Shown piece by piece: positions 1 through 64,000 of a stretch of 64,000 nucleotides of DNA (position 1 is the first letter of the stretch; the number at the start of each line of letters is the position of its first letter). The notes beneath the pieces are model-generated. The model made no database searches and had not been told where the DNA came from. It saw nothing but the letters and a program-made list of their open reading frames with translations. Made by a program: the position numbers and the translations under genes. The DNA comes from Selenomonas timonae (GTDB taxonomy: Bacteria; Bacillota; Negativicutes; Selenomonadales; Selenomonadaceae), in assembly GCF_014250475.1 (NCBI RefSeq), contig NZ_CP060204.1, forward strand, positions 124,001 through 188,000. Direction: 5' to 3'.

Positions 1-433
1 AGGCGACGTAGGCAAGGTACGTGCCCGCCTCGCGGATCTCGAGTGACTCGCCGCAGCAGATGATCGGTGTGATACCCGCCGCATACGCCGCATGGGCACG
101 CTTGTTCACGCCCTCGTTCGTCTCGCCGAAGTAGTCGCGACGCTCGCTGTGGCCGAGCACGCAGTAGGAGACACCGAGCTCCGTGAGCATATCCGTCGAG
201 ATCTCGCCCGTATACGCGCCGCTCTTCTCCCAGTGCACATTCTGTGCGCCGACTGCGATGTTCGTCCCCTTGACCGCCTCGGTGACACCCGCGAGAGCCG
301 TTGCCGTTGGGCAGACGACGACCGTCGCCTTTGCGTCCTTGACGAGCGGAGCGAGCTCCTTCACAAGCGCGACGCCCGCCGCAACAGTGTTGTTCATCTT
401 CCAGTTGCCTGCAATGATCGGTGTTCTTGCCAT
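1..433 (-). CDS. tpiA: triosephosphate isomerase, 3'-truncated by the window edge
   Basis: The enzyme interconverts dihydroxyacetone phosphate and glyceraldehyde 3-phosphate in cytoplasmic glycolysis and gluconeogenesis. The visible 144 codons start MARTPIIAGNWKMN, carrying the substrate-binding Asn and Lys, and include GHSERR with the catalytic His near residue 95. The loop with the catalytic Glu lies beyond base 1, so the C-terminal part is missing only because the window ends. The ATG at 433 follows an AGGAGAATCATAC stretch. It lies 27 bases after the pgk stop on the same strand, completing a gap-pgk-tpiA operon. The family assignment is very secure. Confidence 0.95.
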   Translation of the reverse strand, partial: MARTPIIAGNWKMNNTVAAGVALVKELAPLVKDAKATVVVCPTATALAGVTEAVKGTNIAVGAQNVHWEKSGAYTGEISTDMLTELGVSYCVLGHSERRDYFGETNEGVNKRAHAAYAAGITPIICCGESLEIREAGTYLAYVA

Positions 434-460
434 ATGTATGATTCTCCTCTATCGTTCGTC

Positions 461-1654
461 TTATTCGTCCGCGAGTGCCGCAATGCCCGGGAGCACCTTG
501 CCCTCGAGCAGCTCCAGCGTTGCGCCGCCGCCCGTCGAGATGTGCGAGATCTTCTCCGAGAGCCCCGTCTTCTTCAGCGCCGCGATGGAGTCGCCGCCGC
601 CGACGATGGAGATTGCGCCCTCCTTCGTCGCCTGCGCCACAGCGCGTGCAACCGCCTCCGTGCCCTTTGCAAAAGCATCAAACTCGAACACGCCCATGGG
701 ACCGTTCCAGATGACCGTCTTTGCGCCCTTCAGTGCATTGACGTACTCCTGGGAGGTCTTCGGGCCGCTGTCAAGCGCCTGCCAGCCGTCGGGCACCTTG
801 TCCACATCGACAATCTTCGTATTGGCATCCGCCGCGAACTTGTCCGCAATGACGAGATCGACGGGCAGAACGACCTTCACGCCCTTCTTCTCCGCCTTCT
901 CGAGCAGCTCCTTCGCGAGGTCGATCTTATCGCGCTCGACGAGAGAGTCGCCGACCGGATAGCCCTTCGATGCGTCAAAGGTATGCGCCATACCGCCGCC
1001 GATGATGATCGTGTCGACCTTGTCGATCATGTTCTCGATGACGCCGATCTTGTCCGAGACCTTCGCGCCGCCGATGATGGCGACAAACGGACGCTTCGGG
1101 TTCTCGAGCGTCTTGCCGATGTAGTTGATCTCCTTCTCCATGAGGAAGCCCGCGACCGTCTCGAGATACGCCGTGATGCCGACGTTCGAGGCATGCGCGC
1201 GGTGTGCAACACCGAAGGCATCGTCCACAGCAATGTCTGCAAGCGAAGCCAGCTGCTTTGCAAACTCAGGATCGTTCTTCTTCTCTGCCTTGTGATAGCG
1301 CAGGTTCTCGAGGAGCAGCACCTCGCCCGGCTTCAGATCGGCAGCAGCCTTCTCCGCCTCAGGACCCACACAGTCAGGCGCCCATTTTACAGGCTGTCCG
1401 AGGCACTCCTCAAGGCGCGCCACAATCGGACGTGTCGAGAACTGCGGCTCGCGTGCCTCCGTCGGACGGCCGACATGGCAGGCAAGGATGACCGCTGCAC
1501 CCGCATTCAGGAGATGCTGAATCGTCGGGAGCGTCGCGCGGATGCGCGTGTCGTTCGTAATGTGCTGATTCTCATCCATCGGCACGTTGAAGTCCACGCG
1601 GACAAATACCTTTTTCCCGTGCGGCTCAATGTGAAGCATTGTCTTTTTGTTCAT
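461..1654 (-). CDS. pgk: phosphoglycerate kinase
   Basis: Transfers phosphate between 1,3-bisphosphoglycerate and ADP in cytoplasmic glycolysis. The 397-residue product has the usual family length. It shows the N-terminal substrate motif RVDFNVPMDE, the region CHVGRPTE (SHLGRP in most homologues), the hinge FVAIIGGAKVSDKIGV and the nucleotide-binding end NGPMGVFE...GGGDSIAAL...STGGGATLELLEGK. An upstream in-frame extension exists, but the ATG at 1654 is chosen because GGAGGGG lies just before it and the family alignment begins there. It is the second gene of the gap-pgk-tpiA operon, separated from gap by about 130 bases that contain a strong stem-loop. Confidence 0.97.
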   Translation of the reverse strand: MNKKTMLHIEPHGKKVFVRVDFNVPMDENQHITNDTRIRATLPTIQHLLNAGAAVILACHVGRPTEAREPQFSTRPIVARLEECLGQPVKWAPDCVGPEAEKAAADLKPGEVLLLENLRYHKAEKKNDPEFAKQLASLADIAVDDAFGVAHRAHASNVGITAYLETVAGFLMEKEINYIGKTLENPKRPFVAIIGGAKVSDKIGVIENMIDKVDTIIIGGGMAHTFDASKGYPVGDSLVERDKIDLAKELLEKAEKKGVKVVLPVDLVIADKFAADANTKIVDVDKVPDGWQALDSGPKTSQEYVNALKGAKTVIWNGPMGVFEFDAFAKGTEAVARAVAQATKEGAISIVGGGDSIAALKKTGLSEKISHISTGGGATLELLEGKVLPGIAALADE

Positions 1655-1675
1655 ATTGTCCCCTCCATAAAGAAA

Positions 1676-1707
1676 CGAGATCCGGCCCAAACGTCGGCCG
1701 GACCTCG
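1676..1707 (-). promoter_or_regulatory. intercistronic stem-loop between gap and pgk
   Basis: A 12-bp stem, 1676-1687 paired with 1696-1707 and interrupted by one G-U pair on the transcript, encloses an 8-nt loop. It has no T-run after it on the minus strand, so it is not a classical terminator. Its place about 20 bases before the pgk start suggests a role in mRNA processing or stability that sets relative expression of gap and pgk. That role is inference; the hairpin is seen directly. Confidence 0.55.
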
Positions 1708-1786
1708 TGAAAGATCGTATGCATACGGTACCATGGAGCAAACGCTAGCTATCCGCATCCACGTCCCATATATCTCTGTTTACTTG

Positions 1787-2800
1787 TCAGCCGAGTTCCG
1801 CAAAGTACTTGATCGTGCGAACCATCTGGCTCGTGTAGCTGTTCTCGTTGTCATACCAGGAGACCACCTGAACGAGCGTGTTGCCGTCGCCCGTGTCGCT
1901 GACCATCGTCTGCGTCGCGTCGAAGATCGAACCGTACGTCGTACCGATGATGTCGCTGGAGACGATCTCGTCCGTGTTGTATGCGAACGACTCCGTTGCT
2001 TCCTTCTTCATCTGCGCGTTGACCTGATCGACCGTGACCTTGCCATCGACCACTGCATAGAGGAGCGTCGTGGAGCCCGTCGGGGTCGGAACGCGCTGTG
2101 CCGAGCCGATGAGCTTGCCGTTCAGCTCGGGGATGACGAGACCGATTGCCTTCGCTGCGCCCGTGGAGTTCGGAACGATGTTGAGTGCTGCTGCACGGCT
2201 GCGGCGCAGATCGCCCTTGCGCTGCGGGCCGTCGAGAGGCATCTGATCACCCGTATACGCATGGATCGTCGCCATGATGCCGCTCTTGATCGGAGCGAGA
2301 TCATTCAGCGCCTTCGCCATCGGAGCAAGGCAGTTCGTCGTGCAGGAAGCAGCCGAGATAACCTTGTCGTCCTTCGTGAGGTTCTTGTGGTTGACGTTGT
2401 AGACAATCGTCGGGAGGTCATTGCCCGCAGGAGCGGAGATAACAACCTTCTTTGCGCCGGCCTTCAGATGTGCCTCAGCCTTTGCCTTTGCCGTGTAGAA
2501 GCCCGTGCACTCGAGCACGACATCGACATCATGCTTGCCCCAGGGGATCTGCGATGCATCCGCCTGTGCGTAGATATTGATCTTCTTGCCGTTGACCGTG
2601 ATGGAATCGTCACCCGCCGTGACCGAATCCGCATACTTATAACGCCCCTGCGTGGAGTCATACTTCAGGAGATGAGCGAGCATCGTCGGGCTCGTCAGAT
2701 CGTTGATCGCGACGACCTCATAGCCGGGAGCATCGAACATCTGACGGAACGCGAGACGACCGATACGGCCAAAACCATTGATAGCAACTTTTACTGCCAT
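1787..2800 (-). CDS. gap: glyceraldehyde-3-phosphate dehydrogenase
   Basis: NAD-dependent phosphorylating GAPDH that converts glyceraldehyde 3-phosphate to 1,3-bisphosphoglycerate. The 337-residue protein starts [15 protein letters not shown], a Rossmann NAD motif. It carries [10 protein letters not shown] with catalytic Cys153, and His180 in [10 protein letters not shown], and ends with the family motif WYDNENSY. The ATG at 2800 has GGGGG-type Shine-Dalgarno sequence upstream. It is the first gene of the gap-pgk-tpiA operon and has its own strong promoter. Length and motifs are standard and nothing looks broken. Confidence 0.97.
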
Positions 2801-2874
2801 TGAAATACCCCCTGTTGAGTCCCTAATTATTGGCGCCGCATGCCTTTTGCCGCCGCGCTCTTCATACGATTTAT

Positions 2875-2902
2875 ATTATAAACCATTCCCAATAAAAGTC
2901 AA
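2875..2902 (-). promoter_or_regulatory. sigma-A type promoter of the gap-pgk-tpiA operon
   Basis: On the minus strand TTGACT (2897-2902) is followed by a 16-bp spacer and a perfect TATAAT (2875-2880), about 75 bases before the gap start. It is divergent from the mtnA promoter on the other strand. Confidence 0.8.
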
Positions 2903-2961
2903 ATCATTTATCTTGCACAGAGTGCTTTTCACGCAACATTTTATCCAAATGTAAAAATCGC

Positions 2962-2991
2962 TTGCCACAGCGCGCAAATTTTCGTTAAAAT
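2962..2991 (+). promoter_or_regulatory. promoter of mtnA
   Basis: TTGCCA (2962-2967) and TAAAAT (2986-2991) are 18 bp apart, about 50 bases upstream of the mtnA start. No operator or riboswitch-like structure was recognised in the divergent gap/mtnA region. Confidence 0.55.
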
Positions 2992-3039
2992 AGAAACATC
3001 AGTTGAACCGTCTGTATTTTCTACGGAAAGAGGCATCGC

Positions 3040-4095
3040 ATGAGCACCAACATCCTCGACATGGAAACCCTCGCCCTCGACGAAGAGGAGCGTGCCCTTG
3101 TCATCATCGACCAGACCAAACTCCCGAATAGAGCCGAATACCTGCATCTCAAAACACAGGGCGAAATCTGGACGGCAATCCGTGAGCTCCAAGTGCGCGG
3201 TGCGCCCGCCATCGGCGACGCCGCTGCCATCGGCATCTACCTCGCCGCGCTCGAGATCGACACCGACGACTACGATGAATTTGCACGCCGCTTCCACGCC
3301 ACCGCCGACTACCTCAACTCCTCCCGCCCCACCGCCGTCAACCTCTCATGGGCGCTGAACCGTATGGAAGCCGTCGTCAAGAACGCAGCAGGCAAATCCA
3401 TCCCCGAGATTCGCAGTCTCCTGCGCAACGAGGCGCTGCGCATCAAGCAGGAAGACATCGACATCTGCAAAAAAATAGGCGAGCATGCGCTCACCCTCGT
3501 CAAGCCCGGATACGGCCTGCTCACCCACTGCAACGCAGGACAGCTCGCCACAGCCAAATACGGCACCGCAACCGCCGTCATGTACCTCGGTCACCAAAAA
3601 GGCTACAACTTCAAAATCTACGCCGACGAAACACGCCCCCTCCTGCAGGGCGCACGTCTCACCGCATACGAACTCAGCGCCGCCGGCATGGACGTCACCC
3701 TCATCTGTGACAACATGGCATCAACTGTCATGAAAAACGGCTGGATTGACGCCGTATTCGTCGGCTGCGACCGCGTTGCCGCCAACGGCGACGTCGCCAA
3801 CAAAATCGGCACCTCAGGTGTCGCCATCCTCGCCAAACACTACGGCATTCCCTTCTACGTCTGTGCTCCCAGTTCCACCATCGACATGAACACCCCAACC
3901 GGCAAGGACATCCACATCGAACAGCGCGCACCGAAGGAAGTCACCGACATGTGGTACAAGGAGCGCATGGCGCCGAAGGACGTGAACGTCTACAACCCCG
4001 CGTTTGATGTCACAGATCATGAGCTGATTACGGCGATTGTGACGGAGGAGGGAGTCGTGAGCGATCTCGAACACCTTACCTCCAACAAAATCTAG
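3040..4095 (+). CDS. mtnA: S-methyl-5-thioribose-1-phosphate isomerase
   Basis: An aldose-ketose isomerase related to eIF2B. It converts methylthioribose 1-phosphate to methylthioribulose 1-phosphate in methionine salvage; some homologues act on 5-deoxyribose 1-phosphate instead. The 351-residue protein has RGAPAIG (53-59), [10 protein letters not shown] with catalytic Cys164, and [18 protein letters not shown] with catalytic Asp244. These match the Cys/Asp pair of characterised MtnA enzymes. GGAAAGAGG precedes the ATG. No other salvage gene is nearby, so substrate choice cannot be settled from context. The last 40 codons look slightly different in codon use but remain in frame. Confidence 0.9.
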
Positions 4096-4114
4096 CCGTT
4101 ACTTTGATTTGCAA

Positions 4115-4166
4115 AGAGCTATTGTGGGAAGTCTTTTTAACTCGTGCAACAGCTCTGTTATGCTTT
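4115..4166 (+). terminator. possible rho-independent terminator after mtnA
   Basis: AGAGCT...TTG (4115-4124) pairs with CAA.AGCTCT (4147-4156) around a long loop, followed by a T6 run at 4161-4166. The hairpin is weak and the same stretch resembles an IS30 end (see findings), so its termination role is uncertain. Confidence 0.35.
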
Positions 4167-4167
4167 T

Positions 4168-4887
4168 TTACACATTCACATCCATAAGCCACTGATTTAT
4201 CCTTCGATCCAGCACTTCCAAGAGATCAGCATACCGTTCCCTCACCTCATGATAAATATCCCGCGCCACATTCTCATCATAGGTATGCGATGATAGATTA
4301 CGCTTCTCCATCATATCCAGCCACTCTTCAGCATCCGAAATCAGCCCCTGCTTCCATCCTTCTCGGATGCTGCTGCGCGGACTGTTTGCCTCGATACCTT
4401 CATACTCCAAAACTGCCTTCATCAACTTCCACGCAAGCTCAAAACAAAATTCAAAACGCTGAATCGTTGCATCCAAATACATATCATCCAGATCGGCTTC
4501 TTTTTTCAGCGCTGTCTGCAATCGCAATAATGCCCGATGATAATCTTCCGCTTTCAGGCGAATCCGCTCCACTGTCATAACACTTCTCCCTGCCTCCACA
4601 CAAAAAAGGAGTTTTCCCCCTCGATCAATTGCATCTCGCAGCTTTTCATTCGTTTGGTGATCGTAAAAAACAATATCGAATGTATAGGGTAAATTGCTCT
4701 GCTCAAATTCCTCTAACAAGGTGCTTCTTATGTCTTGATCGTTTTCTATCGCTAAATCGACATCGGATGTCACACGGTAATCTCCACGTGCCCTTGAACC
4801 AAAAAGCCTAACCTGGTGGATCTGATCGCGATGCCGATCTAAGATATGATAGATTTGCTTCCATTGTGCACTCGTTAATCCATACAC
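4168..4887 (-). CDS. fused minimal nucleotidyltransferase and HEPN (HI0074-type) protein
   Basis: Residues 1-100 are a minimal nucleotidyltransferase with GSRARG (30-35), the metal-binding pair D42-V-D44 and a third acidic residue D71. Residues 104-239 form a HEPN domain of the nucleotidyltransferase-substrate-binding (HI0074/HepT-like) family. It has the RX4HXY motif R196-NLSS-H201-T-Y203 typical of HEPN RNases. In known MNT-HEPN toxin-antitoxin modules the nucleotidyltransferase modifies and silences the HEPN toxin, and the two are usually separate genes. Here they share one frame. However, Met104 is preceded by GGGAG with 7-base spacing, so a stand-alone HEPN protein could also be made. 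Its composition is AT-richer than that of mtnA. Confidence 0.85.
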   Translation of the reverse strand: MYGLTSAQWKQIYHILDRHRDQIHQVRLFGSRARGDYRVTSDVDLAIENDQDIRSTLLEEFEQSNLPYTFDIVFYDHQTNEKLRDAIDRGGKLLFCVEAGRSVMTVERIRLKAEDYHRALLRLQTALKKEADLDDMYLDATIQRFEFCFELAWKLMKAVLEYEGIEANSPRSSIREGWKQGLISDAEEWLDMMEKRNLSSHTYDENVARDIYHEVRERYADLLEVLDRRINQWLMDVNV

Positions 4888-4973
4888 ATCTTATCACTCC
4901 AATCGGACAATTTCAGTATTGTATATATTCTCTCTGTAAAACAAATCACCTTCTCCACAGAAGCATGCCAAGC

Positions 4974-5019
4974 AAAAACGACAGTACCGTATTCTAGTGT
5001 GAGGTAGAATACGGTACTG
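4974..5019 (-). terminator. rho-independent terminator of the epimerase gene
   Basis: A perfect 15-bp stem (4982-4996 with 5005-5019, 8-nt loop) is followed on the minus strand by a T5 tract at 4975-4979. It lies immediately downstream of the epimerase stop at 5029. This is the clearest terminator in the island and isolates the epimerase gene from the nucleotidyltransferase-HEPN gene. Confidence 0.85.
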
Positions 5020-5028
5020 CCATTTAGT

Positions 5029-6003
5029 TTACAGATTCTCTTTATACCACTGGATCGCTTCCTTGATCCCCTTCTCGAAATCATACTCCGGCGCATAGCC
5101 GAGATTCTTACAGATCTTCGAGATGTCCGCCCCGCTGTGGCGAATATCTCCCTTGCGCTCCGGACCGAAGATCGGCTTTAGATCTTTGCCGAACAAGTCA
5201 CTGAGCACCGCATACATCTCGTTCAGACTCGAGCGCTTGCCCGCCGCGACATTATAGGCCTCGCCCGCTGCCTCATGCGATGCAACGCACGCGAGGAGAT
5301 TCGCCTGAACAACATCCTCCACATAGACGAAATCACGCGACTGCTCCCCGTCGCCGTTGATCGTTGGCGGCTCATCGCGCAGCAGACACTCGATGAACTT
5401 CGGAATCACCGCCGCATACGCACCATTCGGATCCTGACGTCGTCCGTAGACATTGAAGTACCGCATTCCATAGCAGTCGAGGCCGTAGTGCATCGTGTAC
5501 TGATGCGCGTACTCCTCCGCTACAAACTTCGTCACCGCATACGTCGAGAGACGATTGCCGACAGTCTCCTCCTGCTTCGGCATCGTCTCGTCATCGCCGT
5601 AGACCGCAGCGCTTGATGCGTAGGTGAACTTCTTCACGCCATTTTTCGCCGCCGCCTCCATCATGTTGACCGTACCCACAATATTCGTCAGCGTATACTC
5701 CACCGGCTGCTCGATACTCTCCGGCACACTCACCGCCGCCGCCTGATGCAGCACATAGTCCACGCCCTCGCACACACGATTGCAGAGCTCCGCATCCCTG
5801 ATATCCCCCTCCACGAACTCAAACTTCGGATTCTCCCGAAATCCTGCAATATTCTTCGAATACCCCGTCGACAGATTATCGAGCACGCGAACCCTATGCC
5901 CCATATTGAGCAGCGCTTCGGCTAGATTTGAGCCGATAAAGCCCGCGCCTCCTGTGACAAGAAATAAACTGTTGTTTGGAAATTGAATGGTATGATAGTT
6001 CAT
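5029..6003 (-). CDS. NAD-dependent UDP-sugar 4-epimerase (extended SDR, WbpP/TviC-like)
   Basis: The 324-residue extended short-chain dehydrogenase has VTGGAGFIGS near its N-terminus, SSAAVYG, and YAVTKFVAEEY with the YxxxK pair. RYFNVYGRRQDPNGAYAAVIP and the tail RKGDIRHSGADISK are typical of UDP-GlcNAc/GalNAc or UDP-glucose 4-epimerases. It probably supplies a UDP-hexose(amine) for surface glycans and may belong functionally with the polysaccharide locus at 8.9-29.4 kb, from which the defence island separates it. The ATG at 6003 is preferred over the one at 6015 because GGGAGG lies between them at good spacing. It is single-gene and has its own terminator. The exact substrate is not determinable. 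Confidence 0.85.
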   Translation of the reverse strand: MNYHTIQFPNNSLFLVTGGAGFIGSNLAEALLNMGHRVRVLDNLSTGYSKNIAGFRENPKFEFVEGDIRDAELCNRVCEGVDYVLHQAAAVSVPESIEQPVEYTLTNIVGTVNMMEAAAKNGVKKFTYASSAAVYGDDETMPKQEETVGNRLSTYAVTKFVAEEYAHQYTMHYGLDCYGMRYFNVYGRRQDPNGAYAAVIPKFIECLLRDEPPTINGDGEQSRDFVYVEDVVQANLLACVASHEAAGEAYNVAAGKRSSLNEMYAVLSDLFGKDLKPIFGPERKGDIRHSGADISKICKNLGYAPEYDFEKGIKEAIQWYKENL

Positions 6004-6140
6004 AATGCCTCCCACATAACAATAAAACGATTTGTTCTGAATTTCGCTCTAAATCATCCTCGCTTCCCTAAATGTCTATTCTATCAATAATTCCTTAAAA
6101 CCTCACGTCCGCTTAACAGAAGCCTTTCTGCCCCTCGTCT

Positions 6141-6600
6141 CTATGGAAGCCGAATCCCGTGTTCCTCTGCCATCTGTCGAATAACAGACTCCGGAAGTTC
6201 TGCCATCTGTGCCACTGTCGCAATCGGTGTTCCCGCACGAACCATGTTCATCGCCATCTGCGCAATTCCAAGTTGACGCCCTTCAGCACGCCCTTCAGCA
6301 CGCCCTTCAACCAGACCTTCACGGCGTCCCTGCCTGATCCCTCGCTGCAGCCCTTGCTTTATACCTTGCTCTACGCCCTCCAATCTCCCCCGCTTCCACG
6401 AACCTTCCATATCACTCACATAGTCATGCTCATACTTTTCTCTCAGTTCATACTTGCGCCTCTGTCCCGCGTCCCGCATGAATGCTTCGATCCTGTCCCA
6501 CGCCGTGTTGATTGCCGTCTCACTCATCGCGATCGCCTCCATTGCCGCAACCACTTAAACGTTCGTTCCCTTGTGAGAAATTTGTCAACTGTTCTTGACA
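6141..6600 (-). pseudogene. Rpn-family recombination-promoting nuclease/transposase remnant
   Basis: An intact 3' frame (6141-6554) encodes the C-terminal part typical of Rpn/PD-(D/E)XK putative transposases. It has a charged helical region, the repeated GRAEGRAEGRQ stretch and an end resembling AELPESVIRQMAEEHG. Immediately upstream the similarity continues in another frame (VDKFLTRERTFKWL), and adding one G near 6548 would join the two as FKWLAAMEAI. The nuclease domain itself is absent, cut off at about 6600 where IS30 sequence begins on the other strand. The locus is therefore a truncated and frameshifted relic; exact limits are approximate. Confidence 0.7.
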
Positions 6601-7076
6601 ATATCAAACCCGACCTCATGCTTGGTGGAAGCAGGGGAAAGGAAGCACTTCTGTCCATTGCGGAACGCAAAAGCCGATTTCCATGTTTGCGCAAGGTGAA
6701 GGACAAAAAGAGCAGTTCGATCATGGAGGCACTGCGAGCCATCCAAGAAGAGTTTGGTGGCTCTTTCGAAGAACTTTTTGAGACGATTACAACGGATCAT
6801 GGGACGGAGTTTTCGCGGCTTCCAGAACTTGAGGAAGGTTGTAATCTTCGCATCTACTACGCGCATCCATATTGTCCGAGTGACAAAGGGATGATCGAGA
6901 ACATGAATCGCATCATACGACGTTTTATCCCAAAGGGAAAGCGTTTGGAGGATTGCACGGAAAATGAGATCATTGCGATACAACAATGGCTCAGAGACCT
7001 GCCTCGCAAGAAACTCGGTTACCACACGGCACAGGAATGTTTCCTGAATGAGTGTCGTAAGGCTTCGATTTGCTAG
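6600..7076 (+). pseudogene. IS30-family transposase, 3' fragment
   Basis: The frame ending at 7076 encodes the C-terminal catalytic half of an IS30 transposase: LLSIAERKSRF, TTDHGTEF with the second catalytic Asp, and YYAHPYCPSDKGMIENMNR with the catalytic Glu. It ends with the usual RKKLGYHTAQECF. The N-terminal helix-turn-helix half is missing; similarity begins near DLMLGGSRGKE at about 6610. Sequence further 5' belongs to the Rpn relic read from the other strand. It cannot encode a functional transposase. Confidence 0.85.
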
Positions 7077-7128
7077 TCTTTTTTACCGTGCAACTTATTC
7101 TTGCAATCTACCAATATCAAATTTATTT

Positions 7129-7953
7129 TCAGTCTGCACCAAATATATTATTCAAAGAAAAGCCTTCACACTTTTTGCATATAATATGTAACGTATATTG
7201 ACTTTGCATTTTCTTTGGGCTTAATCTGTAAGAACTAATCATTATATCCAAAAGTTGTTGCTGAGTAAGTTCCATATCAAACCGCGTTATTTTAGATCCG
7301 AGAATCGTGATGTAAACATCATCTGTCCCATGATAAATATCTATCTGTTCCCAAAGTTTCTCAAGGCAACCTAAATAATCCTCATATGTCAAATAGCCTC
7401 GTCCATTTTCATCCAATTTAGTAAATGCCATTAAAAGGAATTCACCATTAGGTACTAGTGTTCCTAATCCGTATCTTGTTTTCCCATTAAATGCTGATTT
7501 GCTCTCTGTAGGTTTTATTTTCGCAGCATCAATCAATTCTTGAATATTCAACATCGGAGATCTTCTCAAATACTGTCCACAAACAGAATTTTCCTTTACA
7601 TCTTCAGGTCTATCGCCAATTTTAACCGTAAAGCACTCATCAAATGCGATTACTTTTTTACCACCAGTTATATTAAAAATATCTCCGTATTCAATTTTAA
7701 CAGAAAAATTATGTCCTCTCACGGAAACCTTTCTCCGCTTTCCACGATAAACGCAATATAGAATATTCACTAGAAAAAAGATAAATGCGCCAACGATTAG
7801 TCGATTAACCATACCGCTCATGACATCGGACCAATCAGCATAAACCTTAAATGATGAAAATGCTCCTTCTGGCACGACAGTAAAAACTGCTGTAATTATT
7901 GCATATGCAAGAGAACTTCCCCTATTAAAGAAGATTTTTACAAATTTATTCAT
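7129..7953 (-). CDS. Thoeris-like effector: two transmembrane helices plus macro domain (ThsA type)
   Basis: The 274-residue protein has two membrane segments, about residues 13-32 and 52-70, then a basic stop-transfer RGKRRK. A cytoplasmic domain from about 78 to 265 is read here as the ThsA macro domain (DUF6430-like): FSVKIEYGDIFN, KVIAFDECF, the conserved CGQYLR region, NGEFLLMAF and DDVYITILGSKI. In type II Thoeris the TIR partner makes an ADP-ribose-derived signal on phage infection, and the macro domain binds it to trigger membrane damage. The upstream TIR-like gene overlaps this start by 8 bases, so the pair is translationally coupled. The call rests on architecture and pairing; catalytic and ligand residues were not checked by alignment. 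Confidence 0.75.
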   Translation of the reverse strand: MNKFVKIFFNRGSSLAYAIITAVFTVVPEGAFSSFKVYADWSDVMSGMVNRLIVGAFIFFLVNILYCVYRGKRRKVSVRGHNFSVKIEYGDIFNITGGKKVIAFDECFTVKIGDRPEDVKENSVCGQYLRRSPMLNIQELIDAAKIKPTESKSAFNGKTRYGLGTLVPNGEFLLMAFTKLDENGRGYLTYEDYLGCLEKLWEQIDIYHGTDDVYITILGSKITRFDMELTQQQLLDIMISSYRLSPKKMQSQYTLHIICKKCEGFSLNNIFGAD

Positions 7954-8545
7954 AGCCTAATTCTCTCTTTATAAATCCATAATTACCAATCTTCGTTCCT
8001 GCTTCATTTTTTATCCAAAACGGTCCTGCCAGAGGTGCATATTCACTCATATAATCAGGCAACCAACAAGTTTCTTTATAGAGAGAATTATATACAACTA
8101 TCATCTTCTTTTTCTTTTTCTTAGCTTGCTCAAATTCATGCCGAAGATAAGAATAATTATTAATATATCCAACATCGTCAACTGCGGGACATGTATCGTA
8201 TACTTTACACTGACACAGTCCATTGATATTCTGCTTATATGGTGTGCAGAAACAATCTCGTTGACACTTTTTATTGCGCTCGCATTTACTCCCGGCCATT
8301 CGTTGAGCCGTTCTATCCCCAATCACAATAATAACATGCGAAGATACATTAATTTGTCGATTGAACTCCGCCTTCAAATCACAAATTCGACAATCCGACT
8401 TCTTTGAAACACTACCCGACTTAACTTTTGCAGTATCTACAAACTCAACTTTATGTAGAGCATCCTTTCCCCAAGCATTCAGAATATCAACCACCTGCCG
8501 ATCACCACTATCTTCAGCATAATCAGCACTAATATAAACTCTCAT
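7946..8545 (-). CDS. Thoeris-like TIR-domain protein (ThsB type) with cysteine-rich insert
   Basis: The 199-residue protein starts MRVYISADYAEDSGD, the first strand and loop of a ThsB/DUF1863 TIR-like domain. It continues with VIIVIGDRT and LRHEFEQA...MIVVYN, where Glu137 is the probable NAD-cleaving glutamate. Between these motifs lies an unusual insert rich in cysteine (C88, C94, C98, C100, C111, C113, C119, plus C52 and C55 just before), which could bind metal. The ATG at 8545 is used because GGGAG lies 10 bases upstream and the TIR strand starts there; an in-frame extension to 8599 has no such support. It would sense phage and make the nucleotide signal for the overlapping membrane-macro protein. 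Confidence 0.75.
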   Translation of the reverse strand: MRVYISADYAEDSGDRQVVDILNAWGKDALHKVEFVDTAKVKSGSVSKKSDCRICDLKAEFNRQINVSSHVIIVIGDRTAQRMAGSKCERNKKCQRDCFCTPYKQNINGLCQCKVYDTCPAVDDVGYINNYSYLRHEFEQAKKKKKKMIVVYNSLYKETCWLPDYMSEYAPLAGPFWIKNEAGTKIGNYGFIKRELGYE

Positions 8546-8880
8546 TATTATTATTCTCCCATATAATCTTAAATTTTCTCCAAATATCCCCGTAGGCACA
8601 AGGTTTTCTCAGCGAGAAATTTTCATCCTTGAATCCCTCTTCACGGCATCGTCATTTTTTGTGGTTCTTCGCTGTTTGATACAGGCATTTAAAGAAAGCA
8701 TGTGTTCTTTTAGCGCATATACTTTTCTTCGCATAGACAAATTGTAGGATTTAGTGCGACTATGTATCAAGTATTTTTCGTAACCAAACTCAACCTTCGC
8801 ATATCAAAAGCATTCGTCACAGCTTGAAAAATATAATTTTGTAGCTCCCCCCTGCCGTATGCTCATGAAAAGTCCTCCCA
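8546..8880. other. 335-base AT-rich intergenic region between manC and the Thoeris-like pair
   Basis: No convincing gene is seen. A 41-codon minus-strand frame in the middle resembles nothing recognised. The only supported element is a possible promoter for the Thoeris-like pair, listed separately. No terminator could be identified after manC. Confidence 0.5.
8741..8770 (-). promoter_or_regulatory. possible promoter of the Thoeris-like operon
   Basis: On the minus strand TTGATA (8765-8770) and TACAAT (8741-8746) are separated by 18 bp, about 195 bases upstream of the TIR gene start. It is moderate consensus in AT-rich DNA, so chance occurrence is possible. Confidence 0.35.
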
Positions 8881-10197
8881 CTATGCCTTTCCCCACACAA
8901 TCTTATCCTCCACATCAATATCCTCCCCCGTCTGAATCTCCATCACCTTCAGCAGCGTCTCAGCCCGGATCGTATGGAAAGAACCTCTCGGAATCCGCAC
9001 CGTCTGCCCCTCGGCCACTGCGAACTCATTGCCGTCGAGCTTCACCCAACCGCGCCCCTCGATCACTGTCCACGTTTCATCGCGTCGTTCATGCAGATGG
9101 TAAGTCAGTGAGTGTCCGGGACTCAGCGTTATCTTGATCGTGAGACTCTCAGTTTCTGCGTCGATGATACGGAACTCGCCCCATGATTTTTCTGCATACA
9201 TCACAGGTGTATGCAAACGCTCCGCATATGGTTTCATCGCACTGGATCGTTCCTTGTCCGAAATAAGAATGCCCTCCGGGCTCGCTGCGACGACGACATC
9301 CTTCAGACCCATACAAAGAATGGGCATCGGCAATGTATTCACAACATGAGAATTCCTGCAAGTTTCGTCCATCGTAACGCGACCGATCGTATGCTCCGGC
9401 ATCACCTCGGCAAGCGTATTCCACGTTCCTATATCGAGCCAAGTGCCACTATAACGCTGCACAACAATACTGGATTCCTTTTCAACAACCGCATAGTCAA
9501 AGCTGATTTTAGTCAACTCCTCATAGCGATTGAAAAGATCCTCGTAGTCCGTATAGTCCAGCAGCTCACGAGCCTTATCGAGTGCATAGCCGAGTTTGAA
9601 CGCAAAAACGCCGCTGTTCCATAATGCTCCCTGCGCAATGTATTTCTCAGCGGTTTCCTTATCCGGTTTTTCTTTGAACTCCTGCACCTTACTTTGTTTT
9701 TCCTGCGAAACAGGCATGATATAGCCATACTTCTCACTCGGATACGTCGGCTCGATGCCCATTAAGATAAGATTCGCAGAACCTTCCCGTTCAGCTTCCT
9801 CGAGCAACTGCACAACGGCACGAAAATATCCTTCATCGACATAGGGGTCGGCAGGACAAATCGCCACAGCCTCATCGAGAGGGACACCACGCACCTCATG
9901 CAAATATGCAGAAACTAAGGCTATCGCAGGGAAGGTGTCCCGTCTGCACGGCTCGATGGAGATATTCACATCCTTGCCAAGCTGCCGACGAATCAGCGAA
10001 GTCTGCTCCCGTCCCGTTGCAACCGTGATAGGAACGTCAGGGGCAGCATTTTGTATCTGACGGCAAACACGCTGAATCATCGACTCCCGTGCTCCATCTT
10101 CTCGCTTTAATAGACGAAGAAATTGCTTAGAATATAGATCATTGGAGAGCGGCCATAGCCGCTTACCTGCCCCACCTGAGAGTAATACAATTTGCAT
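8881..10197 (-). CDS. manC: mannose-1-phosphate guanylyltransferase / mannose-6-phosphate isomerase
   Basis: A bifunctional enzyme of the type II phosphomannose isomerase family making GDP-mannose. The 438-residue protein has LLSGGAGKRLWPLS at the N-terminus (nucleotidyltransferase site), ICPADPYV, FKEKPDKETAEKYI, and a C-terminal cupin (PGHSLTYHLHERRDETWTVIEGRG). ATG 10197 is chosen because the family motif begins at once and GGAGTGG lies upstream; the in-frame extension to 10242 lacks a ribosome site. It is the last gene of the polysaccharide operon. No phosphomannomutase gene is present in the window. Its product feeds Gmd, encoded at 16.1-17.1 kb. Confidence 0.93.
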   Translation of the reverse strand: MQIVLLSGGAGKRLWPLSNDLYSKQFLRLLKREDGARESMIQRVCRQIQNAAPDVPITVATGREQTSLIRRQLGKDVNISIEPCRRDTFPAIALVSAYLHEVRGVPLDEAVAICPADPYVDEGYFRAVVQLLEEAEREGSANLILMGIEPTYPSEKYGYIMPVSQEKQSKVQEFKEKPDKETAEKYIAQGALWNSGVFAFKLGYALDKARELLDYTDYEDLFNRYEELTKISFDYAVVEKESSIVVQRYSGTWLDIGTWNTLAEVMPEHTIGRVTMDETCRNSHVVNTLPMPILCMGLKDVVVAASPEGILISDKERSSAMKPYAERLHTPVMYAEKSWGEFRIIDAETESLTIKITLSPGHSLTYHLHERRDETWTVIEGRGWVKLDGNEFAVAEGQTVRIPRGSFHTIRAETLLKVMEIQTGEDIDVEDKIVWGKA

Positions 10198-10257
10198 CTT
10201 GGTATCCACTCCATTGTTACAATCAGTTTTCGTCATTCTCATGACGAGATAACGTAT

Positions 10258-10295
10258 GAAATACGGGAAACCTTTACAAAGGCTTCCCGTATTTC
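10258..10295. repeat. intercistronic hairpin between the degT-like gene and manC
   Basis: A 12-bp stem (10258-10269 with 10284-10295) with further pairing inside lies directly after the DegT-family gene stop. On the minus strand it is not followed by a T tract, so it more likely stabilises or processes the long transcript than ends it. That role is inferred. Confidence 0.5.
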
Positions 10296-10298
10296 ATT

Positions 10299-11495
10299 TT
10301 ACGCTTTATCCTGCAAGAACTCTTTAATTGCCGCCACAACCTTATCCAGCTGCTCCTTGCTCAGTCCATGATGACAGCCGACATAGAGTCCATAGTGATC
10401 CAACCACTCCGCAACAGGGTAGTCGCTTTCGATGTCACCAAACAACTTTTTATACACGGGCTGGTTCAACAGCGGAAGCATCGGGCGTGTTTCGATATTA
10501 TTCTTCTCCAAGAAATGTGTAAACTCATCCCGCGTAAAAGGTGCATCTTTCTTTATAACAAGCGGATACATCATAAACGAATGATCGACATAATCCGGAT
10601 ACTCAGGAAGCTGTAAATACTTCTCTGTTCCCTTCAGTTTCTCGCTAAGATAATGCGCATTTTCCTTGCGCGTATTCATAATCAGATCGCGATTTTCCAG
10701 CTGACCGAGTCCCAGAGCACCTTCCAGCTCGCCAATGCGGTAGCTGTAGCCCATACGAACCATCATAAAGCGCTTATCCATTTCCGTCTGCATGCGCAGC
10801 TTACAGACCTGCCTGGGATCAGACGCCAAGCATGTCTCACAGGTACAGGCACGTCCATGCGCGATAAGCGAGCGGGAAATTTCCGTCAACACCAGATTAT
10901 TCGTCGTGATAACCCCACCGATTCCTGTGGTAATCGTATGCGCAACATAGGTACTGAACGCAGCCATATCGCCAAAGCTTCCGATCTTCTTGTTCTTATA
11001 TGTTGCAAAATGAGCTTCTGCACAGTCCTCTAATATACGTAGCTTGTGTTTTTCTGCCACAGCCATGATTGCATCCATCTCACATGGCTGTCCGAATGTA
11101 TGCACTGGAATCGCTGCGACCGTCCGATCCGTGATGCGTTCTTCCATTTTAGAAGCATCCATGTTATAAGAAATCGGATCCACATCCACAAACACAGGCT
11201 TCAACCCCGCGTGAATGCAAGCATTCGATGTCGCAATGAAGGTAATCGCCGGGACGAGAACTTCGCTGCCATCTTCCCAACCATAGACTTCTTTCATTGC
11301 CTCCAAGCAAACATGCAAGGCAGATGTTCCACTATTACAGGCAACTCCATATTTCTGATCATGAAGCCGCGCGAACTCTTTCTCAAACTTATGAACCATC
11401 TTCCCCTGCGAAAGACGTCCTGCATCCAATGCTTCATTGACATAGCGTTTCTCAGCATCACTGACATATGCATATCCTACACCGATCTTCTCCAT
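10299..11495 (-). CDS. DegT/DnrJ-family sugar 3-dehydratase-like enzyme with Lys-to-His change
   Basis: This 398-residue fold-type I PLP protein has NSGTSALHVCLEAM, PAITFIATSNA, VHTFGQP and EDCAEAHFA. At the position of the Schiff-base lysine it has His186 in STYVAHTITTGIGG. The same Lys-to-His swap marks ColD (GDP-4-keto-6-deoxymannose 3-dehydratase) and E1/RfbH (CDP-4-keto-6-deoxyglucose 3-dehydrase), which remove the C3 hydroxyl. It also has C158-X58-C217-X-C219-X2-C222-X8-C231, resembling the iron-sulfur pattern C-X57-C-X-C-X7-C of E1. With gmd and manC in the operon, the likely substrate is GDP-4-keto-6-deoxymannose. An ordinary aminotransferase role is unlikely without the lysine. GGAGGAG precedes the ATG. 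Confidence 0.8.
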   Translation of the reverse strand: MEKIGVGYAYVSDAEKRYVNEALDAGRLSQGKMVHKFEKEFARLHDQKYGVACNSGTSALHVCLEAMKEVYGWEDGSEVLVPAITFIATSNACIHAGLKPVFVDVDPISYNMDASKMEERITDRTVAAIPVHTFGQPCEMDAIMAVAEKHKLRILEDCAEAHFATYKNKKIGSFGDMAAFSTYVAHTITTGIGGVITTNNLVLTEISRSLIAHGRACTCETCLASDPRQVCKLRMQTEMDKRFMMVRMGYSYRIGELEGALGLGQLENRDLIMNTRKENAHYLSEKLKGTEKYLQLPEYPDYVDHSFMMYPLVIKKDAPFTRDEFTHFLEKNNIETRPMLPLLNQPVYKKLFGDIESDYPVAEWLDHYGLYVGCHHGLSKEQLDKVVAAIKEFLQDKA

Positions 11496-11521
11496 ATTCG
11501 TGCTCTCCTCCTAAAATATTC

Positions 11522-12038
11522 TTATGCCGAAAGATACCCTTGCTCAATCAGGACATCATACTCTTTTTCTAAATACTCACGAGAAAATTTCTTTCCTTTT
11601 ATCACCTGCACCTGTTTAATGACAGCTTCTCTTACAGCCTTTCCAGACAGTAACGTATTTGCAACGTAATCTATTGTTGTCAGTGCCTCCAGCTCCATCG
11701 GAGTTCTATCATAAAAAGCTCTGCGCACCATGTCAACGAGCGCACTTTCCTCTTCTGCAAGTGCACTTTCCTCTTCAATTTGAGTGCTTGCCGATTCTTT
11801 CATGATAATCCAATGTGTCTGTCCAGATGTATCAATATCCAACCACTCCTCATTTTCGAGAATACGGATAACATGATCCAACCTTGCACTATACGGACCA
11901 AAAAAAGTGAATCGAATATCTTAAGTCTAATTGAACACCCTTTCGCTCAATCAGATACATAAGCTTCTGCAGCTTCTTCTTGCCAGTCTGATGATCCTTA
12001 CAAATATCTCCTATAAGGAATGCATATTTTTCAAGCAT
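11522..12038 (-). pseudogene. frameshifted winged-helix protein resembling the YwgA/Panacea group
   Basis: From ATG 12038 the frame reads MLEKYAFLIGDICKD, then KKKLQKLMYLIERKG and LRYSIHFF, and then hits a stop. The next frame continues without loss as FFGPYSARLDHVIRILENEEWLDI to a stop at 11522. The switch falls on a run of seven T residues on this strand (11900-11906); six would restore a protein of about 171 residues. The KLQKL...FGPYS...L pattern is typical of YwgA-like and Panacea-type winged-helix proteins. It may be a dead gene, a phase-variable gene or a sequencing error at a homopolymer. It lies inside the polysaccharide operon, just after an HD-domain fragment, as ywfO-ywgA neighbours occur in Bacillus. 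Confidence 0.65.
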
Positions 12039-12222
12039 ATTCAAAGTGCATCACACCAAGCGAATGTCCGAAACGTGTATGCTCTGCCCCATGGAACACA
12101 AGATTTGTCATGGCAAGCTGCTTGATATGGCGCAAACGCTGAAATGGAGCAGAATCAGTGATCTTCTTCTCCAGTGGTCGTACCTAGATAAAACCATGAA
12201 CAGGATCTCGATACCGCTCCAT
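12031..12222 (-). pseudogene. N-terminal fragment of an HD-domain phosphohydrolase (YwfO-like), with an in-frame stop
   Basis: Reading from the ATG at 12222 gives MERYRDPVHGFI, then a TAG codon (12184-12186), then PFQRLRHIKQLAMTNLVFHG and AEHTRFGHSLGVMHF. This is the conserved start of dGTPase-like HD phosphohydrolases, including the first His of the HD motif set. It then stops at once, its TGA overlapping the ATG of the winged-helix gene (ATGCTTGA). The remaining several hundred residues of the family are absent. Both the internal stop and the truncation make it a relic. Confidence 0.75.
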
Positions 12223-12252
12223 ATATTACACCCACTTCATGAAAGAAATCTC

Positions 12253-13185
12253 TTAGTCTACGCAGCTATTCAGGAAATACTGATACGAGCGCTCAATCCC
12301 CTCGCGCAACGCCACCTTATGCTGCCATCCAAGTTCATGAATACGGGTAGAATCCACAAGACGGCGAGGTGCTCCATCCGGCTTCTCCGTATCATATATC
12401 AGCTTTCCATAAAAACCGACAACGGATGCAATCTCCTCGGCCAGCTCCTTCATGGACACTTCCTCACCACTACCGATGTTGATATGCCCCTCTTCATCGT
12501 AATTCTCCATAAGGAAAACGCAAGCATCCGCAAGATCATCTACATAGAGGAACTCACGCTTCGGGCTCCCCGTCCCCCAGAGAGTAACAGAGTCCGCGCC
12601 TTCTGCTTTTGCCGTATGGAACTTGCGAATCATTGCAGGGATAACATGTGACCCCTGCAAATCAAAGTTGTCATTCTCACCATAGATATTCGTCGGCATA
12701 CAGCTGATAAATGGATCATTGTATTGACGGTGGAAGAATTTCACCAATTCCAGCGCCGAAATCTTCGCAATGGCATACCCCTCATTTGTAGGCTCAGGCT
12801 TCCCATCCAAAAGGGCTTCCTCTCGAATCGGCTGTTCGGCAAACTTCGGATAAATGCAGGAACTCCCCAAAGCCAAAAGCTTTTTGACACCGACTTCATG
12901 TGCTGCATGAATAATATTCGCATTGATCATCAAGTTGACATACAGAAAATCAGCGGGAAAAGAACTGTTCGCCTGTATTCCACCGACCTTCGCCGCAGCG
13001 ATAAATACATAGTCAGGCCGTTCCCGCTCAAAAAAAATCTTTGTCGCCTGCTGATCTGTCAAATCAAGTTCACGATGCGTTCTCAGCAGCAGGTTATGAT
13101 ACCCGCTCTTTTGCAGATAACGGACAATGGCAGAACCAACCATTCCTGTATGCCCTGGAACGTAGATTTTATCCGTATTTTCCAT
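12253..13185 (-). CDS. fcl: GDP-L-fucose synthase-like epimerase/reductase (Fcl/WcaG/ColC family)
   Basis: A 310-residue extended SDR with VPGHTGMVGSAIVRYL (nucleotide site), AAAKVGGI, LGSSCIYPKFAEQPI and YAIAKISALE with the YxxxK pair. NIYGENDNFDLQGSHVIPAMIRKF and TLWGTGSPKREFLYVDD are hallmarks of Fcl. Fcl converts GDP-4-keto-6-deoxymannose to GDP-L-fucose by 3,5-epimerisation and 4-reduction; the homologue ColC acts on the 3-deoxy form to make GDP-L-colitose. With a ColD-like enzyme in the same operon either product is possible. The ATG at 13185 has GGGAGG upstream and replaces a longer in-frame extension. Confidence 0.88.
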   Translation of the reverse strand: MENTDKIYVPGHTGMVGSAIVRYLQKSGYHNLLLRTHRELDLTDQQATKIFFERERPDYVFIAAAKVGGIQANSSFPADFLYVNLMINANIIHAAHEVGVKKLLALGSSCIYPKFAEQPIREEALLDGKPEPTNEGYAIAKISALELVKFFHRQYNDPFISCMPTNIYGENDNFDLQGSHVIPAMIRKFHTAKAEGADSVTLWGTGSPKREFLYVDDLADACVFLMENYDEEGHINIGSGEEVSMKELAEEIASVVGFYGKLIYDTEKPDGAPRRLVDSTRIHELGWQHKVALREGIERSYQYFLNSCVD

Positions 13186-13232
13186 GCTTACCTCCCGAGA
13201 ATTATATTTCATATCCGTTTTTTCGAAGTTCA

Positions 13233-14306
13233 TCAAGATGTACTATATAGAGATTTAATTCCTCGGATAACTGCATTCGCTCCCTCTTGCAGAGAAAACT
13301 GACATTCCCACCCCAAAGCTTCCAACGCACTAGGATCCATTTTTTGATTCGTGGTAACATTCCCCTTCGAATCAGGATTCAAATTGTTTGCGTGCAGGAT
13401 TTCAAAAGTTCCCGCAGGAGAAAGCGCCTCATACATATATTGAAGCAATATTTCTACAGGATATGACTCTCGAATGCATATATTATATGCGTTTCCGGAA
13501 ACTCCTTTCAGCAACAGAAGAAGCATTGCCGAGACAACATCACCCGCGTAAGTATATTGTATCGTATCCTCTTCGTGATTGATGGATACATTTTCCTCAT
13601 GCAACATACGGTTCAATATCCTTGGAATAAAACGCGTATCATGGGCAAGCAAATAGGTTGGGGCGTATGTATACGGAATACGGGCAATAATTGTTCTAAC
13701 ACCATATTCCCGTGCATAGGCTGAACACATTTGTTCTCCTAATCGTTTCGATTCCACATACGATGATCGATCATTCAACGGATTCACAATACCATAATCT
13801 TGTTCCGTCAAAAGAGCCTTGCCTAAAATATGTACATCGCCATAAACCGCCGCAGAGCTCATATAGAGAACGCACGTCCCCTCCCGTTTTTTCGCGTACT
13901 CCATAACAGATTTCGTTCCAATAACATTAGGGAGTATCGTTTCCACCGGCTGTTTGACAAACGCGGTGCCATTGGCGGGACTCGCACCATGAATGACAAA
14001 ATCCACATTAAGCTGTTCAGGAATCCCCTGTTCCAAGTCAAAAACTTCAAAACAAATACACTCTTCATGAAGCAAGTCTGAAAACAGGCTCTCAAGACGA
14101 TCTTTTGATCGCCCATGACAAACAACTTGAATATTCAATCCATATAAACGATTTAGCTCCAGCAGAAACCGCGCCGCATACGACAACACCACGCCTGTCG
14201 CCCCAAGAAGCAAAATCCGCTTTCCTTTTAATTCGTAAGGAACGGGCATTTTCCCCGAATAGATTTTCCTGACATCTAAATCAATGGAATACACGCCAAC
14301 CTCCAT
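13233..14306 (-). CDS. NAD-dependent epimerase/reductase with altered nucleotide-binding motif
   Basis: This 357-residue extended SDR has the first strand RILLLGATGVVLS, HGASPANGT, MSSAAVYG, and YVESKRLGEQM with YxxxK. The dinucleotide motif GxxGxxG is incomplete: G35 and G38 are present but the third position is Leu41. It lies directly after the split transketolase genes. It could reduce or epimerise the keto sugar they produce, which is inference. The start at 14306 is chosen because family similarity begins shortly after; no strong Shine-Dalgarno site is visible, and translation may be coupled to the upstream gene ending at 14314. A longer in-frame start at 14351 would overlap that gene. 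Confidence 0.75.
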   Translation of the reverse strand: MEVGVYSIDLDVRKIYSGKMPVPYELKGKRILLLGATGVVLSYAARFLLELNRLYGLNIQVVCHGRSKDRLESLFSDLLHEECICFEVFDLEQGIPEQLNVDFVIHGASPANGTAFVKQPVETILPNVIGTKSVMEYAKKREGTCVLYMSSAAVYGDVHILGKALLTEQDYGIVNPLNDRSSYVESKRLGEQMCSAYAREYGVRTIIARIPYTYAPTYLLAHDTRFIPRILNRMLHEENVSINHEEDTIQYTYAGDVVSAMLLLLLKGVSGNAYNICIRESYPVEILLQYMYEALSPAGTFEILHANNLNPDSKGNVTTNQKMDPSALEALGWECQFSLQEGANAVIRGIKSLYSTS

Positions 14307-14313
14307 ATCTATA

Positions 14314-15144
14314 TCAATACTTTTGGAGTTCGCGAAACGCCTTTTCGACATCCTCTGGTTTATTGGGCATATAACCATGCATTAAGGGCTTGTCATAAAG
14401 ATATTCGAGCCCTTTCCCTTTAATGGTATTAGCAATAATGCAAAGCGGTCTGGATCTACGAGGAGAATGACTCGCTTTCAGCACAGGAACAAGCTCTTCA
14501 TACGTATGTCCATCGACCTTCTGCACATCCCAATTACAAGCACTCCATTTCTCAGCAAAAGGTTCCATACGTAGCATGCGCTCAGTAAAATCTGAACACC
14601 CAAGTGCATTGCGATCTACAATGGCAACAAGGTTGCTCAGACCTTGATGCCCCGCAAACATAGCCGCCTCCCAAACAGAGCCTTCACAACACTCCGCATC
14701 GCCAACGAGGCAATATGTGTACCAATTCTCTCGGTTCAAACGTGCACCAAGTGCCAATCCTGCCGCAATCCCTAAGCCGTGCCCGAGAGAACCGCCATAA
14801 AAATCATAGCCGGGCAAAAACAGGCTGCGAATATACTCGTAGTCTCCTCCAATGCGGATCATGTCATCGGTCTGTTCGGGGGAAAGATAGCCAATCTCCT
14901 CAAAGATCGGAAAAAGCATACCCGCACCATGTCCCTTGCTCAGGACGAACCGATCCCTACCTCCCCAGTTCGGATTTTCTGCTTGGTAACATAAAACTTC
15001 CTTATAGAGTGTTACCAAAATTTCCGTTGCCGAAAAAGCGGTCGTCACGTGACCGAATCCGAGTCGCGTAAAGATTTCCAAAAAACGCTTCCGCATCTGA
15101 TAGGACAATGCGTACAACGATTCAAATTCACGTGCTTCAGCCAT
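14314..15144 (-). CDS. transketolase-like subunit, N-terminal (thiamine-diphosphate) half
   Basis: The 276-residue protein equals the PP-binding domain of transketolase. RDRFVLSKGHGAGMLF holds conserved substrate and cofactor residues, and GSLGHGLGIAAGLALGARL is followed by the ThDP/Mg motif G148-DAE...N179. With the 316-residue partner it forms a two-subunit enzyme that would move a two-carbon unit. Its position between gmd and sugar SDR genes suggests it builds a branched sugar rather than serving the pentose phosphate pathway. Two-subunit ThDP enzymes such as AviB1/AviB2 do this in avilamycin. It overlaps the partner gene by 8 bases. Confidence 0.85.
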   Translation of the reverse strand: MAEAREFESLYALSYQMRKRFLEIFTRLGFGHVTTAFSATEILVTLYKEVLCYQAENPNWGGRDRFVLSKGHGAGMLFPIFEEIGYLSPEQTDDMIRIGGDYEYIRSLFLPGYDFYGGSLGHGLGIAAGLALGARLNRENWYTYCLVGDAECCEGSVWEAAMFAGHQGLSNLVAIVDRNALGCSDFTERMLRMEPFAEKWSACNWDVQKVDGHTYEELVPVLKASHSPRRSRPLCIIANTIKGKGLEYLYDKPLMHGYMPNKPEDVEKAFRELQKY

Positions 15145-16087
15145 TATCCATCATCTCCTCAAAGGTTTTTTGCAATCTTTTTTCAAGCGATTTTATATCA
15201 TATCCCATTTCATCATAGATCTCATTGCGGTTCATAATACGCCCTTCCCAGTGCTTCGGTTCAATGCCCAAAGACCGAATCGGCTTTACGATCCCATGCT
15301 TAGAGAGAATTTCCATAATAAGTGAACCAAGCCCCGCACAAGGCGTCTGATCCTCAAGTGTCACAATACATGAAAACGATTTCAATCGTTCCGCTAGCAA
15401 ATCCGTATCCAGAGGGAACGCATAGCAATCAAAAAGGCTCGGGGGTTCGCCCTGAATCTTAATTGTGTTGATGCTATTTTTCAGCATAGAAGAAAAATTC
15501 CCGGTCGTAATGACGGCAAATAGTTCTGATGCTTGCATCTCAAAAAATCCCTTTTGGAAATCCACCTCACTCTCTTGATAATACGCTTCCGTTAAAAATT
15601 TATCAAATCGAATATACGTCGGCAACGAGGACATCACCAACTCACGCGCTGCCACTTGTGCAATAGAAGTATCGGATGGATTTACCATCTTTATGGAAGG
15701 GATCATGCGAACCATCGCAAAGTCTTCGAGCGGCATATGTGTGTATCCACATTCTGCCGAGCATGTCCCTGTATTGAGCGCTGCAACAGTAACCGGAATC
15801 CTAAGATCGCCCAAGAAATTGCGCAGCTGGTCGTACGCACGCGTCACAGGGAAAGGATTCAGACCAAAAGCAATGACATGCTTCCCACTCAGCGCAAGAC
15901 CGGTCGCAACCGAGAGGAGGTTCTGCTCTGCAATGCCAACATTGACAAAGCGGTGCGGAAATTTACGCCGAAATTCATCCAAACTCGGCGCGCCTAAGTC
16001 CGCAGATACAATAACGATATCTTCTCCCTGTTCCGTCATCCGATAGATTTCAGAAAAGAACGCATCTCTTACACTCGGCAATCTCAT
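15137..16087 (-). CDS. transketolase-like subunit, C-terminal half
   Basis: The 316-residue partner of the preceding half has the pyrimidine-binding domain: VIVSADLGAPS, then VNVGIAEQNLLSVATGLAL with the cofactor-activating Glu54, then TGTCSAECGYTHMPLEDFAM and IKMVNPSDT. A C-terminal transketolase domain follows from about residue 185. AGGAGGGGG precedes the ATG. It is 11 bases downstream of gmd in the operon. Full-length transketolases used in central metabolism can also be split in this phylum, but the surrounding sugar-nucleotide genes argue for glycan precursor synthesis. Confidence 0.85.
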   Translation of the reverse strand: MRLPSVRDAFFSEIYRMTEQGEDIVIVSADLGAPSLDEFRRKFPHRFVNVGIAEQNLLSVATGLALSGKHVIAFGLNPFPVTRAYDQLRNFLGDLRIPVTVAALNTGTCSAECGYTHMPLEDFAMVRMIPSIKMVNPSDTSIAQVAARELVMSSLPTYIRFDKFLTEAYYQESEVDFQKGFFEMQASELFAVITTGNFSSMLKNSINTIKIQGEPPSLFDCYAFPLDTDLLAERLKSFSCIVTLEDQTPCAGLGSLIMEILSKHGIVKPIRSLGIEPKHWEGRIMNRNEIYDEMGYDIKSLEKRLQKTFEEMMDNG

Positions 16088-16097
16088 CCCCCTCCTT

Positions 16098-17129
16098 TCA
16101 GGCGTGCGTTTTTGCCAAATCCGCTGTGACCATCATCTTGACCAACTCGGCAAATCCAATCTTGCGCTTCCAGCCTAGCTCTCTCTCTGCCTTCGTCGAA
16201 TCTCCCCAAAGAAGCTCGACCTCTGCCGGACGATAGAACTGCTCTGCCACATCGACAAGAAGCTTTCCCGTTTTGGCATCGTAGCCTTTCTCATTGATGC
16301 CCTCACCTTCCCAGCGAATCGAAACGCCCGTCTCAGCAAAAGCTTTCTCCACAAACTCACGCACAGTATGGGTCTCATTCGTGGCAAGTACATAGTCCTC
16401 CGGATGCTCCTGCTGAAGTATCCGCCACATCCCCTCTACGTAATCCCCCGCAAAGCCCCAATCGCGCTTCGCCTCAAGATTTCCAAGGGTCAGTTTCTCC
16501 TGCAAGCCCTTCGTAATCCGAGCAACTGCAAGCGTAATCTTGCGTGTCACAAATGTCTCCCCGCGACGCGGTGACTCATGGTTGAAAAGGATTCCGTTGC
16601 ACGCAAACATTCCATAGGACTCGCGGTAGTTCTTTGTAATCCAAAAGGAATAGAGCTTTGCCGCCCCATAAGGACTCTTCGGATAGAATGGAGTTGCCTC
16701 GCTCTGAGGCGCCGTCTCGGGCAAGCCCCCAAAAAGTTCTGAAGTCGATGCTTGATAGAAGCGTATCGGCAGCCCGCTCTGGCGTACTGCCTCAAGCAGA
16801 CGAATCGTACCGACACCTGTTGCCTCTGCCGTATACTCCGGCACCTCAAACGATACTGCCACATGGGACTGCGCCGCAAGATTATAGACTTCATCCGGCC
16901 GGATCTCCTGAATCAAGCGGTGTGCATTGCTTGAATCCGTCATATCGCCATAGTGCAGGAAAACGCGATCAGCAAATACCGGATCGCCTAAAATATGATC
17001 GATCCGCTCCGTATTCTGACTGCTCTGTCTGCGAATGATACCGTGTACCTCATATCCCTTTTCCAACAACAATTCTGTAAGATACGAGCCATCCTGTCCT
17101 GTAATTCCTGTAATCAACGCTTTTTTCAC
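16098..17129 (-). CDS. gmd: GDP-mannose 4,6-dehydratase
   Basis: It converts GDP-mannose to GDP-4-keto-6-deoxymannose, the branch point for fucose, colitose, rhamnose and perosamine. The 343-residue protein has [66 protein letters not shown] with Yxxx[18 protein letters not shown] and [13 protein letters not shown]. All are textbook GMD signatures. The start is GTG at 17129, overlapping the wzx stop by 4 bases with GGGAGG upstream. It supplies the keto intermediate to the DegT-like, Fcl-like and transketolase-like enzymes encoded downstream. Confidence 0.96.
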
Positions 17130-18670
17130 TGAGATTTCCTCCCCCGAATTTTACTCATAAGAACTGCCCGTGCTTCGCCTGCGTACACACACATGCTTCG
17201 AAACTCCTCACGCCGATGAAACACAAGAATTTGCATTCCAAGCATCAAACCGGCCGCACAGAAACACTTGATCATCAGTCCCATATACGTCGATGAGAAA
17301 AAAGGAGCACTTAATATCTGGTCAATCAGCAGAACTTCCAGCAAAACCACGATACTCCACCATGCATGATTCCACCAGTAAGTCTTCATACTTCGTCGAA
17401 AGATCACACGAAAGACAAACTGAACGCGACCATATACGATAAACCCTAGCCCTGCAATCGTACCGATCATAACGCCGACAACACCAAGATACTGAGCCAA
17501 TATCACCGATAGAATCAAATTCGTCACAGCAGACAGAACCATATAGCCGCGATCATTTTCAAAGACACCGTGTGTGCTTCGGAAATTGTATGCATTTTCA
17601 AACTGCATACCAAGAAAAACATTTACAGCCAAGGCCATCACATAGGCGTCGTCAAGCAGGAATTCCGTCCCAAAAAACAATGCCACAAAAGGCTGCAGCA
17701 CGATGAAATAGATACAGGCAATATATCCTCCCATCAAGAAGTAGGCAAAATCCAACATGCGGTAAACGCGATAGCTCTTTTCCCTATCGTCCGTATAGAC
17801 AAGATTCGCGACAGAGGGAATAATTCCCTGCAACATTTTATACAAGAGTTTATAGACACCATCGCAAAGAAGGACATAGTTCGCTACCAAGCCCGCTGTT
17901 CTAAGTCCAAGAATAGACGAAATAACAATCGCATCTGTTCCGAAATAAACGGCATAGGAGAGCTTATGAATTAGAAAATTTTTCACATCCACAAAAAATT
18001 TTCTCTGCCGTAGATCTTGTACTGTAACCTTGACAGTATGGAGAAATGGATACTCCTTCCCTAGGCGATGCGAGATGATCAAGTTCGCCAAGATATTGAA
18101 CCCAAGCGCAGAGAGCGCATACATCGTATAGCTCTGCCAGACAACAATCGCAGCAAACTTCACGAGATTCGCCGCAAATGTGCAGACCAGATCGATACGA
18201 ACGCAGATATAGTCCTTCTGATCCGCTGCAAACAAAGTGCGCCGATATGCCAGAAAATAGGTGCTAAGTACGGTACAAATCTGGATGACATAAACAAGTT
18301 GAACATAACTCCACGCGATACTGTTATCCCGTACAATCCACGGCAAAAAGAAAAACAGGATAACGCCAATCAGAGCAACCATTGTACCGATGATGAGATA
18401 AATATATCGATAGATACTCATCAGCATATTGACTTCGGCTTCGTTCTTGTTTGCAATTTCCCGATAGAGTCCATAGCTGATCACGGTACTGATGCCCATT
18501 TCAGCGATGGACAGCAAGGATATCACATTCGTAAACAGCCCCTCAAGGCCAAGGAGCTCAATGGGCAGATTTCGTGTGAACGCCTGCCGTATCAATATGC
18601 CGAGAACAGCCAGTACAACATAAAGCATCATGGAGTACATACTGTTGCGCAATACATTAGCTACTCGCAT
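17126..18670 (-). CDS. wzx: polysaccharide repeat-unit flippase (Wzx)
   Basis: The 514-residue integral membrane protein has about 12-14 hydrophobic segments and the MATE/PST N-terminus with [22 protein letters not shown]. It would flip undecaprenyl-pyrophosphate-linked repeat units across the inner membrane. Its gene adjoins a Wzy-like polymerase, glycosyltransferases, Wzz and Wza, which fits the Wzx/Wzy-dependent route. The ATG at 18670 is 3 bases after the stop of the upstream glycosyltransferase gene. Sequence similarity in this family is low, so the call relies on topology and context. Confidence 0.85.
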
Positions 18671-18673
18671 TGT

Positions 18674-19759
18674 TTATCCCTGGTAAATTCCCTTGTCCAA
18701 AATCTTCATATAAGCAAACGGCCCTTTCTCAGCCAACCTGACAATCCGCGATGCAATTGATATTTGAGAAAGTCCTGCGATCAGTCCATTACATTCCGCC
18801 AAGGTGTAGATATCCCGCAAAGCTTCAAGTCCGTCCAGATAATGCGTATTCTCACGATCCAGCGTGCTAAGAGCAACATTCTGTGTCCCATCCTCGCGAT
18901 GGACATCTTCATAATAGAGAAGTTTCTCCCCATACCGCTCTTTGAAGGTGTTCAAGCGAGAACTGTCATCCGTTGCAAGGAAAATATAATCAAAAGCCTC
19001 GTCACCATCGAGCAGATGATCTGTAACAGAAAAAAACTCATCCGGCGTTACCATATTAGGATGATCCTTCCAATTTAGGGCAAAATCCGTACCACGAACA
19101 TGCACACCTAAAATACGCTTCGTACGAAAATCTACAGGAAATAGCTTTTCCATACTCTCTGCAAACATTTTTTTTGTTACTGCATTCAATCGTATATATT
19201 TACGAGCAACCTGCGCCAAATCGCTCAAATAAGTTTCCGTTACGATATAGCCAACGGGAGTCTCTGGATTTAGATTTCCTAACTCTTTTTCAATTCTGTA
19301 TAGATGGGCTATTTCGAAGAAAAATACTCGTTTACTCTCATATACCGCATCAAGAGAAATATCTGCTGGTTGCTGAAAATAATATTCAAATGGATTTCTC
19401 GTTCCATTGACGGGATGACCTTCTAAATATGCACATTCCTCATTGAAACGTATGACAGGGGTAAAACCGAGGCGTTCGGCTTCCCAAAGAGCATACAGAA
19501 TATAACGATATGCATATCCCATCATCGCATTGATCTCAATAAAAAGGATATTCTTCTCCGAGTTTCTTTCTCCATATGATTTCATATAGAGGGCATTCGG
19601 ATCATTGCCCAGCAAAAGGACTTTATCGATAAAAGCATCATCATTGATGTGGCGAATAACTCGTTGAAGATAATTTAACTTTGGTTTCCGCTCCAAAAAG
19701 CATCGAATTTTTGATTGCAATAGATATTTCAAATATCCCATTCGCTTCAAATCAAGCAT
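18674..19759 (-). CDS. fucosyltransferase-like glycosyltransferase (NodZ/O-FucT superfamily)
   Basis: The 361-residue cytoplasmic or peripheral protein has the GDP-sugar-binding pattern LGVHVRGTDF, followed by FLATDD, a KERYGEKLLYYED-like stretch and ALRDIYTLAECNGLIAGLSQISI. That is the order of motifs in alpha-1,6-fucosyltransferase and NodZ-like enzymes. Because gmd and an fcl homologue are in the operon, the donor is probably GDP-L-fucose, GDP-colitose or the derived sugar made here. The gene lies between Wzy-like and wzx genes, and GGGAAT precedes the ATG. The acceptor is unknown. Confidence 0.75.
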   Translation of the reverse strand: MLDLKRMGYLKYLLQSKIRCFLERKPKLNYLQRVIRHINDDAFIDKVLLLGNDPNALYMKSYGERNSEKNILFIEINAMMGYAYRYILYALWEAERLGFTPVIRFNEECAYLEGHPVNGTRNPFEYYFQQPADISLDAVYESKRVFFFEIAHLYRIEKELGNLNPETPVGYIVTETYLSDLAQVARKYIRLNAVTKKMFAESMEKLFPVDFRTKRILGVHVRGTDFALNWKDHPNMVTPDEFFSVTDHLLDGDEAFDYIFLATDDSSRLNTFKERYGEKLLYYEDVHREDGTQNVALSTLDRENTHYLDGLEALRDIYTLAECNGLIAGLSQISIASRIVRLAEKGPFAYMKILDKGIYQG

Positions 19760-19774
19760 CCCATATTCCCTTTC

Positions 19775-20875
19775 TTAGAAAAAAAGTTCTAAAAGGACAT
19801 TGTTCGTCAAAATCGGCTGTATAAGCGCCTCATACCCGGCACCTGCTCCAAAATAAATCACAAAAAAGGCTAAACCAGCGTATCCGGTATACAGGATATA
19901 ATCCCTAAATTCCTTTTGAGTATAAACATATCCCACTGGCAGCATTTTTGCTAAAAAGACATAATCCAACAACAGTAAATTTCGCGGGATTCTCCAAAAG
20001 GTTGGCTCCCAATAATAAAAGGGGATAAAGACGAGAGACAGAAGATTCAACTCATATAATATATCCAACGATTTAGAGGTTGGTTGGCTCATATTTTTTT
20101 TTGCTCGAAAATAGACAAATCGGAACAAAAGCACCCATAACACATGAAACCCCGTCCACAAGGAAAAATTTAGCAATGGGTACTTTATCTTTTCATGTAA
20201 TACCTCAAAGTAAAATGCGACTTTCACTTCGCCAATCGACGGAATCTGAGCCAACAGCGCTGGCAGGTACGGCATAATCACAGTTGTCAAACCAATGAAG
20301 ACTGCCAAAAGAACTCTTTTATGACGGAGACGATGAAGGAGCGGCTGGCTTAAAAACACCAAGTACCCCAAAGCTGCTGCATGAATCTCAGCAGCGATCA
20401 GTACAAATACAGTAAAAATTATTGTTCCCTTTTTATTTCCCTTCAACAAAAACAGAAAACTTACTAACACAAGAGCGGATGCAATGAACCATCGTTTTTG
20501 AATGACCATATCTGCAAAGGGATAACAAAAAAGCAAGCTTAAGATAAAGCATGGATTTGTCGTATATTTCCACAATAGAATTGCTAACAGTGTAAAAATA
20601 CATAGACATAGCCACGCATTCATGGTCAGATATTTCATTCCCAGATACGAACCCGCAATATAGCAAATGTAATCATATAACGTAAATTGCTCTGTTTGCG
20701 CCCAATCAAAAATATCCTGATTTACCGTAATATCAATGGAGAAAGTGTTCCCTGCAAGCAGTATATACATCCATATTACTTGTAAAAGAAACAACAACTT
20801 AGAATTCTTTTCAAGCATTCCTCCTAACACCAGCAACAGTGTTATTGCTAAAAAAAAGATACTGCCAACCTCCAT
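19775..20875 (-). CDS. wzy: EpsG-family O-antigen/capsule polymerase (Wzy)
   Basis: The 366-residue very hydrophobic protein has about ten membrane segments. QKRWFIASALVLVSF and AAEIHAAALGYLVF resemble the conserved Arg- and His-containing loops of the EpsG/Wzy family. It would join flipped repeat units on the periplasmic face. Wzy proteins diverge widely, so assignment relies on topology, position next to wzx and the absence of another candidate polymerase. Composition is AT-rich, as for most genes between 18 and 26 kb, which is usual for antigen loci acquired by exchange. Confidence 0.75.
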   Translation of the reverse strand: MEVGSIFFLAITLLLVLGGMLEKNSKLLFLLQVIWMYILLAGNTFSIDITVNQDIFDWAQTEQFTLYDYICYIAGSYLGMKYLTMNAWLCLCIFTLLAILLWKYTTNPCFILSLLFCYPFADMVIQKRWFIASALVLVSFLFLLKGNKKGTIIFTVFVLIAAEIHAAALGYLVFLSQPLLHRLRHKRVLLAVFIGLTTVIMPYLPALLAQIPSIGEVKVAFYFEVLHEKIKYPLLNFSLWTGFHVLWVLLFRFVYFRAKKNMSQPTSKSLDILYELNLLSLVFIPFYYWEPTFWRIPRNLLLLDYVFLAKMLPVGYVYTQKEFRDYILYTGYAGLAFFVIYFGAGAGYEALIQPILTNNVLLELFF

Positions 20876-20877
20876 CG

Positions 20878-22002
20878 CTAATTTCCCTCATTCCATATTT
20901 GTGGCCATAAAGCAGCAAAACCACAAGTAACACGTTGGCGAAATTGCTCGGCTTCTTCTATTGCACATACCATCGTCTGCTCATCCCACACAGACTCTTG
21001 TTGTGATATAATCATTTGTTTCGCAAAATTTCGCATAGAGTTACATACATATATATTCTGCCCCGTAGAAGTTGGAATATTCTCCACCCCAACCGATGTA
21101 GAAATCAGCTCCACTCCGTTTGCCAGTGCCGTTACGACACGGTTCTTTGTTCCACCACCTGCCACTAAGGGGACACAGTGAATGTCCTGCCCCATAACGC
21201 AGATATCCTGATAACGCTCGACCCACGCTTCATACGAAATCTGTGCATTCGTTTCCTTAGAGAATAAATCTGCAAGCCATTTGTTGTTTTTCCCCACGAT
21301 AAAGATATGAAGTTTTGACACAAGGGAAGAATCTTCCTCACTCAAATACTGTGCTAACGCAATGATGTTCTTACCGACGTAAGAATACCGCATATCACCG
21401 CTAAAGACAAAACGTCGTCCATGCGGTCTTTTCATAGAGCTTATATCAAGAGGCAGGAGGGAATGCGATAAGAGCGGATGCAAGAGGAATTTGACAATCT
21501 CCCGATCCGAATCTCGTAAATGTCGTCGAAGCCACAGGCGATCCTTCTTACCCACAACTAAATAATGCTCTACGGCAGGAATATACTCTTTTTCAAAACA
21601 AAGAAAGTTCTTCGCATAAAGATACTGATACCATATCTTGATCCACGAAACGGACGCATCCCCTCGATACTGCTTATACTTTCGCCTTCCTACCATGCTG
21701 CTTGCATCGGGAGCCAACACCGTAATTTTTTTATAGTATCTCTTTGGTAAGCGCGCAAGCAAAAAATCCGGATACACCAAAATCTTATCATACACATCCA
21801 AGGGGATATCCAAAGAGCGCAAAGCCCGCCCCCATGTATGAAGCTGTCGTACATATTTATTTCCAGACACAGGCACAATGATTGTCGTAACATCATGGGC
21901 AGTACTGTTTGTCAAAAATTGCTCAATCTCCCAGATCAGACCGGAGGGACCTCCCCTATTCTCCCGATCGGGTGGAATTGATGTGACAATCGCGATCCGC
22001 AC
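20878..22002 (-). CDS. glycosyltransferase, GT4-like
   Basis: The 374-residue protein begins RIAIVTSIPPDRENRGGPSGLI, an N-terminal Rossmann strand plus glycine-rich loop of GT-B glycosyltransferases. It has a second domain with RFVFSGDMRYSYVGKNI and VPLVAGGGTKNRVVTALANGVELISTSVGVENI. The GGGTKNRV...A.G loop is the donor-binding region of GT4-type enzymes, though the usual E-X7-E is not obvious. It starts with GTG and has GAGGAG upstream. The stop is 2 bases from the Wzy-like start. Donor and linkage are unknown. Confidence 0.75.
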   Translation of the reverse strand: MRIAIVTSIPPDRENRGGPSGLIWEIEQFLTNSTAHDVTTIIVPVSGNKYVRQLHTWGRALRSLDIPLDVYDKILVYPDFLLARLPKRYYKKITVLAPDASSMVGRRKYKQYRGDASVSWIKIWYQYLYAKNFLCFEKEYIPAVEHYLVVGKKDRLWLRRHLRDSDREIVKFLLHPLLSHSLLPLDISSMKRPHGRRFVFSGDMRYSYVGKNIIALAQYLSEEDSSLVSKLHIFIVGKNNKWLADLFSKETNAQISYEAWVERYQDICVMGQDIHCVPLVAGGGTKNRVVTALANGVELISTSVGVENIPTSTGQNIYVCNSMRNFAKQMIISQQESVWDEQTMVCAIEEAEQFRQRVTCGFAALWPQIWNEGN

Positions 22003-22017
22003 AAACCATCACTCCTC

Positions 22018-22986
22018 TCAATATGCAAGCCCAACTTTTTTCTTGATCTTAACCCAAAGATTCTTACTGCGCAATCGGAAGTAATGCAGGTTAAAATACT
22101 TGCTGCGAATATGTGCAAAATTATCCACGGAGATTTCTTCCACTTCTAAGGCTTCGAAGGTGTTAGGAATAATCTTAAATCGCTGCACATTCTCCATTTT
22201 TTCCAAGCGAACATCCATTGGACGAGCCTGCATGTGGATATACAGATATTCCTGCTTCTGCAATTCGCCCCGTTCGATCCAATAACGTGACAGAATACCA
22301 TCGTCCCACACGAAAATCGCACGCTTCAACTTTTCATTATGATAGCACCTCTCCACAGGATCCCAAGAAGTCAAGCGAAAATCCGAGGACTTCGTATAGA
22401 TATTTGCCTGATACTCTGTTGTACGAATACGTTTTCCGCACGATTCAAAGATTGTATTGATACTGTCCTTGAATTCTTCATCAAAGCTGTGATTCTTACG
22501 ATCTGTATAGACTTCACGATATCGACTGTGACCGTTCAGAGGCTGCAGAAAGATACGATTATTTTCCTCATCATTGCGAAAGACCGTACAGTGTCCGAAA
22601 ATGCCGATTTTATCGTAGTCTCGGATATCCTGTTCCGAAATGAAATCGCGAATCCGCCCAAAAATAAGGTCGGTATCACAGTGCCCCCATGCAGTATATC
22701 CAGTGAGATATTCTTCAAAGATGTATCCATAAGCAGGTTTGAAGTCGCAGAGTTTATAGGGGCGTTCCAAGGCAATCGGAAAATCAAATTTACTCTGCAC
22801 CATTGCCTGCATTTCAGCAAAGCTCATGTAATGTATAATAACATTAGGTGGACAAGAAAAAGCTCTGCGATCATCCGTAAAAATCAGCCAATCACAGTCC
22901 GGATTATGCGCACAGGATTCCAAGAACAACGGGAAATAATTATTAAATCGACCAAAATACGGGATGATGAAGGCAACTTTTTTCAC
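22018..22986 (-). CDS. DUF6625-type putative glycosyltransferase
   Basis: The 322-residue protein starts KKVAFIIPYFGRFNNYFPLFLES, a GT-A-like strand. It continues with DWLIFTDD, LCDFKPAYGYIFEEYL and WGHCDTDLIFGRI, where DTD is a probable metal/nucleotide-sugar DxD. These are features of the DUF6625 family found in polysaccharide loci. The start is GTG with AGGAGG upstream. No membrane segment is seen, so it acts on the cytoplasmic face with lipid-linked acceptors. Specificity cannot be read from sequence. Confidence 0.7.
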   Translation of the reverse strand: MKKVAFIIPYFGRFNNYFPLFLESCAHNPDCDWLIFTDDRRAFSCPPNVIIHYMSFAEMQAMVQSKFDFPIALERPYKLCDFKPAYGYIFEEYLTGYTAWGHCDTDLIFGRIRDFISEQDIRDYDKIGIFGHCTVFRNDEENNRIFLQPLNGHSRYREVYTDRKNHSFDEEFKDSINTIFESCGKRIRTTEYQANIYTKSSDFRLTSWDPVERCYHNEKLKRAIFVWDDGILSRYWIERGELQKQEYLYIHMQARPMDVRLEKMENVQRFKIIPNTFEALEVEEISVDNFAHIRSKYFNLHYFRLRSKNLWVKIKKKVGLAY

Positions 22987-23001
22987 AGCTAAAAAATCCT
23001 C

Positions 23002-23592
23002 CTAAAGGAACATCGTCCGCCATGTCAATTCATAATTCAAATCAAACGAGCGTTTACCAATCTGCTCAGCCGGCATACCGCCAACAATCGCATAGGGGGC
23101 TACATCCTTTACTACCACGGCGCCGGGCAAAATGACTGCCCCTTCACCGATGGTCACCCCCGGCATAATCATTGCACGCGTACCAATCCACACGCGATTC
23201 CCAATGCAAACAGGCTTGGAATAAAACGCAAAATCCGGTGAATCTATCTCATGCCCTCCCGTATAGAGCGCTGCCTCGGCAGATATATTCACATTGTCCC
23301 CGATCACAAGCCCTCCCCTGCCATCCAGGACACAGAGACGGTTGATTGCGGTGTTGCGACCGATCTTAATTGGAGAAAACAGATTCGGATAAATATATAC
23401 ATTCATGTGAATGTACGTATGATAGGATATATTATGCCGCAGAACATACCGTATAAAAAGCCAACGCAGTCGATGAACGGGAATCTTATTAACGATATGA
23501 TTCGACAGATATTCAAAGATAAACATGTAGACGAACTTCATAACGACCTTGCATACGTAGAGCCGTTTGATAAAAAAAAGGAACTCCTTCAT
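23002..23592 (-). CDS. left-handed beta-helix acyltransferase (maltose O-acetyltransferase-like)
   Basis: The 196-residue protein has an N-terminal hydrophobic stretch to about residue 60, then hexapeptide repeats: [26 protein letters not shown] and [37 protein letters not shown]. The tail is [23 protein letters not shown] contains the catalytic His expected in this family. It probably adds an acetyl group to a sugar of the repeat unit. It lies between two glycosyltransferase genes in the operon. Confidence 0.85.
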
Positions 23593-23604
23593 GCCGCCTC
23601 CACC

Positions 23605-24663
23605 TTATCGCAAATATTTTCTCAGCCGCTCTGCCAGCCATGTCATCCCCATAACACCAAACGCACATCTCCATTTGCAGAGTGCATAATAAACACGCCA
23701 CTTCATCTGCAATCGTGATAATGGCAGCTGCGCAAGTGCGCTTCGCAGTTCATCATCTCCCAACAGCTCCGCAATCAGTTGATGTTTCCTCAACAACGAT
23801 TCCGAGGAGTTCAGGATGTTTCTCACATAATTCAAGCAGGTAAGCGCCTTGCGGTTACGAAGTGCCTCTTCGTAATCCTGCCCCAGACCATGTTCAACGA
23901 TATAGTCCGCTAAGAATTTATGAAAGTTTTTCCTTGTTCGCACAAGTTTATCATTATACGAATGAACAATCGATGTAGCGTTCTGCTTGTTGTAGTGATA
24001 AAAAACATTCGGCAAATAGATTACACGCGAAAAGCGTGCAAAAAGCTGCGCGTTAAACCAAGCGTCCTCAGCTGAGCCAATTACATCAACATCTGTAAAA
24101 CGCAGATCCTTTGCAAGTCTAGCATAATACATTTTTCCCCATGCAGTATTCAATTCATCTAAGGCTACAGGATTATAAACTTCATTATTGGTAAGCCCAA
24201 AAAAACGTCGATGAAGAAGATTTTTCACCTCTTCGTCTAAAAAAGCACGCTCCTCTTCTCCTAAGATATACGTTTTTGGGATCACATCCCCAAACTCCCT
24301 TATATATGGAAAAATTACGCAATCAGTATCATTATTTTCTTTAAATGCCGCTACACAAATATCAAGACAAGATCCATCCAACCAATCGTCAGAATCCAAA
24401 AACATCAACAAATCGCCCCTCGCTCTTGAGAGACCAGTATTTCGAGCAGCAGGAAGCCCACCATTTTGCTGATGAATAGCCAAACAAGATACATGCTCTC
24501 GCGCATAGCTGTCACATAGTTCCCCACTGCCATCGGTAGACCCGTCATCAACAAGAATGACTTCATAGTTCGTATACGTTTGTGAAAAGACACTTTCCAT
24601 ACAGCGCGGGAGGTATTGCTTTACATTATAGACAGGAATGACGATGCTCACCTTATATGACAA
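23605..24663 (-). CDS. family 2 glycosyltransferase
   Basis: The 352-residue GT-A enzyme starts SYKVSIVIPVYNVKQYLPRCMES and has ILVDDGSTDGS, NGGLPAARNTGLSRARGD and MFLDSDDWLDGS, with the metal-binding DSD. All are typical of GT2. The C-terminal half is helical with HYNKQNATS. The probable start is TTG at 24663. The stop of the upstream GT4 gene is only 4 bases away, so re-initiation is plausible. It would transfer one sugar of the repeat unit; the donor is unknown. Confidence 0.9.
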   Translation of the reverse strand: MSYKVSIVIPVYNVKQYLPRCMESVFSQTYTNYEVILVDDGSTDGSGELCDSYAREHVSCLAIHQQNGGLPAARNTGLSRARGDLLMFLDSDDWLDGSCLDICVAAFKENNDTDCVIFPYIREFGDVIPKTYILGEEERAFLDEEVKNLLHRRFFGLTNNEVYNPVALDELNTAWGKMYYARLAKDLRFTDVDVIGSAEDAWFNAQLFARFSRVIYLPNVFYHYNKQNATSIVHSYNDKLVRTRKNFHKFLADYIVEHGLGQDYEEALRNRKALTCLNYVRNILNSSESLLRKHQLIAELLGDDELRSALAQLPLSRLQMKWRVYYALCKWRCAFGVMGMTWLAERLRKYLR

Positions 24664-24667
24664 TCTT

Positions 24668-25765
24668 TCACTTTCTTTCTAAGGTCGTTACATAAAGCCT
24701 CTCATACAAAGAAACAATATTACGCCTCATTCCAATTCCGGTAAAATTCAACTCATACAGCTTTCTTGCCTGTTTTCCAACGGCACTCATGCTGTTTTTG
24801 TTTAAGGAACACAAAACCTCATTCAAAGAACTTCCATCCGAATCCATATCAAATAACCAACCGCTTTCATTGGGACGAACGATCTCCGGGAGTGCCCCCT
24901 GCCTACTTGCAATCACAGGCATCCCATTACGCATTGCTTCTACTGCAACGAGACCAAACGCCTCCCAACGAGATGGCATAATAAGAGCATCACAAAGCCT
25001 GTAATATCCGTCAAGCTTTTGGCGATCAACCCACCCCAAAAACGTAACACGTTCATCGGATATAGATATGGTCTGATTATCTATTACTGATGCACCAATG
25101 ATATATAAATGAACGTCCCTTCTCTTTATATCATGTTGGAAGTGCTGCAGTAGCCAGTCTAGTCCCTTTTGGCGATCAAAACGTCCTACAAAAAGAAGGT
25201 TGATCTTATTGGGATCAAACCCGCCAATCGCAGTCACCCCCGACTTCGGAGCATCCACACCATTATATATTCGCATCATCTTTTCTCTTGGTAATCCGTA
25301 TATAAGAGCTGCATTTTGTTCATAATCCGAAACATTGATGATGCAATCCGTCACGTTTGCGAGCAATCTTTCAATAAGCGCATATATTTTTTTGTATATA
25401 GCAGATGTATCTCTCAAAAAAGCCCAGCCATGAGCATTGTATATAATTTTTTTCTTTTTTTTTGGTATAAATAAATATGGAAAGCGAACAAAAACTCCTG
25501 CCCACGTGCTGTGAACCATCAATATATCAGGATCTATCCGATAAATCAATTTCTGAATGCGAATTATCGCCAGAGGAATATCCGAAATTTTTCTTATATA
25601 GGGATAGTAATAAACTTTTGATGACGGCAATTCCCAATTTGTATCTGACATAGGTCGACTCAACACTAAATAATTATCTACAGCTGATGTTTCATCTGAA
25701 AACAGTGTATGCAAATAGGTCGCCACTCCGCCTTTCACGTACTCCCCAATATGCAATACCTTCAA
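24668..25765 (-). CDS. family 4 glycosyltransferase
   Basis: The 365-residue GT-B retaining enzyme begins MKVLHIGEYVKGGVATYLHTL and has NAHGWAFLR, MRIYNGVDAPKSG and LLFVGRFDRQKGLDWLL. The donor-site pattern PSRWEAFGLVAVEAMRNGMPVIAS contains E-X7-E. It acts in the cytoplasm on the lipid-linked intermediate, probably as one of the first transfers after the initiating enzyme encoded just upstream. The DNA is markedly AT-rich (long A/T runs near 25.4 kb) compared with the flanking export genes. Confidence 0.9.
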   Translation of the reverse strand: MKVLHIGEYVKGGVATYLHTLFSDETSAVDNYLVLSRPMSDTNWELPSSKVYYYPYIRKISDIPLAIIRIQKLIYRIDPDILMVHSTWAGVFVRFPYLFIPKKKKKIIYNAHGWAFLRDTSAIYKKIYALIERLLANVTDCIINVSDYEQNAALIYGLPREKMMRIYNGVDAPKSGVTAIGGFDPNKINLLFVGRFDRQKGLDWLLQHFQHDIKRRDVHLYIIGASVIDNQTISISDERVTFLGWVDRQKLDGYYRLCDALIMPSRWEAFGLVAVEAMRNGMPVIASRQGALPEIVRPNESGWLFDMDSDGSSLNEVLCSLNKNSMSAVGKQARKLYELNFTGIGMRRNIVSLYERLYVTTLERK

Positions 25766-25789
25766 TACATTCCCACCTCGATGTAAATT

Positions 25790-27229
25790 TTAATAAGCAC
25801 CTTTTCCAGTCAATACAATCTTAGCCGTCTTAAACAGATACATCAAATCAAGCCAGATCGACCAGTTACGCACATACCATGTATCCATGGCGACACGCCC
25901 CGCAAAGCTAACATCATTTCGTCCGCTGGTCTGCCAAAAGCCTGTGACTCCAGGAACGGTGAGCGTAATTGTGGAAAGATATTCACCGATATCCTCTTTT
26001 TCCCGCGGAAGATAGGGACGAGGACCGACAAGGCTCATGTCCCCCTTGATGACATTCAGAATCTGCGGGAGTTCGTCTAAGCTGTACTTCCGAATCCATC
26101 TTCCAACTTTCGTCACACGGGGATCGTAATCTCGAAGTTTCGCAAATGTATTCCACTCTTCTTGTGCTGCGGAATGCGCCGCAAGATACTCTTTCAAAAT
26201 CTCGCCGGCATTCGTATGCATGGAGCGAAACTTATAGCAGGTAAATGTTTTCCCATGCTTGCCGATTCGTTGAGCGTTGAAGAACGCAGACCCCTTCGAA
26301 TCAAGGGTAATACAAATTGCAATAACAAGCAGAATGGGAAGAATAGAAACACACAGCAAACCGCCGACAGCGATGTCAAAAAATCGTTTGAACATGCGAT
26401 TCCTACGACGTGCCAGATTGTTTCGGAGGGACAGCATCATAATCTGCTCATTGAACAGTGTCTGCGCCTCTACATTGTAAAGTGGAACACCGATGAGATC
26501 GGGAACGAAAATAATATCCCTTACATAAGGCTGTATGTGTTCTAAGAGTGCTTGCAGTTTCTCCTTCTCCATCCCCGGCACTGTGACAATGACCGTCTTA
26601 ACACCAGAGTCATGCACAATTTCTGCCGCATTGTCCAATGTGCCCATCAGAAGAAATTTCTGCGGCAGTGTTTGCGAAACGGGGTTGTCGTCCAATATGC
26701 CGATCACTTTATACCGATAGCCCAGATCCCGTTCAAAGGAACGCAGGACTTGCTCCGCCGTTTTTCCTGCACCAATGAGAATAACAGGTTTCATGAACGT
26801 GTTCGTTCCCTTAAGGAACTTCAACAGAGCGTATCGAGTAGCATAGACATTGAACAATGCGAGCACGCCAAACAAGACGACGTAGAGACGCGAGGCAAGC
26901 ACACTTGCCTGCATAAAGTAAAGAGCTAGGATACAGGTAATGAGTGCATACAGAACGGCGTAGAAGATCTGGCGTACTGTCTCCAATATTGGCTGCATCT
27001 TTGTGTAGGTCTGCGAGATGGCAAGGAATGCAATGAATACAAGAGGAATCCAAAAGTAGAGATAGGCATCGGGAACGTGATAGGATGTCCCTATCAAGAG
27101 GCCGTAGAGGTCATGCAGTCCAAACGCCATCTTCTCCGCAACGAGGATAGCGAGATAATCAAAAACAATAAAAAGGAGAGGTGCACATATTCTACGAATG
27201 CGCGTGGGAATCCGTGTTCTCGTTTGCAT
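25790..27229 (-). CDS. undecaprenyl-phosphate sugar-1-phosphate transferase (WbaP-like)
   Basis: The initiating enzyme moves a hexose-1-phosphate from UDP-sugar to undecaprenyl phosphate. The 479-residue polytopic protein has four N-terminal membrane segments and a CoA-binding-like domain ([16 protein letters not shown] in the middle). A further membrane segment near 290 precedes the catalytic domain with [38 protein letters not shown] and [17 protein letters not shown]. The start at 27229 is chosen because GGAGGGG stands just before it; an in-frame extension to 27322 would run into wzz. Donor (galactose, glucose or N-acetyl sugar) is unresolved. Confidence 0.9.
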
Positions 27230-27254
27230 GAATATGCTCCCCTCCTTTTCTGTA

Positions 27255-28601
27255 TTATGCTTCACGTCGATAGGCAAGCAGACTGTATCCCATGGCAAGC
27301 AGGACACCGACGACAAAACCAATCGCCGTAATCAACTTCTTGCGCGGAGCAACGGGCTTCTCGATATCCGGCAGATTCGCCGGATCAATGATCTGAATGT
27401 CCATGCTCTCCATCGCTGACTGAATCTTATTCTGTTCATACTGTTTGACGAGGTTCAGATATACCTCATTTTTGACCTTCGAGTCACGGCTGAGGCGCAT
27501 GTAATCCATGACATCATCAGGGAAGGAGCCGAGTTCCGCCTCCTTCTTCGCCTGCTGTTCTTTCAGAGCGCTCTCACTCGCCGTGGCAACGGCAAGATTG
27601 ACTGCAGCGAGCGCCCCCTTGCTGAGGAGCTGTGACTGTGTTGGATTCAATGTCGTCGCATTGGACTCAACTGTCGCGAGCACCTCTGCATCAAGGCTTC
27701 TCTGCAGCTGTTCGAGTTCCTTGCGTGCCTGCTGAACGCTGGGGTGTAGATCCGTATACTTCTGCTCGAGACCTACAATCTCGACACGCTTGGCAACAAT
27801 CTGGTCGCGAATCTTTTGCACGGTTGTATTGTCAGAGATACTATACGCCCTGCTCGCAGATTTTTGTTCGCCGAGTTTTTCATTTGCAACGTCAAGGGAT
27901 GCCTGCGCTGATTTTGCCTCCACCACGACTTCACTGATTGCTTTATCAAAGGCTGCCATCTGTTCAATCGCAGCCTTTGCCTGATCGTCTGGACTATAGA
28001 CTTTGTGCTCACGACTGAACGCCGCAAGCTTCGCCTCCGCCTCCTCAGCTTCCTTCTTTGTCCCACTGATACGGTCATCGAGGAACTGCATCAGCAAAGA
28101 CTGCGTTTGTTGATTCTTATCCGTCTGCATGAGGAGGAAGTTATCTACCACAGCTTGTGAGATACGCTGTGCTTCCTCAGGTGTATCACCAAGTGCAGTG
28201 ACCTCAATGAGATTTGTTCCTTTTGTGTTTTTTATATCCAGATATTTCTTAGCAAATTTTTTTGTATCCGGACGTTCATCTGAATCAAAGTCCAAGCTGT
28301 CAATAATTGGTTCCAGAACAGTACGGGACTTCATCAACTCCATGTAGTTCATCGTTGGCGAGGAAACGCTCCCTCCGCCAAAGCCAAGTGCCGCCATCGC
28401 GGCAGCTGCGCCTGAAATATCAACTTTTGTAGCTGTTCTGGTCTGAACGAGGGTTGTGGACTCATACTGTTTCGGCAGAATAAGCGAAATCACAAGAGCA
28501 ACAAGGGTACAGGCTCCCACAATCCCGAAAACAACCGTCTTGTGGTCGCCCATCACCCGAAAGAGCCGTGAGAGGTCAATCGTGTCTTCATTGTGTTCCA
28601 T
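27255..28601 (-). CDS. polysaccharide co-polymerase, Wzz family
   Basis: The 448-residue protein has a cytoplasmic N-terminus (DTIDLSRLFRVM), a membrane helix at about 22-42 and a large periplasmic coiled-coil region from 150 to 380. A proline-rich stretch DPANLPDIEKPVAPRK precedes the second membrane helix at about 424-443. This is the Wzz/PCP layout that sets chain length and connects to the export channel. No C-terminal tyrosine-kinase domain is present. GAGAGGGAATAGATC precedes the ATG. It lies between the Wza-like gene and the initiating transferase. Confidence 0.9.
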   Translation of the reverse strand: MEHNEDTIDLSRLFRVMGDHKTVVFGIVGACTLVALVISLILPKQYESTTLVQTRTATKVDISGAAAAMAALGFGGGSVSSPTMNYMELMKSRTVLEPIIDSLDFDSDERPDTKKFAKKYLDIKNTKGTNLIEVTALGDTPEEAQRISQAVVDNFLLMQTDKNQQTQSLLMQFLDDRISGTKKEAEEAEAKLAAFSREHKVYSPDDQAKAAIEQMAAFDKAISEVVVEAKSAQASLDVANEKLGEQKSASRAYSISDNTTVQKIRDQIVAKRVEIVGLEQKYTDLHPSVQQARKELEQLQRSLDAEVLATVESNATTLNPTQSQLLSKGALAAVNLAVATASESALKEQQAKKEAELGSFPDDVMDYMRLSRDSKVKNEVYLNLVKQYEQNKIQSAMESMDIQIIDPANLPDIEKPVAPRKKLITAIGFVVGVLLAMGYSLLAYRREA

Positions 28602-28617
28602 GATCTATTCCTCTCCC

Positions 28618-29400
28618 TCAGTCTGTCAACGCCTTATACGTCGCCCATACATTGATATACGGCAGGATATCTTCATTAAATTTGATCCCATCAGAGCGTG
28701 GTACGTACACAATGTCGCCGTCCTGTAGTGCGACATTCTGTGTGAGATCATGTTTCTTGATATAGTTTTTGATGTTGATCTGCTTATAATACATGGTATC
28801 GCCATCGACGCGGAGCACCTGCACCTTTGTACTGCGTCCACGCTTTGTAAAGCCACCTGCCGAAGAGATTGCTGCATAGGCGTTCAATGTGTCTACCTTC
28901 AGCTCATGTATTCCTGGCTGTTGAACCTCCCCCATCACATAGATCTTACGCTCACCATAACTCTTGACGAGGATTGACAAGTCTGGAAAGCGCAGATACT
29001 GGCGCAGCCTCTCAGAAACAACTTCTTTGGCCTCATCCAGTGTGAGTCCGGCAAGTTTGACCGAACCGGCATAGGGCAGCTGGACATAGCCATCAGGGCC
29101 AATCACAACATTATTCAGCCCATTCGTCTTTGCAGAATCGCTCGACTCAAAACTGGAGAAACCGACGATCTGAATCTCAAGCACATCATATTTCGTCAAA
29201 CGATAGGTATCTAGGAGACGATCGCCCTTCAGGGTCGCGATCTGAAAGTCGCCGCCTTCAACGACGCGATAAGGCATATTGCTCGGCACATCCATTTTTT
29301 CAGAGGAGTCCACCGCCGCATACACAGACGGCGCCATAATTCCAACGCAGCCTGCAATCGTAACTGCACTAATAGCTGCAAGACTTTTCTTCCATATCAT
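28618..29400 (-). CDS. wza: Wza-type outer-membrane polysaccharide export protein
   Basis: The 260-residue exported protein has a signal sequence with a lipobox-like IAGC (Cys18), suggesting an outer-membrane lipoprotein. The polysaccharide export domain follows (YRLTKYDVLEIQIVGFSSF...VVIGPDGYVQLPYAGSVKLAGLTLDEAKEVV), then an SLBB domain (KIYVMGEVQQPGIHELK) and the end NVALQDGDIVYVPRSDG. It forms the exit channel, which supports a diderm envelope. It is shorter than E. coli Wza and lacks an obvious C-terminal amphipathic membrane helix. It is the first gene after the strong promoter of the polysaccharide operon. Confidence 0.9.
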   Translation of the reverse strand: MIWKKSLAAISAVTIAGCVGIMAPSVYAAVDSSEKMDVPSNMPYRVVEGGDFQIATLKGDRLLDTYRLTKYDVLEIQIVGFSSFESSDSAKTNGLNNVVIGPDGYVQLPYAGSVKLAGLTLDEAKEVVSERLRQYLRFPDLSILVKSYGERKIYVMGEVQQPGIHELKVDTLNAYAAISSAGGFTKRGRSTKVQVLRVDGDTMYYKQINIKNYIKKHDLTQNVALQDGDIVYVPRSDGIKFNEDILPYINVWATYKALTD

Positions 29401-29438
29401 GAGCGTCTGACTCCTTTTCCTATGAGAACCTAGTCCTA

Positions 29439-29466
29439 ATTATACAAAATTAAAATAAACTGTCAA
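29439..29466 (-). promoter_or_regulatory. full-consensus promoter of the polysaccharide operon
   Basis: TTGACA (29461-29466) and TATAAT (29439-29444) both match consensus exactly, with a 16-bp A/T-rich spacer, 39 bases before the wza start. No other comparably strong promoter was seen before manC, so it may drive the whole 20-kb gene set. Confidence 0.85.
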
Positions 29467-29477
29467 GCCGTTGGCTT
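29465..29477 (-). terminator. small hairpin between the AEC transporter and wza
   Basis: AAGCC-3 nt-GGCTT lies 4 bases after the transporter stop and overlaps the -35 box of the wza promoter. A T-rich stretch follows on the minus strand. It could be a weak terminator for the upstream gene; the 5-bp stem makes this uncertain. Confidence 0.3.
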
Positions 29478-29480
29478 TCG

Positions 29481-30422
29481 TCAAAATAATTCCAATGTCT
29501 TGAGCAAAAAGACCCATCCAAAGATGGTAAAGCAAGAAAGCGCACTGCTGTAAACAACGCAGTTGCCCGCAAGCTCCGCATCCGCCTGCATCTGCTGCGC
29601 CATGGCAAAGCCGGCGACGGCGCAGGGTGTGGCAAACACGGCAATGAGCGTCACGAGCTCGACACCGCGAAAGCCAAGGATGATCGCAAGCGAAAGCACG
29701 ATGACAGGCACAATGATGAGCCGCGAGGCGACCGAGAAGATGAGCTGACGCAGATGTGCGTGATAGCTTCCACCGTGAAAGGATGCACCGAGAATGATGA
29801 GTGCAACGGGCGTGGTCGCCGCCGCGATCTGCGCGACGGGCTTCAGCACAGGCGCAGGAATCGGCAGCTCTACGAGACGGCACAGAGCCCCCGTAATTGC
29901 TCCCAAGATCATGGGATTCATGAGAACGCTGCGCAGGATCGGCAGGAGGTCAAATCGTCCGCCGCGAAAGGTCTCAAGTACGAGCACACCGAGTATATTG
30001 TAGATGGGAACGATGACTGCAATCATCATGGTCGGAATCGCAATCGCCGCATCGCCAAAGATGTTGCTGACGAGCGGAATGCCCATGAGGACGTAATTGC
30101 CGCGAAAGGCCGCCTGGATCATCGGACCGCGTCGGGCATTGTCCGACTCAATGCGGCAGACAATGCCAGTAAAGACGAGTGCCGTGAGCAGCACACCGGC
30201 CGCACCAAAGAGCATGAGCGTGGGTTGGAATGCCGTCCCCGGATCGGAGATGTAGATGTTGTAGAACATCATAAAGAAGAAGAACACACGGAACACCATG
30301 CGATTCATATGCCGAAGTTCTTCCTCACTGAGAAGACGCGAACGTTTCACGAAAACGCCGACCGCCATCAGACAGAAGAGGGGAACGACGCCGCCGAGTG
30401 CGACAAAAAAATTGCTGAGCAC
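29481..30422 (-). CDS. AEC-family (auxin efflux carrier) transporter
   Basis: The 313-residue inner-membrane protein has about ten helices. Features typical of the AEC/BART group are FRGNYVLMGIPLV, MNPMILGAITGAL, ILGASFHGG and FATPCAVAGFAMAQQM. Bacterial members export or import small organic acids, including malate. The start is taken as GTG at 30422, because GGGGAGG is correctly spaced before it. A promoter-like TATAAT also lies at 30451-30456, downstream of the in-frame ATG at 30479, so that ATG would be outside the transcript. Substrate is unknown. Confidence 0.85.
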   Translation of the reverse strand: MLSNFFVALGGVVPLFCLMAVGVFVKRSRLLSEEELRHMNRMVFRVFFFFMMFYNIYISDPGTAFQPTLMLFGAAGVLLTALVFTGIVCRIESDNARRGPMIQAAFRGNYVLMGIPLVSNIFGDAAIAIPTMMIAVIVPIYNILGVLVLETFRGGRFDLLPILRSVLMNPMILGAITGALCRLVELPIPAPVLKPVAQIAAATTPVALIILGASFHGGSYHAHLRQLIFSVASRLIIVPVIVLSLAIILGFRGVELVTLIAVFATPCAVAGFAMAQQMQADAELAGNCVVYSSALSCFTIFGWVFLLKTLELF

Positions 30423-30450
30423 AAAAAAGCCTCCCCACCCATTCGACTGT

Positions 30451-30479
30451 ATTATATCAGGAAAGAGGGGGAGAGGCAA
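30451..30479 (-). promoter_or_regulatory. promoter of the AEC transporter gene
   Basis: TTGCCT (30474-30479), 17-bp spacer and perfect TATAAT (30451-30456) on the minus strand, about 28 bases before the proposed GTG start. This promoter position decides the start choice. Confidence 0.6.
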
Positions 30480-30488
30480 CGGATAGAT

Positions 30489-31277
30489 TCACGTCTCACA
30501 AAGCTGCATCTTTCGTTCGCGGAACGTGACAACCTGCAAATCAAACGCGTGGGCAAGCTCGTGCGCACGCGCGTAGTGGCGGCCGACCCCCGCCGTAACG
30601 TGCGCGTCGGAGCCGATGGTAACATATCGTCCGCCGAGTTCATGGTAGCGGCGGTAGATTGGGGCGAGGTCCTTGATGCCACGCGGGGTACCGAGGCGGC
30701 GCGTATTGATCTCGATGACGGTATCCGTCTCGACGAGGGCGCGCAGCACGGCGTCGATGTCGTCGGTGAAATCGCCATAAGAAAGCTCTGGATCGTCAAA
30801 GGTAGCATTTCGTGCGATATAGTCGATGTGTGCAAGCGCATTGATGAACGGATGCGCATAGATCTCGTCGCGCATGACGGTGAGGTATTCGTAATACATC
30901 TCCCGTTTCTCGCGCCCCTCGAACGTCTCGGGATAGTAGAGATCCTTCACGTCCAGAAAATGAATCGAACCGAGCACAAAATCAAATGGAGCACGCCGCA
31001 GGAATGCGGCGTTCTTTTCGCGCGCGCTCGCCATCATCCCCATCTCGACACCGAGCGAGAGTTTTCCCTCTGCGCGCAGCGGTTCATACGTCGCCCAGTA
31101 CGCCGCAGGGTCAAAGATGAACTCCTCCTCGCCCGCCGCAGGATATTCATAGTCGAGATGCTCGGTAAAGACGAGCCCGAGCCCCTGCTTCTCCGCCTCT
31201 CTGAGCGCCTCTGCCGCCTTCATCTCCGAGTCAGCGGAGAACTCCGTGTGAATATGGCTGTCAAAGTACATCATCAT
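30489..31277 (-). CDS. PHP-domain histidinol-phosphatase-like phosphoesterase
   Basis: The 262-residue protein begins with YFDSHIHTEFSADSE, the first metal-binding motif of PHP phosphoesterases. It has FTEHLDYEYP, LGVEMGM, VLGSIHFLD, INALAHIDYIAR and TIGSDAHV, which supply the His/Asp/Glu metal ligands. HisK-type enzymes remove phosphate from histidinol phosphate; relatives act on other small phosphoesters. No other his genes are in the window. It overlaps rsmA by 4 bases and ends the run that begins with the DegS-like gene. Confidence 0.85.
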   Translation of the reverse strand: MMMYFDSHIHTEFSADSEMKAAEALREAEKQGLGLVFTEHLDYEYPAAGEEEFIFDPAAYWATYEPLRAEGKLSLGVEMGMMASAREKNAAFLRRAPFDFVLGSIHFLDVKDLYYPETFEGREKREMYYEYLTVMRDEIYAHPFINALAHIDYIARNATFDDPELSYGDFTDDIDAVLRALVETDTVIEINTRRLGTPRGIKDLAPIYRRYHELGGRYVTIGSDAHVTAGVGRHYARAHELAHAFDLQVVTFRERKMQLCET

Positions 31278-32152
31278 TCCGCCCCTTTTGCAAGATCGCC
31301 CACAGCATCGGACAGACGCGCAAAAGCCACAAGTGAGAGCTGCTCACCGCGCATATTCTCCGCGATGCCCGCCGCCGCAAGTCCCGCGCGGCTCTCTTCC
31401 TTCGTCAGCCCCGCGCCCGTAAGAGCATTGAGGAGGGTCTTGCGCCGCTGTCCGAACGCGGCACTGACGAGGCGGAAAAAGAGTTTTTCATCCTGCGGGC
31501 GCACCGTGGGTACGTCCTGCACATGACAGGCGACGACGGCACTCGTGACCTCGGGCGCGGGCATGAATGCACGCGGCGGCACATCCATCACCATGCGCGG
31601 CACGGTGAAATACTGCACGGCGATGGAGAGCGCACCGTAGTCCTTCGAGCCGGGGCGCGCCGTCATGCGGACAGCGACCTCCTTTTGCACCATTGTGACG
31701 AGCCGCTCGATGGGCAGACGCTGCTCGAGCAGGGTCATAATGATCGGGGTTGTGATGTAGTAGGGAAGATTTGCGACCACCTTGAAGCGCTCGCCCGCGC
31801 GCAGTTCCAATATCTCGGGGATATTCAGCTTCAGGATGTCGCCCGGCACGATCTGCACATTGTCGTAGCCCTTCAGCGTCTCTGCGAGCACGGCAGGAAG
31901 TTTCTTGTCCAGTTCGACAGCGACAACGCGCGCTCCTGTCTCTGCGAGCCCCTGTGTCAGAGTCCCAATGCCGGGACCGATCTCGAGCACGATATCTGCA
32001 GGTGAAAGTTCCGCCGCATCCACAATCCCCTGCACGACCGACCGATCCACGAGAAAGTTCTGCCCGAGCCGCTTACTCGCGCGCAGGTGAAAGGCGCTGA
32101 GGATGTGGCGTGTGACCTTCGGGTCGGCGATTATGGGTGTACTTGCGTTCAT
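31274..32152 (-). CDS. rsmA: 16S rRNA (adenine1518/1519-N6)-dimethyltransferase
   Basis: The SAM-dependent enzyme (KsgA) dimethylates two adjacent adenines in helix 45 of 16S rRNA. The 292-residue protein has RLGQNFLVDRSVVQ, VLEIGPGIGTLTQGLAE (SAM motif I), VPGDILKL, VVANLPYYITTPIIM (catalytic NLPY) and VQKEVAVRM. GAGGAG stands before the ATG. It overlaps rnmV by 4 bases, the common Firmicutes rnmV-rsmA pair that couples 5S rRNA maturation to 16S modification. Confidence 0.96.
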   Translation of the reverse strand: MNASTPIIADPKVTRHILSAFHLRASKRLGQNFLVDRSVVQGIVDAAELSPADIVLEIGPGIGTLTQGLAETGARVVAVELDKKLPAVLAETLKGYDNVQIVPGDILKLNIPEILELRAGERFKVVANLPYYITTPIIMTLLEQRLPIERLVTMVQKEVAVRMTARPGSKDYGALSIAVQYFTVPRMVMDVPPRAFMPAPEVTSAVVACHVQDVPTVRPQDEKLFFRLVSAAFGQRRKTLLNALTGAGLTKEESRAGLAAAGIAENMRGEQLSLVAFARLSDAVGDLAKGAE

Positions 32153-32688
32153 TGCAGCTCCTCTATGGCAGATGTAAACTCTTCGCGCGTCACACCGTAG
32201 GTGTTGAGACGACGAAGAAATGTCTTCGCATTCGCAAAGCCGAGTCCGAGGCGACGTCCGAGCCGTGCACGGCGAAGGGCGGCATCCTCTGTGCCCGTCA
32301 GCCCATGCACCACCAGATCGCTCATTGAAAAGATCTCTGCGGGCTGCTCCATCGGCGTCCGTACCTTTTCGAGTGCGGCACGAATTGCCGCAGGGCTTGC
32401 CTGTTCGATGCCGATGTCGCCGTCATTGAAATTCGTTGCCTCCTCGGCGGGGACAAAGGCGTGGCGCGCGTGGGGGAACATCTCTGTGAGGCGTGCACGG
32501 ATACGCTCGCCTACGGTATCGGGGTCGGTCAGGATGATGATGCCGCGCTTCTCGTACGCGGCGCGGATATTCTTAATCGCCGCACTGCGCAGGCGAAACC
32601 CATCCGTGATGATGCAGTCTGCCTCAGCCGCACGCCGCACCGCCCGCACATCCATCTTCCCCTCGACAATGATGACTTCTTTAATCAC
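32149..32688 (-). CDS. rnmV: ribonuclease M5 (5S rRNA maturase)
   Basis: The 179-residue TOPRIM-domain nuclease finishes 5S rRNA ends. VIIVEGKMDVRAVRRA holds the catalytic Glu, and IIILTDPDTVGERIRARL the DxD pair. The C-terminal half is DUF4093-like with LGLGFANAKTFLRRLNTYGVTREEF. The start is GTG at 32688, overlapping the tmk stop as GTGA. It is adjacent to rsmA as in Bacillus. Confidence 0.93.
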   Translation of the reverse strand: MIKEVIIVEGKMDVRAVRRAAEADCIITDGFRLRSAAIKNIRAAYEKRGIIILTDPDTVGERIRARLTEMFPHARHAFVPAEEATNFNDGDIGIEQASPAAIRAALEKVRTPMEQPAEIFSMSDLVVHGLTGTEDAALRRARLGRRLGLGFANAKTFLRRLNTYGVTREEFTSAIEELQ

Positions 32689-33356
32689 AGCCGTTTCACA
32701 ACTTCCCCATACAGGCTCTCATGAATCTCCGCAATCGGCAGCGGCTCTCCATCCGTGCTTGACGGAATCCGCACCCAACCGTAGCGCACGGCGAGGAGGA
32801 CGTAGGCATCGTGGGCGCGTGCGAGATAGGCGGCGTCGCGCTCGTGGATGTCGGGTGCGGCCCCCTTTTCCTCAGCACGCGCCGCGATCAACCGCTCTGC
32901 CGCACACGGCTCCATGTCGAGGAAGAAGACCGCGTCTGGTACTGGCAGCCCCATCTTCCGAAACTCAAGGTCATAGAGCCAATCGAGATAGGCATCGCGC
33001 TCCGCCGCATCCGCAATCTTCACCGCCTGATGCACCATATTCGAGGTCGTATAGCGATCGGCGAGGACAATCGCGCCCGCCTCATAGTCCTGCCCCCACT
33101 TCATGCGATAGGAGGCGTAGCGGTCGACGGCAAAGAACGTAGACGCCGCATAGGCGTTCACATCGTCCGCGTGCGCGCCAAAGTCCCCGCGCAGGTACAT
33201 CCGCACGAGCATGGAGGAGTCCGCCTCGTAGTCCGGAAATGTAACGGGCACGACGCGATTCCCCTCGCGCACAAGCCGCTCCGTGAGGAGCCGCGTCTGC
33301 GTCTCCTTGCCAGAGCCGTCCCCCGCCTCGATGATAAATAGTTTACCCTTTGCCAT
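32685..33356 (-). CDS. tmk: thymidylate kinase
   Basis: Phosphorylates dTMP to dTDP for DNA synthesis. The 223-residue protein has the P-loop EAGDGSGKETQTRLL (8-22), a DR motif with bound-phosphate Arg in ADRYTTSN, VFFLDMEP and a LID region AARAEEKGAAPDIHE. It belongs to the longer clostridial-type dTMP kinases (FPDYEADSSMLVRMYLRG). ATG 33356 has GGAAGG at 5 bases; a longer frame begins with TTG and is not needed. The start overlaps the upstream decarboxylase stop by 14 bases. Confidence 0.92.
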   Translation of the reverse strand: MAKGKLFIIEAGDGSGKETQTRLLTERLVREGNRVVPVTFPDYEADSSMLVRMYLRGDFGAHADDVNAYAASTFFAVDRYASYRMKWGQDYEAGAIVLADRYTTSNMVHQAVKIADAAERDAYLDWLYDLEFRKMGLPVPDAVFFLDMEPCAAERLIAARAEEKGAAPDIHERDAAYLARAHDAYVLLAVRYGWVRIPSSTDGEPLPIAEIHESLYGEVVKRL

Positions 33357-34809
33357 ACGAACCTTCCGCAATCACCAAGAGTGTCCCGAGCGACGCATCC
33401 GCCGCGCCGACGACGCGCGCGCCCACCGCCTTCATCGCAGAGAGATACGAGAGCGTCGCGCCGTCGATCACATCGCCCGCCGCGAGCACGGGAATCCCCG
33501 GCGGATAGAAAACAATCGTCTCCGCCGCAATCCGCCCCTCAGCCGCTTCCATACGCACGCACGCATGCGGGGCGAAATACGCCGCGCGCGGCTCCATCCC
33601 CATCCGAGGAATCGGCGGCAGTGAGAGAAACGCCGCCGCCCCGCGCGACGTGCACAGGGGCGCGCACGTTGCCGCCATATCCCGCAGCGCCGCAAGCAGC
33701 TGCTCCGCCTCGCGCGCCCCGTCCGCATAGGAGAGGAGGAGCAGCACATTCCGTGCGTCGGCAAGTTCCACGGCAATACCGCGCCGCCGCAGCTCCTCCT
33801 CCGCCGCAAAGCCCGTAAGGCCAAGCCCCGAGACCTGCACGGTGATCTTCAGCGGATCGAGCGCCATCATCCCAGGAGCGCCCATATGCTCTGCACCGAA
33901 CACCCACAGCCCCTCGATCTTATTGATACGGCGGCGCAGATCATGCGCACACGAAATTGCAGCGGCAAGACGTTCCGCGCCGCTCTCCGCCATCTGCGCG
34001 CGCGCCAGATCGAGCGAGGCGAGCAGGATCTCATTTGGACTTGTCGACTGCACAATGCCCGATGCCGTACGAATCCGCTCCGTCGGCACACGCCCGCCGC
34101 GTGCGAGGAGCATCGAGGTCTGCGTCAGCGAGCCGAGCAGCTTATGTGTGCTCTCTGCCGAGAGATCCGCCCCCGCCGCCATCGCGGACGGCGGCAGTTC
34201 GTCGGAGAACGCAAAGTGCGGCCCGTGCGCTGCATCCACGAGGAGGAGTTTGCCCTGCTCATGCAGGAAGTCCGCAATTGCCGCCAGCTCCGTCGCCACA
34301 CCGTAGTACGTCGGATAGACGAGGAGCGCCGCGTGCGCCTCGGGGTGCTCCCGCACGGCGCGCTTCACCGCAACGAGAGATACGCCCATCGCGATGCCGA
34401 GCCGTGTATCGATCTCAGGCTGCATGTAGACGGGGCGCACGCCCGTGAGGATCATCGCGCCCACGACGGAGCGGTGCACATTGCGCGGCACGAGCAGGGC
34501 ATCGCCCGGTGCGAGCGTCGCCATCAGCATCGTGTGAATCGCACCCGTCGTCCCGTTCACCATGAAGTACGCCGCATCCGCACCGTACGCCTCTGCCGCC
34601 AGAGTCTCCGCCGCACGGATACAGCCCGTCGGCGCATGCAGGTCGTCCAGCTCCGCCGAGAGCGACACGTCGGCACGCAGCCCCTCCTCCGTAAAGAAGC
34701 ACTGCAGCATGGGATGCGCCCCGCGCCCGCCCTTATGTCCCGGCGTATGCAGCGGCAGAACACCAAGCCTCGCATAGTGGAGCACAGCCTCCGCCAGAGG
34801 CGCGCTCAC
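33343..34809 (-). CDS. Orn/Lys/Arg decarboxylase family protein
   Basis: The 488-residue PLP enzyme is of the short fold-type I group found beside tmk in Firmicutes (YaaO-like). LPLHTPGHKGGRG, DDLHAPTGCIRAAE, FMVNGTTGAIHTML, VDAAHGPHFAFSDELP and SAESTHKLLGSLTQTS, with the Schiff-base Lys, are all present. It lacks the receiver-like wing domain of the large enterobacterial enzymes. It would make cadaverine, putrescine or agmatine; the choice cannot be read from sequence. In Negativicutes cadaverine and putrescine are attached to peptidoglycan, which makes this plausible but unproven. Starts with GTG overlapping the upstream stop. Confidence 0.87.
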   Translation of the reverse strand: MSAPLAEAVLHYARLGVLPLHTPGHKGGRGAHPMLQCFFTEEGLRADVSLSAELDDLHAPTGCIRAAETLAAEAYGADAAYFMVNGTTGAIHTMLMATLAPGDALLVPRNVHRSVVGAMILTGVRPVYMQPEIDTRLGIAMGVSLVAVKRAVREHPEAHAALLVYPTYYGVATELAAIADFLHEQGKLLLVDAAHGPHFAFSDELPPSAMAAGADLSAESTHKLLGSLTQTSMLLARGGRVPTERIRTASGIVQSTSPNEILLASLDLARAQMAESGAERLAAAISCAHDLRRRINKIEGLWVFGAEHMGAPGMMALDPLKITVQVSGLGLTGFAAEEELRRRGIAVELADARNVLLLLSYADGAREAEQLLAALRDMAATCAPLCTSRGAAAFLSLPPIPRMGMEPRAAYFAPHACVRMEAAEGRIAAETIVFYPPGIPVLAAGDVIDGATLSYLSAMKAVGARVVGAADASLGTLLVIAEGSYGKG

Positions 34810-36071
34810 TCGCCCTCTACCATGCGGTTCTCGACACGCAGATGCACCTTCGTCCCCTGATTCGGCGCAGAGATGATCTGAATCGCCGCGCCGATGAGCT
34901 TTGCGCGCTCCTCCATGCCGATCACACCGAAATGACGCCCGCGCAGACGGCGCTGCGTCTCCATATCGAGTGCATCATCCATCTCATCTGTCTGCTCAGG
35001 TTCCTCGGGCAGACGATCCGGATCAAAGCCGACCCCGTCATCGGCAATCAGCACGGACAGCGCCTGCTCCGTATAGCGCATGCGCACGCGCACCTTGTCC
35101 GTCTTGGCGTGGTGAACGACGTTGTTCAGCGCCTCCTGCACAATGCGGAAAACCGCGATCTCCACATGCTTCGGCAGTGTGTAGTGCGTCCCCTCGAGGC
35201 TGAATGTCCCGCGCAGCTTCCCGCGCTCGCCGAAGAGACGGATGAGCTGCTCCACCGCCTGAGGCAACCCCAGATCATCAAGAGCCATCGGGCGCATATC
35301 AAAGATGATCTGACGCACGCCCGTGAGGCATTTGCGAATCTCCTCGCGCAGCTCCACGAGGGTCTTCTTTGCTTCCGCCATATCCTGATCCATCAGACGC
35401 TCTGTGATCGTCGTTGTGAAGAGCACATTCGCGAGATCCTGCGCAGGGCCGTCATGTATCTCTCGGGAGATGCGGTATCGCTCCTCCTCCGTCGCCTTGA
35501 TAATGCGCGCGCCGACGAATTTGTCCTTCTGCACCGCCTCAATCTTCCAGAGCACGCCGCTGACCTGTGTGCTGAGATAGCTGAGCACGGAGCCGATGGA
35601 GAGCGCCATATGCTCCGCGCGCGCCACGACATTGTGCAGGTAGCGCAGGCGGATCTCGAGCTTGTCGCGCTCCACGCGCATGGACTGCTCCTTCTCGCGC
35701 TCGATCGCAAGATTAATCTGGATGATGGACACCGCCTCATAGGTCTTGCGGATCTCATCCTCCGTATGCTCCGCGAAATTCCGACTCACCTCGGCGAGCT
35801 TCTGCTTCGCCCGCTGCTCGTCCGCCGCGAGCGCATCCACGCGCTCGATGCTCTCCGCAACGCGCTGCTTCAGCTCCGCGAGCCGCTGCCGCGCGTCGTC
35901 CACCTCATTGCGCGTATTCTGGTAGATGTCGAAGATCTGCGTCTTATTGTCCTCGATCGTGTCGATCGTATTCGTCAGCAGCCTGCGCAGCTGCCCCTCC
36001 TCGAGCCCCTCTACGGGCTGGTCATCCACACGCTGATAGCCCTGTGCGCGCCGTCTCTCATCTGTCCGCAT
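34806..36071 (-). CDS. DegS-like sensor histidine kinase
   Basis: The 421-residue protein has no membrane segment. A long coiled coil (about 25-160) precedes the HisKA_3 dimer/phosphoacceptor motif ERYRISREIHDGPAQDLANVL. The HATPase end follows, with FRIVQEALNNVVHHAKTD (N box), ADDGVGFDP (G1), GVIGMEERAKLIGA and SAPNQGTKVHL. Layout matches Bacillus DegS. No response-regulator gene is adjacent, so its partner must be elsewhere. AGGAGGG precedes the ATG. The input signal is probably cytoplasmic. Confidence 0.9.
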   Translation of the reverse strand: MRTDERRRAQGYQRVDDQPVEGLEEGQLRRLLTNTIDTIEDNKTQIFDIYQNTRNEVDDARQRLAELKQRVAESIERVDALAADEQRAKQKLAEVSRNFAEHTEDEIRKTYEAVSIIQINLAIEREKEQSMRVERDKLEIRLRYLHNVVARAEHMALSIGSVLSYLSTQVSGVLWKIEAVQKDKFVGARIIKATEEERYRISREIHDGPAQDLANVLFTTTITERLMDQDMAEAKKTLVELREEIRKCLTGVRQIIFDMRPMALDDLGLPQAVEQLIRLFGERGKLRGTFSLEGTHYTLPKHVEIAVFRIVQEALNNVVHHAKTDKVRVRMRYTEQALSVLIADDGVGFDPDRLPEEPEQTDEMDDALDMETQRRLRGRHFGVIGMEERAKLIGAAIQIISAPNQGTKVHLRVENRMVEGE

Positions 36072-36142
36072 CGTACCCTCCTAAACACCCATATATTTGC
36101 ATTGTACCCCATTTCCCCGCAAAAGTCACGCAGACTTCTCCC

Positions 36143-36171
36143 TTGCTTTTTCCTTAAAAAATCGGTAAAAT
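36143..36171 (+). promoter_or_regulatory. promoter of the YgbA-like gene
   Basis: TTGCTT (36143-36148) and TAAAAT (36166-36171) with a 17-bp spacer, 60 bases before the start codon. Confidence 0.55.
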
Positions 36172-36230
36172 GACAAATTGGAGAGAAACGCATCATAAAC
36201 ATAGATAAGACGAAAGCACAGGTGAATCGC

Positions 36231-36683
36231 ATGAGCATCTTTTCACGCTTCCTCCCGAAGCGCAAACCGCCCGAACTCAAGAACAACATCCCGAAGGAGA
36301 AGGAGAACATCCGCAAGACCTTCGGCGTATACTGCAGCAAGCACCACAGCCCGAAGGGCGGCAAGCTCTGCCCCTCCTGCACGGCGCTCCTCGCCACGGT
36401 CTTCACGAAGATCGACCGCTGCCCCTACGGCATCACAAAGCCGATCTGCGACCGCTGCGACCGCCCGTGTTTCGGGGCAAAGGCGACGCAGGACTTCCTC
36501 ACGATCATGAAGGGCACGCGCGGCATGTTCCTGCGCCACCCGATCATGACGATCAAGCACAAGCTGGCGAGCATGGGCGTTGACTACGCGAAGTACCAGC
36601 AGGATAAGAAGGTCAGCGACAAGGCAAAGGCGAAGGAAAAGGCGGCAAAGGCGCGCGCAAAGGAAAAAGAGAAGAAGAAGTAA
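36231..36683 (+). CDS. nitrous oxide-stimulated promoter family protein (YgbA-like)
   Basis: The 150-residue cytoplasmic protein has KENIRKTFGVYCSKHHSPKGGKLCPSC, DRCPYGITKPICDRCDRPCFG and GTRGMFLRHPIMTIKHKL. This is the cysteine and HP-motif layout of PF11756, named after NO-responsive ygbA of E. coli. Seven cysteines could bind metal. The last 25 residues are almost only Lys, Ala and Glu. The ATG at 36231 has AGGTG upstream; a GTG three codons earlier is in frame. It is monocistronic between a promoter and a strong terminator. Function is not established; a link to nitrosative stress is only by homology. Confidence 0.8.
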   Translation: MSIFSRFLPKRKPPELKNNIPKEKENIRKTFGVYCSKHHSPKGGKLCPSCTALLATVFTKIDRCPYGITKPICDRCDRPCFGAKATQDFLTIMKGTRGMFLRHPIMTIKHKLASMGVDYAKYQQDKKVSDKAKAKEKAAKARAKEKEKKK

Positions 36684-36691
36684 GGGCATAG

Positions 36692-36726
36692 AAAAACCTC
36701 CCGTTCGATTGCGGGAGGTTTTTTTG
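36692..36726. terminator. bidirectional rho-independent terminator
   Basis: AAAACCTCCCG and CGGGAGGTTTT flank an 8-nt loop, with a T7 run on the plus strand and T5 on the minus strand. It ends both the YgbA-like gene and the convergent chemotaxis-type gene. Confidence 0.9.
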
Positions 36727-36733
36727 TTCCGTA

Positions 36734-37258
36734 TCAGGCGAGATTCTTGATATAGTCCTTCAGCTCGTCCGCCGCACGGGTCACGCGCGAGAGGTTCGCC
36801 GTGATCTCCTGCGTCGATGCCGCCTGCTGCTCGCTGATGGAGCCGGTCGTCTCGATCGACTTCGAGATATCTTCGACGGCGCGGTTCATCTCATTCAGCG
36901 TCACCTGAATGCGCTCCGTCGCCTCACGCGACTGCTCGGCAAGCTTGCGCACTTCCTCTGCGACAACTGCGAATCCGCGCCCCTGCTCGCCCGCGCGCGC
37001 CGCCTCGATGGCCGCGTTCAGTCCGAGCAGATTCGTCTGACCCGCGATATTCGTGATGAAGTCGATGACCTTGATCGTGTCGGCGTTGCGCTCCTGCAAG
37101 AACTTCGCCTGCTTCACGGACTCCTGTCCTGCACTCGCCAGCTCCGTCGCACTCTTTGCGACCTGCTCGATCGCCTCGTAGACCGTCTGCGTCGAGGTTG
37201 CGATCTGCTCAATCGCGGTGAGCAGGCGCTCGTGGTCAATCTTTGTCTCTTCTGCCAT
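36734..37258 (-). CDS. small soluble methyl-accepting chemotaxis signalling-domain protein
   Basis: The 174-residue protein is essentially only the cytoplasmic signalling hairpin of a chemoreceptor. Heptad helices surround the conserved tip [43 protein letters not shown], which contacts CheA and CheW. No sensor domain, HAMP or membrane segment is present. The ATG at 37258 is preferred because GGGAGG precedes it and the longer frame starts in unrelated sequence. It could be an orphan output module receiving its signal from a partner protein. No che genes are nearby. Confidence 0.85.
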
Positions 37259-37378
37259 GTTTTGCTTCCTCCCTGATCCACCCGGATATGAATGATTTCG
37301 TTGTACGCTTGCTATGTTTTTATTCAACGTACATAAGAAAAACCCTTCTCAGATGAAAAATTTATCTGTGCAAATTCT

Positions 37379-38638
37379 TCATTTCTCAGGCATGAGAATG
37401 ATGTTCACTGGAAGGTTCGATGCACCCGGCGGTGAATACTCGAAGGACACCGGCTGCGCGCTTGTATAGGTACCGAGATCGGCGAGCTCCGTATACTGCG
37501 TGAGGAAGAGCAGCCCCTCCTCACGCGCCTGTGCAACCTGTTCCGTCTCGGGCAGTGTCTGATCGCCGAAATAGGCACGCGTTGCGGGCGTCTGAACGAG
37601 CGCTCGCTTGCCGCCGCTCTCTGCGCGCACGGCGCCTGCATAGACACCGCCCAGCGGGCTCAGTAAGTAACGCGTATTCTCGCGACCCGCCGTCGGAATA
37701 TTGATCTGATAGAGAATGCCGTAGTTGCCATAATTCACAACGGGCGAGCCGTCCGTCGCGTCGATGCCGCGCCGGTAGACATCGTGGACATTGTCGCCGA
37801 TCGGGAAATAGACCGCGCCGTCCATCGTCGGACGGTAGGTTTTCTGCGAGGTGATGACGCGGTTCATCCCGCGGAACGTCCCGCGCAGTGCGATCTCATC
37901 ACGCGGCAGCACGCGTGCGATGCGCAGGAAGGCAAAGGGATCAACATCCGCCCCGTACATGATGACCGAGACGCGCACGGGCGCGTTCGCGTGGAAATCG
38001 TAGACGCCGTAGACGAGCTGCCCCGGCGCAAGCACCGTCTCATTCATCGCGGGCACGAGCAGACGCGGGCGCTCCTTCGTCACATAGATGTGCTCGTTCA
38101 TCTCGCGCGTGTCAAAATATCCGATCTGCGTCGTCTTGCCGACGTGCAGATAGTCCGAGCTCGGCGCTGCCGCCGCACCACGCGTCACCGTGACGGTCGC
38201 GAGATCCGCCTCCGTCTCGAGGACGACCGCAACCTTCTTCGGCTGCGCGGTATCGTTCAGATGATAGTAGAGCACGCGCGCGTCACCCGTCACCGTATCG
38301 CGGTAGAGAATGCCGACCTCCTTCACGTACTCCGGGCTGTCCGAGAAGAGCAGCGTGCCACCCGTATCGTAGGACTCCACGTCCCATCTGTGCATGAGGC
38401 GCGATGTACCCGGCGAGAAGATGCGGTTGCGCGGCAGCTCCGTCGAGCCGAGAATGCTCGCAACACGGTCGCGGATATTCGCCTGTGCCGTACCGCGCTC
38501 TCGCATGATCGTTGTACCTTCCCCGTGCTGTGCAGCGAGTGCCTGCCCCGCCGTGCAGACGAGGGCGAGCGTCAGCGCCGCCATTTTCTGAAACATTCCC
38601 TTATTCATTTCCCTCTGTTGCATTCCCTTCGTTTTCAT
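37379..38638 (-). CDS. exported protein of unknown function, coupled to a polysaccharide deacetylase gene
   Basis: The 419-residue protein has a signal peptide (hydrophobic KMAALTLALVCTAGQALAA, likely cleavage after ALA near residue 36). The mature part is mostly beta-strand-like with no recognised domain. The gene overlaps the upstream deacetylase stop by 4 bases (ATGA), so the two are likely translated together. Internal ATGs at codons 6 and 11 are possible starts. It may act in envelope glycan modification, but that comes only from the pairing. Confidence 0.6.
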   Translation of the reverse strand: MKTKGMQQREMNKGMFQKMAALTLALVCTAGQALAAQHGEGTTIMRERGTAQANIRDRVASILGSTELPRNRIFSPGTSRLMHRWDVESYDTGGTLLFSDSPEYVKEVGILYRDTVTGDARVLYYHLNDTAQPKKVAVVLETEADLATVTVTRGAAAAPSSDYLHVGKTTQIGYFDTREMNEHIYVTKERPRLLVPAMNETVLAPGQLVYGVYDFHANAPVRVSVIMYGADVDPFAFLRIARVLPRDEIALRGTFRGMNRVITSQKTYRPTMDGAVYFPIGDNVHDVYRRGIDATDGSPVVNYGNYGILYQINIPTAGRENTRYLLSPLGGVYAGAVRAESGGKRALVQTPATRAYFGDQTLPETEQVAQAREEGLLFLTQYTELADLGTYTSAQPVSFEYSPPGASNLPVNIILMPEK

Positions 38639-39498
38639 TCATCTCCGCGCAGCTTTGCCCGCAATGTCTCGATGCCCATACGCACGCCGTCCGGCAGCTG
38701 CGCGAGTCGCACATCCAGACGCGCGGCGATATCCGCCTTCATGAGCCGCAGACGAAACTCCGTCAGCCCGAAATGCGGCGGCGGAATGTTCACGCGGTGC
38801 AGGAGATACGGATTCGTCTCCACATTGTTCAGCCCCGCCTCGCCCGTCACCGCCGTCAGGTAGTCCTCCTCGGCAAGCATCGCAACAATCCCCGCATCAT
38901 ACGCCCCCGTCGGATAGGAGAAGCTATAGATGGTTTTCAGCCCCTTCCACTCGAGCATCAGCTTCGAGAGCCGCAGCTCCTCGCGCTGTTTCTCGGGGGG
39001 CAGTGTCGTCAGCGGAATGTGGTTCGCCGTGTGGCTGCCAATCTCCATACCACGCCGCTCCATGTCAAAGAGATTGTTCCATGTCATATAGCCAGGGAGA
39101 CCGATATCATTCGTCACCACATAGAACACCGCTTTCATGCCGCGCTCTTCGAGCATCGGCAGGATCACACGGTGATTGTCCTCGTATCCATCATCAAAGG
39201 AGAGGATGATGGGCTTCTCCGGCAGCGTCTGCTTGCCCTTGCGCGCACGTGCATAGTCCTGCGGCGTGATCGTCGTATACCCCTCTGCCGCGAGGTAGTC
39301 GAGCTGCTCGGCAAAGTCAGCGGGCGACACAACGTACTTCTCTGCACCGGGACGCGGGTTCTCTGTAACCATGTGATACTCGAGGATGGGAAAACCCGCC
39401 GGCGGCTCTGCGGTCAGCACCCACGCCACAAATGCCAAGAACAGGAGCACGGGCAGCGGCATCCCCTTTGAAAGCAACCGCGCGATTCCTCTGATCAA
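38635..39498 (-). CDS. membrane-anchored polysaccharide deacetylase (NodB domain)
   Basis: The 287-residue protein has an N-terminal signal-anchor (about 12-30) and an extracytoplasmic NodB domain. FPILEYHMV and ILSFDDGYEDN carry the catalytic and metal Asp residues, GSHTANH the metal His pair, and SFSYPTGAYD motif 3. It removes acetyl groups from GlcNAc-type polysaccharide or peptidoglycan. The start is TTG at 39498 with AGGAGG upstream. It follows whiA closely and overlaps the secreted unknown downstream. The substrate could be the surface glycan or peptidoglycan. Confidence 0.88.
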   Translation of the reverse strand: MIRGIARLLSKGMPLPVLLFLAFVAWVLTAEPPAGFPILEYHMVTENPRPGAEKYVVSPADFAEQLDYLAAEGYTTITPQDYARARKGKQTLPEKPIILSFDDGYEDNHRVILPMLEERGMKAVFYVVTNDIGLPGYMTWNNLFDMERRGMEIGSHTANHIPLTTLPPEKQREELRLSKLMLEWKGLKTIYSFSYPTGAYDAGIVAMLAEEDYLTAVTGEAGLNNVETNPYLLHRVNIPPPHFGLTEFRLRLMKADIAARLDVRLAQLPDGVRMGIETLRAKLRGDE

Positions 39499-39502
39499 AA
39501 CG

Positions 39503-40426
39503 CTATACCTCCTCCGCCAACGTGCAGATCTTCCGCAGACGATGGCTCATACCCGACTTGCTGATGTGGCAGAGCGCCGCGAGCTCCGCCATTGTGATCT
39601 CCGGATGTGCGCGCCGCATCTCTGCTGTCTCGCGTAGATCCTCGGAGAGCGATACGAGACGTCCAGCTGCTGCAAGGCGCTCGATTGCCGCAAGCTGCCC
39701 CGCCGCAGCGTCTACGGCACGCTGCAGATTCGCTGTCTCCACATTGACGAGACGGTTCACCTGCGCGCGCACCTCCTTGAGGTTGCGTGCGACCTCGATC
39801 TCCTCTGCCGCCTCCTCCGCACCGATCAGCGCGAGGAAGTCCATGACGGCATCGCCTTCCTTGAGGTAGACCACGTAGGTATCACGCCGGTCGGTCAAGC
39901 CGACGGGGAAATGCAACCGCCGCAGGAGCGTGTGAAGCGCACGCCCCATCGTCGCACTCTTCGCCGTGATCTCGAGATGACAGCTCGCCTCGGGACGGTT
40001 GACGCTGCCGCCGCCGAGGAATGCACCGCGCAGATACGCCGCACGGCAGCATTTCTTGCGGATCAGCTCCATATCCGTACCCGCGCGCAGCGTCCCCGCC
40101 TCGAGGAAGCCGAGGCGGGTGAGGAGCGGCGTGACAGCCTCTCCTGCTGCAATATTGACGATGTATGTGCGCCGTCGCAGCTGTGGTGTGCGCTCCATTG
40201 CGACCGAGGTCTCGATCGCAGCGTCCATGGTGCGCAGGAGACGGATCACGCGGCGTGCAACGGCGGCACTCGCCGCCTCGAACCGCAGCCCGAGGCCGAG
40301 CTCCCCGTCCGTTACCATCGACGCGCCCATGCGCAGGAGTGCGGCAAGCTCTGCCGTCTGACAGCACTCACGCTCAGTATCCGTACGCGAGAGCTCATTC
40401 TTTACATCCGAGGCAAACGAGGGCAT
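39503..40426 (-). CDS. whiA: DNA-binding protein WhiA
   Basis: The 307-residue protein combines an N-terminal LAGLIDADG-like region (VKNELSRTDTERECC, LRGAFLGGGSVNRPEASCHLEI) with a C-terminal helix-turn-helix (ITMAELAALCHISKSGMSHRLRKI). In Firmicutes WhiA affects cell division and chromosome segregation; in Streptomyces it controls sporulation. It follows yvcK with 1 base between, in the conserved rapZ-yvcK-whiA block. Length is normal. Confidence 0.96.
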   Translation of the reverse strand: MPSFASDVKNELSRTDTERECCQTAELAALLRMGASMVTDGELGLGLRFEAASAAVARRVIRLLRTMDAAIETSVAMERTPQLRRRTYIVNIAAGEAVTPLLTRLGFLEAGTLRAGTDMELIRKKCCRAAYLRGAFLGGGSVNRPEASCHLEITAKSATMGRALHTLLRRLHFPVGLTDRRDTYVVYLKEGDAVMDFLALIGAEEAAEEIEVARNLKEVRAQVNRLVNVETANLQRAVDAAAGQLAAIERLAAAGRLVSLSEDLRETAEMRRAHPEITMAELAALCHISKSGMSHRLRKICTLAEEV

Positions 40427-40427
40427 C

Positions 40428-41723
40428 TCAGCTCACCCGAAAATCGTAGATCATGCGCATGACGTTGCGGCTCAGCTTGTCGGGGTCATGCCGCACAGCA
40501 TCCGACTGATTGATGATGTCGGCCGCAACAAAGCCGATGCCGAGCGCGTTGATCGCCGCCTCGTCCACGGCGACGGGCACAATTCCCTCCGCCGCATACT
40601 TTTCGCGCAGTTCATCCGAGATCGGTGCGCTGTTGACGAGCATAAAGTCGATCGCGCCGCGCCCCGCATGCTTGATGATTGCCTCCGCGTGCATGGAGGC
40701 CGTATAGCCGTCCGTCTCGCCAGGCTGCGTCATGACATTGCAGATGTAGATCTTGAGCGCGCGGCTCTTGCGGAGCTCCTCCGCCACGCCGTTCACAAGA
40801 AGGTTCGGCATGATGCTCGTGTAGAGACTGCCGGGACCGAGGATGATTGCATCCGCCGTGCGGATCGCTTCGAGTGCGGACGGCACGGGCGCAACATCCT
40901 GCGGATGAAGACGAACGCGGCGAATGCGCCCCGGCACCTCGGGGATGTGGGACTCGCCCTCGACGACGGTGCCGTCCTCGAGGATCGCATCGAGGCGCAC
41001 GGACTGCTTCGAGGCGGGGAGCACACGCCCTTTGACCGCGAGAACCTTTGAGGACTCGCGCAGCGCCGTCTCCATATCGCCAGTGACCTCCGCCATCGCC
41101 GCGAGAAAGAGGTTACCAAAGCTGTGACCCGCGAGATTGCTCCGCCCCTCGAAGCGATGCTGAAAGAGTTTTTCCATCAGCGGCTCGGTGTCGGCGAGCG
41201 CAACGAGGCAGTTCCTGAGATCGCCCGGAGGGATGATGCCCAGCTCCTCACGCAGACGTCCTGATGAGCCGCCGTCATCTGCGACCGTCACCACCGCCGT
41301 CACATTGCTCGTCAGTTCCTTGATTCCGCGCAGGAGCACGGAGAGTCCGTGGCCGCCGCCGATTACCGTGACCGCAGGACCTCGGCTGAGGCGCGTCTTT
41401 TCATAGACGAGATCGACGAGGCGCGCCGATGTCCCCTCAGGCATCAGCGCCGTGATGACGGAGCGGATGATGTGCCGCGTCGCGAGCAGCATGAGCCCGC
41501 TGCCGAGAAGTGCAACCGCCGTCCCCGCAATCGCCGTGAAGCCGTAGTCATAGCTACCCTGCCACGTATAGACGAAGCGGAAGATCGCCTCCTCGATGCT
41601 GTCGATGTATTTGTAGTTGAAAATCAGGGCGACCCCGAGGCCGACGCAGAGCGTTCCAATCGCAAAGACGAAGAGCCAGCGCTTGAAGCCCATGCCGGGG
41701 TAGAGCCATTTCATCAGATGCAT
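40428..41723 (-). CDS. yvcK: gluconeogenesis factor YvcK (CofD-like) with N-terminal membrane segments
   Basis: The 431-residue protein has two hydrophobic helices (about 15-35 and 62-82) before the CofD-like domain. Its motifs are VTVIGGGHGLSVLLRGIKELT, VTVADDGGSSGRLREELGIIPPGDLRNCLVAL, GHSFGNLFLAAM, ILGPGSLYTSIMPNLLV and CNVMTQPGETDGYT. YvcK proteins bind UDP-sugars and are needed for growth on gluconeogenic carbon sources and for cell shape. The membrane extension is absent from Bacillus YvcK but occurs in other lineages. It lies between rapZ and whiA. Confidence 0.93.
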   Translation of the reverse strand: MHLMKWLYPGMGFKRWLFVFAIGTLCVGLGVALIFNYKYIDSIEEAIFRFVYTWQGSYDYGFTAIAGTAVALLGSGLMLLATRHIIRSVITALMPEGTSARLVDLVYEKTRLSRGPAVTVIGGGHGLSVLLRGIKELTSNVTAVVTVADDGGSSGRLREELGIIPPGDLRNCLVALADTEPLMEKLFQHRFEGRSNLAGHSFGNLFLAAMAEVTGDMETALRESSKVLAVKGRVLPASKQSVRLDAILEDGTVVEGESHIPEVPGRIRRVRLHPQDVAPVPSALEAIRTADAIILGPGSLYTSIMPNLLVNGVAEELRKSRALKIYICNVMTQPGETDGYTASMHAEAIIKHAGRGAIDFMLVNSAPISDELREKYAAEGIVPVAVDEAAINALGIGFVAADIINQSDAVRHDPDKLSRNVMRMIYDFRVS

Positions 41724-41726
41724 GAA

Positions 41727-42638
41727 CTAGCCCTCGCTCACGTGTTCATGCACCTCATTCTTCATGAGGTCGCGATGCTCGAGATGCGCCGCATAGCTCC
41801 CCTTGATCCGATCGTAGAGGTGCTTTGCGATAAAGACGCTACGGTGCATGCCACCCGTACAGCCGATGGCGATGACGAGCTGGCTCTTGCCCTCCTTCAC
41901 GTACTGCGGCAGAAGGAAATCGATCATCCCGTCGAGCTGCTGCTCGAATTTCTGCGTCACATCCCACGACTCGATGTAGGAGGAGACCTGCGGAACCGTG
42001 CCGCTCTTGTTGCGCAGTGAGTCCACATAGAACGGATTCGGCAGGAAGCGCACGTCAAAGACGAGGTCGGCGTCGAGCGGGATGCCATACTTGAAGCCAA
42101 AGGAAAGGATATTGACATTCATCTCCGCGTCCTTGCCCGGCGTATCGTAGTGCTGGCGGATGATCTCGCGCAGCTCAGCCTTGCGCAGACGGGAGGTGTC
42201 GATCAGCTGCGTCGCGCGTGCACGGATCTCTGCGAGCTGTCCACGCTCGCGCGTCACGCCCTCCGAGATGCGCGCATCCGGTGCGAGTGGGTGGGGGCGG
42301 CGCGTCTCCTTGTAGCGGCGGATGATGACGTCGTCGGACGCCTCAATGAAGAGGAGCTCATAGGCAACATCCCCCGCATCCAGTTCACCGAGAATGCGCA
42401 CAAAGTCGTCGAAGAACTCGCGGCTGCGCGTGTCCACAACGATCGCCGCGCGGCTGATCTGCCCGTGCGTCTCGCGGCAGAGGTCGATGAATTTCGGAAT
42501 GAAGACGGGGGGCAGATTGTCGACGCAGAAATATCCCAAATCCTCCATATAGCGTGCGGCAAGCGATTTGCCGCCGCCAGACAGCCCCGTCACGATCACG
42601 GGGCGGAACTTCTCCACCGCACGTTTCACGTCTGCCAT
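41727..42638 (-). CDS. rapZ: RNase adapter RapZ / YvcJ nucleotide-binding protein
   Basis: The 303-residue protein has the P-loop TGLSGGGKSLAARYMEDLGYFCVDNLPP (17-44), Walker B-like AAIVVDTRSREFF, the C-terminal FGFKYGIPLDADLVFDVRFLPNPFYV and the end IAIGCTGGMHRSVFIA. E. coli RapZ recruits RNase E to a small RNA that controls amino-sugar synthesis. In Firmicutes YvcJ hydrolyses nucleotides and affects competence; the role here is not certain. It heads the rapZ-yvcK-whiA block. Confidence 0.95.
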   Translation of the reverse strand: MADVKRAVEKFRPVIVTGLSGGGKSLAARYMEDLGYFCVDNLPPVFIPKFIDLCRETHGQISRAAIVVDTRSREFFDDFVRILGELDAGDVAYELLFIEASDDVIIRRYKETRRPHPLAPDARISEGVTRERGQLAEIRARATQLIDTSRLRKAELREIIRQHYDTPGKDAEMNVNILSFGFKYGIPLDADLVFDVRFLPNPFYVDSLRNKSGTVPQVSSYIESWDVTQKFEQQLDGMIDFLLPQYVKEGKSQLVIAIGCTGGMHRSVFIAKHLYDRIKGSYAAHLEHRDLMKNEVHEHVSEG

Positions 42639-42647
42639 AGTATCACC

Positions 42648-43442
42648 TCACAGTACGAATTTCTCAATCGCAAGCGCAATCCCGTTCGCGTCGTTCGACG
42701 CCGTTATATAGCGCGCCCGCTCCTTTGCACCCGGAAGCCCGTTCTCGGGCACGACGGAGAACGCGCCCATCTCGAGCATCTCATAGTCATTGTCCGCATC
42801 GCCCGCGACCATCACCTCATCGAGGGTCAGCCCCATCGCATCCGCGAGTGCCTTGACACCGACCGCCTTATTCACGCCAGGCGGGTTGATGTCGACGCTC
42901 GTGCCCGTATTCTGCTGCGGCACGAGCTGATCGCCGAAGCGCTCCTGCACCGCACGCACATAGGAGTCGATGCCCTCGTCCAGCTCGCGCAGGACGAATT
43001 GCGGGACATTCTCCGTATAGCGCAGAAAGTCACGCCCGACACCGTTCACCACGAAATGCGCCGTCGTTCGATAGGCGGCAAAGTATTCCTCACGGTACTC
43101 CGGTGCGTAGATCTCCATGCCGATGTACCAGTTCACGTACCAGTCACGCTCGTAGGCAAATGTCAGAAACTCGCGCGTCAGAGCGGGATCGAAATAGCGT
43201 GCAAAGACGGGAGCCCCCTCCGCTTTTCCAACATAGCCGCCGTTGCAGCAGATAACGGGCGCATCCGAGGCAAGCAAGCGCGCAAAGTAGAGCGCCGAGC
43301 GCAGCATGCGTCCCGTCGCAATCGTCACAGTGACGCCGCGCGACATTGCGCGAGCAAGAATGTCCTTTATGCGTGTCGTGATCTTCTTGTCCGATGTCAA
43401 GAGCGTTCCGTCCAGATCGAGCGCAATGAGTTTGATTGCCAT
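42648..43442 (-). CDS. Cof-type HAD-superfamily sugar phosphatase (second copy)
   Basis: The 264-residue protein has LIALDLDGTLLTSDKKI (motif I with both Asp), TIATGRM (motif II), KAVGVKALADAMGL (motif III Lys) and GDADNDYEMLEMG (motif IV). These define the Cof subfamily, which dephosphorylates sugar phosphates, pyridoxal phosphate or FMN. The protein is a paralogue of the neighbour 3 bases upstream; the two share layout and much sequence, suggesting tandem duplication. Substrate is unknown. Confidence 0.88.
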   Translation of the reverse strand: MAIKLIALDLDGTLLTSDKKITTRIKDILARAMSRGVTVTIATGRMLRSALYFARLLASDAPVICCNGGYVGKAEGAPVFARYFDPALTREFLTFAYERDWYVNWYIGMEIYAPEYREEYFAAYRTTAHFVVNGVGRDFLRYTENVPQFVLRELDEGIDSYVRAVQERFGDQLVPQQNTGTSVDINPPGVNKAVGVKALADAMGLTLDEVMVAGDADNDYEMLEMGAFSVVPENGLPGAKERARYITASNDANGIALAIEKFVL

Positions 43443-43445
43443 GAC

Positions 43446-44279
43446 TCAGCCCTTCATCGGCACGGGCGCATCCGCCCCCATGCCGAGCACATAGTGATAG
43501 ATCGCCGCCGCAAGCCCGTTCTCCGTGCAGGAGAGGGTCTCGTAGTCCGTCACCGCTTTGACCTCGGGGAACGCGTTGCCCATAGCAACACTCTTGCCCG
43601 CCGCCTTCAGCATGGGCAGATCATTGTATGCATCGCCGATCGCCATCGTCTCCTCGATCGCGACGCCAAGTTTGTTCGCAAGCGACCTCAGTGCCGATGC
43701 TTTAGAGATCCCCTTCGGCACGATCTCGATGAGGCAGTCCGCCGAGCGCGTCACATCCACCCGATCGCCGAATGCCGCAAGCACCGCCTCCGAGCGTACG
43801 AGCGTCACATCGCGTCCCTCGGTCACGAGGAGCAGCTTGCAGTTGCCCGCCGTATGTGCAAACATGCCGTCCCACCCGACCGCCTCGCCTGTGAGCTTCT
43901 GTGAGTTCTCATAGAAGCGTGACTCGTCGCACGCCTCGACATAGCGCAGAACGCCACCGCTGTATGTCTGGATGTACCAGTCGCGCTCCTGACAGAACGC
44001 GATGATGTCATGCGCAAGCGCCGCGTCAATCGTATGCTCCTCATAGACGCGCCCGCTCGGGCTCTTGATGAGCCCGCCGTTGTACGAGATGATCGGCACA
44101 TCGACGCCAAGCGCCTGTGCAACGGGCAGCGCCGCCTCGAACATACGCCCCGTCGCAATCGTCACCACGACGCCCGCCTCCGTCGCACGGCGCACCGCCG
44201 CAATATTCTCTGCCGAGACCACATTGCCGTCCGGCAGCATCGTCCCGTCCAGATCCGATACAAACAGCTTGACCGCCAT
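43446..44279 (-). CDS. Cof-type HAD-superfamily sugar phosphatase (first copy)
   Basis: The 277-residue protein has LFVSDLDGTMLPDGN (motif I), TIATGRMFEAALPVA (motif II), GISKASALRSLANKLG (motif III) and GDAYNDLPMLKAAG (motif IV). Its ATG at 44279 is preceded by AGGAGGGGG at good distance, so the longer frame to 44321 is rejected. It overlaps nothing and lies 3 bases from its paralogue downstream. It diverges from the plus-strand gene set whose promoter is at 44315-44344. Confidence 0.88.
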   Translation of the reverse strand: MAVKLFVSDLDGTMLPDGNVVSAENIAAVRRATEAGVVVTIATGRMFEAALPVAQALGVDVPIISYNGGLIKSPSGRVYEEHTIDAALAHDIIAFCQERDWYIQTYSGGVLRYVEACDESRFYENSQKLTGEAVGWDGMFAHTAGNCKLLLVTEGRDVTLVRSEAVLAAFGDRVDVTRSADCLIEIVPKGISKASALRSLANKLGVAIEETMAIGDAYNDLPMLKAAGKSVAMGNAFPEVKAVTDYETLSCTENGLAAAIYHYVLGMGADAPVPMKG

Positions 44280-44314
44280 TTCGTCCCCCTCCTGTATTCC
44301 CTGTGTTTTATCTG

Positions 44315-44344
44315 CTGACAAAGAGCTTTCCCCTATGTTATAAT
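44315..44344 (+). promoter_or_regulatory. promoter of the 44.4-45.7 kb gene set
   Basis: CTGACA (44315-44320), 18-bp spacer and perfect TATAAT (44339-44344), 34 bases before the TTG start of the first gene. Confidence 0.65.
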
Positions 44345-44377
44345 ACCCCGAAACGATTCATCGAAAGGAGGCGCGCC

Positions 44378-44866
44378 TTGCAGAACATCGTCCGCAAATT
44401 CCTTATCCTCGTCGCCCTGCTCCTCATCCTCGTCGGCATCTTCGGTCTCTCCTACACCTATCAGATCGACCACCGCAGCGCGCGCAGCCTCTCAGCATAC
44501 GCGCGCATCGACTTTCAGGCATCCTACACGGGCGAGGGACGGCTCGAGGGCGCGACACTCACGCTCTGGGACTATCGCTTCGACGAGGCAAAACTCCTGC
44601 CCGACGTCGTCCTCTACACAGACGGCGCCGCATGGGAGATGAAGGCAGTCACGAAATACACGCCGCGTCCCGTTCCCGATGCAGACAGCCCATACAAGAA
44701 CGAAAACAAATTCTTCGTCGAACTGCCGCGCGCGAGCCTCCCCGCCATCAGCAAGGCGACGGGCATCCGCGTGCGCTTCTACTACGACAACGGCCAGACC
44801 ATAGACCTGCCGCTGAACGAACCCGACCTCGCCTATTGGCAGCGCGAACTCGGACGCGGCATCTAA
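44378..44866 (+). CDS. membrane-anchored protein of unknown function
   Basis: The 162-residue product has an N-terminal membrane helix (KFLILVALLLILVGIFGLSY, about 7-26) and a periplasmic beta-rich part of about 130 residues with no recognised domain. The start is taken as TTG at 44378 because AAAGGAGG stands 6 bases before it; upstream in-frame codons would lie across the promoter. It is the first gene of a short plus-strand set with the NusG-II and Gx transporter genes. No signal-peptidase site is obvious. Confidence 0.55.
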   Translation: MQNIVRKFLILVALLLILVGIFGLSYTYQIDHRSARSLSAYARIDFQASYTGEGRLEGATLTLWDYRFDEAKLLPDVVLYTDGAAWEMKAVTKYTPRPVPDADSPYKNENKFFVELPRASLPAISKATGIRVRFYYDNGQTIDLPLNEPDLAYWQRELGRGI

Positions 44867-44914
44867 AAGCTATTGTACTGTTATTGAAAACATTCGTCAA
44901 GGCAGGGAACTCCA

Positions 44915-45253
44915 ATGAAGAAGAACGACCTCGTACTCATCGGCGCGCTGCTCCTCCTCTGCGGGATCGGCGCCATATTTTTTTTCACGCACGCGGACAG
45001 TGAGGCGCGCCACGCCGTCATTACGCAGAACAATGTCGAGCTCTATGACATCCCACTCACAGGACATACGGGCACGGAGGAGATCCGCATCTCTGACGAG
45101 GACGGCGAGAATATCATCCGCATTGAGGGCGAGACGATCGCTGTCATTGACGCCGACTGCCCCGATCTCGTCTGTGTGCATACGGGTGCGGCATCGAAAA
45201 AGGGCGACGTGATTGCCTGCCTGCCGCACAAGCTCCTGATCGAAGTGAAATGA
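44915..45253 (+). CDS. NusG domain II-containing exported protein
   Basis: The 112-residue protein has an N-terminal membrane helix (about 6-25) followed by a NusG-II/DUF1312 domain: ELYDIPLTGHTGTEEIRI, GETIAVIDADCPDLVCVHTG and VIACLPHKLLIEVK. The Cys pair DCPDLVC and the downstream ACLPH motif are typical. The family commonly neighbours Gx transporters and flavin/redox envelope genes, as here, and may assist a redox or quinone-related process outside the membrane. Its molecular role is not established. The next gene starts 2 bases downstream. Confidence 0.85.
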   Translation: MKKNDLVLIGALLLLCGIGAIFFFTHADSEARHAVITQNNVELYDIPLTGHTGTEEIRISDEDGENIIRIEGETIAVIDADCPDLVCVHTGAASKKGDVIACLPHKLLIEVK

Positions 45254-45254
45254 T

Positions 45255-45743
45255 ATGAACGGACTTCAACGGATCACACGCATTGCGCTGCTCACGGCGC
45301 TCTCGCTCATTCTCTTTATCCTCGAGGGCTTCCTCCCTCTGCCGCTTCCCGTCCCGGGTGCAAAGCTCGGACTTGCCGCCATTGTCACACTGATTGCACT
45401 CTATATGCTGCCAGCACGCGACGCGGCACTCATGCTCACACTGCGCATCATCCTCGCCTCCGCCTTCGGCGGCGGACTTGCCCCCATGCTCTACAGTCTC
45501 GCAGGCGGTGCGGCGAGCTTTGCAGCGATGGTGCTGCTGAAACGATACACGCAGCTCTCCATCGTCAGCATCAGTGCGGCGGGTGGCTTCCTACACAATA
45601 TGGCGCAGCTGCTTGTCGCCGCCGCAGTCTTGGAAACCACGGCACTCTTCGTCTATGCGCCCATGCTTGGCATCGTCGGCATACTCACGGGCATACTCAT
45701 CGGCATCACCGCACGCGGAATTTTACAGAAAACATCAAGATAA
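45255..45743 (+). CDS. Gx transporter family protein (heptaprenyl diphosphate synthase component I-like)
   Basis: The 162-residue membrane protein has five helices and resembles ECF-type S components: LTALSLILFILEGFLPLPLPVPGAKLGLA is the family signature, with FGGGLAPMLYSLAGG and GILTGILIGI following. Older annotation links the family to heptaprenyl diphosphate synthesis because of gene neighbours, but no polyprenyl synthase gene follows here. It probably transports a small precursor. It is coupled to the NusG-II gene. Confidence 0.85.
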   Translation: MNGLQRITRIALLTALSLILFILEGFLPLPLPVPGAKLGLAAIVTLIALYMLPARDAALMLTLRIILASAFGGGLAPMLYSLAGGAASFAAMVLLKRYTQLSIVSISAAGGFLHNMAQLLVAAAVLETTALFVYAPMLGIVGILTGILIGITARGILQKTSR

Positions 45744-45746
45744 ATA

Positions 45747-45775
45747 TTCTTATTTTCATCGTTTTATGCTATACT
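45747..45775 (+). promoter_or_regulatory. extended -10 promoter of fumC
   Basis: TGC directly before TATACT (45770-45775) forms an extended -10 element; the -35 region (45747-45752) is poor. It is 51 bases before the fumC start. Confidence 0.5.
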
Positions 45776-45825
45776 GTCATTAGCAGATTTTTCTCTCTAC
45801 TATGAATTTAAGGAGGACAATCCAA

Positions 45826-47190
45826 ATGGAGTATCGCATCGAACATGATTCCCTCGGCGAAGTCAAGGTGCCCGCAGACAAGTATTGGGCGGCGCAGACG
45901 GAGCGCAGCTTCGAGAACTTCCCCATCGGCATTGAGAAGATGCCCGCCGAGATCATCCACGCATTCGGCATTCTGAAGAAATCCGCCGCGATTGCAAACA
46001 ACAAGCTCGGCAAGCTCGACGAGAAGCGCCTCGATGCCATCAAGGCGGCATGCGATGAGATCATCGCGGGCAAACTCGCAGAGCATTTCCCGCTTGCGGT
46101 CTGGCAGACGGGCAGCGGCACTCAGTCGAACATGAACGTCAACGAGGTCATCGCGAACCGCGGCAACGAGATCGCGGGCGAGAAGATCCTCCATCCGAAC
46201 GATCACTCCAATATGTCGCAGAGCTCGAACGACACCTTCCCGACAGCCATGCACATTGCCGCCGTCATTGCGATCGAGGACGGACTCTTCCCGAGCATCG
46301 ATCTCCTTGCGAACACCTTCCGCCGCCTGATGAAAGAAAACGAGGGCATCGTCAAGACGGGGCGCACCCATCTGCAGGACGCCGTGCCCATCTCCTTTAC
46401 GCAGGAGATCAGCGGTTGGCTCGCCATGCTCGAGCAATCGAAGAAGCAGCTGCAGGCGGCGCTCCCCTTCCTCCACGAGCTTGCGCTCGGCGGCACAGCG
46501 GTCGGCACGGGGCTGAACACGCCGAAGGGCTTCGATGTCGCCGTTGCCAAGGCAGCGAGCGAACTGACGGGCAAGAACTTCGTCACTGCGCCGAACAAGT
46601 TCCACGCACTCACGAGCAAGGATGCGATCGTCTTTGCACACGGCGGACTCAAGGGGCTCGCGGCAAACATGATGAAGATTGCAAACGACATCCGCTGGCT
46701 CGCCGCAGGTCCGCGCTGCGGTCTCGGCGAGATCACGATCCCCGCGAACGAGCCGGGCAGCTCCATCATGCCGGGCAAGGTCAACCCAACCCAGTGCGAA
46801 TCCGTCACGATGGTCGCCGTACAGGTCATGGGCAACGATGCCGCCATCGGCATTGCCGCCTCGCAGGGCAATTTCGAACTGAACGTCTTCATGCCCGTCA
46901 TGATCTACGACTTCCTCCAGTCCGCGCGGCTGCTCACCGACTCCCTCAAGTCGTTCAATGACCGCTGCGTCACGGGCATCACGGCGAACCGCGAGAAGAT
47001 GCACGAGAACCTGCATCGCTCGCTCATGCTCGTCACGGCGCTGAACCCATACATCGGCTACGAGAACGCTGCAAAGACCGCGCACAAGGCATTCGACGAG
47101 AACATCAGCCTCAAGGAGGCGTGCGTCGCCCTCGGTTTCCTCACCGCTGAGAAATTCGATGAGGTCTTCCATCCCGAAGAGATGGTGTAA
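45826..47190 (+). CDS. fumC: class II fumarate hydratase
   Basis: The oxygen-stable fumarase interconverts fumarate and malate. The 454-residue protein has YWAAQTERSFENFPIG, QTGSGTQSNMNVNEVIANR, HPNDHSNMSQSSNDTFPTAMH, GRTHLQDAVPISF and the superfamily signature GSSIMPGKVNPTQCES with the catalytic Ser loop. AGGAGG precedes ATG 45826; an earlier in-frame ATG at 45802 lies before that ribosome site and is rejected. It is monocistronic with its own promoter and terminator. In Selenomonas-type propionate fermenters it would work in the succinate pathway. Confidence 0.95.
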   Translation: MEYRIEHDSLGEVKVPADKYWAAQTERSFENFPIGIEKMPAEIIHAFGILKKSAAIANNKLGKLDEKRLDAIKAACDEIIAGKLAEHFPLAVWQTGSGTQSNMNVNEVIANRGNEIAGEKILHPNDHSNMSQSSNDTFPTAMHIAAVIAIEDGLFPSIDLLANTFRRLMKENEGIVKTGRTHLQDAVPISFTQEISGWLAMLEQSKKQLQAALPFLHELALGGTAVGTGLNTPKGFDVAVAKAASELTGKNFVTAPNKFHALTSKDAIVFAHGGLKGLAANMMKIANDIRWLAAGPRCGLGEITIPANEPGSSIMPGKVNPTQCESVTMVAVQVMGNDAAIGIAASQGNFELNVFMPVMIYDFLQSARLLTDSLKSFNDRCVTGITANREKMHENLHRSLMLVTALNPYIGYENAAKTAHKAFDENISLKEACVALGFLTAEKFDEVFHPEEMV

Positions 47191-47210
47191 AATTTACGTT
47201 TCCTCATGAG

Positions 47211-47261
47211 AAAATGGGCTGTCACACGAAGTTTTCCAGCTTCGTGCAACGGCCCATTTTT
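47211..47261. terminator. bidirectional terminator between fumC and the Crp/Fnr gene
   Basis: AAAATGGGC and GCCCATTTT form the outer stem and CACGAAG/CTTCGTG an inner stem, with T-rich ends in both directions. It ends fumC and the convergent Crp/Fnr regulator gene. Confidence 0.85.
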
Positions 47262-47269
47262 GCGCCCCC

Positions 47270-47965
47270 CTAAATCGCCAAAAAATCCGGATTGAGCACG
47301 CGGAGCGTCTTACGGTCGTAGTCGATGATCCCCTCGTCGCGCATATGGCTCATCTCGCGGCTGAGCGCACTGCGCTCCACGCCGAGATAGCGCGCAAGCT
47401 GCGTCTGGTTCAGCTCACGCACGGCAGTACCATCCCCCTCCACGGGGATTGCCTGCAGGTAGACGCTGAGCTTTGCGCGGATGCTCTTCTGCCCCATGAT
47501 GCGGATCTTGTGCTGATAAAAGGTTCCCTTCTGCGAAATTCTGCGCAGCATATTCAGCGTGAACCGCCAGAGATGCGGGTCGCTGCACGCGGTACGCTCG
47601 TAGAGCTGTCGGAACTGCAGGCGCAGGATCAGCGTATCGCTGAGTGCCTTGACGAACATACGGCTTGCCGCGAGATTCGCCCCCTCCATCGTCTCGCCGA
47701 AACTCTTGCCCGCCTCAAAGATATTCATGTCGATCTGGTCGGCATTCTCATTGAGAAAGGACACCTCAATCGCACCCGTGAGGATAATCCCCGTCACAAT
47801 CGGCGCGCGCCCCATGCGCATGATATCCGTGCCTGCCGCATAACGCTTCATCTCACCGCCAAGCGCATTCAGAAGTTCCGGCAGAGCTTCTGCGGGGATT
47901 CCCTCAAACAGATCGTGCTGCAGCAGGAGTTCCGTGTGCGGTGCCAGTATTTCATGCGTCAGCAT
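47270..47965 (-). CDS. Crp/Fnr-family transcriptional regulator
   Basis: The 231-residue protein has an N-terminal cyclic-nucleotide-like sensor barrel (GTDIMRMGRAPIVTGIILTGAIEVSF, AGKSFGETM) and a C-terminal winged helix with LNQTQLARYLGVERSALSREMSHMRDEGIIDYD. Typical FNR iron-sulfur cysteines are absent. The closest described pattern is the anaerobe Crp/Fnr group with unknown effectors. It diverges from the flavoprotein disulfide reductase gene, so control of that gene is plausible. A palindrome overlaps its own transcription start region. Confidence 0.88.
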   Translation of the reverse strand: MLTHEILAPHTELLLQHDLFEGIPAEALPELLNALGGEMKRYAAGTDIMRMGRAPIVTGIILTGAIEVSFLNENADQIDMNIFEAGKSFGETMEGANLAASRMFVKALSDTLILRLQFRQLYERTACSDPHLWRFTLNMLRRISQKGTFYQHKIRIMGQKSIRAKLSVYLQAIPVEGDGTAVRELNQTQLARYLGVERSALSREMSHMRDEGIIDYDRKTLRVLNPDFLAI

Positions 47966-47985
47966 AGTCCGCTCCTTTCCATGAC

Positions 47986-48000
47986 AGAGAATAATTCTCT
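47986..48000. promoter_or_regulatory. 15-bp palindrome just downstream of the Crp/Fnr gene promoter
   Basis: AGAGAAT-A-ATTCTCT is a perfect inverted repeat with 7-bp arms, a few bases downstream of the -10 box of the regulator gene. Its place at the transcription start suggests an operator, possibly for autoregulation. Together with the adjacent ATAATGATA it also resembles part of a Fur-type box. No second copy was noticed in the divergent gene. Confidence 0.5.
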
Positions 48001-48003
48001 ATC

Positions 48004-48032
48004 ATTATAGGAGGAATCCACGAATTTGTAAA
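48004..48032 (-). promoter_or_regulatory. promoter of the Crp/Fnr-family gene
   Basis: TTTACA (48027-48032), 17-bp spacer and perfect TATAAT (48004-48009) on the minus strand, about 40 bases before the start codon. Confidence 0.75.
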
Positions 48033-48080
48033 TGAGACGCACATTTTTTCCACAATATTTCTCTTCATTGTGTCAAAAAA

Positions 48081-48089
48081 TGCTATAAT
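48081..48089 (+). promoter_or_regulatory. extended -10 promoter of the disulfide reductase gene
   Basis: TGC followed by perfect TATAAT (48084-48089). No good -35 is seen. It is 41 bases before the start codon and back to back with the Crp/Fnr promoter. Confidence 0.55.
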
Positions 48090-48129
48090 GGCAGCAGTCA
48101 TACAACGTTCAACAGAAATGGAGCATACC

Positions 48130-49494
48130 ATGCAGAACACATCATATCAAAATCTCATCATCGGTTTTGGCAAGGCGGGCAAGACACTCGCGGGCTTCCT
48201 CGCAAAGAAAGGCGAGACGGTCGCCCTCGTCGAGCGGTCAAAGGCGCGTTACGGCGGCACCTGCATCAACGTTGCCTGCATCCCGTCGAAATCCCTCGAA
48301 TACAGCGCGCGTCTCTCGGCCGAGATCGGCGGAGGCTTTGCTGCAAAAGCGGAACGCTATCGCGCCGCCATCTCGGAGAAGCGCCGCCTCACTGCAATGC
48401 TGCGCGAGAAGAACTACGCGAAGGTAACGGGCACAGGTGCTGTCGTCATCGACGGAGAGGCACACTTTGTCGATGCGCACACGGTCTCTGTGACGACGGC
48501 AGACGGGGAGCAGCGGATCACAGCGGAGCGCATCTTTATCAACACGGGCGCAGTCCCCTTCGTCCCGCCGATCCCAGGAGCGGCAGAGAGCACACACGTC
48601 CACACGAGCGAGACCATGATGGAGTTGGACGAACTGCCGGAGAAACTTGTCATCATCGGCGGCGGCTACATTGGGCTGGAATTCGCTTCCTACTACGAGA
48701 ACTTCGGCTCCTCCGTCGCAGTGGTGCAGGACGGCGATGTCTTTATCCCGCGTGAAGATGCAGAGATTTCCGCACGCGTCCTGCAGCAGATGAACGACCG
48801 CGGCATCCACGTCCTGACGGGCGCAAAGATCATGCGCATCGAGGACGGCGCTGCGGGCGCAAACGTCGTCATCCAGGCGGCGGACGGTGAAAAGACGCTT
48901 GCGGCAAACGCTATCCTCATCGCCACGGGACGCCGCCCGAACACGGAAGCGCTGAACCTCGCGGCGGCAGGTGTACGGCAGACGGCGCGCGGCGCGGTGG
49001 AGGTCGATGAACACCTCCGCACGAATGTCCCGCATATCTGGGCGATGGGCGATGTCACAGGCGGACTGCAGTTCACCTACATCTCCCTCGACGATTTCCG
49101 CATCGTAAAGGATCAGCTCGCAGGTTCCTCCGAGCGTACGACGGCGAATCGCGGCGCAGTCCCCTACTCCGTCTTCCTCGACCCGCCGCTCTCGCGCGTC
49201 GGCATGACCGAGGCAGAGGCACAGTCGGCAGGCTTTGACGTGCGCGTCCTCCGCCTCGAGGTTGCAGCCATTCCAAAGGCGCAGGTTTACAAGAAACCAG
49301 CAGGCATCCTGAAGGCAATCGTAGATGCAAAGACCGACACAATTCTCGGCGCGCATTTCTTCTGCCCCGAGTCGCAGGAGATGATCAACCTCATGAAGGC
49401 GGCAATCGACCATGGCATTACCGCCCGCGCGCTCGGCTCTGCCATCTACACGCACCCGACCATGACCGAGGCACTGAACGACCTCTTTGGATGA
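48130..49494 (+). CDS. FAD-dependent pyridine nucleotide-disulfide oxidoreductase (RclA/MerA-like)
   Basis: The 454-residue protein has the FAD site LIIGFGKAGKTLAGFLAKKG and the redox-active disulfide GGTCINVACIPSKSL. The NAD(P) site is KLVIIGGGYIGLEFASYYENFG, the second FAD motif IWAMGDVTGG, and the dimer interface contains FFCPESQEMINL and YTHPTMTEAL with the His-Pro-containing end. It lacks the N-terminal metal domain of mercuric reductase. RclA-like enzymes protect against reactive chlorine and metal stress. ATG 48130 is chosen because GGAG lies 6 bases upstream; ATG 48118 overlaps that site. Two exported-protein genes follow on the same strand. Confidence 0.88.
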   Translation: MQNTSYQNLIIGFGKAGKTLAGFLAKKGETVALVERSKARYGGTCINVACIPSKSLEYSARLSAEIGGGFAAKAERYRAAISEKRRLTAMLREKNYAKVTGTGAVVIDGEAHFVDAHTVSVTTADGEQRITAERIFINTGAVPFVPPIPGAAESTHVHTSETMMELDELPEKLVIIGGGYIGLEFASYYENFGSSVAVVQDGDVFIPREDAEISARVLQQMNDRGIHVLTGAKIMRIEDGAAGANVVIQAADGEKTLAANAILIATGRRPNTEALNLAAAGVRQTARGAVEVDEHLRTNVPHIWAMGDVTGGLQFTYISLDDFRIVKDQLAGSSERTTANRGAVPYSVFLDPPLSRVGMTEAEAQSAGFDVRVLRLEVAAIPKAQVYKKPAGILKAIVDAKTDTILGAHFFCPESQEMINLMKAAIDHGITARALGSAIYTHPTMTEALNDLFG

Positions 49495-49507
49495 AAAGGA
49501 GAACATC

Positions 49508-50116
49508 ATGCACATCTCACGCAGAAGCACCCGAGCCCGCATCGCCCTCCTGACCGCCCCATTCCTGCTATTTGGCGCGGTATGCGCGCAAGCCGTGCCT
49601 GAAGCAGCGCCCGTACAACAGGTGTCCGAGCGTGCTCCTGCTACGAGCAGCATTCAGCTCCTATCGATGGAGTTCCGGCATCCCGTCGCAGACGGTACAC
49701 TCATGCGCATGATCTGGCTCGTCGATGCGCCCGCAAAGAACGCTCTTTCATCGGAAGAGCTCACGACAAGAGGAATCGATCCAAACAGCTTCATCCCCTG
49801 CCTCGGCGAGTTCGTCGGCAAGGAGTACACAGACGGGCGCAATCAGGACATCCGCGAGCGCTACGTCCCGTGGACACCGGAGCTCGAGGCTAGCCTCCAC
49901 GCACTCATTGCAGAGCGGAACCTCACCGCTGAGAATGACTACGGCGCACGCGCGGAGACAGTCACGAATCCCGCCTATAACATCGTCCTCTCCTACAAGG
50001 ACGGTCACAGCCTCTACATCACCTCCGAGGGGCAGACCGTAAACGAACACGAGGCAATCATCGAGGACATCCTGCTCACATGGTGCGACGAAGCGTTCGC
50101 GGCGAAAGGAAAGTAA
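49508..50116 (+). CDS. exported protein of unknown function
   Basis: The 202-residue protein starts MHISRRSTRARIALLTAPFL and has a signal peptide likely cleaved after AQA (about residue 29). The mature part has no recognised domain; it is mixed alpha/beta with IVLSYKDGHSLYITSEG near the end. AAGGAGAA precedes ATG 49508. It lies 13 bases after the disulfide reductase stop and 14 bases before the esterase start, so the three genes are probably one transcript. It could act with the reductase in envelope redox protection, but nothing in its sequence proves it. Confidence 0.6.
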   Translation: MHISRRSTRARIALLTAPFLLFGAVCAQAVPEAAPVQQVSERAPATSSIQLLSMEFRHPVADGTLMRMIWLVDAPAKNALSSEELTTRGIDPNSFIPCLGEFVGKEYTDGRNQDIRERYVPWTPELEASLHALIAERNLTAENDYGARAETVTNPAYNIVLSYKDGHSLYITSEGQTVNEHEAIIEDILLTWCDEAFAAKGK

Positions 50117-50130
50117 GAAAAGGAGATTCC

Positions 50131-51129
50131 ATGAAGAACTGGGTGAAATACATCAGCCGCGCAGTGTTTGCGTTTGGTCTTGCCGTTCTGTCCCCATCCG
50201 CATTTGGTGCGCCCGCTTCACAGGAGCAAGGCATTGTATTGTCAGGGGAGGTGAAACAGGACTACATTCAAAAAGAGATGGATGCACTCTACCACCCCAC
50301 CAAGAATACTGCGGCAAAACCATGGTCCCCGCCCAATGGTTGGATCCATGAAAAACTTACGATCGGAGATGTGCCCGTCGAGCGGATTGCGCCGACAAAA
50401 TCGGCCGCACAGAGGATCATCCTGCTGCTGCACGGCGGCGGCTATATGGGCGGCATAACCGATCGCTACCGTGCGCTGTCTGTTCGTCAGGCAACATATA
50501 TGGATGCGGCGGAGGTCTACAACGTAGACTATCGGCTTGCCCCCGCGCACGTCTATCCGGCCGCGCTGGAGGATGCGGAAGCTGTCTATCGCGGGCTGCT
50601 CACACGTGGAATCGCTCCGTCAAACATTATTGTTTTCGGAGATTCTTCGGGCGGCAATCTCGCCCTCGCACTTGCGCTCCGGCTAAAAGAGCAGGGGCTT
50701 CCGCAGCCCGCCCTGCTGCTTCTGCTCTCGCCATGGGTGGATTTCGAGCACAAGGACGGCACATCACGCACGGAGAATTTTGAAAAAGACAAAATGCTCG
50801 GTGCCGGAACCCCATTTGCAGACGCTGTTCGCAAAGCACCGCCCTACGCGGGCAGTCTCCCGCTCGACGATCCGCGCCTCTCTCTTATTCACGCCGATCT
50901 CAGCGGACTGCCGCCGATGCTGATCCAGACGGGCGGCTACGATCTTCTCCTGACAGAGGACGAACAGCTTGCGGAAAAGGCGGCTGCAGACGGTACTCCT
51001 GTGACGCTCAGCGTCTACCCCGAGATGCCCCACGTCTTCCCGCTCGTCCTGCCCAAACTCGCAGAAAGTTTCACTGCACTGGAGGAGATGCGGGACTTTG
51101 TGAATCGGTATATGAACGACCTACCATAA
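50131..51129 (+). CDS. exported alpha/beta hydrolase of the hormone-sensitive lipase family
   Basis: The 332-residue protein has a signal peptide (RAVFAFGLAVLSPSAFGA, cleavage near residue 26) and a hydrolase domain. The oxyanion motif LLLHGGGYMGG, YRLAPAHVYPAALEDAEAVY, the nucleophile elbow FGDSSGGNLALAL, the acid near GGYDLLLTED and the catalytic His in MPHVFPLV are all visible. It is an esterase acting outside the cytoplasmic membrane on a short acyl ester. AAAGGAG precedes ATG 50131; the longer frame to 50080 overlaps the preceding gene and lacks the signal peptide at its start. Confidence 0.85.
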   Translation: MKNWVKYISRAVFAFGLAVLSPSAFGAPASQEQGIVLSGEVKQDYIQKEMDALYHPTKNTAAKPWSPPNGWIHEKLTIGDVPVERIAPTKSAAQRIILLLHGGGYMGGITDRYRALSVRQATYMDAAEVYNVDYRLAPAHVYPAALEDAEAVYRGLLTRGIAPSNIIVFGDSSGGNLALALALRLKEQGLPQPALLLLLSPWVDFEHKDGTSRTENFEKDKMLGAGTPFADAVRKAPPYAGSLPLDDPRLSLIHADLSGLPPMLIQTGGYDLLLTEDEQLAEKAAADGTPVTLSVYPEMPHVFPLVLPKLAESFTALEEMRDFVNRYMNDLP

Positions 51130-51137
51130 TCATACGA

Positions 51138-51176
51138 AAGCGGGAGATTTCGCCACATGAGCAAAATCTCCCGCTT
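51138..51176. terminator. bidirectional terminator between the esterase gene and prfC
   Basis: AAGCGGGAGATTT (51138-51150) pairs exactly with 51164-51176 around a 13-nt loop, placed between two convergent stop codons. The T-tracts are short and broken, so efficiency is uncertain. Confidence 0.7.
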
Positions 51177-51188
51177 GTCGTTTCTCTA

Positions 51189-52814
<1,626 letters not shown>

Positions 52815-52834
52815 GAATCTCCCTTACTTCGATT

Positions 52835-53587
52835 TTATTTCAAGGTCAATGATACGGGGCAGTGGTCGCTCCCGAATACATCCGCGTGGATCTCCGCCGC
52901 TGCGATGCGGTCACGCAGCTCCTCGGAGACGAGGAAGTAGTCGATGCGCCACCCCGCGTTCGTCTCGCGCGCATGGCGCAGGTACGACCACCACGTGTAC
53001 GCGCCCGTCAGATCGGGGTAGAGCGCGCGAAAGGTATCGACAAAGCCCGCTGCGAGCAGCTCCGTGAACTTGCCGCGCTCCTCGTCCGTAAAGCCCGCAT
53101 TGCGGCGGTTGCTCTTCGGATTCTTGAGGTCAATCTCCGTATGCGCGACGTTGAGGTCGCCGCAGACGACGACGGGCTTTTTCGCACGCAGGTCAAGCAG
53201 GAACGCGCGGAACGCATCCTCCCAGACCATGCGGTAGTCGAGACGCAGGAGCCCGTTCTTCGAGTTCGGTGTGTAGACGGTGACGAGGTAGACATCCTCG
53301 AACTCCATCGTGATGACGCGCCCCTCGTTGTCGTGCTCCTCTATGCCGATGCCATAGCTGACCGAGAGAGGCTTTAGGCGCGTAAAGATTGCCGTGCCGG
53401 AGTAGCCCTTTTTCTCCGCACTGTAAAAATACTGCTCGTAGCCGGGCAGATCGAGGATCGCCTGCCCCTCCTGCATCTTCGTTTCCTGTAAGCAGAATGC
53501 GTCAGCGTTGAGTTCCTTGAAGGACTCCATAAAGCCCTTCTTCAGAGCCGCACGCAGTCCGTTGACATTCCATGATACAAAGCGCAT
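52835..53587 (-). CDS. exoA: exodeoxyribonuclease III (AP endonuclease)
   Basis: The 250-residue EEP-family enzyme cleaves abasic sites in base excision repair. It has [31 protein letters not shown] (metal Glu), [75 protein letters not shown] and GSDHCPVSL with the catalytic His. It is 12 bases from the lepB stop. Confidence 0.95.
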
Positions 53588-53599
53588 CGCGTTCCTCCG

Positions 53600-54127
53600 T
53601 CAGAGCGTCTTATACGCAGAAATCGGCCAGAATACGAGGATCGCCTTGCCCTTGATGAGGTCGTACGGCACGAAGCCGACGTCGGCAAACCGGCTGTCCT
53701 CGGAGTTGTTGCGGTTGTCGCCCATGACGAAGATGCGCCCCTCGGGCACTGTCGTCTTCGGGTACTCGCTGCGCGTCTTCTCGAGGATGTAGTCCTCGGT
53801 CAGCAGCTGATCGTTGACGAGCACGCGCCCCTCGCGAATCTCGATTGTGTCACCGGGCGTCGCGATCACGCGCTTGATGAAGTCGCGGCTCGGATCGCGC
53901 GGGTACTGAAAGACGAGCACTTCGCCCTTCTCCGGTACGCGGAAGCGATAGATGAATTTATTGACGACGAGGCGCTCCTCCGACTCGAGTGTCGGGCGCA
54001 TCGACGGACCATCGACAACGTAGAGTTCCACGATAAACGTGCGGATGAACATGGCGAGTGCAACGGCAACGACGATGGATACGATCCAATCCTTGATCTC
54101 CGCTGCAGTCGATGTTTCCTTTTCCAT
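53600..54127 (-). CDS. lepB: signal peptidase I
   Basis: The 175-residue membrane serine protease removes signal peptides. One N-terminal helix (about 14-36) precedes VDGPSMRPTL with catalytic Ser42 and RDFIKRVIATPGDTI with catalytic Lys85. GRIFVMGDNRNNSEDSR follows and the C-terminal segment is short, as in Gram-positive-type enzymes with one anchor. It stands beside rplS, a common Firmicutes arrangement. Confidence 0.95.
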   Translation of the reverse strand: MEKETSTAAEIKDWIVSIVVAVALAMFIRTFIVELYVVDGPSMRPTLESEERLVVNKFIYRFRVPEKGEVLVFQYPRDPSRDFIKRVIATPGDTIEIREGRVLVNDQLLTEDYILEKTRSEYPKTTVPEGRIFVMGDNRNNSEDSRFADVGFVPYDLIKGKAILVFWPISAYKTL

Positions 54128-54199
54128 AAAATTCTCCTCTCAAACAGGAAAAAATAAGCAAAAATAGGGACTGCCGCAGCAGTCCCCATCCATGCCGAA

Positions 54200-54541
54200 T
54201 TAGCGCTTTTCCCGAATGCGAGCCGCCTTGCCCGTAAGTCCGCGCAGATAGTAGAGCTTCGCACGGCGGACAATGCCGCGACGCGTCACCTCGATCTTTG
54301 CAATGCGCGGGGAATGCACGGGGAAGAGTCGCTCGACGCCGACACCCGATGCAATGCGGCGCACGGTGAAGGTCTCGCGCACGCCCGAACCCTGACGCGC
54401 GATGACAACGCCCTCGAACACCTGAATGCGCTCGCGCGTGCCCTCGACGATGCGCGCATGGACGCGAACCGTATCGCCCGGTGCAAATGCGGGGATGTCG
54501 GAACGGAGCTGCTCCTTCTCAAGAACCTCGATGATATTCAT
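54200..54541 (-). CDS. rplS: 50S ribosomal protein L19
   Basis: The 113-residue protein has the L19 motifs [53 protein letters not shown] and [19 protein letters not shown]19 lies at the interface of the two subunits. GAAGGAGG precedes the ATG. It starts a rplS-lepB transcript with its own promoter about 75 bases upstream. Confidence 0.97.
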
Positions 54542-54610
54542 ATGTTTTCCTCCTTCGCTCGGACGTTCATAGCCGGCTCATGCCGCCCAGCGGACCATCC
54601 ACACACATAC
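54542..54610 (-). promoter_or_regulatory. possible structured leader of rplS mRNA
   Basis: The roughly 70-base leader between promoter and rplS start is G/C-rich and can form a short CCGC-TGG-GCGG hairpin. L19 leaders that bind the ribosomal protein are known in Firmicutes, but the match to that family could not be checked. Confidence 0.25.
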
Positions 54611-54616
54611 CTAGTG

Positions 54617-54645
54617 ACTATAGCATAAGATCGACGCTGACGCAA
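54617..54645 (-). promoter_or_regulatory. promoter of rplS-lepB
   Basis: TTGCGT (54640-54645), 17-bp spacer and TATAGT (54617-54622), with TGC before the -10 (extended -10), on the minus strand. Confidence 0.7.
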
Positions 54646-54715
54646 GAAAAATTTTTCCGCAGCAGTAAAGCCGCGGCCGCTATGTATTGCGTTCCCGTCC
54701 GCCCCTCTCACTTTC

Positions 54716-56488
54716 CTAGGAACGTCCCGTCGAACAGGGCTTTTTTGACTCCGGCTTCTTTGCGCGGCGCGGCGGCATATGTTCCCGCCAGTCCGGCTCG
54801 CAGGTGATGCGATTGCGTCCGTTCTCCTTCGACTGATAGAGCGCCGTGTCAGCGCGCTTTACCATATGATCCACCGTATCCTCGGCTGTACCGTACCAGA
54901 TGGCAACACCACCGCTGCACGTCACCTGATCCGATGGGTGGATGTGCGCCTCTGAAACCGCCTCGCGAATTACGTTGGCAAAAGCCTCTGCCTGTGCACC
55001 GTCATAGTGCAGACAGAGCAGGATGAACTCCTCACCGCCCCAGCGTATGAGAACGTGCCGGCGGTCGAGGAAGGCGCTGATCGTCTGTGCAAAGCCCACA
55101 AGCACCACGTCGCCGACATCGTGTCCATAGGTGTCATTGATGCTTTTAAAGTGGTCGATGTCAAACATGATGAGCGCAAACGGTTCCTTGATTTCAAGAG
55201 AGATGCGCATGAAGTCGCGCGTCGCCGCAGGGAATTTATTGCGATTGAACGCGCCTGTGAGCGGATCAACCTCCATGCGTTTCGTCACGACGCTGACCTC
55301 GTTCTCAAGGCTCGCAGAGAGCTCTGCGAGGTAACGTTCATGCGCGGCACGCTCCAAGATCAGCTGTACGATGAAGAAGCCGATCGTATAGATGCCGAAC
55401 GGAACAAAATAGGTGTGCCAACCGAATATGCGGTATTGGGACGAGAGCCCATCGACCACGGCAAGTACAGAGAGTGTTCCAAACGCAACGAGCAGCGAAC
55501 GGCAGCGCTGATTCCCGCGTTTGTAGCATAACCAAAGCCAGTACCCGGTCACGAGTCCGCAGAGAGCAAGGGCGGGATAGAAGCAGAACCGCATGAGATA
55601 GAGGCCATTCTGCCCTAGAATCTCAAGCAAAACGGCAAGAACAAAGATGATTCCATAGATGGAGGAAAGGCACAAGATGTTTTTTTTATACTGCTCGTCA
55701 ATGATGCTATAGATCAGTAAGTTGGCACTCAGCGGAATCAGGTAGGACGACACCAGCTCTACGATCCGCCAGAATACAGGCCAGTCGAGCCAGAGGAGCA
55801 CGAGACTCGACGCACTGAGCATCCATACAAAGAAGATGAAAAGGACGACGATCAGACGCAGATAGATATCCCGCAGCTCCTTCTCCGTAAAGAAGTAGAC
55901 GCCGAGCAGCATGATGAAGATGAGGAGCGCTGTAATGCCGCTGACATAGGGAAAGTCGTAGAGGAAGACATCCTCGATCTGGTGCGCAGGGCGATCCAGT
56001 CGAATGCGGTCAAACTGCCCAAGCACCCAGATATTGTCCGAATGAACCTGAAAGTAAAGTTGACGCCCGACCGCCCACGCCGGCAAATCAACGAGATGCC
56101 ACTTCCGACCATAGGAGAAGGCGTGCTGACCGAGATCGCCATAGCGATAGATGGAGACCCCGTCCAAAAAGATCTGTACGGACTGATCTGTTGTGGAGAA
56201 GAAGAGGCTCTCATCCACGCCCGTATCCGGCGGAATGTAGACACGAATCCAGACATGGTGCGTCCCCTCCGGAACAGCAACACCAAACTGCGGATTGAAT
56301 TTTCTCCAACGCCCCTCATCCTTTGGAAATGCAGGGACGGTCTTCGCTCCACGGATGCTGAACTCCGGCGAATCCGTCTGCCAATATTCCCATGAGAGTT
56401 CGGAGGTTTCAGCGGAAGCTATGTGTCCCGTGCAAACGAGCAGCGCAAAGAAAAGCATCTGCACAAATTTGCACCATCTCCGATTCAT
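54716..56488 (-). CDS. diguanylate cyclase with periplasmic sensor and 7TM-DISM-like membrane domain
   Basis: The 590-residue protein has a signal peptide and a periplasmic beta-sandwich domain of about 180 residues (HHVWIRVYIPPD, YRYGDLGQHAFSYGRKWHLVDL). Seven membrane helices follow from about 195 to 400, a short coiled coil, and a GGDEF domain with VDPLTGAFNRNKF, MFDIDHFKSINDTYGHDVGD and the active-site RWGGEEF. It would make cyclic di-GMP in response to an outer ligand, possibly a carbohydrate. No RxxD inhibitory site is seen five residues before GGEEF. AAGGAGG precedes ATG 56488. Single gene on the minus strand. Confidence 0.9.
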   Translation of the reverse strand: MNRRWCKFVQMLFFALLVCTGHIASAETSELSWEYWQTDSPEFSIRGAKTVPAFPKDEGRWRKFNPQFGVAVPEGTHHVWIRVYIPPDTGVDESLFFSTTDQSVQIFLDGVSIYRYGDLGQHAFSYGRKWHLVDLPAWAVGRQLYFQVHSDNIWVLGQFDRIRLDRPAHQIEDVFLYDFPYVSGITALLIFIMLLGVYFFTEKELRDIYLRLIVVLFIFFVWMLSASSLVLLWLDWPVFWRIVELVSSYLIPLSANLLIYSIIDEQYKKNILCLSSIYGIIFVLAVLLEILGQNGLYLMRFCFYPALALCGLVTGYWLWLCYKRGNQRCRSLLVAFGTLSVLAVVDGLSSQYRIFGWHTYFVPFGIYTIGFFIVQLILERAAHERYLAELSASLENEVSVVTKRMEVDPLTGAFNRNKFPAATRDFMRISLEIKEPFALIMFDIDHFKSINDTYGHDVGDVVLVGFAQTISAFLDRRHVLIRWGGEEFILLCLHYDGAQAEAFANVIREAVSEAHIHPSDQVTCSGGVAIWYGTAEDTVDHMVKRADTALYQSKENGRNRITCEPDWREHMPPRRAKKPESKKPCSTGRS

Positions 56489-56546
56489 GCTCCGCTCACC
56501 TCCTTTCAAACATGTTCGTTGGAAAATGAAGTATACTTAAGGATTT

Positions 56547-57635
56547 TCAGGAAGAAAGTCCTAGCAATGTTTTACGTACAATCTCCTCCGGCACATCGCT
56601 GTGCACAGAGACCTTGCCAATGCCCTCGGCGAGCACCCAATGAATGCGGCCGCCCACGGTTTTCTTGTCGTGGAAGAGATCCTCATACATCGCCTCTGCC
56701 GTCACACCCGCAGCGGTGAGCGGCAGCCCCATCGCGCGAATCAGAGACTCCATGCGGAGGCGATCTGCGGCGGAGAGGAGCCCCATCTCTTCGCTGATTT
56801 GTGCCGCTCCCACCATGCCAATGGCAACCGCCTCTCCATGACGGTAGCGCACATACCCCGTCTCCTTCTCGATTGCATGCGCAATCGTATGCCCGAAGTT
56901 CAAGATGCGCCTGAGACCGCCCTCGCGCTCATCCTGCCGCACAACATCCGCCTTGATCTCACAGGAACGCGCAATCATATGCGCCGCTGCGGGTGGGGCG
57001 AGCGCAAGCACCTGTGCGCAGTGCTCCTCGAGCCATGCAAAGAAATCCGCATCGCAGATGATACCGTATTTGATGATCTCGCCGAGTCCCGTTGCAATCT
57101 CTCGCGCAGGCAATGTCTTGAGCAGATCGAGATCCATAAAGACTGCATCTGGTTGGTAGAATGCACCGATGAGATTCTTGCCGAGCGGATGGTTGACGGC
57201 AACCTTGCCGCCGACGCTCGAGTCCACCTGTGCGAGCAGGCTCGTCGGCAGCTGGATAAAGGGCACGCCGCGCATATAGGTCGCCGCGACAAAGCCAGCG
57301 AGGTCGCCGACCACGCCTCCGCCGAGTGCAAAGATCGGCGATCTACGATCTAGTCCGAGCTCTATTGCACGCGTAAAGAGATCGTTCGCCGTGTCCAGAC
57401 TCTTCGAGGACTCCCCCGCAGGAATCACTGCAATCTCCGCCTGCAGCCCGGCGCGTTCGAGTGCCTCTGCAATGCGTCCGGCATGGAGCTCTCCGACATT
57501 CGTATCCGTGACGATCATGCCATGCGCGGAGTATCCCGCCTGACGCACGAATCCAATCATTTCATCGTCAATGGAATTCCCGATCACAATGGGATAGCTG
57601 CGCTCCCCAAGCTCGACTGCCACTCTGCGTATCAT
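56547..57635 (-). CDS. aroB: 3-dehydroquinate synthase
   Basis: The NAD- and metal-dependent enzyme of the shikimate pathway cyclises DAHP. The 362-residue protein has VIPAGESSKSLDTANDLF, ALGGGVVGDLAGFVAATYMRGVPFIQLPTSLLAQVDSSVGGKVAVNHP, GLGEIIKYGIICD with metal ligand Glu, LNFGHTIAHAIE and RHGEAVAIGM. ATG 57635 is preceded by GGAG at 8 bases; the long upstream frame runs through aroK and is rejected. It follows aroC and aroK in one operon, with its start one base from the aroK stop. Confidence 0.96.
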   Translation of the reverse strand: MIRRVAVELGERSYPIVIGNSIDDEMIGFVRQAGYSAHGMIVTDTNVGELHAGRIAEALERAGLQAEIAVIPAGESSKSLDTANDLFTRAIELGLDRRSPIFALGGGVVGDLAGFVAATYMRGVPFIQLPTSLLAQVDSSVGGKVAVNHPLGKNLIGAFYQPDAVFMDLDLLKTLPAREIATGLGEIIKYGIICDADFFAWLEEHCAQVLALAPPAAAHMIARSCEIKADVVRQDEREGGLRRILNFGHTIAHAIEKETGYVRYRHGEAVAIGMVGAAQISEEMGLLSAADRLRMESLIRAMGLPLTAAGVTAEAMYEDLFHDKKTVGGRIHWVLAEGIGKVSVHSDVPEEIVRKTLLGLSS

Positions 57636-57636
57636 A

Positions 57637-58158
57637 TTATTTTCTCCATATCCGAAGTGCCTGCAGGATGTGTTCTGCCACCTCAAGCGGCGCGCGTCCG
57701 CTCGTATCGACCGTAATGTCCGCCCCGTCATAGAGGCTGCGTCGCTCATCAAGGAGCTGCACAACAGCAGCGCGGCGATCCCCTGCATCCGCATGATCGA
57801 GCACGGGACGTGCGCCGCGCGCCGATGTGCGCTGGAGGATCGTGTCGACATCGGCGGTCAGCGCGACGAGGATGCCATTTTGACGCAGGATCGCGACGTT
57901 CTCCGCATCCTTTACCGTACCGCCGCCCGTTGCAATGACGAGGTTTGTACGCCCAGCCGCCTCGCGCACAGCATCCTTTTCGCGTGCACGGAAATATGGC
58001 TCACCATGTTCCCGAAACATTGCAGGAATGGACATGCCATGCTTCTCCTCGATCTTGCGGTCGAGATCGTGAAATGCACAGCCCAGACGCGCGGCGAGCA
58101 GTCGCCCGACACTCGTCTTTCCTGTGCCCATAAATCCGATCAATACGACATTCTTCAT
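57637..58158 (-). CDS. aroK: shikimate kinase
   Basis: Phosphorylates shikimate with ATP. The 173-residue protein has LIGFMGTGKTSVGRLLA (P-loop), FHDLDRKIEEKHGMSIPAMF (shikimate Asp), YFRAREKDAV with shikimate Arg, IATGGGTVKD and a LID-like region GARPVLDHADAGDRR. The ATG at 58158 is chosen because the fold starts there; GTG 58170 upstream would extend it by four residues. It overlaps the aroC stop by 4 bases. Confidence 0.94.
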   Translation of the reverse strand: MKNVVLIGFMGTGKTSVGRLLAARLGCAFHDLDRKIEEKHGMSIPAMFREHGEPYFRAREKDAVREAAGRTNLVIATGGGTVKDAENVAILRQNGILVALTADVDTILQRTSARGARPVLDHADAGDRRAAVVQLLDERRSLYDGADITVDTSGRAPLEVAEHILQALRIWRK

Positions 58159-59324
58159 GCCTTCTTCCACACCCTCTCGAGCCGCGCACGATAGGCGGCA
58201 AGGGATTCTTTGAGATCAGTCATCGAATCCGCATGGAACTGCGTACAGATGGCATCCGCGAGAACATAGGAGGCCATCGCCTCACCCACCACAGAAGCGG
58301 CAGGAACGGCGCAGGTGTCGCTGCGCTCCTTGCTCGCCGAGACCTCCTTGCCCGTTGCAAGATCGACCGTCTTCAGCGGTGCCATCAGCGTCGGGATGGG
58401 CTTCATCGCCGCGCGAACGATAAGTGTCTCTCCGTTTGTCATGCCACCCTCGAGGCCGCCCGCACGATTCGTCCTGCGATAGGGGCGTCCGTCTGTCCCC
58501 ATATAGAGTTCATCGTGGATCTCGCTGCCGGGCAGATGCGCACACGCAAAGCCCGCGCCGATTTCCACGCCCTTGATCGCCTGAATGGACATGAGAGCGC
58601 CCGCAAGCTTTCCATCGAGACGCGCATCCCACTGCGTATGCGAGCCGAGACCGACAGACAGACCGCGTACAACGACCTCAAAGACGCCGCCGAGCGTGTC
58701 GCCCGCCGCCTGTGCCTCGTCGATGCGGTCTTTCATCCGTATCTCTGCCGCAGGATCGCAGCAGTTCAAATCATCACTGTTCGTCATGCCGATATCTTCG
58801 TCACGGATTGCCGCACGGTCAACTGTCACGCCGCCGATCTCTGTCACATGCGAAGCAACAGTCACCCCCACGGCTGCGAGGAGCTGACGACAGACGGCAC
58901 CGACGGCGACACGCATTGTCGTCTCGCGCGCACTCGATCGCTCGAGGATGTCGCGTGCGTCCAGCCTATCATATTTCAGCACGCCCGTGAGATCGGCATG
59001 CCCGGGGCGCACGGCTGTGACCTTTGACCCTGCGGGCACTCCAAATGGATCCATGCGCTCCGTCCAGTTTGCAAAATCGCGGTTCACAACCTGCAGTGTG
59101 ATCGGCGATCCCAGTGTCTCCCCAAAACGCAGCCCCGAAAGCACCTCGACGCGATCCGTCTCGATCTTCATGCGGTCGCCGCGCCCATAGCCCTGCTGGC
59201 GGCGCGCGAGCTGCGCATCAATCGCCTCACGCGTCACACGCAGCCCTGCCGGCATTCCATCGAGAATCGCCGTCAGCGCCGCGCCGTGGGACTCGCCGCC
59301 CGTGATAAAACGCAAATGGCTCAT
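58155..59324 (-). CDS. aroC: chorismate synthase
   Basis: The reduced-FMN-dependent enzyme converts 5-enolpyruvylshikimate 3-phosphate to chorismate. The 389-residue protein has FITGGESHGAALTAILDGMPAG, RRQQGYGRGDRMKIE, SGLRFGETLGSPI, RPGHADLTGVLKYD and LERSSARETTMRVAVGAV. EGGMTNGETLIVRAAMKPIPTL and RSDTCAVPAASVVGEAM complete the FMN and catalytic His sites. GGGGGAATTGGA precedes the ATG. It is first in the aroC-aroK-aroB operon and directly follows the pilus cluster. Confidence 0.97.
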   Translation of the reverse strand: MSHLRFITGGESHGAALTAILDGMPAGLRVTREAIDAQLARRQQGYGRGDRMKIETDRVEVLSGLRFGETLGSPITLQVVNRDFANWTERMDPFGVPAGSKVTAVRPGHADLTGVLKYDRLDARDILERSSARETTMRVAVGAVCRQLLAAVGVTVASHVTEIGGVTVDRAAIRDEDIGMTNSDDLNCCDPAAEIRMKDRIDEAQAAGDTLGGVFEVVVRGLSVGLGSHTQWDARLDGKLAGALMSIQAIKGVEIGAGFACAHLPGSEIHDELYMGTDGRPYRRTNRAGGLEGGMTNGETLIVRAAMKPIPTLMAPLKTVDLATGKEVSASKERSDTCAVPAASVVGEAMASYVLADAICTQFHADSMTDLKESLAAYRARLERVWKKA

Positions 59325-59433
59325 TCCAATTCCCCCGTGCTAAATCTATTCATCTTGAAATAGATTCGATACAAGCCCGCCTTTTCCTGCAAGCGTATCC
59401 GCCTTTGTTGCGCAGCAAGGCATTCCGTATACA

Positions 59434-59976
59434 TTATTTCGCCGCGCCCGCATACGCAGCGATGTTGACAAGAAGGACTCCATGCAGTTCATTTCCCTCT
59501 GCCGTGAGCGAGAAGGAAGAGAACTGCACGCAGCGCGCCCCCTCCTGCAGCGCGCGCAGAAAGGAAAGGACATCAAAGTAATTCCCGTGAAATTTGAATT
59601 CGATCGGCTGCACTGCAATCTCGCCCGCAGTCTCGGACGCCTGCGGCGCAACGCCGATAATCGACACGCCGCTGCGCCGAGCAAGGCTCTCCACCTCATG
59701 AATGAACCTGCCCTGCCCCTGCACCTCGGGCAGGGCATCCGCAAGACGCCTCTGCCGCGCCCGCAGCTTTGACGCGGCCTCACCATCTGCAAGCAGAGCT
59801 CTCTGATATGCATCTGCACGCATAAGCAGCGTCTCTGCCGCTGCCCGTTCGGCGCGTGCCGCATCGCGCTGCACAGCGATATACGGTCCTATGAGGAGCA
59901 CATAGAGCAGAAGCAATGCAAGCGCGAAGATCAGCACAATCTCGATGCGCTGTCGCTTGGAAAGTCGTTCCATCAT
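59434..59976 (-). CDS. PilO/GspM-like type IV pilus assembly protein
   Basis: The 180-residue protein has a short cytoplasmic start, one membrane helix (about 14-34), a coiled-coil stretch rich in Ala, Arg and Glu (40-85) and a ferredoxin-like periplasmic part. The latter contains RFIHEVESLARRSGVSIIGVAP and EFKFHGNYFDVLSFLRALQEG. The last motif is typical of PilO. It would pair with the PilN-like part of the upstream protein to form the inner-membrane alignment complex. The gene is last in the visible pilus cluster. Confidence 0.8.
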   Translation of the reverse strand: MMERLSKRQRIEIVLIFALALLLLYVLLIGPYIAVQRDAARAERAAAETLLMRADAYQRALLADGEAASKLRARQRRLADALPEVQGQGRFIHEVESLARRSGVSIIGVAPQASETAGEIAVQPIEFKFHGNYFDVLSFLRALQEGARCVQFSSFSLTAEGNELHGVLLVNIAAYAGAAK

Positions 59977-59982
59977 GCCCCC

Positions 59983-61164
59983 CTACCAGCTGCTGTGCAG
60001 AATGAAGTGGATGCGCCCCGGTACATTGGTCGTGCGCTCCCCCTGCCCCGCCTGTTCGAGCGTGACCTCCGCAGAGAAAAATGCGTCCTCCTCCATCGCG
60101 CCCATAAGCGCGGCAAGTGCCGCATAGTCTGCGGCTTCCCCGTCGATTCGAATCGCATGCCCCTCTGCCTGCACCCCCGAAATATGCACGCCATCGACTG
60201 TCATCGAGCCAAGATGCACGAGGAGCGCAGGCAACGGCAGAGATTCTGCTGAAAACGCAGAGAGCAGCTGCTCACGCTGTGCCACATCGGCGCGCAAAGC
60301 AGAGAACTCCTCCATCCGCGCCAGCTCCGAGCCCCGGAGCGCAAGTTCTTCTGCAGTAGGGTCACGCACCTGACGCACCGCCATGTAAGAAGCAACATCC
60401 GCACCAACGCCCGCGAGAAAAAGTGCAGCGGCAAGAACGGCGATCAGCTGCGCCGCATGTGCACGCAAGAAAGCAGAGATCGGCTGCCGCGCCGTCCAAT
60501 ACAGATGCTCGGGCGTGCCCGCACGCATGAGCAGCCCCGCATAGACAGCAGACGCAATCCCATCCTCCGCGCTTTCCATCTCCCACGGCATACGCGGCTC
60601 ACGCGCCGCCTCGATCTCATCCGCGAACACACCGCCACCCGGCGGATAGACGGTAATCATCTGCAATCGCAGCCCCTCAGCAGAGAATGCAGTAAAATAT
60701 GCACGGATGCGATGCTTGTCCATCCATGCCGCCCAATAGCGCTGCGGCTCAGTCTCGGACAGCGTTGTGCACACAAGCTCAACATCATCGGATAGAGGTG
60801 CCCCCGCCTCGTCTGCCTCGGCGCGCAGCGACCAGAGGAGTGCCTCCCGCAGCTCTCTGCCGCTGAGACGAATGGGCAGCTCCCATTCCGCCGTCTCCGC
60901 CTCGGTAGCGGGGAGCGCCAATGCCAGCGGCAGCTTCTCCCATCCTGCGCTCTGCAGCGCAGTACCAATAAATGCAGCGAGTGCTGCTGCATCCGAAGGT
61001 GCGGGGCAGGAGGTCTCCGACGTGCGCGATTCCGTCACCATCCACGCGCCCCCATTCTCCTCGGCTGCACATAGGTGCGCGAGCACAAGTCCCTTTCCCC
61101 CAGGATAGAGGCCAACTGCCTCGCGCGTGCGCCACAAGAGTCTAATACCAGCGCCGCCAGACAT
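59983..61164 (-). CDS. PilM/PilN-like pilus assembly protein
   Basis: The 393-residue protein has an N-terminal region that looks like a reduced PilM/actin-like fold (VGLYPGGKGLVLAHL, LPLALALPATEAETAEWELPIRLSGRELREAL). A single membrane helix at about 245-265 follows, then a PilN-like periplasmic tail (LVHLGSMTVDGVHISGVQAEGHAIRIDGEAADY). It may therefore combine PilM and PilN in one chain, which would explain the absence of separate genes beside pilO. ATG 61164 has AAGGGGG upstream and overlaps the preceding gene by 23 bases. Confidence 0.65.
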   Translation of the reverse strand: MSGGAGIRLLWRTREAVGLYPGGKGLVLAHLCAAEENGGAWMVTESRTSETSCPAPSDAAALAAFIGTALQSAGWEKLPLALALPATEAETAEWELPIRLSGRELREALLWSLRAEADEAGAPLSDDVELVCTTLSETEPQRYWAAWMDKHRIRAYFTAFSAEGLRLQMITVYPPGGGVFADEIEAAREPRMPWEMESAEDGIASAVYAGLLMRAGTPEHLYWTARQPISAFLRAHAAQLIAVLAAALFLAGVGADVASYMAVRQVRDPTAEELALRGSELARMEEFSALRADVAQREQLLSAFSAESLPLPALLVHLGSMTVDGVHISGVQAEGHAIRIDGEAADYAALAALMGAMEEDAFFSAEVTLEQAGQGERTTNVPGRIHFILHSSW

Positions 61165-61606
61165 AGTGATCCCCCTTCTTCTCCATCCACGCACGAACGA
61201 TCTTTGCCCGCAGCCACTTCTCTCCATCGGGGACACGCGTCTCGCTCTCATCGATGGCAGCCGCCCCCACCGTGAGGAAAGGTACCCGCTCTCTTGGTGT
61301 CTCGATGAAGACGTGGAGCTCGATCTTCTCCGCTGTTGGAATCACGCCCACATCCTTGTTCACTTCCTTGGTCTCACCCGCATCCGGCAGGTCGCCGTAT
61401 GCGTTGGCATTCCGCTCAAGTTTTGCTGCAGCCGTCTCCACCGCGCTCTCAGCAGCAAGGCGCAGCTGCATTTCCCGCTCATATTCCACTGTCACATCGG
61501 CACCGCCGCGCATGAACGCAGTGGCGGCCAGACCGAGCAGGAGAATTACCGTCAGTACAGCGAGCCCGACGGCAGAGACCGTGCCGCGCTCATCCCTATT
61601 TGCCAC
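61142..61606 (-). CDS. PilX-like pilus-associated membrane protein
   Basis: The 154-residue protein has RDERGTVSAVGLAVLTVILLLGLAATAFMRG, a hydrophobic N-terminal helix preceded by charged residues but without a clean prepilin site (RGTVS). The rest, with SAVETAAAKLERNANAY, resembles PilX-type minor components. Start GTG 61606 is used because GGGAGG stands 6 bases before it. It overlaps the upstream pseudopilin gene by 11 bases, so it belongs to the same operon. The family assignment rests on position and layout. Confidence 0.6.
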   Translation of the reverse strand: MANRDERGTVSAVGLAVLTVILLLGLAATAFMRGGADVTVEYEREMQLRLAAESAVETAAAKLERNANAYGDLPDAGETKEVNKDVGVIPTAEKIELHVFIETPRERVPFLTVGAAAIDESETRVPDGEKWLRAKIVRAWMEKKGDHYVWRRWY

Positions 61607-62126
61607 CAATATCCTCCCGCAGATAGACAGAGGTTGCGAGGCTGTACGTACGCCCCGTCACCATGCTCATGCCTCTCATCTCGATGTGGTAGAGGCGCGG
61701 GTGCAGCGCATCCTCCCGTACAGAGAACGCCTTGATATGGACGCCCGCCCCGCTGAACGCTCCCGTGATGGGGGATGTCACCGCATTGAGCACCAGGCGG
61801 CCATCTGAGAGCCAATAGCGCTCGCGCGCGCCTCTGGAAATCTGCGCACCATACGTCTCCTGCTCCATCTCGTATACCCCACGCTGCCGCTCCCCTATGT
61901 GGTCGGAGAGCAGCGCTGACTCCACAATGCGCGCAGCTGCAATCTGCATTTCCTGCCGCAGCTCCGCATCCGCGATCTCGTTCTGATAGCTGCGCCATGA
62001 CCATACAACCGCAAAGGCGAGAAAACTCAGCAGGAGCACAAAGATCGGCAGGCTGACGGCAAGCTCCATCAACAGGAAGCCCCTTGCGCCGTTCGTGTCC
62101 TTAGGGATTGCTTGACGCCGCTCCAT
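61596..62126 (-). CDS. PilW-like pseudopilin
   Basis: The 176-residue protein has a prepilin leader ending GARG with the processing site before FLLMELAVSLPIFVLLLSFLAF. The hydrophobic helix and Glu at +5 are present. The body is the size of PilW/GspJ-type minor pseudopilins and includes SGAGVHIKAFSV. GAGG precedes the ATG. It overlaps the upstream PilV-like gene by 26 bases, showing tight coupling. Confidence 0.8.
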   Translation of the reverse strand: MERRQAIPKDTNGARGFLLMELAVSLPIFVLLLSFLAFAVVWSWRSYQNEIADAELRQEMQIAAARIVESALLSDHIGERQRGVYEMEQETYGAQISRGARERYWLSDGRLVLNAVTSPITGAFSGAGVHIKAFSVREDALHPRLYHIEMRGMSMVTGRTYSLATSVYLREDIGGK

Positions 62127-62496
62127 GATGCCTCATCCTCCGCACAAAATCTGCATGCTCCTCATGCCCCAAATGTTCCCACGAAATCTGCAGATGCACA
62201 TCGTAGAACTCATCCTGACGCGCAACGAATGTCTCGACCTGATAGAGCCGATCATTCGAGGTGACCGCTGTCAGCGCAGATAGCGGCGGTATTCCCTGAT
62301 CCAGCTCCGCCTCCATCATCGAAAGCTGTGCACGTGCGACAAACGCCGCCTCCATGCGTCCGGCAGCGCGCTCCTCGAGTAATGCCGTTCGTGCAAAGAG
62401 CGTGAGCGCAGCCACAACAGCAAGGACAATGATCCCGAGTACAACAGTCTCGATGAGAACCCAGCCGGCCTCCGCCTTATTCCGCCTCATCGTCAT
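62101..62496 (-). CDS. PilV-like pseudopilin
   Basis: The 131-residue protein has a short leader MTMRRNKAEAG before WVLIETVVLGIIVLAVVAALTLF. The Gly at -1 and Glu at +5 are normal, while +1 is Trp instead of Phe. ATG 62496 is selected by GGAG at 6 bases; upstream in-frame codons lie inside the preceding gene. It overlaps the GspH-like gene by 20 bases and is one of four small pilin-like proteins in a row. Confidence 0.8.
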   Translation of the reverse strand: MTMRRNKAEAGWVLIETVVLGIIVLAVVAALTLFARTALLEERAAGRMEAAFVARAQLSMMEAELDQGIPPLSALTAVTSNDRLYQVETFVARQDEFYDVHLQISWEHLGHEEHADFVRRMRHHGAASSNP

Positions 62497-62995
62497 GAGG
62501 TGCTCCTCGGTGCAAGCGGATCCGCGCTGCCTGGTCAATCACAACGCGCAGCGCATCCTGCTCATGCCCCACAGCATAGACCCGAATCGTCATATTGCTG
62601 CTCCAATCTCTTGCAATGTCCCCGTTGCGGTCAAATGCCACGCGCTTTCCATGCGCCGTCTCCTGCTCGAATCGCACAAGCGGCAGCGGCTCATGCACGC
62701 GAACAGTCCCATCAAACGGTCGATGAAGTGCATAGCCATCAGTGTAAATTTCAAGACGCGGATCGCGTTTCCATGAGCGTCTTCCCTCTAGCATATAGAG
62801 CTCCATCGCCGTCACACGGCTGATTGCCTGCACACGCCGAATTTCGGCGGCGAGATGCACAGCCTCGTACTCAACCGCCGCACGTGCATAGAGTGAAAGC
62901 GCTGCCGGAAGCGCCGCCGCAAATACGATGCCGAGTACAGAGACTGCAACGAGCACGTTGAGAAGCGCCATGCCCTGCATTTCGACGCGCCTCAC
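62477..62995 (-). CDS. GspH/FimT-like pseudopilin lacking Glu at +5
   Basis: The 172-residue protein has a leader MRRVEMQG and then MALLNVLVAVSVLGIVFAAALPAAL. Position +5 is Asn rather than the usual Glu, and +1 is Met. The body contains AAEIRRVQAISRVTAMEL, as in GspH/FimT. The start is GTG 62995 with GGGGAGG 6 bases upstream, and it overlaps the peptidase stop as GTGA. The longer TTG start upstream would break the leader pattern. Confidence 0.75.
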   Translation of the reverse strand: MRRVEMQGMALLNVLVAVSVLGIVFAAALPAALSLYARAAVEYEAVHLAAEIRRVQAISRVTAMELYMLEGRRSWKRDPRLEIYTDGYALHRPFDGTVRVHEPLPLVRFEQETAHGKRVAFDRNGDIARDWSSNMTIRVYAVGHEQDALRVVIDQAARIRLHRGAPHDDEAE

Positions 62996-63561
62996 AAGAC
63001 ACCTCCCCAATAGAGCTGCCAGATCTGCGCGCCCGCGACAAAGGCGACATAGCCGCCAGCTGCGAGGAAGGGACCGAAGGGAATCCCATCACGGCGCTTT
63101 TTTCTCCCCGTCGCAAGGAGGAACACCGCCGCAATTCCGCCGAGCATAAAGGCGATCCAGACGGCAATCAGCGCCGATTCCCATCCCAGCCAAACGCCGA
63201 GCGTCGCAGCAAGTTTTACATCACCGCCGCCAAGGCCGTCGCGTGCGGCAATATATAGGCAATAAAATAAGACGCCGCAAAGCGTCCCACCGATGAGAGC
63301 CTCCCGCAGGGAAAGCAGCCCCGCCAGCACCGGAACAAAGCCGAAGACAGCAAAGGGCAATGTAATCACATCATAGAGCATACCATCTCTGAGGTCAAGA
63401 TAGGAGAGCCAGAGGAGCACCGCAGAAAAAAGACTGCCGCAGAGGCTGCGCAGCGTGACACCGCCGAAGAACAGAATGCCAATCACGGAAAGCAGCCAAA
63501 GAACAGCAAGCGGCACGAGGGCAGTTCGTGCGGGAAAAAGCTCATGCAGCTCTTCCTGCAT
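62992..63561 (-). CDS. prepilin peptidase, A24 catalytic domain only
   Basis: The 189-residue polytopic protein has both catalytic Asp motifs of A24 peptidases, LSYLDLRDGMLYDVITLP and RDGLGGGDVKLAATLGVWLGW. It lacks the N-terminal methyltransferase/zinc region (CxxC pairs) found in PilD, so it probably cleaves without methylating, like TadV or archaeal FlaK-type enzymes. ATG 63561 is chosen because GGGAGG lies 7 bases before; ATG 63567 is too close to that site. Its substrates are the neighbouring pseudopilins. Confidence 0.85.
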   Translation of the reverse strand: MQEELHELFPARTALVPLAVLWLLSVIGILFFGGVTLRSLCGSLFSAVLLWLSYLDLRDGMLYDVITLPFAVFGFVPVLAGLLSLREALIGGTLCGVLFYCLYIAARDGLGGGDVKLAATLGVWLGWESALIAVWIAFMLGGIAAVFLLATGRKKRRDGIPFGPFLAAGGYVAFVAGAQIWQLYWGGVL

Positions 63562-63574
63562 CCTCATGCCTCCC

Positions 63575-63964
63575 TTACTCCTTCGTACGATATTCCTCCG
63601 CTGTCCGTCCCGCACAAGTCGCACGCCAGACATTGTTCTTCTGCTCGATCTTGTACGTCGCCTTTTCCATGGACTCTTCCTTTCCGCCGACGAGCACATT
63701 GCCTGAGGGCGGCTTGAGATTCTTGAGATCGGTTACATACTCTGCCAGATCGTCAAGATTCGAGGGATTTTTCCCCTTTGCCGTCTGATACAGCACGATT
63801 GCCGTGTCGAGCGCCGTAAGATCCGCCTGCACCTTCACCGTGTTCGCCGTCGCAATCGCAGACGTGAAACGCGGCACGGCAATCGCGAGGATCACCGCCA
63901 AGATCATCACGGCAAGCAGTGTCGAAAGCAGGGAAAATCCGCGTTGCGTATGTGCGGACTGCAT
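63575..63964 (-). CDS. major pilin/pseudopilin-like protein lacking Glu at +5
   Basis: The 129-residue protein has a leader MQSAHTQRG followed by FSLLSTLLAVMILAVILAIAVP, a type IV pilin helix with Ser rather than Glu at +5. The soluble part is GspG/PilA-like: ANTVKVQADLTALDTAIVLYQTAKGKNPSNLDDLAEYV, then a C-terminal strand with AGRTAEEYRTKE. The start may be ATG 63964 or the TTG at 63994; the first gives an ordinary leader length. Upstream, another frame ends with a stop at 63969-63971 and could be the C-terminal end of a preceding pilus gene. Confidence 0.8.
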   Translation of the reverse strand: MQSAHTQRGFSLLSTLLAVMILAVILAIAVPRFTSAIATANTVKVQADLTALDTAIVLYQTAKGKNPSNLDDLAEYVTDLKNLKPPSGNVLVGGKEESMEKATYKIEQKNNVWRATCAGRTAEEYRTKE

Positions 63965-64000
63965 GCGTTTACTTAAAGTCGACAAACTCGTCAATGCGCG

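Follow-up and report, generated by a model that had tools for sequence, protein, structure and literature searches.

A histidine-type DegT-family enzyme with a conserved four-cysteine loop, candidate 3-dehydratase of a GDP-sugar pathway in Selenomonas timonae

The window, which is the whole analysed stretch of 64,000 nucleotides of the Selenomonas timonae genome (contig NZ_CP060204.1, positions 124,001–188,000), codes on its minus strand at 10299–11495 for a protein of 398 amino acids with an ATG start, called P0001 in the following. P0001 belongs to the DegT/DnrJ/EryC1/StrS family (PF01041, 327.7 bits versus a cut-off of 19.8, residues 13–390) and has cysteines at positions 53, 63, 93, 138, 158, 217, 219, 222, 231, and 374 and a histidine at position 186. 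As derived from the coordinates of the open reading frame, the codon of His186, at the position of the PLP lysine, lies at 10938–10940 on the minus strand, and the codons 217–231, which form a C-x-C-x2-C-x8-C loop and thereby a candidate metal site, lie at 10803–10847 on the same strand; the Cys158 codon is at 11022–11024, likewise on the minus strand. The genome has ten places above the cut-off of PF01041, and the four strong ones are P0001, one RfbH with a histidine and two genes with a lysine.

The genes around P0001 which are discussed here are all on the minus strand. A mannose-1-phosphate guanylyltransferase with a mannose-6-phosphate isomerase C-terminal domain (GMP, 8881–10242) matches TIGR01479 with 221 bits, below the cut-off of 373. 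On the upstream side there is a Fcl-type GDP-sugar epimerase/reductase (12253–13236) with 52% identity to Escherichia coli Fcl and 40% to ColC of E. coli O55 (NF047922, 466 bits, cut-off 500). According to their domain matches, the next genes code for a protein of the NAD-dependent epimerase/dehydratase family (SDR, 13233–14378), which might be the reductase of a branched product, and for the two halves of a split transketolase, the N-terminal ThDP-binding half (14314–15144) and the C-terminal half (15137–16087). The last gene of this set, at 16098–17129, codes for a GDP-mannose 4,6-dehydratase (GMD; TIGR01472, 548 bits, cut-off 415).

Several other genes are found in this part of the window or at corresponding places in relatives. 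Between the GMP gene and a galE-like gene, and thus inside the polysaccharide locus, lies a Thoeris-type pair of a ThsA-macro and a ThsB-TIR-like gene (7129–8599; PADLOC 329 and 316 bits). In genome G052 an abortive infection gene of the AbiH type stands between the DegT and GMP genes (L159, 9381–10640). The DegT gene is preceded by a small gene (11522–11881) without a Pfam match; it also occurs in two relatives (L009, 8161–9971; L159, 6165–7972), in both of which an HD-domain gene lies before the small gene, and its Centipeda homologue has a weak SocA/Panacea match below the cut-off. A single open reading frame at 4168–4887 combines a nucleotidyltransferase domain and a substrate-binding/HepT-like domain, which are often encoded by two genes.

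When a profile of ten members was searched against 380 genomes of the class, 26 loci in 25 genomes (two copies in G705) were matched at 231–831 bits, the low scorers being fragments, and the remaining matches had 205 bits or less. One locus is cut off (G607) and one is broken by stops (G632), and both are outside the cysteine count; the other 24 loci, the window counted, could be scored and are 66.8–100% identical. C158, H186, C217, C219, C222, and C231 are kept in 24 of these 24 loci, and therefore the pattern is not a matter of chance. The spacing C158-x58-C217-x-C219-x2-C222-x8-C231, which had been described from the window's letters, is correct in P0001. In a draw of 398 genomes from the phylum the window genome alone was matched at 1e-80, and among the matches listed none of ten other genomes of the same genus was found at 1e-50 or better. 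One of the family-bearing genomes, G596, is classed in the genus of the window.

The sequence-only reading had also proposed that His186 replaces the Schiff-base lysine. An alignment of the relatives bears this out: after collapsing 205 sequences to 153 distinct ones, the column of residue 186 has 67 histidines and 86 lysines, the lysine-type rows having been picked in part by similarity to P0001, and in all 24 scorable loci the residue is histidine.

The neighbouring genes are informative concerning the substrate. In 16 of the 26 loci the nearest upstream sugar gene is an orthologue of colitose synthase ColC (48–57% identity to ColC of E. coli O55) and the direct neighbour; among these is the ColC-like protein of Selenomonas ruminis with 52% identity to ColC and 40% to Fcl. 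In 9 of 26 loci, the window included, the nearest upstream sugar gene is of the Fcl type (48–56% to E. coli Fcl), with one or two genes between it and the DegT gene in the window, in G596 and in G052, and in the remaining locus the contig ends. In five of the ColC loci a Fcl gene follows farther upstream. Of the 26 stretches, 17 contain GMD and 19 contain GMP; among the nine that lack GMD, only G618 extends for ∼8 kb in both directions. ColD, also used as a query, gave the best match in none of the 26 family stretches. From the ColC or Fcl, GMD, and GMP neighbours we infer GDP-4-keto-6-deoxymannose as the substrate, on which P0001 is likely to do a job similar to that of ColD. The assignment to a GDP-sugar pathway and to the histidine-type enzymes related to ColD and E1, made beforehand from the window itself, agrees with these neighbours, and that P0001 is a 3-dehydratase acting on a GDP-sugar appears highly probable to us. 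In an oral Selenomonas-type bacterium the product is probably destined for a surface polysaccharide.

Two arrangements of related genes were seen alongside. In S. ruminis (L165, 832–12747) a CDP set of RfbF, SDR, E1, a transketolase pair, and RfbG, in which RfbF and SDR were named by eye, adjoins a GDP set of GMD, ColC-like, DegT, GMP, and phosphomannomutase genes, so that two different 3-deoxygenases are located in one cluster. In contigs of the viral collection (L167–L180 and L254–L268) there are histidine-type relatives without the cysteine loop, several of them beside GMD and SDR genes.

A model of P0001 calculated with AF2 from 21 sequences has a mean pLDDT of 89.4. Among the fold matches GDP-perosamine synthase, a transaminase of GDP-4-keto-6-deoxymannose, ranks first (Z 52.6, rmsd 1.5, 366 aligned, 38% identity); E1 (Z 51.2, rmsd 2.3–2.5, 379–382 aligned) and ColD (Z 49.3, rmsd 1.9, 377 aligned) are matched as well. 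The predicted fold does not choose between these functions. That GDP-perosamine synthase is the top match, with E1 1.4 Z lower, would suit a role of P0001 as an aminotransferase of sugars or as an epimerase-like enzyme rather than as a 3-dehydratase. We consider this quite unlikely, as none of the 24 scorable loci has a Schiff-base lysine, ColC, which in the known pathway acts on the 3-deoxy product, adjoins in 16 of 26 loci, and E1 with its histidine changed to lysine transaminates, yet not catalytically, as retold in the relevant passage of PMC8987622.

More distant members of the family allow the cysteines to be sorted. Two loop-bearing proteins were found when the cysteine-less L018 was used as query against 251 Chloroflexota genomes, one from Solidesulfovibrio magneticus came from the plasmid search, and L250, L251, and L252 came from a scan of viral contigs with protein profiles; in the structure alignment A2 each set of identical viral loci is represented by one member. 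A DNA pattern for the loop had no match in the viral contigs, being too narrow, as the three members found there by protein profiles demonstrate. In phage records nothing was matched at 1e-40, and in plasmid records P0001 had a single match at 1e-60. All six remote proteins, which are 35–44% identical to P0001, have His186, the exact C-x-C-x2-C-x8-C motif and an alanine at position 158. In an alignment of ten members (35% to 77% identical to P0001) H186, C217, C219, C222, C231, and R234 are invariant, whereas C53, C63, C93, C138, C158, and C374 vary. The motif was found in none of the 86 lysine-type relatives and in none of the 63 of a second lysine-type set which shares no sequence with the first.

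Cys158, invariant in the scorable Negativicutes loci but not in the remote members, is also present in 43 of the 86 lysine-type relatives. Since it is common in lysine-type enzymes and replaced by alanine in the remote loop bearers, the candidate metal site, as far as conservation tells, is the four-cysteine loop of C217, C219, C222, and C231, and C158 is background and probably not a ligand. Thus the earlier grouping of C158 with the loop cysteines has to be given up, all the more as the E1 ligand C193 falls on A159. The histidine is independent of the loop: it is kept in relatives without the cysteine loop (L019, L182, L296, and a clade with an acidic loop), and the loop is consequently dispensable for whatever the histidine does.

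The loop might also be free of metal and serve as a thiol/disulfide switch or as a packing element. Its weak definition in the AF2 model (70, 49, and 56 for three consecutive blocks of ten residues between 211 and 240, and below 50 at 222–225) would fit with such a role. Nevertheless, the residues between the loop cysteines vary while the C-x-C-x2-C-x8-C spacing stays exact, and a loop without metal is in our opinion unlikely.

How closely does the loop resemble the cluster site of E1? We take C193, C251, C253, and C261 to be the cluster ligands of E1, which presumably follow the pattern C-X57-C-X-C-X7-C given in the sequence-only reading. In the phmmer alignment to 3bcx, residues 118–220 of P0001 are aligned to 152–254 of E1 without gaps, and C217 is paired with C251, C219 with C253, A159 with C193, and C158 with C192. 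A profile–profile alignment of ten loop bearers with ten E1 sequences (E 2e-74) puts the CxC of the loop on the CxC of E1 and C231-x2-R on the last Cys-x2-R of E1, and leaves C222 unpaired. The E1 spacing is not reproduced, as there are 11 residues between the CxC and the last cysteine (7 in E1) and C193 falls on A159. The proposed E1-like cysteine pattern thus holds in part: the CxC and the last cysteine of the loop are found on three E1 ligands in the profile alignment, and C158 has no share in the likeness. In E1 and SpnQ the PMP is surrounded by four cysteines, according to the part of PMC8987622 that describes these enzymes, with a reference to the publication on the motif.

Could P0001 be an orthologue of E1/RfbH with a changed nucleotide? 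RfbH is the best NCBIfam match of P0001, with 256.3 bits to NF011936; however, this is far below the cut-off of 423, and a true RfbH/E1 with 710 bits is present elsewhere in the window genome. The ligand pattern differs, and the family forms a separate clade (AU p 5e-74, rounded; see below). With the sub-cut-off score, the true RfbH elsewhere, and the tree against it, we have rejected this identification, which we consider extremely improbable. The true RfbH/E1 of the window genome (L163, 7373–9852) has as neighbours a gene resembling CDP-glucose 4,6-dehydratase and an open reading frame of transposase type, both recognized by eye.

The phylogenetic trees were built with the loop columns left out. 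A first, quick tree of 85 rows, in which 14 of the 24 scorable Negativicutes loci were included, places the loop bearers in two places. On this quick tree, with groups that were defined only once the sequences were known, AU tests reject the loop bearers as one clade (p 3.5e-8) and the loop bearers together with E1 as one clade (p 4.8e-74). For a careful tree of 94 rows, 18 near-copies or similar rows were removed and 27 (17 with His, 10 with Lys) were added. Here ColD is one clade (100/97) and joined with E1 at 100/100, apart from the P0001 family, and a branch with 100/96 has all 27 lysine rows on the same side. The P0001 family is thus a lineage of histidine-type enzymes outside the ColD and E1 clades, and P0001 as an orthologue of ColD was likewise rejected, as this tree puts ColD with E1.

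The new histidine group as a whole is weakly supported (87/41). Within it, the Negativicutes loop bearers form a clade (100/100), close to which another clade unites 17 cysteine-less rows, 11 of which have an acidic IDDD loop (100/99). Six loop bearers and three loop-less proteins make up a second branch (100/100). On the careful tree the loop label requires three changes. One gain of the loop followed by losses and several gains are both possible; losses appear more likely because of the shared frame GR-x-C-x-C ... C-x2-R.

The earlier observation that no E3-type reductase gene is visible extends to the whole window genome, in which the Fer2 domain of the E3 type has no match. Altogether 18 of the 25 family-bearing genomes, the window's included, are without a Fer2 match. 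A true RfbH/E1 is present in 11 of the 25 genomes, and six of these 11 also have no Fer2 match (G000, G052, G643, G618, G599, and G607), G000 and G052 alone being near complete and the other four 60–88% complete. Because E1 itself occurs in genomes without Fer2, the lack of an E3 does not speak against a cluster, and we have dropped it as a deciding argument. E1 in G000 and G052 probably works without a classical E3. A Fer2 protein near E1 in G705 is not a candidate for E3, as its FAD_binding_5, CO_deh_flav_C, and Fer2_2 matches are those of the molybdenum-hydroxylase type. SpnQ is described in PMC8987622, in the section that concerns it, as working with ferredoxin or flavodoxin systems.

Based on these observations we suggest that P0001 is a PMP-dependent 3-dehydratase of nucleotide sugars whose lineage is distinct from those of ColD and E1, with an iron–sulfur cluster in the loop and a general electron donor; taken as a whole, this proposal has about an even chance of being right. 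GMP and GMD would provide GDP-4-keto-6-deoxy-D-mannose, the PMP in P0001 would form an imine with the ketone at C4, His186 would take a proton from the cofactor, and the hydroxyl group at C3 would leave, with GDP-3,6-dideoxy-4-keto-mannose as the product. In most relatives ColC would convert this product to GDP-L-colitose, and in the window the Fcl-type enzyme, perhaps together with the split transketolase and the SDR, would finish a different 3,6-dideoxy sugar. C217, C219, C222, and C231 would bind the cluster beside the PMP; three of them would occupy ligand positions of E1, while the fourth ligand would have shifted into the loop. The cluster would pass on electrons from a general ferredoxin or flavodoxin and not from a dedicated E3.

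A site of four cysteines within one loop also suits zinc. P0001 might then be a 3-dehydratase similar to ColD: glutamate would serve to regenerate the PMP, the intermediate would undergo hydrolysis without any need for electrons, and a structural zinc would be held by the four cysteines. The ColC, GMD, and GMP neighbours as in the O55 colitose cluster, the lack of a Fer2 match in the window genome, and the histidine of the loop-less and acidic-loop relatives are all compatible with this, as is ColD itself, which carries out the same reaction without needing a cluster according to the passage on ColD in PMC8987622. For the C3-dehydratases of C. jejuni, assays of the type that combines GMD and GDP-mannose with PLP and glutamate are described in PMC10440746. 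On the other hand, the loop is at the place of three E1 ligands and shares the frame of E1. We regard the zinc-bearing, ColD-like enzyme as a serious possibility but not as the probable one, and a bound iron–sulfur cluster is in our judgement somewhat favoured over zinc or a metal-free loop.

The final product in the window is less certain, as Fcl replaces ColC and the split transketolase and the SDR are located between GMD and Fcl; the final sugar may be branched. Of the 26 loci, two (the window and G052) have both transketolase halves next to the family gene, a count made without a control set and with most loci lacking the pair. The halves are also near two of the six remote members (G823 and L250), and S. 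magneticus has a pair of a ThDP E1-alpha and a transketolase C-terminal protein near the family gene, while in the available flanks of the remaining remote members (G777, L251, and L252) no transketolase pair was found. In addition, the halves are located beside a loop-less relative in L021, and in S. ruminis the pair stands with the true E1 in the CDP-sugar set next to the GDP set. In the parts of a 2025 review that treat these enzymes (PMC12247030), sugar branching by transketolases is mentioned for miharamycin and amipurimycin only, in both cases as a proposal that had not been examined in vitro, and the LPS branching enzymes are YerE-like. The split transketolase (14314–16087) and the SDR of the window are candidates for the formation of a 4-C-branched surface sugar.

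A more far-reaching reading, which we put forward tentatively and hold to be rather doubtful, is that the P0001 family is a third lineage of C3-deoxygenases with all iron–sulfur ligands in one loop. The cluster would be old in the histidine-type enzymes and would have disappeared independently from ColD, the acidic-loop clade, and the loop-less clade, and cluster-free deoxygenation would have evolved several times. The split transketolase of the window and of some relatives would use the 3-deoxy-4-keto sugar as its acceptor on the way to a 4-C-branched sugar of the surface polysaccharide. E1 and ColD achieve the same deoxygenation by different routes, the former with an iron–sulfur cluster and the latter without one, and the new histidine-type group, the unity of which is weakly supported, spans cysteine-loop, acidic-loop, and loop-less members, all with the catalytic histidine. 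A comparison of the three loop types would show what the cluster is for and whether chemistry of the ColD type arose by loss. The P0001 family is also a candidate for the ColD step in colitose-type clusters of the Negativicutes. We found no characterized member of the family and no description of it among the open-licence PMC matches listed, judged by titles and the beginnings of abstracts, and in this literature no paper deals with both Selenomonas and colitose.

Among the known systems, E1/RfbH/SpnQ, which carry a [2Fe-2S] cluster, share with P0001 the histidine at the PLP site and the GR-x-C-x-C ... C-x2-R loop in the same place. P0001 differs from them by having no equivalent of C193, an extra cysteine, C222, four more residues between the CxC and the last cysteine, a GDP rather than a CDP or TDP context, and a separate clade. 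GDP-perosamine synthase (38% identity over the aligned part) and the other lysine-type DegT transaminases share the fold; P0001, however, has a histidine in place of the catalytic lysine and a cysteine motif that occurs in 0 of 86 and 0 of 63 lysine-type rows. ColD of E. coli O55 shares with P0001 the histidine at the position of the PLP lysine, the DegT fold, and likely the substrate, and the GMD, ColC, and GMP neighbours are common to ColD and most P0001 relatives, with Fcl in place of ColC in the window and eight other loci, whereas the two proteins are only 30% identical, and ColD has no cysteine loop and groups with E1.
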